From: a virus
Direction: 5' to 3' (one strand)
IMG/VR virus record: IMGVR_UViG_3300019093_000748
Coordinates: 1-24,757 of that record
Length of the DNA: 24,757 nucleotides
Numbering within the stretch: the stretch's first letter is position 1; the number at the start of each line of letters is the position of its first letter. The position numbers and the translations under genes are program-made. Shown one piece after another: positions 1 through 24,757 of this stretch. Below the pieces are notes generated by a model. That model did no database searches. It had not been told where the DNA came from and saw only the letters and a program-made list of their open reading frames with translations.

Positions 1-470
1 ACCTATTTGGAACGCTATGTCAAAGAAGATGACATTGGCGATTTTCCCACCAACCCTTTTGCACAGCCCTCATGGTTCATGGCAGCCCAAGTCATACTCA
101 AAGGACTGTGTCACGCCAACGAGTTTTGGGGTTCGGAAGTTCCCCTGTATTATAGTGGGTTATATGCTGGAACCACAGACCTTGTGGGTGTTTGGAAAGG
201 TCAGCCTGCTATCATGGACTTCAAGCAGAGCAAAAGGTCAAAAAACGTGAATATATTGGCGATTATTTTATTCAGCTGGCAGCCTATGCGGCAGCACATA
301 ACGAAACACACGGTACCAACATCAACACAGGTGTTATTCTCATGTGTGTCAAGCCCCGAGATGAAAACGAAACACCGCAATATCTAGAATTTGAGCTGGG
401 TCCAGAAGAATTTGACTACTGGCAAAAAGAATGGATGAAACGAGTCGAGCAGTATTATCGTATGAACTAA
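1..470 (+). CDS. PD-(D/E)XK (RecB/Cas4-like) nuclease, 5'-truncated, with internal -1 frame change
   Basis: The gene is open at the left edge, so its N-terminus lies outside the window. The first frame holds GTTDLVGVW followed by AIMDFKQS, the D...(D/E)xK core of the metal-dependent nuclease fold. The second half, YIGDYFIQLAAYA through to the stop at 468-470, carries the QxxxY-type motif usually found next in this family but lies in the -1 frame. The switch must occur at about 229-246. Two explanations fit: one base lost in a run of A (ancestral reading close to SKKVKKRE), or programmed -1 frameshifting at A-AAA-AAC (240-246), which is in the correct phase. Either restores a continuous nuclease domain. 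The likely role is phage DNA processing or recombination. The family call is fairly safe; whether it is intact is open. Confidence 0.75.
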
Positions 471-491
471 ATACACAATACAAGTATTTAG
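466..491. promoter_or_regulatory. Perfect inverted repeat containing a late-promoter-like core
   Basis: CTAAATAC (467-474) and GTATTTAG (484-491) are perfect 8-base inverted arms around the 9-base loop ACAATACAA. The left arm contains TAAATA, the core of the T4-type late promoter, in plus orientation, and the right arm contains it in minus orientation. It sits between the nuclease stop (468-470) and the tail-spike start at 501. It may drive the tail spike, or act as an operator or RNA hairpin. There is no T-run, so it is not a typical terminator. Confidence 0.45.
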
Positions 492-500
492 GAACGAATT

Positions 501-2234
501 ATGGCAGTAGTGCAAATCTCGAGAATACAGCATCGTCGAGGACTTCAAGAAAACTTCCCGCAATTGGCCAGTGCAGAGCTGGGGTGGAGTGTTGACAAAC
601 GACGATTGTTCATCGGTAACGGTACCGTAGAAGAAGGTGCACCCACTACCGGCGTTACAGAAATTCTCACAGAATACAGTGATGTACTATCACTGGGACG
701 CAATTACACATTCAAAGGCCTGTTGGCAGGATTTACAGTTATTACTGGACCTGATGCCAACAACCCCATCATACGTACCCTACAAGACAAACTGGATGAC
801 TTTGTCAGTGTACGCGACTTTGGTGCCGTTGGCGACGGTGTTGCTGATGATACAGCAGCCATACAACGTTCTCTTGATCGTCCCTTGGGCACAGCTGGTG
901 CCGGCGCTCAGAGTTTCACTCATAGAACAATTTATTTCCCAGCTGGTAATTATGTTATCACCGATACCATTAAACTTCCTCCGTTTACACGTATCCAAGG
1001 CGAAGGCAAAACATCGACAACAATTCGTTCACGTAATATTCCTAGAAAAAACACAGTATACGATACTGGCAATCCACTGACATCAACTTATCTAACCGAC
1101 ACCGGCGCCATGATTTTGGTCGTTGATCAATTTGGGCAATCAGGTCAATATTATGGTGCTCTTGTAAATGGTGTTAGACCTTACAGTCTCGAATATCATG
1201 TGAGCGATATTGGATTCTATCAGACAGCCGACACCTATGATCAACCAGTGTTCCAGGCCGATGGCGGAACAACCATTGTGTTGTCCAACTGTTTGTTTCA
1301 AGGCGACCTAATTGACTTCAATGATGATGGGTCAGGAACAGACAACTATTATACCAATCGTACGGATCCTGGCGTAGACGTTGGCATGGGCGCTGTGCTG
1401 TTGACTGGATGGTCCGACCATAAAGCTGTTCGCGATGTTCGCATACACGATTGTGAAATCACACGCATGAACTATGGCATTCAAACTGTGGGCGAAATTC
1501 GCAATCTTGAAATTACCAGCAGTTACTTTGATCAATGTTATCGTCATATCAATCTTGGTGTTGATGCTCCTCAATTCCAGATAGATGGAGACTATGTCAC
1601 TTACGGTGTCAGCATTGTGGGCAATTATTTTAGATACAGCGGCGCCCAATCAATCATTGTGGGTGAATCGGCCAAAAATGTTACCAGCACATCAAATTCG
1701 TTCGCTGGCGCAGCCTATGGCTATAGAGCCGGCGATGGTGCACTGATGCCGGCCATTGAATTTTTAAGCAGTGGGCACTACAGTGTAGCGGATGTGTTTG
1801 ACAACTATCTGGCCACTGACTACGGATACCCCGATGTAGAAACCAATAGCAACGATTGTGTGGTTGTGGGCACAAACAGAAACGGTATCACCAACGGTCT
1901 ATCAACAGAACGCAGTGCGGTCACTGTGACCTTGGATCCCGAGGTGTCCATGACCTCAGTGGGTGTTCCTTACCTGGACTATGGTGTTACCACAAACTTC
2001 ACAGTCACTTACACAGCGCAACAATCCAGTGCGGTACGCAATGGTGTGTTACGAGTAACCAGATTAAAAATAGGCATTAATCCGCCAGTATATTCGTGGG
2101 ATGATGACTACAGCGAAGACAGTGTGTTGGGCATGGATTTTGCCTTACAAGCAAATAGCTCTACCGGTGATATTGAATACACTGCTGGTGCCAGTACTAC
2201 ATTAACCTACAAAATCAGTTTTATTAGAACATAA
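501..2234 (+). CDS. Tail spike / tail fibre with pectate-lyase-type beta-helix
   Basis: This is a 577-residue virion protein. Residues 1-45 (MAVVQISRIQHRRGLQ, then LASAELGWSVDKRRLFIGN) form the short N-terminal module common on phage tail fibres and Mtd-like proteins, which attaches to the particle. Residues about 101-126 (FVSVRDFGAVGDGVADDT, then AAIQ) are the hallmark start of the Pectate_lyase_3 right-handed beta-helix, and the region to about residue 450 has the Asn/Gly-rich coil pattern. By analogy it binds or cuts a host surface polysaccharide; no catalytic residues can be assigned by eye. The start has a TAGGAA ribosome site about 7 bases upstream. The next gene begins 3 bases after the stop, so the two are probably co-translated. 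Confidence 0.88.
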   Translation: MAVVQISRIQHRRGLQENFPQLASAELGWSVDKRRLFIGNGTVEEGAPTTGVTEILTEYSDVLSLGRNYTFKGLLAGFTVITGPDANNPIIRTLQDKLDDFVSVRDFGAVGDGVADDTAAIQRSLDRPLGTAGAGAQSFTHRTIYFPAGNYVITDTIKLPPFTRIQGEGKTSTTIRSRNIPRKNTVYDTGNPLTSTYLTDTGAMILVVDQFGQSGQYYGALVNGVRPYSLEYHVSDIGFYQTADTYDQPVFQADGGTTIVLSNCLFQGDLIDFNDDGSGTDNYYTNRTDPGVDVGMGAVLLTGWSDHKAVRDVRIHDCEITRMNYGIQTVGEIRNLEITSSYFDQCYRHINLGVDAPQFQIDGDYVTYGVSIVGNYFRYSGAQSIIVGESAKNVTSTSNSFAGAAYGYRAGDGALMPAIEFLSSGHYSVADVFDNYLATDYGYPDVETNSNDCVVVGTNRNGITNGLSTERSAVTVTLDPEVSMTSVGVPYLDYGVTTNFTVTYTAQQSSAVRNGVLRVTRLKIGINPPVYSWDDDYSEDSVLGMDFALQANSSTGDIEYTAGASTTLTYKISFIRT

Positions 2235-2237
2235 TCA

Positions 2238-2687
2238 ATGTGGAAACTTAAACCTGGCGAGCGACTGGCTCGCTGGCGTGATTTTCGAAAACAATTGGAC
2301 ACACAGAGTCTAGCGGAAGCCATTCAGGCCACCGCAGACTTTTGGGCCGGCTGTCCATTCACACCTTACTATCTTGACGTCAAACAACCCGAAACTTGGC
2401 CAGATCCCTGGCAGTTGATTGATGAGAATTATTACTGTGATGTTGCAAAATGTCTAGGAATAGTGTATACTCTGTTATTAACTGAGCATAGAAACACAGT
2501 CGAGTTCGAAATAAGAGTATATTATGATCCAGAGGCCAGATTAACTTATAATTTAGCTTGGCTCAACCAGGGAAAATATGTTCTTAATTTGGATAGTGCG
2601 GAGGTTGTAAATAACACATCAGTAGACAACAAATTAAAATTAGTTCATTGCTATACCAGCAGTGATTTGAATCTAGACCAGTATTGA
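2238..2687 (+). CDS. Hypothetical phage protein (149 aa) downstream of the tail spike
   Basis: I do not recognise the fold. The protein is rich in Trp and Tyr (WPDPWQLIDENYYCD, then VAKCLGIVYTLLL) and acidic, with no signal peptide or membrane segment. There is no Shine-Dalgarno; the ATG lies 3 bases after the tail-spike stop, which suggests translational coupling. Similar small proteins with a WPDPW-like segment next to tail-fibre genes are familiar to me from marine T4-like phages, so a tail or chaperone role is possible but unproven. The second half (about 2500-2650) is visibly more AT-rich than the flanking genes. Confidence 0.8.
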   Translation: MWKLKPGERLARWRDFRKQLDTQSLAEAIQATADFWAGCPFTPYYLDVKQPETWPDPWQLIDENYYCDVAKCLGIVYTLLLTEHRNTVEFEIRVYYDPEARLTYNLAWLNQGKYVLNLDSAEVVNNTSVDNKLKLVHCYTSSDLNLDQY

Positions 2688-2697
2688 AAAGGCATCA

Positions 2698-4992
2698 ATG
2701 AGCAATATACAAGTAACAAAAAGAAACGGCGAAAAAGAAACACTGAACTTAGAAAAACTACATCGCGTGGTATTCTGGGCCACAGAAGGAATCACTGGTG
2801 TGTCGGCCAGTGAAGTAGAAATCAAAAGTCACATACAATTCTATCACGGCATCCGAACCGCAGACATTCAAGAAACCCTGATCAAGAGTGCCGCGGACTT
2901 GATCTCAGAAGAAACACCCAACTACCAATACGTGGCCGGTAGACTAATCAACTACCACTTACGCAAACAAGTTTACAACAATTATACACCTTGGCCTTTG
3001 CTAGACCTAGTCAAGAAGAATGTGGAGTCGGGTTTTTATGATGCAGGACTTCTCGCCGCCTACTCCGCAGATGAGTGGAACACTTTAAACACCTATATCA
3101 AGCACGAACGTGATGAAAACTTTACCTATGTGGCCATGGAACAATGGCGCGGCAAGTATCTGGTACAGAATCGTGTGACCAACGAAATTTTTGAAACACC
3201 ACAGATTGCATACATGCTGATCTCTGCGACCTTGTTTCAGAAGTATCCACAAGAAACTAGACTACAATGGATCAAGGACTACTATGACGCTATCAGCAAT
3301 CACGATATTTCTTTACCTACCCCTATTATGGCTGGTGTTCGAACACCGCAAAAACAATTCAGCAGTTGTGTTCTTATTGAGTCTGATGATAGTCTGGATT
3401 CCATCAACGCTACTGCTAGCTCAATAGTAAAATATGTGAGTCAAAAGGCCGGCATTGGCATTGGCGCAGGACGTATACGTGCCCTGGGCTCACCTATTCG
3501 CAATGGCGATGCTTATCACACAGGCGTGGTACCATTTTACAAATACTTTCAAACCGCCACACGCAGTTGCAGTCAAGGTGGAGTACGCAATGGAGCCGCA
3601 ACCTTGTACTATCCAGTCTGGCATCTTGAAGTAGAAGACTTGTTGGTGTTAAAGAACAACAAAGGCACAGAGGATAATCGTGTACGTCACATGGATTATG
3701 GTGTCCAATTCAACAAGTTAATGTACGAAAGACTGATCACAGGTGGCGATATTACCTGTTTTAGCCCCCACGATGTGCCGGAAATGTACGAGGCCTTCTA
3801 CAACAATCAAGAGCGTTTCAAAGAGCTGTATGAACGTGCAGAACGCAATACCAAACTGCGTAAGAAAACATTCAAAGCCGCAGACCTGTTCAGCCGCTTT
3901 ATGCAGGAACGCAAAGACACAGGACGTATCTACTTACAAAATGTAGACCATGCCAACACACACAGTCCATTTGATGAGATGGTTGCACCTATCAAGATGT
4001 CAAACCTCTGTGCAGAAATTGACTTGCCGACTGTGCCACTCAAAGATGTCAACGATCCTGACGGACGTATTGCCTTGTGTACCTTGAGTGCAACCAACTG
4101 GGGCAATGTCCGAGAGCCCAAGGACTTTGAACGTATGTGTCGTCTGGCGGTGCGCGGACTAGATGCCCTGTTGAGCTACCAAAACTATCCAGTGTTGGCT
4201 GCTAGATTGGCCACTGAAGAGTTCCGCCCCTTGGGCGTAGGCATCATCAACTTTGCCTACTTCCTGGCCAAACACGATATCAGCTATAGTGATCCACGTG
4301 CTTTGGCCTTAGTAGATGAATACGCCGAAGCCTGGAGTTACTACTTGCTCAAGGCTTCGGCAGACCTAGCAGTTGAGCAAGGCGCCTGTGGTCGTTGGCA
4401 AGATCTCAAATCAGCTCGAGGTGTGTTGCCTATCGACACACGCAAGCCCGAAGTTGACGAATTGGTTCCTTATGTTGAGCGTATGCCTTGGGCCGAACTA
4501 CGTGAACAGATCAAACGTACAGGACAACGCAATGCCACACTCATGGCCTTGATGCCAGCAGAAACATCAGCACAGATTAGCAATGCCACTAATGGTATCG
4601 AACCACCACGCAGTTTTGTCAGTGTCAAACAAAGCAAGGATGGTGCTCTTAGACAGGTTGTTCCTGAGTATCGTCGTCTAAAAAACAAGTACGAACTGCT
4701 GTGGGATCAACGGAGCCCAGAAGGTTATTTGAAACTGTGTGCAGTACTACAAAAATACATCGACCAAGGCATCAGCGTAAATACTTCCTACAATCCACGC
4801 TTCTACGCAGATGAAAAGATTCCCATGAGCGAAATGCTACAACACCTATTGCTTTGCTACCGACTAGGTTTGAAACAGTTGTACTATTTCCAAACCAATG
4901 ATCAACAAGGTGAAATTGATGTCAATAAACTAGTAGAAGCAGAACCCGCAGTTGTATCTGATGATGCCAACTGTGACAGTTGCGTAATTTAA
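2698..4992 (+). CDS. nrdA: Class Ia ribonucleoside-diphosphate reductase, large (alpha) subunit
   Basis: The 764-residue enzyme reduces NDPs to dNDPs and supplies DNA precursors for phage replication. Residues 1-90 form an ATP-cone (VTKRNGEKETLNLEKLH). The catalytic set is intact: Cys224 (SSCVLIE), the NLCAE motif with radical Cys438, Cys461 (LCTLSA), and the tyrosine pair Tyr729-Tyr730 (LYYFQTND). These match E. coli C225, C439, C462, Y730 and Y731 with an offset of one. The C-terminal redox tail is NCDSCVI, a CxxC pair (759 and 762), where E. coli NrdA has CxxxxC. A weak AAGG site precedes the ATG. It is followed by nrdB after 10 bases and then a glutaredoxin, a self-contained reductase operon. 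Confidence 0.98.
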   Translation: MSNIQVTKRNGEKETLNLEKLHRVVFWATEGITGVSASEVEIKSHIQFYHGIRTADIQETLIKSAADLISEETPNYQYVAGRLINYHLRKQVYNNYTPWPLLDLVKKNVESGFYDAGLLAAYSADEWNTLNTYIKHERDENFTYVAMEQWRGKYLVQNRVTNEIFETPQIAYMLISATLFQKYPQETRLQWIKDYYDAISNHDISLPTPIMAGVRTPQKQFSSCVLIESDDSLDSINATASSIVKYVSQKAGIGIGAGRIRALGSPIRNGDAYHTGVVPFYKYFQTATRSCSQGGVRNGAATLYYPVWHLEVEDLLVLKNNKGTEDNRVRHMDYGVQFNKLMYERLITGGDITCFSPHDVPEMYEAFYNNQERFKELYERAERNTKLRKKTFKAADLFSRFMQERKDTGRIYLQNVDHANTHSPFDEMVAPIKMSNLCAEIDLPTVPLKDVNDPDGRIALCTLSATNWGNVREPKDFERMCRLAVRGLDALLSYQNYPVLAARLATEEFRPLGVGIINFAYFLAKHDISYSDPRALALVDEYAEAWSYYLLKASADLAVEQGACGRWQDLKSARGVLPIDTRKPEVDELVPYVERMPWAELREQIKRTGQRNATLMALMPAETSAQISNATNGIEPPRSFVSVKQSKDGALRQVVPEYRRLKNKYELLWDQRSPEGYLKLCAVLQKYIDQGISVNTSYNPRFYADEKIPMSEMLQHLLLCYRLGLKQLYYFQTNDQQGEIDVNKLVEAEPAVVSDDANCDSCVI

Positions 4993-5002
4993 GGAAAATA
5001 AA

Positions 5003-6127
5003 ATGAGCGTCTTCAATAACAATAAAATAGATCACACCCGTGCCCTTGCATTTTTGGATCCCAGTGGCGGTCAGGGCATACAGAGATTCGACACTCTAAA
5101 ATATCGACAGTTTGAAAAACTAACTGACAAACAGTTGGGCTTCTTCTGGAGACCTGAAGAGGTGGACGTACTTCGTGACGCCAAAGACTTTAAGGATTTA
5201 ACAGAACATGAACAGCATATCTTCACCAGCAATCTCAAGCGCCAAATTCTTTTGGACAGCGTTCAAGGTCGCAGTCCCAATCTGGCTTTTCTTCCTCTTG
5301 CTACAATTCCTGAACTGGAGACCTGGATTCAGACCTGGGCGTTCAACGAAACAATTCATAGCCGCAGTTACACGCACATCATTCGCAACGTGTTCGCCAA
5401 TCCCAACATTGTGTTTGATGAACTTACCAGTATTGAAGAAATTGTTGACTGTGCCCAAGACATTAGTCGATACTACGACCAAGCCATCGAAGCCGGACAA
5501 TACTATAAACTATTGGGGGTAGGCACTCACGTTGTCAACGGCAAAGAAATCACAGTGGATCTTTATGATCTTAAGAAAAAATTGTGGTTGTGTTTGAATA
5601 GTGTCAATGCCTTGGAAGGAATAAGATTTTATGTCAGCTTCGCCTGCAGTTGGGCCTTTGCTGAACTTAAAAAGATGGAAGGTAATGCAAAAATTATCAA
5701 GCTAATCGCCAGGGATGAAAACGTACATTTAGGTTCCACGCAGACTTTACTAAAATTGCTACCAACTGATGACCCTGACTATGCTACCATCCGCGAGGAA
5801 ACTCGTGCCGAGTGTGAACAGATGTTTTTGAGTGCTGCCGCACAAGAAAAGTCCTGGGCACACTACCTATTCCGAGACGGCAGCATGATCGGACTCAACG
5901 AAACCCTATTGAGTCAGTATGTGGACTGGTTGACCTGCAAGCGTATGACCGCGGTTGGTCTCAGCTGTGGCATCAAGACCGGATCAAATCCTTTGCCTTG
6001 GACAGCCAAGTGGATCGCTGGCGCAGAAGTTCAAGTGGCACCCCAGGAAACTGAAATAAGTAGTTATGTGATTGGCGGAACCAAACAAGATGTTGACAAC
6101 AACACATTCAAAGGATTTAGTTTATAA
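5003..6127 (+). CDS. nrdB: Class Ia ribonucleoside-diphosphate reductase, small (beta) subunit
   Basis: The 374-residue subunit holds the di-iron/tyrosyl-radical cofactor that generates the thiyl radical in NrdA. All metal ligands are visible: Asp85 (LLDSVQG), Glu116 and His119 (NETIHSRSY), Glu205 (ALEGIRF), and Glu239 and His242 (RDENVH). The radical tyrosine is Tyr123. These match E. coli D84, E115, H118, E204, E238, H241 and Y122 with an offset of one. The C-terminus (DVDNNTFKGFSL) resembles the tail that docks on NrdA. The ATG follows AAGGAAAA, and the stop abuts the glutaredoxin ATG at 6128. Confidence 0.98.
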   Translation: MSVFNNNKIDHTRALAFLDPSGGQGIQRFDTLKYRQFEKLTDKQLGFFWRPEEVDVLRDAKDFKDLTEHEQHIFTSNLKRQILLDSVQGRSPNLAFLPLATIPELETWIQTWAFNETIHSRSYTHIIRNVFANPNIVFDELTSIEEIVDCAQDISRYYDQAIEAGQYYKLLGVGTHVVNGKEITVDLYDLKKKLWLCLNSVNALEGIRFYVSFACSWAFAELKKMEGNAKIIKLIARDENVHLGSTQTLLKLLPTDDPDYATIREETRAECEQMFLSAAAQEKSWAHYLFRDGSMIGLNETLLSQYVDWLTCKRMTAVGLSCGIKTGSNPLPWTAKWIAGAEVQVAPQETEISSYVIGGTKQDVDNNTFKGFSL

Positions 6128-6373
6128 ATGATTACAGTATATTCAAAAAACAACTGCCCGTTTTGCGATCAAGCAAAAAACCTGTTGAAACTCAAAGGCG
6201 TTGACTACAGCGAAATCAAAATTGATGAAGATCAGACAGCACGTGAGTTTGTGCTCAGCAAAGGGCATCGCACAGTTCCACAAATCTATCAAGATGGAGA
6301 ACTGTTGGTTGAAGGTGGTTTTCAGGGCCTGCAACGGCAACCAAATGAATTTTTTCAAACACTAAAAGGTTAA
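6128..6373 (+). CDS. Glutaredoxin
   Basis: This 81-residue thioredoxin-fold redoxin has the dithiol site NNCPFCDQ (Cys10 and Cys13), the cis-Pro loop HRTVPQIYQDG and a GGFQGL segment that contacts glutathione. It most likely re-reduces the C-terminal CxxC of the adjacent NrdA, as glutaredoxin-type proteins do in T4-like phages. The ATG is directly after the nrdB stop, with no separate promoter, so expression is coupled to nrdB. Length is normal for a phage or bacterial class I glutaredoxin. Confidence 0.96.
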   Translation: MITVYSKNNCPFCDQAKNLLKLKGVDYSEIKIDEDQTAREFVLSKGHRTVPQIYQDGELLVEGGFQGLQRQPNEFFQTLKG

Positions 6374-6374
6374 T

Positions 6375-6689
6375 ATGTTAATCAACAAATCAAAAGTTGC
6401 CGAAGGCGACATTGTGGCATTCAAGATTGTCAATGGAGACGAAATTGTAGGCAAACTGGTCAGCGAAACAGCAGACACATTTGAAATAGATCGTCCTTGT
6501 ACAGTTGTACCTAGCCAACAAGGCATTGGACTGATTCAAACCATGTTCACCAGCGACCCCAAAATCAGCATAAGTATTAGCAAGACACACGTGATCATGC
6601 ATGCTCCTGTGATTCCACAAATGGAAAGTCATTACATTACGACCACCACAGGAATACAACACATGACCAAAGGCGGAATCATAACATAA
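6375..6689 (+). CDS. Small Sm-like (LSm/Hfq-type beta-barrel) candidate
   Basis: This is a 104-residue cytoplasmic-type protein. Residues about 10-45 (GDIVAFKIVNGDEIVGKLV, then TFEIDRPCTVV) read like the Sm1 strands of Sm-like proteins, and ISISISKTHVIMHAPV near residues 71-86 could be the Sm2 part. A structure of an Sm-like protein of putative cyanophage origin has been reported, so the family is known in T4-like phages; I infer the link from pattern only. Start: AAAGG about 5 bases before the ATG. The stop overlaps the next ATG (TAATG at 6687-6691). It could bind RNA; an alternative is a small virion protein, given the PAAR neighbour. Confidence 0.6.
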   Translation: MLINKSKVAEGDIVAFKIVNGDEIVGKLVSETADTFEIDRPCTVVPSQQGIGLIQTMFTSDPKISISISKTHVIMHAPVIPQMESHYITTTTGIQHMTKGGIIT

Positions 6690-6973
6690 TGCCAGCAGTA
6701 TCTAGAGGCGGAGACATCAACACAGAAGGCGGATCCATCATACCTGGTTCCAGCACAGTGTACGTCAACGGCATTCTAGTTGGCCTATTAGGCGATACTA
6801 TTACAGCTCATAGTCCTTACGGACCGCCACATCCTCCACACGCAGCCGCCACGATTGTTAGCAGTAGTGGCACAGTGTTTGCTGACGGTGTTCTAGTGGC
6901 CTGGGTAGGCAGTGACAACAGTTGTGGGCACACAATCATCACCGGCAGTGATGATGTGGATGTAGGCAGCTGA
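6689..6973 (+). CDS. PAAR-repeat tail-spike tip protein
   Basis: This 94-residue protein consists of short beta-repeats: MPAVSRGGDI, STVYVNGILVGLLGD, GTVFADGVLVAWVGSD and the paired His/Cys residues HPPHAAA and SCGHTI. This is the PAAR layout that forms a sharp metal-binding cone capping the central spike of contractile tails. No toxin or effector domain is fused to it, so it is a virion tip, not a secretion-system effector carrier. Its ATG overlaps the previous stop. It places baseplate genes immediately after the nucleotide-metabolism genes and supports myovirus morphology. Confidence 0.9.
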   Translation: MPAVSRGGDINTEGGSIIPGSSTVYVNGILVGLLGDTITAHSPYGPPHPPHAAATIVSSSGTVFADGVLVAWVGSDNSCGHTIITGSDDVDVGS

Positions 6974-6974
6974 T

Positions 6975-8789
6975 ATGGCCATAACTTCAGCACAAACCAT
7001 AGCGGCTGCAGGACTAGTCAACGGCCAAGGCATTACCAGCAGCCAAGACATGGGTTCGCAGTTTGGTACCAACAATTCCAAACCATTGGTCATTGCCATA
7101 GACAACCTGTATGCTAGCGAAGCCGCCAACAATGTGGCTGGACTATCCACCATACTGAACAAGATACCCAAATGGGTCAGTGGTCGCAATGGCGTAGAAA
7201 AAATATCCTCACAGGCCACTGCACAGGCCGGCAGTATCATGGGTTCGGGAGTCAGTGGTGTTAAAAACTTTGCACTCACAGTAAATCAAACAGGTGGCTA
7301 TGGTTCAGCCAGTCTTGATTGGGCCTCATCTATCCAGCAGTACCAGGGCAAGTCATTCACGGACTTTGGGCTACAAAACAAAAGTTATCAAGACATAGCC
7401 AGCGGCGGCACCACTGGCGCCTTTTCTGCTCTCAAAGATGTAAAAGGTGGCATACAAAATGCGATGAAAGACTTTGGTGCTTCGTTGAGCAAGCTGGGCA
7501 CAGCATTCAGCTTTGGGGACATAACACAGACTTTTGCACCAGCAAGTTTTATCAAGAATCTTCGTCGCCAGGGCTTGGGCGATGTTGGCGAGTTGAACTA
7601 CAAATTGGCGGCCCTAGGCATTGTGTCTGACGAAGATCTTGACAAGGCTGACCCAGCGGTGCTACGTAAGACCATGGATACTGTGAGTTCTGCGGATGTA
7701 CAAAAAGTGGTCGAACAAACTGGTATGCAACTGCCTCCAGGTGCCAAACTGACTTCCTTGAGTGATCTACTCAATGCTAAGAAAATACTGCCACCAAATC
7801 TACAGGCCATGGCTCCTTCGGGATCATTGACTGATGTAAACTCCATATTGGGCAACATGGGCGGCAAGTTTAAATCAGGCACAGATATTGCCAAGTTTGT
7901 TGGCAAAGCCGAAGTTCCTGAATTTAGTCAATTGAGTGCATTGTCCAGTCCCTTGCCGGCATCGATCATCACAGACTTATCGCCCTTTATTGGCAAGGTT
8001 GAAATGCCTGCTGTCGACGGAGTTGTACAAACTCTAGGCACCGGCCCTTTGGGTAACCCCACAATCAAAGACATGATGGGATCAGCCGCAGGGGTGGGGT
8101 TCATAGACAACTTTAAAAAAATCAATGCCGCTCACGACAGCGTGATGAACAGTCAAGTGGGACAAAATTTACATTCAGCATTGATCAATGTGTACACTGC
8201 TGATCAACGCGGTGATCCCACTGGCCCTGCAACGGATGCCTTGGCCGTTGCTGTTGACAGATTCAATCAGGCTGTTGCCACCAGCCCAGAAATCATAGAA
8301 GCACAAAAAGCTGCCGCAGGTACCATATTGCAAATGACTAGGGAAAGCGGACTGTTGCCCTTGGCTGGGGTTGACTTAGCCAATCCACCGACTGTGCCCG
8401 GAGTCACTGGAATTCTTAACCTAGCAAAAAGTTTGCCCTCCTATGGAGTGGACAAACAGAATCTGGGATTCAAAGATGTGCTTAGTGGGGTAGCTGACAA
8501 AAACAGCATCTACGGTGAAGCCATACAGGCTGCCATGATGGAGGGTCGTAATCGAGCACGACAGACTTCGGCAGGTATATCAGACAACATTTCTGCCGAC
8601 CCAACAGCAATACTGTCTGCCAAACTTTCAGCAAAACAATCAGCGGGACTGACTGATCTACAAAAACAAAATGTGATAGCTGATGCCAAGGAGTTGAAAA
8701 TTGATCCAAATCAGGCCTTGTCAAACGCTCAACTGTTTGGTTACAACAACGAGTACTTTGTGAAAAAAGGCTACCCTTCGGCCTCATGA
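6975..8789 (+). CDS. Large virion-like protein after PAAR (604 aa), probable baseplate or tail component
   Basis: I do not recognise a named family. The protein is rich in Gly, Ser, Ala and Leu, with no signal peptide, no obvious membrane helix and no catalytic motif. It begins MAITSAQTIAAAGLVNGQGI and contains repeated amphipathic stretches such as SGTDIAKFVGKAEVPEFSQL and PLPASIITDLSPFIGKVEMP, which look like an imperfect internal duplication (about residues 302-345). It starts 1 base after the PAAR stop without its own ribosome site. Position directly after the tail tip suggests a baseplate hub, tape-like or injected protein; this is an inference from context. Confidence 0.85.
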   Translation: MAITSAQTIAAAGLVNGQGITSSQDMGSQFGTNNSKPLVIAIDNLYASEAANNVAGLSTILNKIPKWVSGRNGVEKISSQATAQAGSIMGSGVSGVKNFALTVNQTGGYGSASLDWASSIQQYQGKSFTDFGLQNKSYQDIASGGTTGAFSALKDVKGGIQNAMKDFGASLSKLGTAFSFGDITQTFAPASFIKNLRRQGLGDVGELNYKLAALGIVSDEDLDKADPAVLRKTMDTVSSADVQKVVEQTGMQLPPGAKLTSLSDLLNAKKILPPNLQAMAPSGSLTDVNSILGNMGGKFKSGTDIAKFVGKAEVPEFSQLSALSSPLPASIITDLSPFIGKVEMPAVDGVVQTLGTGPLGNPTIKDMMGSAAGVGFIDNFKKINAAHDSVMNSQVGQNLHSALINVYTADQRGDPTGPATDALAVAVDRFNQAVATSPEIIEAQKAAAGTILQMTRESGLLPLAGVDLANPPTVPGVTGILNLAKSLPSYGVDKQNLGFKDVLSGVADKNSIYGEAIQAAMMEGRNRARQTSAGISDNISADPTAILSAKLSAKQSAGLTDLQKQNVIADAKELKIDPNQALSNAQLFGYNNEYFVKKGYPSAS

Positions 8790-8801
8790 TTTTCGAAACT
8801 T

Positions 8802-8855
8802 TCTGGTCATTATAATACCAGATAACTTGATTTTTCTGTAAAAAACTTGTATAAT
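8802..8855 (+). promoter_or_regulatory. Sigma70-type promoter for the lysis genes, with an upstream hairpin around a TATAAT
   Basis: TTGATT (8827-8832), a 17-base spacer and TATAAT (8850-8855) form a near-consensus promoter, giving a start near 8862 and a leader of about 80 bases. Just upstream, TCTGGT (8802-8807) and ACCAGA (8817-8822) pair around the 9-base loop CATTATAAT. This could be an operator, or a terminator-like end for the 604-residue gene, though it has no T-run. The gap 8790-8940 holds no ORF. Confidence 0.65.
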
Positions 8856-8940
8856 AGACTCAGTTAATGGGTTATAGTAGCAGTTTTTACTGGAAAATGA
8901 TCCTTATATAAAACTACGCAGTCTACGAAAGGAGATTGAA

Positions 8941-9498
8941 ATGAAAAAATACCTACCTAGTGTAGTAAAGTTTTTGACCATCATGCTTGGCATGTGGTTG
9001 ACAACTTTTGCTCTGGTCTCAGTAACCAAGTCGAAGTTTGACGGGTTGAGATTGAGCCAGGCTGAAATCAACTCAGCCAAAATTATTACGTCTTCGGACC
9101 GTGAGCGTCAACTTCGTTGTCTAGCTCAAAACATATATTGGGAAGCAGCCGGTGAGCCATTTGAAGGCAAGGTGGCTGTGGCACAGGTCACAATGAACCG
9201 TGCCGCCAGTTCAAACTTTCCCAGTGATGTGTGTGCAGTTGTTTATCAAAAGAACGTGGTGTATGAAAAAGTGGTTTGCCAGTTCAGTTGGTATTGTGAA
9301 GGTACCCATAGGGTCAAAAAAATCCACGCACCTTTGTACCGTGAAAGCGAAGAAGTTGCCAAAAAAGTTCTACTTGAAAACTTTCGGTTAAGCAGTCTAA
9401 AACATGCCATGTACTATCATGCTGATTATGTCAAGCCCAATTGGAAGAAACAACCGATTGCAAAAATAGGGCGCCACATATTTTATGCAGGTAACTAA
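8941..9498 (+). CDS. SleB/CwlJ-type cell-wall hydrolase, probable endolysin with N-terminal membrane anchor
   Basis: This is a 185-residue peptidoglycan hydrolase of the Hydrolase_2 family. Residues 8-28 are one hydrophobic segment after MKKY, acting as a signal-arrest anchor or uncleaved signal. The catalytic domain is at about 53-183: NIYWEAAGEPFEGKVAVAQV contains the family's conserved Glu (Glu68), followed by TMNRAASSNFPSDVC, VCQFSW and a terminal HIFY. The membrane anchor would let it reach the periplasm without a holin. It has a strong ribosome site (AAAGGAGAT) and its own promoter. The next gene, a membrane protein, begins immediately after the stop, as expected for a lysis pair. The alternative is a virion-borne hydrolase, less likely given the anchor. 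Confidence 0.88.
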   Translation: MKKYLPSVVKFLTIMLGMWLTTFALVSVTKSKFDGLRLSQAEINSAKIITSSDRERQLRCLAQNIYWEAAGEPFEGKVAVAQVTMNRAASSNFPSDVCAVVYQKNVVYEKVVCQFSWYCEGTHRVKKIHAPLYRESEEVAKKVLLENFRLSSLKHAMYYHADYVKPNWKKQPIAKIGRHIFYAGN

Positions 9499-9861
9499 AT
9501 GCCCATACTTTCATCAACCCCTAACTACAAATCAAAAATGAATCTAAAACAATTTACATTCGATCAAGCCAAGAAACAAGTGACTGATTTTTTTGTTGAT
9601 CACTTTCATAAAATATCAGCAGACACCATGGGTTGGATGGCAGCCATTTTCTTACACCTGGCCACTATCCCAACCCTGCTGGCCCTGCTGACAGGACTCA
9701 CAGACAACACCCCCAACATTGATGTTGTGATGTTCCTGTGGACCGGCCTGATCCTGCTGTTTTTCCGTGCAGTCATCCTCAAGGACATACTGAACATTGT
9801 GACCATCAGTTTGGGATTTGTAACTCAAGCAGTTTTGATGGCTTTGATCTTGTTCAAATAA
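9499..9861 (+). CDS. Three-helix membrane protein next to the endolysin (holin candidate)
   Basis: The protein is 120 residues with hydrophobic segments at about 44-66 (MGWMAAIFLHLATIPTLLAL), 76-93 and 98-119. The N-terminal 40 residues are charged and cytoplasmic-looking. The ATG directly abuts the hydrolase stop (TAAATG). An internal ATG at 9538 (MNLKQF) is a possible alternative start. Short multi-pass proteins beside an endolysin are often holins, but similar proteins with a MGWMA...HLATIPTLL segment are, to my memory, common uncharacterised membrane proteins of marine T4-like phages. Membrane location is clear; function is not. Confidence 0.75.
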   Translation: MPILSSTPNYKSKMNLKQFTFDQAKKQVTDFFVDHFHKISADTMGWMAAIFLHLATIPTLLALLTGLTDNTPNIDVVMFLWTGLILLFFRAVILKDILNIVTISLGFVTQAVLMALILFK

Positions 9862-9864
9862 ATA
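9857..9864 (+). promoter_or_regulatory. Late-promoter-like AATAAATA
   Basis: AATAAATA differs by one base from T4 late TATAAATA and overlaps the stop codon of the membrane protein (9859-9861). It lies 21 bases before the ATG at 9886, leaving a short leader that contains AGGAGG (9876-9881). The downstream TTGTGT is shared with the elements at 15613 and 21621. Confidence 0.55.
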
Positions 9865-9885
9865 CTTGTGTCAACAGGAGGCACT

Positions 9886-10113
9886 ATGCCCAAAAAGATC
9901 GAAGTAGAGCAAGAGGATGATCTTGAGTTCGACGAAATTCAAGAAATCGAAGAAGACGACTACGGATTTGTGTTTGATGCAGAGGGAAATGTCAAGTTTC
10001 TTTTTGTTCCCGATAACTTGCCGTTCAAGCCTCCCAAGAACATTGTAAAAATTATGAAGATACTGGGTGTAACTGATCTTACACAATACAGCACCGGCGC
10101 CCCATTGCACTAA
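9886..10113 (+). CDS. Small acidic hypothetical phage protein (75 aa)
   Basis: The start is the ATG at 9886, not the GTG at 9868, because a full AGGAGG ribosome site lies 4 bases upstream of it and would be inside the longer reading. The N-terminal third is strongly acidic (EDDLEFDEIQEIEEDD). The C-terminal part (YGFVFDAEGNVKFLFVPDN, then IVKIMKILGVTDL) looks like a small folded domain seen in other T4-like phages as a conserved hypothetical. No catalytic motif is visible. It ends at a strong terminator. Confidence 0.85.
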   Translation: MPKKIEVEQEDDLEFDEIQEIEEDDYGFVFDAEGNVKFLFVPDNLPFKPPKNIVKIMKILGVTDLTQYSTGAPLH

Positions 10114-10116
10114 ATC

Positions 10117-10146
10117 AAAAGTAGTATGATCGTACTACTTTTTTTT
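10117..10146 (+). terminator. Rho-independent terminator
   Basis: AAAAGTAGTA (10117-10126) pairs perfectly with TACTACTTTT (10133-10142) around TGATCG, followed by a run of eight T (10139-10146). It closes the lysis/acidic-protein unit. Confidence 0.9.
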
Positions 10147-10148
10147 GG

Positions 10149-10177
10149 TTGCCCATAATTCCTATTTGTGCTATAAT
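10149..10177 (+). promoter_or_regulatory. Sigma70-type promoter abutting a start codon
   Basis: TTGCCC (10149-10154), a 17-base spacer and TATAAT (10172-10177). The first eight spacer bases, ATAATTCC, are identical to those of the promoter at 10429. Only six bases separate the -10 from the ATG at 10184, so transcription would begin at or next to the A of the start codon. Confidence 0.75.
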
Positions 10178-10183
10178 TATGGC

Positions 10184-10414
10184 ATGAACAAAATAGATCA
10201 ATACCTAAAATGGATTGCCACAGTCACCCTGATTGTTGGCACTGGAATCAACGGACTGGGCTTTTACCCACTTGGACCCATCATACTGGCCCTAGGCGGC
10301 ATTATGTGGTTGGCAGTCAGCATCATGTGGCGCGAAGCCAGCCTGATTGTGACCAATGGTATTATGACCATCACAGGCATAGCCACCCTGTGCTACAGCG
10401 TGTTCTGCAAGTAA
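10184..10414 (+). CDS. Small membrane protein (76 aa), probably leaderless
   Basis: I chose ATG 10184 because the upstream TTG at 10145 lies before the promoter -10 and within the terminator T-run region. The protein (MNKIDQYLKWIATVTLIVGT at the start) has hydrophobic segments at about 8-24, 28-48 and 56-72 and so should sit in the inner membrane. Comparable 70-90-residue membrane proteins starting with KYLKWIAT-like sequence occur in T4-like phages; function unknown. No Shine-Dalgarno is present, in keeping with a leaderless mRNA from the adjacent promoter. Confidence 0.8.
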   Translation: MNKIDQYLKWIATVTLIVGTGINGLGFYPLGPIILALGGIMWLAVSIMWREASLIVTNGIMTITGIATLCYSVFCK

Positions 10415-10428
10415 TACTTTGGTAGTAC

Positions 10429-10457
10429 TTGTCCATAATTCCCAAATTTGTTATAAT
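10429..10457 (+). promoter_or_regulatory. Sigma70-type promoter, twin of the one at 10149
   Basis: TTGTCC (10429-10434), a 17-base spacer starting with ATAATTCC, and TATAAT (10452-10457). The predicted start is near 10464, giving a 22-base leader with AAAGGAG at 10472-10478 before the ATG at 10486. Confidence 0.75.
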
Positions 10458-10485
10458 ATACGCATAGAAACACAAAGGAGCCCGA

Positions 10486-10761
10486 ATGTTTTACATTGTT
10501 GCTAGAGGTACCGGACACATTGTCACCGACGGACCCAACCGCACTAGAGCCTACAAAACTTTTGGTTCGGCACGTGCCACCCGTACTCGTCTTTGTCGCA
10601 AAGCAGGCTACTCAGTGAGTGAACTCAGCATCATTGATACCAAGTATTACAAGCCTCAAATGGTCGTTCGCACCAATCTCATGACCGGACAAGAGTACCA
10701 AGAGGATGTCAACACCCCCAACTGTTGCTCACCCAGCTCAGAAACTTTTTGGAGTATGTGA
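10486..10761 (+). CDS. Small basic hypothetical phage protein (91 aa)
   Basis: The reading frame starts at an ATG with an excellent AAAGGAG site and its own promoter. The sequence opens MFYIVARGTGHIVTDGPNRT and continues with a basic segment KTFGSARATRTRLCRKAGYS, likely a nucleic-acid or ribosome contact, but I do not recognise a family. Cysteines at 37, 79 and 80 form no known motif. The stop overlaps the next ATG (TGATG at 10759-10763), so it heads a three-gene operon of small proteins with the next two genes. Confidence 0.82.
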   Translation: MFYIVARGTGHIVTDGPNRTRAYKTFGSARATRTRLCRKAGYSVSELSIIDTKYYKPQMVVRTNLMTGQEYQEDVNTPNCCSPSSETFWSM

Positions 10762-11006
10762 TGAGTGAACCCAGAATTGAAGGCCTAACTCCACGTCAAA
10801 TTGAACTGTTGGAAATCATGTGGGAATTGGAAGAACTGGAAGATTTGGAATCGTGGAAGGCTCGTTTGGCCCCACGTGATCAACGCACCGTGGACCAATT
10901 GATACGCATGGTCTTGATTGAAACCTTTGATGCCGAGTTTGCCAAAGAAACTCAATTCCCCGAAGCCCGTGCAGTTATTCAACGTGTCATGAAAGAGAGT
11001 CGATAA
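10761..11006 (+). CDS. Small helical hypothetical protein (81 aa)
   Basis: The start at 10761 is set by the TGATG overlap with the previous stop and a GGAG site at 10751-10754; the longer reading from 10725 would overlap the previous gene needlessly. The protein is predicted mostly helical (LTPRQIELLEIMWELEELED, then LIRMVLIETFDAEF), with no known motif. It belongs to a tight cluster of three overlapping genes and looks like a conserved T4-like phage accessory protein. Function unknown. Confidence 0.82.
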   Translation: MSEPRIEGLTPRQIELLEIMWELEELEDLESWKARLAPRDQRTVDQLIRMVLIETFDAEFAKETQFPEARAVIQRVMKESR

Positions 11007-11182
11007 TGAACCCTAAAGATTATAGTCGTCGTGAATTTTACTATCGGTACCGGCAACCAATCTGGAATCCCACCACACCGGCCATCAACCGATTGCGTGA
11101 GGACATTGCAGAGCAGGCCGTGGCCGCCAGTGACCTGATGGAAGCCAAAATGGTTATTGCATACATTATGCAAAAGAGGTAA
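11006..11182 (+). CDS. Very small basic protein (58 aa), coupled to the previous gene
   Basis: The ATG at 11006 overlaps the previous TAA (TAATG). The 58 codons read MNPKDYSRREFYYRYRQPIW at the start and then an amphipathic helix (AINRLREDIAEQAVAASDLM) to the stop at 11180-11182. Tyr/Arg-rich N-terminus, no membrane segment. Translational coupling and the intact frame between two small genes and a terminator support it as real. I do not recognise the family. Confidence 0.75.
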   Translation: MNPKDYSRREFYYRYRQPIWNPTTPAINRLREDIAEQAVAASDLMEAKMVIAYIMQKR

Positions 11183-11221
11183 GTGGTTGGTGCGTTAGTT
11201 GTTCATTTCCTTTCAAACTCA

Positions 11222-11245
11222 AACCCGCTTCGGCGGGTTCTTTTT
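11222..11245 (+). terminator. Rho-independent terminator
   Basis: AACCCGC (11222-11228) pairs with GCGGGTT (11233-11239) across a TTCG tetraloop, followed by CTTTTT. It ends the small-gene operon that starts at 10464. Confidence 0.93.
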
Positions 11246-11246
11246 G

Positions 11247-11254
11247 GCTAAATA
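11247..11254 (+). promoter_or_regulatory. Late-promoter-like GCTAAATA
   Basis: The TAAATA core begins 3 bases after the terminator T-run. The predicted transcript starts near 11260 and includes an AAGGGA-like ribosome site before the 20-codon ORF at 11274. It is the only promoter candidate for the structural-type gene at 11336. Confidence 0.6.
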
Positions 11255-11273
11255 TTCTATAAGGGACAGAATA

Positions 11274-11336
11274 ATGGCCACAATAAACATCACAATTCAA
11301 AGCCTGTTGAACCACCAAGATAACGGAAAAATATAA
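11274..11336 (+). CDS. 20-codon leader ORF coupled to the next gene
   Basis: ATG at 11274 reads MATINITIQSLLN and seven further residues, then a TAA that overlaps the ATG of the next gene (TAATG at 11334-11338). It follows an AAGGGA site. MATINITIQSLLN resembles the opening of phage virion proteins, so it may be the remnant of a once longer gene, or a real leader that couples translation of the 274-residue protein, which has no ribosome site of its own. Too short to be sure. Confidence 0.5.
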   Translation: MATINITIQSLLNHQDNGKI

Positions 11337-12160
11337 TGGCAGCTAACGGAATATCAACATTAATGATAGCGAGTGGAACCACTCTCACAAAAAATATCAA
11401 TCCACCCCATTCTAATACTGAAATTGTTGCTCCTTTCTCGGCTATTTGGAGTTTAAATTATACAGGTGCCTTAGGCGCAACAAATGATGTCTCATACAAA
11501 CTGTATGTAACATCGTTGGGCTTAGGCTCTTCTGTCACATTGACCAGTCATCAAACAGGTGATTTCGCAGTAACAGCAGGCAACTTCTTGTATGATGAAT
11601 ACGGAAACAGTATTGGCATTATCAAGGGTAATACCACAATAGACAATTACATGGCCAAGGCCGCGGCTGTTTGTGGTTCATTGTCTAATACTATAATAAC
11701 TGCCGCAACATACAAAGGCACATGGAACGCTTTTACTAACACACCCACACTGACTGATGGTGTTGGTACCTTGGGAGATGCTTACGATACAACAGTTGCT
11801 GGAACCAGCGGCGCCTTTCCTGCGTATGGCGAACAAGACTGGCGCATCTATGACGGCTCTGTTTGGCAAAGAGTTGCTAAAACAACCACAACACAATGGA
11901 CCGTAACACCGGCTGCGGATGGTGAAGCTGACAAAGAGGCAAGACAGAATGCCAAACTAACAATAGCAGAAGCTAAACGTCAAGGCAAAGTTGTAGCAAC
12001 GGACGGCACAATTACTGGGACAACTGATAGCACTAAACCATATTATCGTACAGCACGAATTTTAGATAAAACATTGTTACCTACCGTTTATATTGGTGGT
12101 ACAGTAACTACTCAATCACATTCATCAGGATTAGTAGATGGCAGACCTTGGGTGAGTTAA
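11336..12160 (+). CDS. Structural-type hypothetical protein (274 aa)
   Basis: The sequence is low in charge and rich in Thr, Gly, Ala and Asn in a beta-pattern (MAANGISTLMIASGTTLTKN; SLGLGSSVTLTSHQTGDFAV). Residues about 123-185 (AATYKGTWNAFTNTPTLTDG ... DWRIYDGSVWQRVAKT) resemble the carbohydrate-binding or tail-fibre-tip units of phages, in which a GTW...DG...W pattern recurs. It ends VDGRPWVS. A receptor-binding or capsid-decorating virion protein is the best guess; there is no signal peptide. Translation probably depends on the overlapping 20-codon ORF. Confidence 0.82.
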   Translation: MAANGISTLMIASGTTLTKNINPPHSNTEIVAPFSAIWSLNYTGALGATNDVSYKLYVTSLGLGSSVTLTSHQTGDFAVTAGNFLYDEYGNSIGIIKGNTTIDNYMAKAAAVCGSLSNTIITAATYKGTWNAFTNTPTLTDGVGTLGDAYDTTVAGTSGAFPAYGEQDWRIYDGSVWQRVAKTTTTQWTVTPAADGEADKEARQNAKLTIAEAKRQGKVVATDGTITGTTDSTKPYYRTARILDKTLLPTVYIGGTVTTQSHSSGLVDGRPWVS

Positions 12161-12169
12161 TCAAAAGTC

Positions 12170-12221
12170 TTGACACTCTTGGTTAATCCTGTTACATTAG
12201 TCATACTAATCTAACTAAATA
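12170..12221 (+). promoter_or_regulatory. Tandem sigma70 and late-type promoters
   Basis: TTGACA (12170-12175), a 17-base spacer and TACATT (12193-12198) make a good sigma70 promoter with a start near 12205. Downstream, ACTAAATA (12214-12221) is a late-type element whose start would fall at about 12227-12228, the A of the next ATG. The gene could therefore be expressed both early and late. No Shine-Dalgarno lies between. Confidence 0.65.
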
Positions 12222-12227
12222 CTGACT

Positions 12228-13934
12228 ATGATATTCGGATACTTTATGATGTTGGTTGCAGTGTCCATTTCTGCGATCGCCGCTTGGTACAGCGTGGAAG
12301 GCCTTACTGCGATCTTTGCCGCGGCTGTGGTGCCAGTGATCATCATGGGCGGTGCCCTTGAAGCTGGTAAGATTCTGGCCACAGTTTGGCTACACAACAA
12401 CTGGCCACGTGTGTCATGGGCCTACAAATCCTATCTAATACCTGCCATCATATTCCTTATGGTATTGACTAGCATGGGTATCTTTGGCTTCCTATCAAAG
12501 GCACACTCGGATCAAAGTCTGGTCACTGGAGATGCCACCAGCAAGGTTGCCATCTATGATGAAAAGATTCGAACAGCCAAAGACAACATAGAAGCCAACC
12601 GCCGGGCCCTTCGACAGATGGATGAGGCAGTAGATCAAGTCATGGGCCGAAGTGCGGATGAAAAAGGTGCTGACAAAGCAGTAGCCATTCGCAGGGGCCA
12701 GTCCAAAGAACGTGTGCGACTTCAAACTGAAATCACTGCTGAACAAACAAAGATTGCGGCTCTCAACGAAGAACGTGCGCCATTTGCGGCCGAGGTACGC
12801 AAGGTCGAAGCCGATGTGGGTCCAATCAAATACATTGCGGCCTTGATCTATGGTGACAATCCAGATACCACTGTGCTAGAACGTGCGGTACGTTGGGTCA
12901 TCATGCTGATTGTTGTGGTGTTTGATCCCTTGGCTCTGTGCCTGATTCTGGCCAGCAACAAGCAGTTGGAATGGGTCCGTGAAGATCGGGAAAAACTGCT
13001 GGATCCCGAACCGGCCTATGAACCTGATGATGGTCCGTTGACTGATCAACAGGTGGCAGCCATACAAGAAACTGCGGCCGAACAACTGCCCACAGGTCAA
13101 GTTGTTGTAACCAGTCAACTGTTTGAACCAGTCCAAGAGCCAGATGAACTGGAACAAAGCACAAAAACTATTGTTGTCAGTGATGCGACCGAAGAAGAGG
13201 AAGGCCATGATCCGCATCAAGAGGATTGGATTCAAAAGTATGATACCGATGTTGAAGAGACGCCGGTTGCTGAACCGGTTACCATGCTAGAACAACATCC
13301 ATATCTGAATCAGCCATTTGTACATTTCACAGACCTAAAACCCCTGGTGGCAAGAATTGAAGAACCCATACCGGAATCTGAATCTGAACCTGTGGTTGAT
13401 AATACCTTGGATCTTGCGGCTGAAGCCATTGAAGAACTCAACTCCGAAGTTGCTAGACTGGCAACAGAAAAGGCTGCCATTCAGCAACAACTGGCCGAAA
13501 CACAGGAAAAGTTAGCTCAAACTGCTCGAGAAAAACTGATCGAACATGATCGTGCCGTTAACCTAAGCACACAACTCATGGATCTACTGCATCCACCTAG
13601 AGTTGCACCTGTGCTGGATCTGGCACCCATTGCAGACAACGTGGCACCATTGAAGTCGGCTCCCAAGAGCAGTTTTGGAACAGAGTTTCCAGAAAACTCC
13701 AGCAAGGGTGATTTGTTTTTGAGAACCGACTACTTGCCAACTCGCTTGTTCAAATTCAATGGGGACTCTTGGATCTCATTAGAAAAGACCAACACCGACA
13801 GTTATACCTATGATGATGCTTACATCAACTATTTGATCAGCAAGATTGACACTGGCGAATATGACAGTGAAGATCTCAGTGATGCTGAACGTGAACAAAT
13901 TCGTGATTTTCTAGAAAAACGTGATGCAGGATAA
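12228..13934 (+). CDS. Large membrane protein with coiled coil and C-terminal virion-like segment (568 aa)
   Basis: Hydrophobic segments at about 4-23, 26-48 and 69-90 are followed by a charged helical region (residues 105-195, ALRQMDEAVDQVMGRSADEK), a fourth membrane segment at 222-243 (VRWVIMLIVVVFDPLALCLI) and a long acidic cytoplasmic tail. A second coiled coil lies at about 400-455 (AIEELNSEVARLATEKAAIQ). Residues about 480-525 (GTEFPENSSKGDLFLRTDYL ... LFKFNGDSWISLEK) look like the short DGD.WI unit common on phage proteins. I do not recognise a function; large proteins of this membrane/coiled-coil design occur in T4-like marine phages. Its stop overlaps the next gene. No ribosome site is visible, so it may be leaderless. 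Confidence 0.85.
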   Translation: MIFGYFMMLVAVSISAIAAWYSVEGLTAIFAAAVVPVIIMGGALEAGKILATVWLHNNWPRVSWAYKSYLIPAIIFLMVLTSMGIFGFLSKAHSDQSLVTGDATSKVAIYDEKIRTAKDNIEANRRALRQMDEAVDQVMGRSADEKGADKAVAIRRGQSKERVRLQTEITAEQTKIAALNEERAPFAAEVRKVEADVGPIKYIAALIYGDNPDTTVLERAVRWVIMLIVVVFDPLALCLILASNKQLEWVREDREKLLDPEPAYEPDDGPLTDQQVAAIQETAAEQLPTGQVVVTSQLFEPVQEPDELEQSTKTIVVSDATEEEEGHDPHQEDWIQKYDTDVEETPVAEPVTMLEQHPYLNQPFVHFTDLKPLVARIEEPIPESESEPVVDNTLDLAAEAIEELNSEVARLATEKAAIQQQLAETQEKLAQTAREKLIEHDRAVNLSTQLMDLLHPPRVAPVLDLAPIADNVAPLKSAPKSSFGTEFPENSSKGDLFLRTDYLPTRLFKFNGDSWISLEKTNTDSYTYDDAYINYLISKIDTGEYDSEDLSDAEREQIRDFLEKRDAG

Positions 13935-14298
13935 CATATACTCTAACTTTGTAACACCACCAGACTTTGTTGATGAACCAAAACACACAGTTTTGTTGAT
14001 TGATGTGTTTGATGATCACGTGCAGAGTCTAGGTAAATTTTGTAAGCATACTACGGCAGAATTCAATGTTTATTTGTACAATGCCAACATGGATGACATG
14101 ACTTGGTTCAGTCAGGCCGTGGATCGTGCAGATGTGATCATAGTGAACACTGTACCAAACCAGTTCAGTCCCTTGAAGGACATCATAGCCGAATCGCCCA
14201 AAGCCTGCTATTATGGACCAAAAGACAACTTAAAGAATACTCGTAGGATCAATAACCCTATAGATTATTTCATAGAACACGCAGATACGAGTAAATAA
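13924..14298 (+). CDS. Hypothetical phage protein (124 aa) with Rossmann-like pattern
   Basis: The start is taken as ATG 13924 (MQDNIYSNF); GTG at 13921 is one codon earlier in the same frame. The gene overlaps the preceding stop by 11 bases. Alternating strands and helices (TVLLIDVFDDHVQSLGKFCK; FNVYLYNANMDD; DVIIVNTVPN; KACYYGPKDN) suggest a flavodoxin- or receiver-like fold without an obvious active site. The ending NPIDYFIEHA looks like a conserved motif in phage proteins of this size. Function unknown. Confidence 0.82.
   Translation: MQDNIYSNFVTPPDFVDEPKHTVLLIDVFDDHVQSLGKFCKHTTAEFNVYLYNANMDDMTWFSQAVDRADVIIVNTVPNQFSPLKDIIAESPKACYYGPKDNLKNTRRINNPIDYFIEHADTSK
14290..14297 (+). promoter_or_regulatory. 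Late-promoter-like AGTAAATA abutting the bS21 start
   Basis: The TAAATA core ends 6 bases before the A of the bS21 ATG at 14303. It overlaps the stop codon region of the preceding gene (TAA 14296-14298). With T4-like spacing the transcript would start at the ATG itself. No Shine-Dalgarno is present. Confidence 0.5.
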
Positions 14299-14302
14299 AC
14301 AC

Positions 14303-14548
14303 ATGAGAGACGAATACCGAAAAAAACCAATGGCACCAGGCAACCGAGTTGATGTGGTCAATGACCAAGTGGACAAGGCCCTACGCAAGTTCAAGAAAAA
14401 AGTTGCCGACAGCGGTCTGTTACAAGATCTTCGTGAACGCGAGTTCTATACCAAACCCACTACCCGACGCAAACAGCTCAAGAGTGCCGCCCGGCGCCGT
14501 TGGCAGAAAAAGCTGGAAGCACAACAGCTTCCCAAAAAGCTCTATTAA
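14303..14548 (+). CDS. rpsU: bS21-like small-subunit ribosomal protein
   Basis: The 81-residue sequence aligns by eye with bS21: KALRKFKKKVADSGLLQDLR, then EREFYTKPTTRRKQLKSAAR, RRWQKKL and the terminal LPKKLY. Cellular bS21 is about 70 residues, so there is an N-terminal extension of about 15 residues. bS21 is the ribosomal protein most often reported in phage genomes and sits near the anti-Shine-Dalgarno end of 16S rRNA. It may compete for host 30S subunits and bias initiation toward phage mRNAs. The LPKKLY tail is like betaproteobacterial bS21, suggesting the host. No ribosome site precedes the start. Confidence 0.92.
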   Translation: MRDEYRKKPMAPGNRVDVVNDQVDKALRKFKKKVADSGLLQDLREREFYTKPTTRRKQLKSAARRRWQKKLEAQQLPKKLY

Positions 14549-14550
14549 TT

Positions 14551-15573
14551 TTACCTGCTGATTCTATCAATCAGTTCTTGTGTCAATTTGTGATGAAATT
14601 CGGGATCGTACATGAGATCACAATTACGACATCTACGCTCATAGGTATCTTGCCAAATCTTTTCCAGATCTGAACACAGCAGATTATCCAATAGGCCCAA
14701 TATAATATCAATTTTTTCTCTGGTGTCAAACACATGATCATACTTGCTGTGATCTATGATGTCGCTGAAAGTATCAATGCCCAGATCTTGTAGATGTTGT
14801 ATCAACCCCATAGGTCCCAGTGTTAAAAACAATTGACCCGAAAATATCGGTTTCCATATTTTTTCACTGACAAATGGTTCAAGCACAGTACTTTCTGGCA
14901 CGTAATCGATGAATGCCAACTCATGACATCTGCTGGCGTTGCTGGTATAGATGTTGCCAACTGGGTCAGGTTCATTGGGTAGTTCAATACGTAATGGCAA
15001 ATCAAAACTATTTAGAATATTCTTTTCTTCTTTGGTCAACTCTGCCATTGTCACACGAATAAGGCCTTCGTTTGTATAACCATTTCCCGGAGGATCAATC
15101 CAATAAAAACTAGTCAAAGACTTTTTGAACCAAGGTCGTTGGCTTAACTTGATTATGTTTAGGGTTTTGTGTGGAGAGGGATTGATATTTAGACACTGGA
15201 ATGGATATGGTCTTGGCGACAACATATCATGTTTTTTTAAGGTAGGATTGCGTAGCAGTAGAAAAAAATAAACTGGAAAATAAACAACATTGGGATGATT
15301 CTGTTTGTAATACGAATAATCTCCTGTCACCAGAAGAAATCGATGTTGATCAACTTTGGGTATTGATTGTAATCCCCATTCTAAAAACAGTGCAGTGTTA
15401 TTACAATTCAAACTTCGATCGATCATTACAATATCTGATGCAAAATCAAACGATTCCCTTAATTGTTGTTGAGGTTCTGGTTCGGTTGGATTGTAGCTAC
15501 TGATACAATGCAAATCTATATTTTTAGTTGAATGAGTTTTGACCAAATTTTTAAGTATATCTTCGAGTTCCAC
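14551..15573 (-). CDS. Glycosyltransferase-like protein (340 aa)
   Basis: The C-terminal part (about residues 235-300) has VSEKIWKPIFSGQLFLTLGP, then LIQHLQDLGIDTFSDIIDHS and a YDHVFDTREK segment. This arrangement, EK.(W/F)KPI..G...L...G.....L...G..TF, is familiar from fucosyltransferase-like and other phage or bacterial glycosyltransferases, where the Glu-Lys contacts the nucleotide sugar. The N-terminal half is unassigned. The gene is alone on the minus strand between bS21 and hsp20, is more AT-rich than its neighbours, and ends 2 bases from the bS21 stop, all consistent with a later acquisition. The acceptor could be host LPS or a virion glycan. Confidence 0.6.
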   Translation of the reverse strand: MELEDILKNLVKTHSTKNIDLHCISSYNPTEPEPQQQLRESFDFASDIVMIDRSLNCNNTALFLEWGLQSIPKVDQHRFLLVTGDYSYYKQNHPNVVYFPVYFFLLLRNPTLKKHDMLSPRPYPFQCLNINPSPHKTLNIIKLSQRPWFKKSLTSFYWIDPPGNGYTNEGLIRVTMAELTKEEKNILNSFDLPLRIELPNEPDPVGNIYTSNASRCHELAFIDYVPESTVLEPFVSEKIWKPIFSGQLFLTLGPMGLIQHLQDLGIDTFSDIIDHSKYDHVFDTREKIDIILGLLDNLLCSDLEKIWQDTYERRCRNCDLMYDPEFHHKLTQELIDRISR

Positions 15574-15620
15574 TTGACTTCTTTCACAATGTATATTATA
15601 ATGTATTTACTTGATAAATA
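15574..15620 (+). promoter_or_regulatory. Tandem sigma70 and late promoters for hsp20
   Basis: TTGACT (15574-15579), a 17-base spacer and TATAAT (15597-15602) give a strong sigma70-type promoter. GATAAATA (15613-15620) immediately downstream is a late-type element. Both point into the hsp20 leader. Confidence 0.75.
15604..15611 (-). promoter_or_regulatory. Minus-strand late-promoter-like AGTAAATA
   Basis: Read on the minus strand, AGTAAATA ends 31 bases before the ATG of the glycosyltransferase-like gene (15573), leaving a predicted leader of about 25 bases. The same spacing is seen for the minus-strand gene at 22620. Confidence 0.45.
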
Positions 15621-15622
15621 AT

Positions 15623-15650
15623 TGTGTAGCGCCGATGGTCGGGCTACACA
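15623..15650 (+). promoter_or_regulatory. 5'-terminal stem-loop in the hsp20 leader
   Basis: TGTGTAGC (15623-15630) pairs perfectly with GCTACACA (15643-15650). After a bulged G, CCGA (15632-15635) pairs with TCGG (15639-15642) around TGG. From the late promoter at 15613 the RNA would begin at the base of this hairpin. There is no T-run and the ribosome site TAGGAG (15671-15676) is free, so it is more likely a stability or regulatory element than a terminator. Confidence 0.7.
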
Positions 15651-15683
15651 CCAAGTCATAACTTGCTTAATAGGAGATATAAT

Positions 15684-16136
15684 ATGACACAATTCAGTAT
15701 CAACACGTTTGACCTTCCCACACTTCACGCACACATTCATCGCCACGCAGTTGGTTTTGATCGTATGTTTGATGACCTAAATCGCACTTTTGCCAACACC
15801 AAAACCGATGGCAATTACCCTCCATACAACATCATCAAAGTTGACGAAAACAACTATGCCATTCAGGTGGCAGTTGCTGGCTTCAGCGATGACGAGCTGG
15901 ATGTTGAGTGCAAAGAAAACACTCTTACCATCAGTGGAGAGCGCAAGGTCAAGGATGAACAAGAGTACTTGCATCGTGGCATCAGTGCCCGTAACTTCAC
16001 TCGCAGTTTTACATTGGCAGATCATGTCAACGTCAAAGCCGCCACGGTGATCAATGGTATTCTTGCAATCAGTCTTGAGCACGTGGTTCCTGAGGAACAA
16101 AAAGCCAAAAAGATTGCTATTACTTACGCAAAGTAA
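15684..16136 (+). CDS. Hsp20 / alpha-crystallin small heat-shock protein
   Basis: The ATG at 15684 has TAGGAG about 7 bases upstream; the TTG at 15663 lies before this site and is rejected. The protein is 150 residues, IbpA-like: VGFDRMFDDLNRTF is the typical N-terminal motif, and the alpha-crystallin domain spans about 43-140 (YNIIKVDENNYAIQVAVAGF; LDVECKENTLTISGER; YLHRGISARNFTRSF; INGILAISLEHVVPEE). It ends KKIAITYAK. It would hold unfolded proteins during infection or virion assembly. Hsp20 genes are a known auxiliary gene of marine T4-like phages. Dual promoters suggest expression throughout infection. Confidence 0.97.
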   Translation: MTQFSINTFDLPTLHAHIHRHAVGFDRMFDDLNRTFANTKTDGNYPPYNIIKVDENNYAIQVAVAGFSDDELDVECKENTLTISGERKVKDEQEYLHRGISARNFTRSFTLADHVNVKAATVINGILAISLEHVVPEEQKAKKIAITYAK

Positions 16137-16174
16137 TATAATCTAAGAACCAAGCAGGGGAATCATCTCCTGCT
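16114..16174 (+). promoter_or_regulatory. Promoter inside the hsp20 3' end, followed by a leader hairpin for clpS
   Basis: TTGCTA (16114-16119), a 17-base spacer and TATAAT (16137-16142) predict a start near 16149. AGCAGGGGA (16153-16161) then pairs with TCTCCTGCT (16166-16174), nine pairs with one G-U, around ATCA. There is no T-run after it, so the hairpin would lie at the 5' end of the clpS mRNA. It could equally be an imperfect end of the hsp20 transcript. Confidence 0.6.
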
Positions 16175-16192
16175 ATTGCATCCAATCAAAAT

Positions 16193-16501
16193 ATGCCAAC
16201 TGTAGAAACTATCGTACGTCCCAAAATTATACCCAAAACAGAGTTGGCTGAACCCAGCTTGTTCAATGTGATCTATGTCAACGACGACAAAACCACAATG
16301 GAATTTGTGGTCGAAAGTCTCAAGGCCATTTTTGATTACGATGAAGAATCGGCCGTGGCTCTGGCCAATCGTATACACGAAGAAGGTTCGGGCATAGTTG
16401 CTACCCTGCCGTACGAAATGGCTGAACAAAAAGGTATTGAAGCCACTTTGTTGGCACGTAACAACGGATTCCCGCTGTCGGTCAAATTGGAACAGGCATG
16501 A
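16193..16501 (+). CDS. clpS: ClpS-like N-end-rule adaptor for the ClpAP protease
   Basis: The 102-residue protein carries the ClpS core: FNVIYVNDDKTTMEFVVESL with Asn30-Asp31-Asp32, which hold the alpha-amino group of N-degron substrates, and IHEEGSGIVATLPYEMAEQK with His62, the other pocket residue. LLARNNGFPLSVKLEQA matches the end of the domain. The N-terminal 20 residues are the flexible extension that enters ClpA. A phage copy could redirect host ClpAP toward or away from N-end-rule substrates. No Shine-Dalgarno is clear. Its stop overlaps the next ATG (ATGA at 16498-16501). Confidence 0.93.
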   Translation: MPTVETIVRPKIIPKTELAEPSLFNVIYVNDDKTTMEFVVESLKAIFDYDEESAVALANRIHEEGSGIVATLPYEMAEQKGIEATLLARNNGFPLSVKLEQA

Positions 16502-16977
16502 TATTCAATCACATCAAACAACTCAAAGCCGAAGGTAAAAAAATTGGTATAACATTCAGCACATTTGATATGCTACACGCAGGTCATATTGCCATGTTAT
16601 CAGAAGCCAAAAATCATTGCGATTATCTTATTTGTGGCTTGCAAACTGATCCCACCATTGATCGTCCTGATACCAAAAACAAACCTATCCAAAGTATAGT
16701 GGAACGACAGATACAACTGGCCGCTTGCCGTTATGTGGACGAAGTTGTGGTTTATCAAACTGAACAAGATCTCAAAGACCTATTGCTGATTCTACCTGTG
16801 GATGTGCGTATACTGGGCGTTGAATACGAAGGCAAACCATTTTCGGGTGATGAAGAATGTTGGAAGCGAGATATTGAAATTGTGTTCAACGGCCGAGATC
16901 ATTCATTCTCCAGCTCAAGCCTACGCAAACGAGTGGCTGCCGCAGAAAGCCATAAAGCATTGACACAAAACGTCTAA
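16498..16977 (+). CDS. Cytidylyltransferase-like nucleotidyltransferase (TagD/RfaE-C type)
   Basis: The 159-residue protein has the HxGH nucleotidyltransferase signature: FSTFDMLHAGHIAMLSEAKN (HAGH at 27-30), then GLQTDPTIDRP, VERQIQLAACRYVDEVVVY and the C-terminal FSSSSLRKRV, equivalent to the ISTT(x)R loop. Family members join CTP or ATP to glycerol-3-phosphate, heptose-1-phosphate or similar alcohol phosphates. The phage substrate cannot be read from sequence. It is translationally coupled to clpS by the ATGA overlap. A role in activating a sugar or alcohol phosphate for surface glycans fits the nearby glycosyltransferase-like gene, but this is inference. Confidence 0.85.
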   Translation: MIFNHIKQLKAEGKKIGITFSTFDMLHAGHIAMLSEAKNHCDYLICGLQTDPTIDRPDTKNKPIQSIVERQIQLAACRYVDEVVVYQTEQDLKDLLLILPVDVRILGVEYEGKPFSGDEECWKRDIEIVFNGRDHSFSSSSLRKRVAAAESHKALTQNV

Positions 16978-16994
16978 TAGTGTACAATACACTA
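16960..16994 (+). promoter_or_regulatory. Consensus sigma70 promoter with an overlapping palindrome
   Basis: TTGACA (16960-16965), a 17-base spacer and TACAAT (16983-16988), all overlapping the end of the previous gene. TAGTGT (16978-16983) and ACACTA (16989-16994) form an inverted repeat around the -10, a plausible repressor site. The next ATG begins 5 bases after the -10, so the RNA would be leaderless. Confidence 0.72.
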
Positions 16995-17539
16995 TGGATG
17001 CGATGCTCGACTTAGAAACCCTTAGTACCAGACCCGAAAGTGTGATTCTCACTATTGGTGCTGTCAAATTTGACCCTTACTCAGACTTGATTGATATGGA
17101 TCACGGATTGTATTACCGTGTGAACGTGGACGAACAGTTGGCCATGGATCGCCATGTGCTTGACAGCACCATTGAATGGTGGGGCAATCAAGATGCCGAA
17201 GTGCGCGAAGAAGCCCTGGGCGAACAAGATCGTGTGAGCCTAGAAGATATGACACGTGGCTTAAATCGATTCTTAGTGGGTGTGGAAAACATCTGGTGTC
17301 AGGGTCCTGCGTTCGACATTGTTATCTTAGAAAACTTATATCGACAGCTGGTCAAACCCACCCCTTGGCAGTTTTGGCAAATTTCAGACAGTCGTACCCT
17401 GTTCAAGACACACGGTGATCCCAGGGACAAAAATCGAACTGCCGCACACAATGCCTTGATGGACTGTTATTATCAGGCCACAGCAGTGCAGGAAATTTAT
17501 CGTACCGTGGGCATCAAGAAACGTGAATGGAACAACTGA
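16994..17539 (+). CDS. DexA/Rv2179c-type 3'-5' exonuclease (DnaQ-like, DEDD)
   Basis: This is a 181-residue RNase-H-fold exonuclease. Exo I is DLETLSTRP (Asp6, Glu8), exo II is GPAFDIVIL (Asp108), and exo III is AAHNALMDC (His152 and Asp157, the DEDDh form). The layout matches T4 DexA and the related Rv2179c-like exonucleases, which degrade single-stranded DNA or RNA 3' ends. It may start at ATG 16994 or 17003; no Shine-Dalgarno is present, and the promoter -10 is 5 bases upstream, so the transcript is predicted leaderless. The stop overlaps the next ATG (TGATG). Confidence 0.93.
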   Translation: MDAMLDLETLSTRPESVILTIGAVKFDPYSDLIDMDHGLYYRVNVDEQLAMDRHVLDSTIEWWGNQDAEVREEALGEQDRVSLEDMTRGLNRFLVGVENIWCQGPAFDIVILENLYRQLVKPTPWQFWQISDSRTLFKTHGDPRDKNRTAAHNALMDCYYQATAVQEIYRTVGIKKREWNN

Positions 17540-17841
17540 TGCAAATAATTTTTTCAAGAGCTGCCGCAGAGCAGTTGGCAGATACCTATACCATACTGGA
17601 ATTAGAATCATTTGATGTTGAAGGTCAGTTGCTGGAAACCTTTTGTGTGGTATCCGCAGATCAGATGAATCTGGGCGATATGCCCACATTGGATCACGAC
17701 AAACAGCTACACGCCAAGTTTATTGATCATTTGCAACGCCGGGACTATGCCATATGCGAGCAGTTGATTCTGCATCTACGTGGTCGATTTGGTGGTGAAC
17801 TTGACAGTTTCTACGACGAGGTTAGCAAGAGATTCGAATAA
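17539..17841 (+). CDS. Hypothetical phage protein (100 aa) coupled to the exonuclease
   Basis: The ATG at 17539 overlaps the exonuclease TGA (17537-17539). An in-frame ATG at 17527 would add four residues. The protein reads MQIIFSRAAAEQLADTYTIL and then ELESFDVEGQLLETFCVVSA; the ending is helical (FGGELDSFYDEVSKRF). I know similar small proteins with a TxLELxSF pattern from T4-like phages but no function. No membrane or export signal. A late-type element overlaps its stop. Confidence 0.82.
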   Translation: MQIIFSRAAAEQLADTYTILELESFDVEGQLLETFCVVSADQMNLGDMPTLDHDKQLHAKFIDHLQRRDYAICEQLILHLRGRFGGELDSFYDEVSKRFE

Positions 17842-17844
17842 ATA
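17837..17844 (+). promoter_or_regulatory. Late-promoter-like AATAAATA abutting the next start
   Basis: AATAAATA overlaps the stop codon of the previous gene (TAA 17839-17841) and ends 6 bases before the ATG at 17850, which has no Shine-Dalgarno. With T4-like geometry the RNA would begin at the ATG. Confidence 0.55.
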
Positions 17845-17849
17845 CAAGT

Positions 17850-18167
17850 ATGAAAAAATTCTTAGCCGCAGTATTATTTCTATCAATGTTGTCGGCTCGA
17901 GCCGATCTATCGGACAAAATTGTAGTGGTAAGATGTGGTTCAGAAAAAGATATAAAGGCCATCACAGGTGCCTACCATGAAAAACCCATAGTTATAGCCA
18001 CTCATAAAGATGATGGCATAGTAATAATTGTGTGGGCCAACAAACAAACACAAACCAGTACTTGGGTAGTTCATATACCCAGTACAGGTGAGTATTGTAC
18101 CCTGGCATCAGGAACAGAATTATTGATTATAGAACAGATGAAAAACAGTACAGTGCATTACCGTTAG
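17850..18167 (+). CDS. Small exported (periplasmic) protein with two cysteines (105 aa)
   Basis: A Sec signal peptide is clear: MKKFLAAVLFLSMLSARA, then D, with cleavage after ARA at about residue 18. The mature part is a small beta-rich domain with two cysteines (VVRCGSEKD and GEYCTLASGTE), which could form one disulfide. The TWVVHIP...CTLASG pattern resembles small periplasmic proteins of proteobacteria whose function I do not know. It is the first of a run of exported products that continues to 21398 and ends at its own terminator. It may be leaderless. Confidence 0.82.
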   Translation: MKKFLAAVLFLSMLSARADLSDKIVVVRCGSEKDIKAITGAYHEKPIVIATHKDDGIVIIVWANKQTQTSTWVVHIPSTGEYCTLASGTELLIIEQMKNSTVHYR

Positions 18168-18174
18168 AAACAAG

Positions 18175-18196
18175 GCCCCACTAGTTGGGGCTTTTT
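18175..18196 (+). terminator. Rho-independent terminator
   Basis: GCCCCA (18175-18180) pairs with TGGGGC (18186-18191) around CTAGT, followed by TTTTT (18192-18196). It lies 7 bases after the stop of the exported 105-residue protein. Confidence 0.9.
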
Positions 18197-18222
18197 ATTG
18201 ACCATGAAGGAGAATAATAAAA

Positions 18223-18381
18223 ATGAGTTGGTTCAAGCACACACCCCCAAAAAATCCGCCTCCGGCAAGACATCACCTGCATCCACACAGAACTAGTCCT
18301 GTGGCAGATAAGATGTTGGAAGAGGCCAAGGCCATGGGGCCTGCGGAAAAAAACAAAAAGAAAAAATCAAGCACTAGTTAA
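18223..18381 (+). CDS. Small proline/histidine/lysine-rich phage protein (52 aa)
   Basis: ATG 18223 has an AAGGAGA site (about 18207-18213). The 52 codons start MSWFKHTPPKNPPPARHHLH, continue with a helical SPVADKMLEEAKAMG segment and end in a lysine cluster. I recall short proteins of this shape (WFK...PR.PP..HPHR.SP) from T4-like marine phages; function unknown. Lys-rich tail and Pro/His-rich start suggest a disordered nucleic-acid-binding or virion-associated protein. Confidence 0.78.
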   Translation: MSWFKHTPPKNPPPARHHLHPHRTSPVADKMLEEAKAMGPAEKNKKKKSSTS

Positions 18382-18397
18382 CTATTTGTGATTTAGA

Positions 18398-18441
18398 TCT
18401 AAATATAATAAGTAGACACCAATAAGAACATAATAGTCTAC
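18398..18441 (+). promoter_or_regulatory. Late-type element and 5' hairpin ahead of the autotransporter gene
   Basis: TCTAAATA (18398-18405) is followed by GTAGAC (18412-18417) and its perfect complement GTCTAC (18436-18441), separated by 18 bases. The RNA would start at about the foot of this stem. AAAGGAGC before the ATG at 18460 is a strong ribosome site. No other promoter is apparent for the autotransporter operon. Confidence 0.55.
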
Positions 18442-18459
18442 AGTAAAAGGAGCTAAATC

Positions 18460-20808
18460 ATGGGTAAGTCAATTACCAAATTTCTTACGAGCTTGGCCGT
18501 GGCCTTCTCGTCATTTGCCGCACACGCTGATTTTACAGATTTACAATTTGGTCAAGCACAAATAGCAGACAGTCAGTGGAATGTCAATGCTTGTATGAAT
18601 ACGACCACTTGTCAAATCTACAGTAAAAATCCAGGAACAGCTTACAAGATTCCATGGACCAATGGTCAATTATCATGGTCGACTGGAGATTATGTTCGAT
18701 TCGTGGCAACCGGTAATGTTACCAATCCATACAATGCCATTCAATATACATCTGCTGGTGTACAAAAAGCAGTAATGGGCACTGGGCATATTATCAATAT
18801 GGGTACAGACTATTTCTTCTTTGTGGGCAATGACAACGACACCGGACAGTTGTTTAGTATGACACAAGGCTTTGCCAATACAACTGGTTTGTCTTGGACC
18901 GGAACACGCAATCCAACAGTATCGGAAGTTAATGCATTGAGTGTGGGAGGTTCTACCACACCACTGGCACCAGGTCAAACTGCGGCACCGGCTGCACCCA
19001 CTACAAATCCCACAGCAGTCACCAGCAGTATCATTGCTACAGTGACTCCCACCAGTACAAACAGTCCAGTCGGCGAAGGTGCTGCCAAGGCAGTTGATGG
19101 AACAAGTTCGAGCAAGTATCTAAACTTTGACCGTGCCAACGCTGGCTTCACAATCACACTAAATGCTGGTAAAGTAATCAATGGTGTTAAGTTTACAACA
19201 GCTAACGACTTTGTACCAAGAGACCCTACCAAATTTACGTTGTATGGTAGTAATGATGGTCACACCTGGACAGAAATCACAGCTAACCAAAGTACAACAT
19301 TGGAAAATGTGAGTGGTCGTTATACACAAACTGGTATGATCACCATCAACAATACCAATCCTTATGTGTACTACTTTATCACATTTCCAAGCATCAAAGC
19401 CATTGATACCTATGGTTCAGTTGCTGGCTGTAGATCTGCGCTGGGAACATTGGCCTGTGACAGTATGCAAATTGGCGAAGTTACCTATTACTATGACAGC
19501 AACAATACTGCCACCAGTACCAGCACCCTGGTGGGCTCTATTGCCAATCCAGGCACAGCAGGCGCAACATCCAGTATGAATACTTCGCCCACTGTGGTCA
19601 GCACAGCCCCTGGCTCGGACATTGTGACAACAGCAAGCACTCCCGGCTCAACCACTTCTGCAACCACAGTCACTAGAGGCACAACTGCCACCGCTTCGGT
19701 CACAACCGACACTCGTGATCGTCAACCCAAGGTGCTGAACATCAACAGAAACATCACCGTCACGGACACAACCCCTGTGACTACCACGGTGGTTCAAACT
19801 ACTCCTGTAACAACCACAACTACAACAACTCCTGTGACTGTCACAACCTGGAGCGACGGTACCACAACTACCACCAATGGAAATCCTGTGGTGACTGTTA
19901 CTGTAACAGACAACGTGGTCACCACAGCCACCACAGCGGACGATATACAGGTCACCAGTACTGATAGATTGTATTCAACACGTATTGATCAGTTTGATCG
20001 TCTAGTCGAAGCCAACACCAGAGAAAATCTAGCATTGGCCAGCGACCCATTGAGTCGTCACAGAGTGCTTGACAGCGAAATCAAATTGATGGGTGCCAAT
20101 GTAAACGAACGCACTGTTTTTACTGTACAAGGATCTAACCAAAACAGTAGCGTACAAGATGGTTATAGTTTGACTTCCAACCGTTATGTGTTGGGCCTGG
20201 CACACAGACTCAGAACAGATCTATTGATTGGAGCACAGTACAGTCAATCTAGACTACAGTTGGGCGGCAATGCCAGCAGTGGCGTACTAGACAAAAATGC
20301 AATCAACCTGTATTCTTTATGGACCAAGAATGATTGGTTAGTAAAAGGAGACCTAGGATATGCACAGAATGACTACAATACCACCCATACACTTAATGAG
20401 TTGGGCTTGTCCAACAGTGCTCGTGCTTCGGGCAATGATGTCTGGGCCGCAGTAAGAGCCTACACTCCTGCTGTCAAAGGCGTCAGACTGTTTGCTGGTG
20501 CCAGACGTGAACACAACCGCAGAGACTATGCTGTAGACGCCGGTTCGGCCTTGTCTGCAGTTGACTATGCCGCAGTCAATGCAGTCAACAACATCACAGA
20601 AGCAGGTGTACGTTTGGATCACTATGTGAATGATAAAGTAAACATCTATGCTGAATATGCACACAATAATCGTCAAATCTCCACCAGCAAACTGGGTTTA
20701 AGTTATTTGTCCGGACCATACAGTTCGATTCAAATTGGTGCTACTCAACAACGTCAAAACGGACAGCAATTCAACGGCGCAGTTTTAGAGGTGAGACTAT
20801 TGTTCTAA
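18460..20808 (+). CDS. Autotransporter-like outer-membrane protein with discoidin-type domain and Thr-rich stalk (782 aa)
   Basis: A Sec signal peptide (residues 1-23, ending AHA before DFTDL) starts the protein. Residues 24-160 are unassigned and hold one Cys pair (NACMNTTTCQ). Residues about 191-347 look like an F5/8 type C (discoidin) carbohydrate-binding domain: AAKAVDGTSSSKYLNFDRAN, then FTLYGSNDGHTWTEI. Residues about 348-500 are a Thr/Val/Pro-rich stalk (TTTTTTTPVTVTTWSDG). From about 500 a helical linker (QFDRLVEANTREN) leads to a C-terminal region of about 275 residues with alternating strands (RYVLGLAHRL, LIGAQYSQSRLQL, NIYAEYAHNN) ending AVLEVRLLF. The terminal Phe and size match type V autotransporter beta-domains. 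It should sit in the host outer membrane, displaying the N-terminal domains. A strong ribosome site is present. Confidence 0.85.
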   Translation: MGKSITKFLTSLAVAFSSFAAHADFTDLQFGQAQIADSQWNVNACMNTTTCQIYSKNPGTAYKIPWTNGQLSWSTGDYVRFVATGNVTNPYNAIQYTSAGVQKAVMGTGHIINMGTDYFFFVGNDNDTGQLFSMTQGFANTTGLSWTGTRNPTVSEVNALSVGGSTTPLAPGQTAAPAAPTTNPTAVTSSIIATVTPTSTNSPVGEGAAKAVDGTSSSKYLNFDRANAGFTITLNAGKVINGVKFTTANDFVPRDPTKFTLYGSNDGHTWTEITANQSTTLENVSGRYTQTGMITINNTNPYVYYFITFPSIKAIDTYGSVAGCRSALGTLACDSMQIGEVTYYYDSNNTATSTSTLVGSIANPGTAGATSSMNTSPTVVSTAPGSDIVTTASTPGSTTSATTVTRGTTATASVTTDTRDRQPKVLNINRNITVTDTTPVTTTVVQTTPVTTTTTTTPVTVTTWSDGTTTTTNGNPVVTVTVTDNVVTTATTADDIQVTSTDRLYSTRIDQFDRLVEANTRENLALASDPLSRHRVLDSEIKLMGANVNERTVFTVQGSNQNSSVQDGYSLTSNRYVLGLAHRLRTDLLIGAQYSQSRLQLGGNASSGVLDKNAINLYSLWTKNDWLVKGDLGYAQNDYNTTHTLNELGLSNSARASGNDVWAAVRAYTPAVKGVRLFAGARREHNRRDYAVDAGSALSAVDYAAVNAVNNITEAGVRLDHYVNDKVNIYAEYAHNNRQISTSKLGLSYLSGPYSSIQIGATQQRQNGQQFNGAVLEVRLLF

Positions 20809-20809
20809 A

Positions 20810-21121
20810 ATGAAAACCATTAACAAAGTGTTGTTGGGCATGGCCGCGGTGACCACTGTGTTGGCACCGCTGGTTCCAAAGAACATCAACATCAATGTTA
20901 ATTTGGCAGCACAATCCTCTGGTGTCAAAAAAGAACGCCCTTATCAAACAGTAGAAACACAATGCGATCTACGTGGCACATCCATAACCGATTCGGGTAT
21001 GCAGGTATGTGAATACACTTGTCGTGGTGGCGACAAAGTGACCATTTACAAAACCTTTAGATCCAACGCCATGCACTGCTCACAAACCACCACTGAACGG
21101 GTAAAACAAACCAAAAGGTAG
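20810..21121 (+). CDS. Small exported protein with four cysteines (103 aa)
   Basis: The ATG is one base after the autotransporter stop, so the two are co-translated. MKTINKVLLGMAAVTTVLAP is a signal-peptide-like or anchor segment, followed by about 75 polar residues with Cys52, Cys67, Cys71 and Cys90 (CDLRG; CEYTC; HCSQTT), enough for two disulfides. Cleavage is unclear (possibly near residue 34, NLAAQ). Tight coupling suggests a partner, chaperone or ligand of the outer-membrane protein in the periplasm. No family recognised. Confidence 0.78.
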   Translation: MKTINKVLLGMAAVTTVLAPLVPKNININVNLAAQSSGVKKERPYQTVETQCDLRGTSITDSGMQVCEYTCRGGDKVTIYKTFRSNAMHCSQTTTERVKQTKR

Positions 21122-21152
21122 TCAACGCTTTAGAGGGCTGCCGCGTTATATA

Positions 21153-21177
21153 TATGTAGGTGATAAAATCCTACATA
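21153..21177. promoter_or_regulatory. Perfect inverted repeat in the leader of the small secreted gene
   Basis: TATGTAGG (21153-21160) and CCTACATA (21170-21177) pair perfectly around the 9-base TGATAAAAT. The preceding TATATATA (21147-21154) is one base from the late-promoter consensus. The arm/loop geometry (8-9-8) equals that of the repeat at 467-491. The ribosome site AAAGGAAA follows at about 21181-21188. Confidence 0.6.
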
Positions 21178-21194
21178 ACCCAAAGGAAACTCAA

Positions 21195-21398
21195 ATGAAA
21201 TCATTTATTGCAACCATTGTCGCCCTGTTGGCTATCTCTGCTTCGGCTGCCGATGTAGCCAAACCTGCTGTGACCGCAACAGCACCTGCCGCACCGGTCG
21301 TGGCCAAGGAGGAGGCTAAAAAGCCCACTACTAAAAGTTCCGCTAAAAAGGACACAAAAGCATCTACTCCAGCAACTGCACCGGCAGCCAGCAAGTGA
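21195..21398 (+). CDS. Secreted Lys/Ala/Pro/Thr-rich small protein (67 aa)
   Basis: MKSFIATIVALLAISASAAD is a textbook signal peptide with cleavage after about residue 18 or 19. The mature 48 residues are low-complexity: AKPAVTATAPAAPVVAKEEA, then KKPTTKSSAKKDTKAS. Such peptides in bacteria often lie along peptidoglycan or bind anionic surfaces. It has its own AAAGGAAA site and hairpin leader. The frame +1 to it, beginning just at its stop codon, is a conserved-looking ORF (21394-21582), so fusion by frameshifting cannot be excluded. Confidence 0.78.
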   Translation: MKSFIATIVALLAISASAADVAKPAVTATAPAAPVVAKEEAKKPTTKSSAKKDTKASTPATAPAASK

Positions 21399-21582
21399 TC
21401 TAGATGATAGCGACTATGGCGAATATGACGAAATTGATTTTCACATAGGCTATCGTCGCCCTGAACTGGTCAAGCATTATACATCATACGAAGATGATGA
21501 ACCATTATCGGATTATGTTACTGTTAGATTAGCAGTGGCTCGAGCCCGAGCCATGGCTCGTTACAGAGAACTCCAGGTCTAA
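21394..21582 (+). pseudogene. Conserved-looking phage ORF with no start codon (about 62 codons)
   Basis: From AGT at 21394 the frame reads SDLDDSDYGEYDEIDFHIGY, then RRPELVKHYTSYEDDEPLSD and YVTVRLAVARARAMARYREL, ending QV at TAA 21580-21582. The composition and the DYVxxRLAxARxxAxxxYRE pattern look like a real small T4-like phage protein. However, the frame is open only back to 21274, where it runs inside the Lys/Ala-rich gene, and contains no ATG, GTG or TTG. Either an ancestral ATG before AGT was lost when the upstream gene was placed there, or it is read by +1 shifting at the upstream TGA, or it starts at a rare codon. Confidence 0.55.
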
Positions 21583-21604
21583 AACTCCTGGAGTTTTTTT
21601 TTTT
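21569..21604 (+). terminator. Rho-independent terminator enclosing a stop codon
   Basis: AACTCCAGG (21569-21577) pairs perfectly with CCTGGAGTT (21587-21595), with the TAA of the preceding ORF in the loop, followed by T from 21594 to 21604. It closes the exported-protein operon. Confidence 0.93.
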
Positions 21605-21620
21605 GACTGATATTGCCTGT

Positions 21621-21648
21621 AATAAATATTTGTGTAGCAACAGCTACA
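21621..21648 (+). promoter_or_regulatory. Late-type promoter with 5'-terminal hairpin
   Basis: AATAAATA (21621-21628) is followed by TTGTGTAGC, the same nine bases found after the hsp20 late element. TGTAGC (21633-21638) pairs with GCTACA (21643-21648) around AACA. The RNA would begin at the foot of this hairpin. AAGGAGA lies before the ATG at 21686. Confidence 0.65.
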
Positions 21649-21685
21649 GCTCGTGTTAAACACACATACACACAAGGAGAAAAAT

Positions 21686-21913
21686 ATGAGCAAAACACCT
21701 TACGAGATCCGTCTCGAACTTCTTAGCCTGGCCAAAGAAATTCTTTCAACGCCAGTTCATGAAAAACGCAATCACTTGGCCAACGAGTACCACTCCAAAC
21801 TGAATGATGCCAATCGTGCAACCCTTCCGTACCCAACCATGCCTGATTTTCCGAGTACCACGGATATCATTGCACAGGCTGAAGCACTGAAGAAGTTTGT
21901 AGACCAAGCGTAA
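21686..21913 (+). CDS. Small conserved-type phage protein (75 aa)
   Basis: The start at 21686 is fixed by AAGGAGA about 9 bases upstream; the TTG at 21653 lies before this ribosome site. It reads MSKTPYEIRLELLSLAKEIL, with a helical middle and a terminal FPSTTDIIAQAEALKKFVDQ. The TPYEIRLELL opening is, to my memory, shared by small proteins of many T4-like phages. No motif shows a function. It ends at a bidirectional terminator facing the minus-strand virion gene. Confidence 0.85.
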   Translation: MSKTPYEIRLELLSLAKEILSTPVHEKRNHLANEYHSKLNDANRATLPYPTMPDFPSTTDIIAQAEALKKFVDQA

Positions 21914-21915
21914 AA

Positions 21916-21939
21916 ATAAAGCCCCGAAAGGGGCTTTAT
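21916..21939. terminator. Bidirectional terminator between convergent genes
   Basis: ATAAAGCCCC (21916-21925) pairs with GGGGCTTTAT (21930-21939) over a GAAA tetraloop. On the minus strand the stem is followed by TTTTTA, a better tract than on the plus strand, so it serves both the 75-residue gene and the minus-strand gene that ends at 21961. Confidence 0.9.
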
Positions 21940-21960
21940 CAATTACCTTTATTTAATTTA

Positions 21961-22620
21961 TTAACCTTGCCAAGCACCGCCGGCCACTCGGTACCACATC
22001 TTGTTGTTCACAGTGTCCACTGCCACATCAATGATTTGACCATTGGTTTCAAAAATCGCATAACCAGAATCTATTGGGGCATTGTTGGTCCAAACACTGC
22101 CATCATCGTATATGCTAAGGGCCTGGTTGTCAACTCCTAGGAATTTATTGGGGCTACCTATATAGTCTGTAGTGGCACTGCCCACACCAACACCGTCGTT
22201 GCCCCCACCCGACCATGCGGTATGAGTCACGCTGAACATGCGTTTGGTACCTGGTGCAATCACATATGAGCCCAAGACAGCATTGTTGGCGTTACTGAGA
22301 GCAGTAGCAGTATCATTTGTATTGGTTGTGGTGGTCACACTAACATAAGTTGGATCAAATTGTGTCCAGTCCCAGTTGTTTAAAAAAGTAAATCCTGCAG
22401 GTGTACCATAGGTACTGGCTGGGTTGACTATAAACTCAGTATTATAAGTTCCATCGTATACGCTGATAGCAGGGTAGAGATTTTGTGGCAACCCGGCAAT
22501 CACTGCCAGACTGAAACCACCTGTGTTGGTGGCCGGATCTACCGGGGGACTGCCACCTCCATCTCCACCAATATTGATACCGCCACCTATTGTTATTCCG
22601 CTACCGATTTGAATTGCCAT
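21961..22620 (-). CDS. Virion/tail-fibre-like protein with SPRY-type C-terminus (219 aa)
   Basis: The N-terminus is a Gly/Ile repeat (MAIQIGSGITIGGGINIGGD) like the trimerising start of tail fibres. The rest is beta-rich and low in charge; the C-terminal part (LSIYDDGSVWTNNAPIDSGY, then GQIIDVAVDTVNNKMWYRV) follows the SPRY/B30.2-like pattern of phage and receptor-binding proteins. It stops abruptly at GGAWQG, where related sequences as I recall them continue, so C-terminal truncation is possible. No signal peptide. It has its own minus-strand late-type element and faces the plus-strand genes. Confidence 0.75.
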   Translation of the reverse strand: MAIQIGSGITIGGGINIGGDGGGSPPVDPATNTGGFSLAVIAGLPQNLYPAISVYDGTYNTEFIVNPASTYGTPAGFTFLNNWDWTQFDPTYVSVTTTTNTNDTATALSNANNAVLGSYVIAPGTKRMFSVTHTAWSGGGNDGVGVGSATTDYIGSPNKFLGVDNQALSIYDDGSVWTNNAPIDSGYAIFETNGQIIDVAVDTVNNKMWYRVAGGAWQG

Positions 22621-22650
22621 GGTTTACTTTCTATGATTACTTGTATATAA

Positions 22651-22658
22651 TATTTAGT
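22651..22658 (-). promoter_or_regulatory. Minus-strand late-promoter-like ACTAAATA
   Basis: On the minus strand ACTAAATA ends 31 bases before the ATG at 22620, with a predicted leader of about 25 bases. It lies back-to-back with the plus-strand TATAAATA at 22669, forming a divergent promoter pair. Confidence 0.55.
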
Positions 22659-22668
22659 TAACGGGCAC

Positions 22669-22676
22669 TATAAATA
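22669..22676 (+). promoter_or_regulatory. Exact T4-type late promoter TATAAATA
   Basis: This is the only element in the window that matches TATAAATA exactly. It ends 8 bases before the ATG at 22684, so the leader would be at most about two bases; no Shine-Dalgarno is present. Confidence 0.7.
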
Positions 22677-22683
22677 ACAAACT

Positions 22684-23400
22684 ATGATGAGATTTACACT
22701 ATTATTTCTGCTGGCCTTGCCTGTGCAAGCAGAAATGTTGGCCAAGGCCTGGTTAGTTGCTGATGCCAATGGTGTCATTATAGAACAGCACAACAGCACA
22801 GACATTCAGCCCATTGCATCGATTACCAAACTCATGACAGCCATGGTTGTGCTAGACAGCAATCCCAACCTCAATGAACGTGTCAAAAAGTTTAGGGGTT
22901 TAACTGTAACCAAACAACAACTGTTGGATCTTGCCATAGTACACAGCGACAACCGTGCCGCAGATCAACTGTGCCGTACATATCGGCTGGGATATCGAGC
23001 CTGCGTTGCAGAAATGAATCACAAAGCTGAAATATTGGGAATGACCAACACACAGTACTACGACAGCACAGGGCTGGATAATCGCAACACCAGCAATGCT
23101 GTGGACTTGCTCAAGTTGTTGCAGGCCGCTGAACGCTATCCCGAAATAGTCAGCGCCAGCAGACAAACAGTGGTCAATCTACAAAAGAAACGTCATCGCT
23201 GGGCATTTACCAACACCAATCCACTAGTTGCCAGATACAATGTTGTTGTCAGCAAAACCGGTTATGTTCGTGCCAGCGGTGGCTGCATGGTAATGAGTGT
23301 GGTGCAAGACGGCGTCAAGCGATTTTTTGTTGTGCTGAACAGCCGTACCACACGTACCAGAGTACATGACATGGAATCACTTATCTTGGACAAGAACTAA
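22684..23400 (+). CDS. Exported serine-type D-Ala-D-Ala carboxypeptidase/endopeptidase (peptidase S11, PBP7-like)
   Basis: The 238-residue enzyme has a signal peptide (MMRFTLLFLLALPVQA, cleaved near residue 16) and the full penicillin-binding-protein triad: SITK (Ser46, Lys49), SDN (88-90) and KTG (191-193, in VVSKTGYVRASGG). It has only the catalytic domain and lacks the C-terminal domain and membrane anchor of PBP5/6, so it resembles PBP7/PbpG, which cuts D-Ala-mDAP crosslinks. It would act in the periplasm on host peptidoglycan, either in remodelling or as a lysis aid. ATG 22687 is an alternative start. Its 3' end overlaps the minus-strand gene by 20 bases. Confidence 0.95.
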   Translation: MMRFTLLFLLALPVQAEMLAKAWLVADANGVIIEQHNSTDIQPIASITKLMTAMVVLDSNPNLNERVKKFRGLTVTKQQLLDLAIVHSDNRAADQLCRTYRLGYRACVAEMNHKAEILGMTNTQYYDSTGLDNRNTSNAVDLLKLLQAAERYPEIVSASRQTVVNLQKKRHRWAFTNTNPLVARYNVVVSKTGYVRASGGCMVMSVVQDGVKRFFVVLNSRTTRTRVHDMESLILDKN

Positions 23401-24541
23401 GCAAAGGCCATACTCGTTCTAGGGTACGATAATTCTTTTCCGCTGACACGTAGTTTAACAATTCAGGATTGTTACGTGCAATCAACTGTTTGCTTACAGC
23501 ACTATCCATTATTTGACTCACAGCCACATCAAAGGGCAGTTGAAGCATCAATTTGAAAATTTCCAAATCACGCAAGGGTGTCCAGGTCAGGGTATTGCCC
23601 AAATGCCAGTGCTGATAGTCGTTGATGTTCTCATTGCACAGTTGACGGAACAATATGTCTCTATTGTCGACCAGTTGTTGAACTTTTTTGTCGGCCAACT
23701 GACCTTGGAATATGGCCATGTTCTCTGCTTTTGAAAAGTATCGGTGTTGCATACAAGGCCCGTACACGTCTAATTGTTCAGGTATGTTGGTTCCGTAATG
23801 CATCAGATACATGTTGGCCAACGCCGGACTTCTAAGCATATATTCATCACCGGGGGTACCAGTCATCAACACACAGGGTTCAAGCCAATGATGTATCTGA
23901 TTATAGGCCCAGCTCCGTCTAATGTCATCTTTGTTACGAGACCAAAACGCATCAAACTCAAACACTTCGCCCGATACCAACTCAAACTGATCAGTATGAC
24001 GACAAAGAAAACTGTAGACCAACATGGAATCAACGCCACCAGACAAAAACACTTTCAGGGGCTGTTGATTGTTGCGTAGGAAGTTAGACACCGTGTGGTC
24101 AATGACGTTATAAAGATCGTTGATGACTTTATCCGCAGATCCGACATCGGATGGTACAGAACCAATTTGATCTAGTGCTTGTTCTGTTATCTGTAACTGT
24201 TGATCCACTGTGATTTCTTTGTTGGACCATATGGTCCTATCTGTGATTGTTTCTGTTAAATTGTCTATGCAGTGATCATTGACACAAATAGGAAAACTTC
24301 TATATCGGCTGGTTTTTAGTGTGATGGTTCCGTGTTCGTGATCAAACACCATGACACAAAAATTGCCTGGTTGTTGGTCAATGCGATCCAACTGTGTAGC
24401 CAAAGCAAAATCGTTGGCATACCCTTTGTACAAATAGTTGCTCTGGTGGTGCCACCCGCTGTCGTAACTTACCACAAGATTCTGAAACTTCAATGAATTG
24501 ACAAAGCGTGAGTCTGGTTTGTTTGATACGGAAAAGAACAT
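23381..24541 (-). CDS. Asparagine-synthetase-like protein with degenerate glutaminase domain (386 aa)
   Basis: Residues 165-175 (VFLSGGVDSML) are the PP-loop SGGxDS of AsnB-type ATP pyrophosphatases, followed by HTDQFELVSGEVFEFDAFWS and a GTPGDEYML segment. Residues 1-90 have the shape of the class II amidotransferase domain (NFCVMVFDHEHGTITLKTSR, YRSFPI) but the chain begins Met-Phe-Phe, with no Cys at position 2, so glutamine hydrolysis is unlikely, as in beta-lactam synthetase-like members. It probably makes an amide or adenylated intermediate using ammonia or another amine; the substrate is unknown. The start overlaps the previous minus-strand stop (TAATG), and the 3' end overlaps the carboxypeptidase gene. 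Confidence 0.82.
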   Translation of the reverse strand: MFFSVSNKPDSRFVNSLKFQNLVVSYDSGWHHQSNYLYKGYANDFALATQLDRIDQQPGNFCVMVFDHEHGTITLKTSRYRSFPICVNDHCIDNLTETITDRTIWSNKEITVDQQLQITEQALDQIGSVPSDVGSADKVINDLYNVIDHTVSNFLRNNQQPLKVFLSGGVDSMLVYSFLCRHTDQFELVSGEVFEFDAFWSRNKDDIRRSWAYNQIHHWLEPCVLMTGTPGDEYMLRSPALANMYLMHYGTNIPEQLDVYGPCMQHRYFSKAENMAIFQGQLADKKVQQLVDNRDILFRQLCNENINDYQHWHLGNTLTWTPLRDLEIFKLMLQLPFDVAVSQIMDSAVSKQLIARNNPELLNYVSAEKNYRTLERVWPLLSSCPR

Positions 24542-24757
24542 TATTGTCCCAACAGTTGTTTAAGATGTTCAATATCAACTCGGCCAACGTCGTGTATGAC
24601 ACTGCCTTGCTTTTGATTAAATCGGTCAATCATGACAACAAAGTTGTCTAACATTTCATCCACAATGATTTGTCTGAATTCACCATAGAAGTGACGACGA
24701 TTGTGTTTTAACACTGGCAACATTTCTTGATACATTGTGTCAAGCTCACTTGTGCTG
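24541..24757 (-). CDS. Hypothetical protein, 5' end beyond the window
   Basis: The reading frame is open to the right edge (reading STSELDT before MYQEMLPVLKHNRRHFYGEF), so the ATG at 24735 may be internal. The visible part is helical (IIVDEMLDNFVVMIDRFNQK; VDIEHLKQLLGQ) and charged, without a recognisable motif. Its TAA overlaps the ATG of the asparagine-synthetase-like gene (TAATG), so the two are translationally coupled and probably work together. Confidence 0.65.
   Translation of the reverse strand, partial: STSELDTMYQEMLPVLKHNRRHFYGEFRQIIVDEMLDNFVVMIDRFNQKQGSVIHDVGRVDIEHLKQLLGQ

Follow-up and report, generated by a model that had tools for sequence, protein, structure and literature searches.

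Phage-borne genes for surface structures of the curli (T8SS) type have been described in pelagimyophages, pelagipodophages and the OM43 phage Melnitz (PMC7029224, PMC9599517, PMC9004378), and they have been proposed to serve nutrient uptake, to time lysis, to aid sibling capture or to defend against superinfection. Melnitz, which carries CsgG/CsgF, showed no clumping in culture according to its report (PMC9004378), which counts against an adhesion or display reading. None of the three papers contains the word autotransporter, and an autotransporter alternative to phage curli was not found in print.

The locus studied here lies in the window, the whole stretch of DNA analysed (24,757 bp), which is an environmental fragment of a giant phage. 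Its relatives carry the gene order CsgF-CsgG-CsgB-FecR-curlin-AC, which matches the order published for phage curli, and the curlin region of one relative (L005) is homologous to proteins of HTVC008M (39%, 3e-19) and Melnitz (31%, 1e-5). The window differs from these phages: its record, a fragment, holds no CsgG; its candidate surface protein AT782 has neither a Curlin_rpt nor a curlin-region match; and an autotransporter barrel here bears the passenger that relatives have on curlin repeats. The features were as follows.

16994..17539, plus strand: Exo181, marker gene at the left edge of a variable surface slot
17850..18167, plus strand: P105, member of a family of small exported proteins that share two conserved Cys
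18223..18381, plus strand: P52, without signal peptide
18460..20808, plus strand: AT782, autotransporter-type surface protein with putative signal peptide, N-domain, F5/8C domain, Thr-rich stalk, helix and 12-strand barrel
18529..18975, plus strand: N-domain (residues 24-172), passenger domain found only in phages, present on curlin proteins as well
19006..19509, plus strand: F5/8C (discoidin/CBM32-like) domain (residues 183-350), by Pfam PF00754 and fold
19552..19974, plus strand: Thr-rich stalk (residues 365-505), YSDG/WSDG-type repeat common to both anchor classes
19990..20034, plus strand: alpha-helix (residues 511-525) preceding the barrel, as in NalP
20113..20805, plus strand: predicted beta-barrel translocator of 12 strands (residues 552-782), ending in Phe
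20810..21121, plus strand: Cys103, small four-Cys protein, one base 3' of the barrel gene
21195..21398, plus strand: K67, exported Lys/Ala/Pro-rich peptide
21961..22620, minus strand: SPRY-like ORF, interrupting the exported block
22684..23400, plus strand: PBP238, putative PBP7-like D-Ala-D-Ala endopeptidase

The five exported products that the first-pass annotation had placed in 17850-23400 (P105, AT782, Cys103, K67 and PBP238) were all found at those places, and all five were positive by a crude home-made signal-peptide rule (not SignalP), which called 7 of the 32 window genes tested. The other two calls were not counted in the block: that of Exo181 is a clear false positive, and SleB185 lies outside the five. 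The supposed autotransporter-like protein of 782 residues passed PF03797 (Autotransporter, 37.1 bits vs a cut-off of 26), the PBP7-like peptidase passed PF00768 at 4.9e-35, and the one-base coupling claimed for the four-Cys protein was borne out, base 20809 alone lying between the stop codon of the barrel gene and the start of Cys103. The description of K67 as wall-binding-like did not hold up; this peptide was without family match and had a single homologue (in L017). In the PHROGs search AT782, Cys103 and P52 were without match. P52 and g86, non-exported ORFs inside the block, were absent from that annotation, as was the SPRY-like ORF.

Like the classical type Va autotransporters (NalP, EstA, EspP), AT782 has an N-terminal passenger, a helix, a C-terminal 12-strand barrel and a terminal Phe, and the signal peptide of that class is putatively present too, called by the crude rule and by eye. 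It differs in being phage-borne and in its passenger, which is not a long beta-helix or an esterase and whose N-domain, CBM32-like domain and Thr-rich stalk are common to curlin fibres. The AlphaFold model of the C-terminus contains the helix (511-525) followed by 12 strands, with barrel pLDDT mostly 86-96, and residues 508-782 aligned to NalP (1uyn) with Z 31.1 (rmsd 1.8, 259 aligned), compared with about Z 17 for porins; a type Va autotransporter translocator is thus what the model predicts. The pTM of the whole model was 0.45 and therefore the arrangement of the domains is not predicted. The protein ends in VLEVRLLF, and a terminal Phe was observed in 16 of the 17 barrels with intact 3' end, the remaining one having W. 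The barrel HMM, seeded with the subset alignment A3, was built with the barrels of L007 and L002 included; the latter is 42% identical to the window barrel and fails PF03797, and the former is weak (16% identity, without Pfam match). A role as virion or tail protein, where F5/8C domains also occur, was rejected for AT782 on the basis of its putative signal peptide and its barrel. A protein of Synechococcus phage DSL-LC03 annotated as autotransporter barrel (WJZ47857.1), which adjoins endolysins, is weakly similar to the AT782 barrel (23.6%, 1e-3); the similarity spans 28% of the query and leaves out the passenger. This protein was rejected as a true relative because it falls below Pfam Autotransporter and covers the barrel region weakly.

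In the passenger, the F5/8C domain passed PF00754 (35.7 bits vs a cut-off of 28.2), and its predicted structure resembles CBM32/galactose-oxidase CBM domains (Z 14-17). The N-domain shares 93% identity with that of L002 at Ka/Ks 0.06 and is thus strongly constrained. Its model is confident (pLDDT 92.2), and PDB searches gave no clear match for its fold (Foldseek E 0.16 and VIA Z 3.5 at best), so its binding role is a guess; these matches, whose weak rows include some to beta-trefoil lectins and PH-like folds, were discarded as unusable for function and do not point to a new fold either. One N-domain match per record was detected in all 10 records having it, out of 17 searched, and never on another gene, tail genes included. 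The stalk motif was found in 13/18 barrel, 8/61 curlin and 1/970 other long ORFs, and we propose that the stalk may be a recombination hinge.

In relatives, the passenger domains of AT782 are joined to curlin repeats, on subunits encoded by T8SS/curli operons that the phages carry. When passenger sharing was counted by direct blastp among non-redundant proteins, five of the seven passenger families occurred on both anchors. The family of the window protein, N1, comprised 3 barrel and 47 curlin proteins, the best cross pair being the window protein with that of L103 (80%, 4e-85). The corresponding values were 4 and 19 for F5/8C (55%, 2e-51), 2 and 8 for N3 (43%, 2e-40), 4 and 3 for N4 (45%, 2e-37), and 1 and 1 for N5 (52%, 3e-43). 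CsgG was present within 7 kb of 52/52 curlin-anchored vs 5/13 barrel-anchored proteins with at least 4.5 kb of upstream sequence, 9 curlin and 5 barrel proteins with less having been set aside, and it was absent from the 367,104-bp record of L002, which carries an N1 barrel. A T8SS was also present in 6/18 barrel loci; therefore, the barrel adds to curli in some phages and does not replace them. Two anchor changes were needed in the N-domain tree and one each in the F5/8C, N3 and N4 trees, from which 6 undecided or truncated proteins were left out; exchange is therefore rare, and calling the anchors exchangeable rests on few events. The AT782 passenger is not tied to the barrel, and its link to curli is much stronger than the link among the five exported genes assumed in the first-pass annotation. 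Additionally, related phages carry the barrel kind and the curlin kind at one shared position, the variable slot beside Hsp20-ClpS-NT-Exo, and in many relatives the slot downstream of the exonuclease gene holds exported or surface systems, which supports a locus devoted to the envelope.

From the computed fold, domain sharing, anchor exchange and slot, we infer an outward topology, display, binding and a purpose. AT782 is probably, though far from certainly, a phage-encoded type Va autotransporter that displays its passenger on the infected cell, the passenger family having two alternative anchors. The protein would cross the inner membrane by Sec export, its helix and 12-strand barrel would insert in the infected cell's outer membrane, and the barrel would carry the N-domain, the CBM32-like domain and the Thr-rich stalk to the cell outside; the passenger family would use either this self-sufficient barrel or curlin repeats secreted via phage-encoded CsgG/CsgF. 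Because an exchange of anchor leaves the passenger in place, what these proteins have in common is probably the display of a ligand-binding head on the infected cell rather than amyloid or pore as such. The proteins would then form a cassette for surface display whose anchors can be exchanged, with adhesion or superinfection exclusion as possible uses; adhesion to neighbouring cells seems the most likely purpose and shielding against other phages the second. More tentatively, the jumbo phages sampled here may possess a dedicated display programme, in which phage-specific heads are recombined via Thr-rich stalks onto a curli or an autotransporter anchor. In that view curli would be one of the two ways of delivering a head, and function would reside in the head rather than in the fibre or the CsgG pore.

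The first-pass annotation had instead seen in P105, the barrel, Cys103, K67 and the peptidase a joint device for passing the barrel through periplasm and wall and anchoring it, which we consider improbable. Its autotransporter-type outer-membrane protein and envelope-devoted locus stood, and the named genes as one device did not. The order barrel, Cys partner, wall peptide, hydrolase was not conserved across the 18 non-redundant barrel loci compared: the full set occurred in 1/18, the window itself, as did K67 near the barrel, and Cys103 lay 3' of the barrel in 2/18 (window and L181), although the coupling does recur in L181, both being within 2 bp. P105 was located just upstream of the barrel in 8/18 loci (window included), and a PBP within 2.5 kb downstream in 7/18. 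However, P105 was found elsewhere too, and L017, a close relative, has P105-like, Cys103 and K67-like genes without barrel. Among Exo181-anchored clusters, counted only with at least 2.5 kb downstream (33 left, 13/46 set aside), P105 was found in 11, a PBP in 10 and the uncommon barrel in 2. PBP and P105 thus occur without any barrel, and the PBP is therefore a locus-wide neighbour and not a barrel partner. Host BAM inserts autotransporter barrels, which also speaks against a dedicated device, and P105 and P52 are separated by a terminator-like hairpin at about 18171-18198 (z -2.8 against shuffles), upstream of the barrel gene, suggesting that the P52 transcription unit is separate from that of P105. 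As a unit, the exported block is only partly real.

Superinfection exclusion, in which the displayed head binds or masks a host receptor (LPS or surface sugar) and thereby blocks the adsorption of other phages, is rather unlikely as the main role, although the passenger has a carbohydrate-binding-type fold, the F5/8C region of L004 matches a family of phage tail proteins (phrog_17517, 3.5e-6), so that such domains serve phage adsorption elsewhere, and exclusion is discussed for phage curli in PMC9599517. The block genes match no known exclusion family in the PHROGs search, and the N-domain is confined to non-tail genes in the 17 records searched. A barrel acting as pore, uptake channel or lysis-timing aid with an incidental passenger is quite improbable: for phage CsgG/CsgF, roles in pore formation and lysis have been put forward (PMC7029224 and PMC9004378) and some porins also align (NanC 2wjq, Z 16.7), but NalP, a plugged translocator, matches best, helix included, and relative to L002 conservation is far higher in the passenger than in the barrel. 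Least probable is a host adhesin gene picked up as chance cargo without phage function. Its moron-like position in a variable slot would fit, but the Ka/Ks of the N-domain is low, 67 N-domain loci were found in viral contigs, and neither N-domain nor barrel patterns had a relative in the genome contigs of 84,980 GTDB species, scans that rest on short exact patterns and may therefore miss distant relatives.

Phage curli are known; the autotransporter carrying the same passenger adds type V secretion to the apparent means by which a phage modifies the surface of its host. The same head on curli in related phages suggests that the head is what matters, and its conservation on an autotransporter that forms no amyloid and does without CsgG argues against pore-only and fibre-only explanations. 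AT782 is also a single-gene, easily expressed version for testing what phage-made curli do.

PBP238 has D-Ala-D-Ala/murein DD-endopeptidases as closest solved relatives (6azi, 1.5e-33; 6muq), and the SxxK, SxN and KTG motifs are all present (S46-ITK, S88-DN, K191-TG). By family and motifs, both common to PBP7/PbpG D-Ala-D-Ala endopeptidases, it is a predicted Peptidase S11, PBP7-like endopeptidase. It differs from PBP7/PbpG in being phage-borne and shorter and in adjoining many different slot contents, hence not being barrel-specific. Between 17500 and 23500, promoter and terminator counts were near chance (16 vs 11.5 and 6 vs 5.3, respectively), and TATAAATA, present once, at 22669, is no more frequent than chance predicts. 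No Rfam match and no tRNA were found in the window. No named phage had a relative of the 604-aa protein. The nearest matches of NrdB (about 62%) are in the jumbo phages CBB, GAP32 and XaC1, which fits the 350-370 kb records among the relatives.

AT782 is, by all computable features, a predicted type Va autotransporter. Residues 557-766 scored above the Pfam cut-off for Autotransporter, and residues 199-285 above that for F5/8 type C. In the structure model, built from 23 aligned relatives and mostly of high confidence, an alpha-helix (511-525) was followed by 12 strands (552-781). When superposed, this barrel, helix included, matched the NalP translocator over 259 residues (Z 31.1, rmsd 1.8); EstA, EspP, AIDA-I, AaaA and Hbp ranked next, and sugar porins such as NanC and KdgM scored about 17. 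Residues 183-350 were matched in the same way to CBM32-like and galactose-oxidase carbohydrate-binding domains (Z 14-17). At 0.45, the overall pTM gives no prediction of how the parts are arranged. By analogy with NalP, the protein would be exported by Sec and inserted in the outer membrane with the assistance of BAM, and its passenger would be displayed outward and thus exposed.

The search with AT782 yielded 15 loci, most of whose proteins were 41-79% identical to AT782 over their first 140-370 residues and had a C-terminus of curlin-type repeats, with no barrel. CsgF, CsgG, FecR and Curlin_rpt scored above the Pfam cut-off in proteins of AT782-related loci, and the curlin region in locus L005 was homologous to proteins of HTVC008M and Melnitz. 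A broader N-domain scan gave 67 loci; after clustering at 95% identity, the 85 non-redundant proteins comprised 18 with a barrel, 61 with curlin and 6 undecided or truncated. Both anchors carried five of the seven passenger families (N1, F5/8C, N3, N4 and N5, N1 and N2 being counted as one), and for each of the five the best direct match across the two classes had an E-value no higher than 2e-37; among these 85 proteins, the PA14-like passenger was found on curlin anchors only and N6 on barrels only. Quick trees, built without bootstrap, called for two anchor changes in the N-domain and a single change in each of F5/8C, N3 and N4. Since these changes were few and the anchors clustered, anchor exchange is real but rare. 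The Thr-rich stalk motif, common to both classes (13/18 barrel, 8/61 curlin, 3/6 other proteins, and 1/970 other ORFs of at least 300 aa), is a plausible recombination hinge.

Between AT782 and its relative in L002, the N-domain was 93% identical (Ka/Ks 0.06, Ks 0.73) and F5/8C 91%, with synonymous change saturated; the stalk and barrel were only 56% and 42% identical. The pattern was reversed against L003 (N-domain 30%, F5/8C 62%, stalk 74%), which is what a mosaic would give. In an alignment of 49 sequences, 28 N-domain columns were invariant, including two Cys, and the domain was single-copy in all ten records carrying it (17 searched). Within the sensitivity of a pattern scan of 84,980 species, neither the N-domain nor the barrel had a relative in bacteria or archaea. 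That the head is kept when the anchor changes suggests that it is the working part. It would bind a surface ligand, perhaps a sugar; our first choice is that its display on the infected cell tethers neighbouring cells, and alternatively the displayed head might block other phages.

A curlin anchor should need the CsgG channel and a barrel should not. Among proteins with at least 4.5 kb of upstream sequence (9 curlin and 5 barrel proteins with less were set aside), CsgG lay within 7 kb of 52/52 curlin proteins but only 5/13 barrel proteins. Whole-record searches, in which records may be fragments, found CsgG in 15/21 records, those without it being the barrel records L002, L007, L029, L030, L033 and L040, and in 8/19 of a second set; it was found neither in the window record nor in the 367,104 bases of L002, either of which may be a fragment. 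In six loci (L060, L175, L176, L179, L180 and L185) the barrel gene is placed within the T8SS genes or after them, so both formats can coexist.

Phage T8SS operons are already in print (PMC7029224, PMC9004378, PMC9599517). These papers describe CsgF/CsgG and "sibling capture" (PMC7029224), a lysis idea for Melnitz, in which clumping was not seen (PMC9004378), and the gene set HK, CsgF, CsgG, CsgA/B, FecR, second CsgA/B and AC (PMC9599517); the term "autotransporter" is absent from all three. The YadA-domain structural proteins mentioned in PMC9146016 are different from AT782. Searches of open-licence PMC papers turned up none whose title or abstract describes a phage autotransporter with an AT782-type passenger, a weak absence given that scope. 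One cyanophage record annotated "autotransporter" (Synechococcus phage DSL-LC03, WJZ47857.1) was rejected as a relative, as it fails Pfam.

The five exported genes that the first-pass annotation had proposed as one surface-remodelling system are indeed present between 17850 and 23400. When gene order was compared across related phages, the whole set was found in 1/18 barrel loci, which does not bear out a conserved block. P105 was directly upstream of the barrel on the same strand in 8/18 loci, PBP within 2.5 kb downstream in 7/18, Cys103 immediately behind it in 2/18 and K67 in 1/18. In the close relative L017, the P105-like, P52, Cys103, K67-like and g86 genes keep the window order without a barrel between them, and in L054, L055 and L066 Cys103 adjoins PBP, again without a barrel. 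A strong terminator-like hairpin (window 18171-18198) between P105 and P52 separates P105 from the barrel gene. Taken together, the block is a collection of envelope genes that share a slot, and across the 18 loci one couple in it, barrel-Cys103, is possibly meaningful. The PBP7-like enzyme accompanies slot contents of several kinds and therefore probably helps these phages in a general way with the envelope or with lysis. A hairpin in the K67 5' leader (window 21153-21177; L017, about 4829-4854) is kept despite changed sequence, with z of only -1.3 and -1.7, respectively. Two further genes were noted in the window:

21961-22620, minus strand: 219-aa protein with a glycine-rich start, inside the block; weak SPRY match, below the Pfam cut-off
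23381-24541, minus strand: AsnB-like gene, below the Pfam cut-off

An AsnB-like gene (47% identity) is also found near the barrel-Cys103 pair in L181 (12546-13748, minus strand).

Sampling anchored on the exonuclease gene, which does not select for barrels, gave 70 loci in 46 clusters, 33 of them with at least 2.5 kb downstream. In these 33 clusters, T8SS genes were found in 12, a barrel in 2, P105 in 11, PBP in 10 and the Big796 set, another set with a large exported protein, in 4; 7 clusters had no recognised slot gene and 3 had none of these classes. The site is therefore a slot whose surface and envelope genes vary, and barrels are a minority there. One exported system in the slot (L024, 1179-4655; also L034, L044, L183, L200, L208 and L210) consists of two exported proteins, of 151 aa and of 755-804 aa, and a coiled-coil-like 210-aa protein; the larger exported protein has Cys-rich repeats, and no Pfam or PHROGs match was found for it. 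The slot of L004, L008, L009, L176 and L180 holds CsgF, CsgG, minor curlin, FecR and passenger-curlin genes, together with a CHASE2-type adenylate cyclase (named from reading) in all except L008, whose sequence is without that part; these phages are other than those described in PMC7029224, PMC9004378 and PMC9599517. A 256-aa protein beginning MDPLTLFALANGAV (L030, 6301-7071, and many relatives), for which no family was found, is a common neighbour of P105 and PBP.

The virus record, of 24,757 bases, carries ribonucleotide reductase nrdB, SleB-type hydrolase, Hsp20, ClpS, nucleotidyltransferase and exonuclease genes, as well as nrdA, PAAR and tail-fibre-like genes named from reading of translations. 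The nearest relatives of NrdB (about 62%) belong to jumbo phages of 350-378 kb, and records of 350-374 kb carry several of the window's relatives, so the window probably comes from an uncultivated jumbo phage, of which it is one part. The Hsp20 and ClpS adaptor genes are adjacent (window 15681-16501) and lie beside the slot, likewise in most relatives, and a DnaK-like gene (named from reading) is near the slot in some (e.g., L021, 1727-3607), forming a phage chaperone/protease-adaptor set beside the surface genes.

Follow-up and report, generated by a model that had tools for sequence, protein, structure and literature searches.

Predicted autotransporter-type surface protein gene in the genomic place of a phage curli operon

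Phage curli and autotransporter barrels are both known, and some proteins of uncultured phages are labelled in databases as containing an autotransporter beta-domain. Solved structures of type Va barrels have a helix inside the pore. Curli operons of phages occur widely in the ocean, and the pelagiphage curli cluster has been described (PMC7029224; PMC9599517). Its purpose is debated between sibling capture, exclusion, uptake and lysis (PMC7029224; PMC9599517; PMC9004378). No description of a phage autotransporter of the kind reported here, or of a curli operon exchanged for one, was found in the open-access library searched, and the word autotransporter is absent from the paper on phages DSL-LC02 and LC03.

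In the curli-type relatives of the phage studied here, the genes are arranged in the order CsgF, CsgG, curlin, FecR, a fusion of the N-domain (see below) with curlin, and CHASE2/cyclase, so that the N-domain gene is the fifth. The same operon order is found in the cultured phages HTVC008M, which infects Pelagibacter, and Melnitz. The fifth gene of HTVC008M (L184:10546-11868; KC465899.1, AGE60352.1) is annotated as hypothetical; it encodes PA14 and curlin repeats (E 2.7e-6 and 5.2e-8, over the Pfam cut-offs), and its product is probably an adhesin-bearing curlin in a cultured phage. In one curli-type record, ClpS and the curli operon are separated by a phage heme oxygenase gene (L004:3798-4343; PF01126, E 2e-22).

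The window, meaning the whole stretch of DNA analysed, comprises 24,757 nucleotides of a viral record (IMGVR_UViG_3300019093_000748). The preliminary description had proposed that it encodes a 782-residue protein with a signal peptide, a discoidin-like domain, a long Thr-rich stalk and a C-terminal beta-domain ending in Phe. The open reading frame has exactly the boundaries given there, begins with ATG and contains no internal stop, and the four parts were recovered, the signal peptide as a putative one (Table 1). By eye the N-terminus resembles a Sec signal peptide (MGKSITKFLTSLAVAFSSFAAHA followed by DF), and a crude scorer accepted 67 of 71 family members and none of 355 internal control segments. 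The discoidin-like domain matches PF00754 (F5_F8_type_C, E 1.1e-8, aa 199-285) over the curated cut-off, and its predicted fold is a discoidin beta-sandwich whose Foldseek matches are CBM32 carbohydrate-binding modules. Glycan binding by this domain is inferred from the predicted fold alone, and the ligand is unknown; some F5/8C domains bind proteins or lipids. In the stalk, Thr makes up 36% of residues, against 11% elsewhere in the protein. The complete protein had no match in PHROGs, its tail families included, and none in NCBIfam.

Table 1. Features of the window, with their positions and the basis of each assignment.
Feature	Position	Strand	Basis
Autotransporter-like surface protein, 782 aa (N-domain, F5/8C, stalk, barrel)	18460..20808	+	ORF; Pfam PF03797, PF00754
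Putative signal peptide, aa 1-23 (AHA before DF)	18460..18528	+	Sequence; crude scorer with internal-segment control
Phage-specific N-domain, aa 24-176	18529..18987	+	Alignment; 80 viral loci; AF2
Discoidin/F5-8C (CBM32-like) domain, aa 190-347	19027..19500	+	Pfam; Foldseek matches to CBM32 modules
Thr-rich stalk, aa 348-500	19501..19959	+	Motif TTPVTVTTWSDGTT, common to cyanophage barrel proteins
Helix, aa 511-525, predicted to plug or precede pore	19990..20034	+	AF2 model
Predicted 12-strand beta-barrel translocator, aa 551-782, C-terminal Phe	20110..20805	+	AF2; NalP match
568-aa membrane protein	12228..13934	+	Synteny marker, common to curli-type phages and 367-kb relative
81-aa protein	14303..14548	+	Synteny marker
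Hsp20	15684..16136	+	Synteny marker, 68 related loci
ClpS	16193..16501	+	Synteny marker, 68 related loci
Exonuclease	16994..17539	+	Synteny marker, 25 loci
Exported D-Ala-D-Ala carboxypeptidase-like protein	22684..23400	+	Right-hand synteny marker, 18 loci

Between the signal peptide and the discoidin-like domain lies a distinct conserved domain, the N-domain, which was absent from the preliminary description. Its AlphaFold model is mostly of pLDDT 80-94, and a sequence search against solved structures gave no convincing match. The fold is still unnamed because nearly all of the model's top fold matches fall on the F5/8C part.

The C-terminal region matches PF03797 (Autotransporter, E 3.7e-9, aa 557-766) over the curated cut-off. 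An AlphaFold model of aa 495-782, built from a 25-sequence alignment, predicts a helix followed by 12 strands (pLDDT 82, pTM 0.78); the absence of a barrel would have refuted the preliminary description, and this is not what the model shows. The eleven top fold matches in the PDB are autotransporter translocators without exception, with NalP first (TM 0.79/0.81) and EstA, AaaA, Hbp, EspP, AIDA-I and BrkA also present, while a sequence search against solved structures gave a top match only to EstA (E 0.029). The last strand is amphipathic. A monomeric 12-strand C-terminal barrel with a preceding helix, the criterion for type Va, is fulfilled on the AlphaFold model, the NalP match and PF03797. 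The type V plan that had been suggested for this protein draws support from the Pfam match, the modelled helix and strands resembling those of NalP, EstA and AaaA, the signal peptide and the terminal Phe, and by an independent logic from relatives in which the same passenger domain is paired with a CsgG exporter. That the window gene encodes a phage version of a classical (type Va) surface protein is strongly supported by these predictions, with surface exposure itself inferred.

A protein search of IMG/VR with the window protein recovered 15 loci sharing the N-terminus and often differing at the C-terminus. The homologue search in viral databases envisaged at the outset was extended with a profile of the N-domain, which found 80 viral loci; most of these relatives carry curlin repeats and are encoded in phage curli operons. 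Neither the N-domain profile nor the barrel profile found a relative in 84,980 prokaryote genomes. Among 82 N-domain proteins, 76 match the family's curlin-like C-terminal profile, four end in a barrel (the window protein, L002, L003 and L007, all with a terminal Phe) and two are cut by contig ends. Pfam recognises Curlin_rpt in 34 of 67 family proteins and F5_F8_type_C in 24 of 67. The middle domain of L008 is PA14-like (PF07691, E 6e-4, under the cut-off), and Pfam found no PA14 in that of L009, L114 or L100. Two of the barrel types are distant members: L003 has a very divergent N-domain, and L007 a barrel of only 18-20% identity.

The exporter gene CsgG follows the two C-terminal types closely, being present in 76 of 79 non-barrel records and in none of the four barrel-type records. 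In a first panel it occurred in 30 of 33 N-domain records, the three exceptions being barrel types; in a second it occurred in 46 of 50, the exceptions being the barrel-type L003, a 5.6 kb contig that is uninformative, and three non-barrel contigs that end no more than 0.3 kb upstream of the N-domain gene. No CsgG match was obtained in the window or in a 367-kb barrel-type relative (G001). CsgF, FecR and CHASE2 were each present in 7/7 curli-type and 0/3 barrel-type members of a ten-record panel that included the 367-kb record. Curlin repeats (PF07012) were not found in barrel-type records, the window and the 367-kb relative included, and the window protein did not match the family's curlin C-terminal profile. 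Conversely, no such barrel was found in 13 curli-type records. A 323-aa lipoprotein of the 367-kb record, considered as a hidden CsgG, was ruled out by Pfam.

The membrane protein, 81-aa protein, Hsp20, ClpS, exonuclease and downstream carboxypeptidase genes of the window are shared with curli-type phages; in L004 the carboxypeptidase gene follows the cyclase gene. The place of the operon is therefore covered on both sides in the window, and the barrel gene occupies it, a circumstance that the preliminary description had not noted. In the 367-kb record, where no curli genes were found, the membrane protein (61%), Hsp20 and ClpS lie ~14-22 kb upstream of the barrel gene. The window covers only part of its genome, so a CsgG gene could still lie outside it; the case for absence is drawn from the local synteny and from the 367-kb relative, which is not certified as complete.

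Other genes lie near these loci. A chaperone and protease set of DnaK, Hsp20, ClpS, an apparent ClpX and ClpP is found at G001:190500-219000 (L182/L183), where DnaK, ClpX and ClpP were assigned by eye. In the window, the autotransporter gene has small genes for predicted exported proteins on either side (17850-18167, 20810-21121 and 21195-21398), and that at 20810-21121 is Cys-rich and begins right after the autotransporter stop codon. A search of related loci for homologues of these three found none. On the minus strand, 23381-24541 encodes an asparagine-synthase/ATP-pyrophosphatase-like domain, recognised by eye (LSGGVDSM).

In the N-domain tree, the window protein groups with L002 and L007 (100/94) in a clade nested inside the curlin forms (99/100). 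Because of this nesting, and because the pelagiphages have a homologous operon of curlin type, the change most likely ran from curlin to barrel. Three of the four barrel types form this one clade, so the operon may have been lost only once, and the record counts do not amount to independent tests. For the window protein and L002, dN is 0.044 in the N-domain and 0.057 in the F5/8C domain, against 0.37 in the stalk and 0.61 in the barrel; dS is 0.73 in the N-domain and saturated in the F5/8C domain. The passenger is under strong purifying selection and was conserved while the barrel diverged.

Members of the barrel family are frequent among viral contigs (108 stretches). They include a cyanophage-like family (L020-L096 from IMG/VR, L017 and L018), mostly unannotated, with a signal peptide, a Thr-rich stalk with a TTPVTxTTxSDGTT-type motif and an autotransporter barrel. 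All 76 complete members end in KF[RK]F and thus, like the four barrel-type N-domain proteins, in Phe. The barrel genes of DSL-LC02 and LC03 adjoin endolysin or lysozyme genes, and no CsgG was found in the three cyanophage barrel records tested. The stalk-barrel unit may plausibly have come from this freshwater family, to which proteins of the Synechococcus phages DSL-LC02 and LC03 belong.

The computed results (domains, barrel fold, family, loss of the operon, synteny, nested position of the barrel form and passenger conservation), together with established type V biology, allow a mechanism to be proposed. The signal peptide would route the protein into the Sec pathway of the host, whose BAM complex would then place the C-terminal 12-strand barrel in the outer membrane. 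The N-domain and CBM32-like domain would then be pushed outward on the Thr-rich stalk and remain anchored to the infected cell, where the displayed passenger would most likely attach that cell to surface glycans, to matrix or to neighbouring cells. Sister phages carry this passenger fused to curlin repeats, with the genes of a phage CsgG/CsgF exporter alongside; in the window phage, one self-secreting gene would replace the entire operon. Surface exposure, expression, glycan binding and any effect on infection have no experimental support and are inferred only, and the roles suggested in the preliminary description (superinfection exclusion, adhesion between cells, binding of glycans) are inferences too.

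The best reading of the locus is a swap of operon for gene, with type V secretion in place of type VIII. Since, on this reading, a whole operon was exchanged for one gene that keeps the passenger, the selected trait is probably display of the putatively sugar-binding passenger on the infected cell, and the position of the barrel gene likewise suggests that these phages need this protein to be displayed at the cell surface. It is accordingly regarded as likely, with exposure, binding and effect on infection inferred, that a phage-specific self-secreting surface adhesin replaced the curli operon and that display was probably what selection retained. The broader proposition, that the export route of the adhesin is interchangeable (type VIII to V in one clade) and that phage curli serve to display a glycan-binding adhesin and are not amyloid, uptake or lysis pores in purpose, is favoured with moderate confidence.

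Display could also serve superinfection exclusion, in which a lectin-like passenger covers or ties up glycans used by other phages without any sticking of cells. This has already been proposed for pelagiphage curli (PMC9599517), and both the CBM32-like fold of the passenger and the surface-display logic drawn from the distribution of CsgG, CsgF, FecR and CHASE2 suit it. The display step is common to adhesion and exclusion, the data do not separate the two, and there is no evidence for any particular masked receptor; exclusion is considered possible, if rather unlikely. A different emphasis is that curli genes and barrel alike act mainly as pores for lysis or uptake, with the passenger secondary. 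A role of the CsgG pore in lysis timing has been proposed for phage Melnitz (PMC9004378) and uptake through the pore has been mentioned for pelagimyophages (PMC7029224), but the barrel types lost CsgG and retained the passenger (dN ~0.05) while the barrel diverged, and a pore-associated helix is predicted in the window barrel as in known type Va structures. The loss of the pore in the swap therefore disfavours it as the selected product, at least in the barrel lineage, and this explanation is held to be very unlikely.

Two further explanations concern the nature of the gene itself, and both are given hardly any credence. The protein might be a virion structural component, a tail fibre or spike that merely resembles an autotransporter; a tail spike gene does lie 16 kb upstream in the same phage genome (501-2234), and cyanophage virions contain proteins with YadA-like domains (PMC9146016). 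Against a place in the virion stand the putative signal peptide that the crude scorer found in nearly all members, the full translocator barrel that is predicted and the lack of any PHROG tail family match; relatives are moreover encoded next to the CsgG exporter, and the homologues bear no sign of being virion proteins. The gene might instead be a bacterial autotransporter that was captured recently and has yet to acquire a settled role in the phage. Bacteria are indeed the main known source of the Pfam autotransporter domain, but the lack of N-domain and barrel relatives among the prokaryote genomes searched, the frequency of the barrel family in viral contigs and the strong purifying selection on the passenger all speak against such a capture.

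If replacement of the operon by a surface adhesin is correct, the swap, in which pore and amyloid are gone and the passenger is kept through an unrelated secretion system, amounts to a direct test by evolution, with an outcome in favour of display. A further suggestion is that entire classes of bacterial secretion are modules which phages exchange. With a single gene, expression and testing in a laboratory strain become feasible, in contrast to the operon, which has six genes and belongs to phages whose hosts are hard to grow.

Compared with the phage curli of HTVC008M, pelagipodophages and Melnitz, the window gene takes the place of the operon, and the fifth operon gene of related phages has the window's N-domain and often its F5/8C domain; unlike them, the window has no CsgG, CsgF, curlin, FecR or CHASE2 gene and has a predicted self-secreting barrel instead. 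Autotransporter-domain proteins of freshwater cyanophages (DSL-LC02, LC03 and their IMG/VR relatives), with which the "Autotransporter beta-domain containing protein" entries of uncultured Caudovirales are grouped, share the putative signal peptide, the stalk motif and a homologous barrel with the window protein, but have another N-terminal passenger, and their barrels are 21-25% identical to that of the window. Classical type Va autotransporters such as NalP, EstA, AaaA, EspP and AIDA-I likewise have a signal peptide (putative in the window protein), an N-terminal passenger, and a helix that precedes a C-terminal 12-strand barrel with a Phe end. The window protein differs from them in being encoded by a phage, in a passenger made up of a phage-specific domain and a CBM32-like domain with a Thr-rich stalk, and in that, among close relatives, the barrel has changed far more than this passenger.
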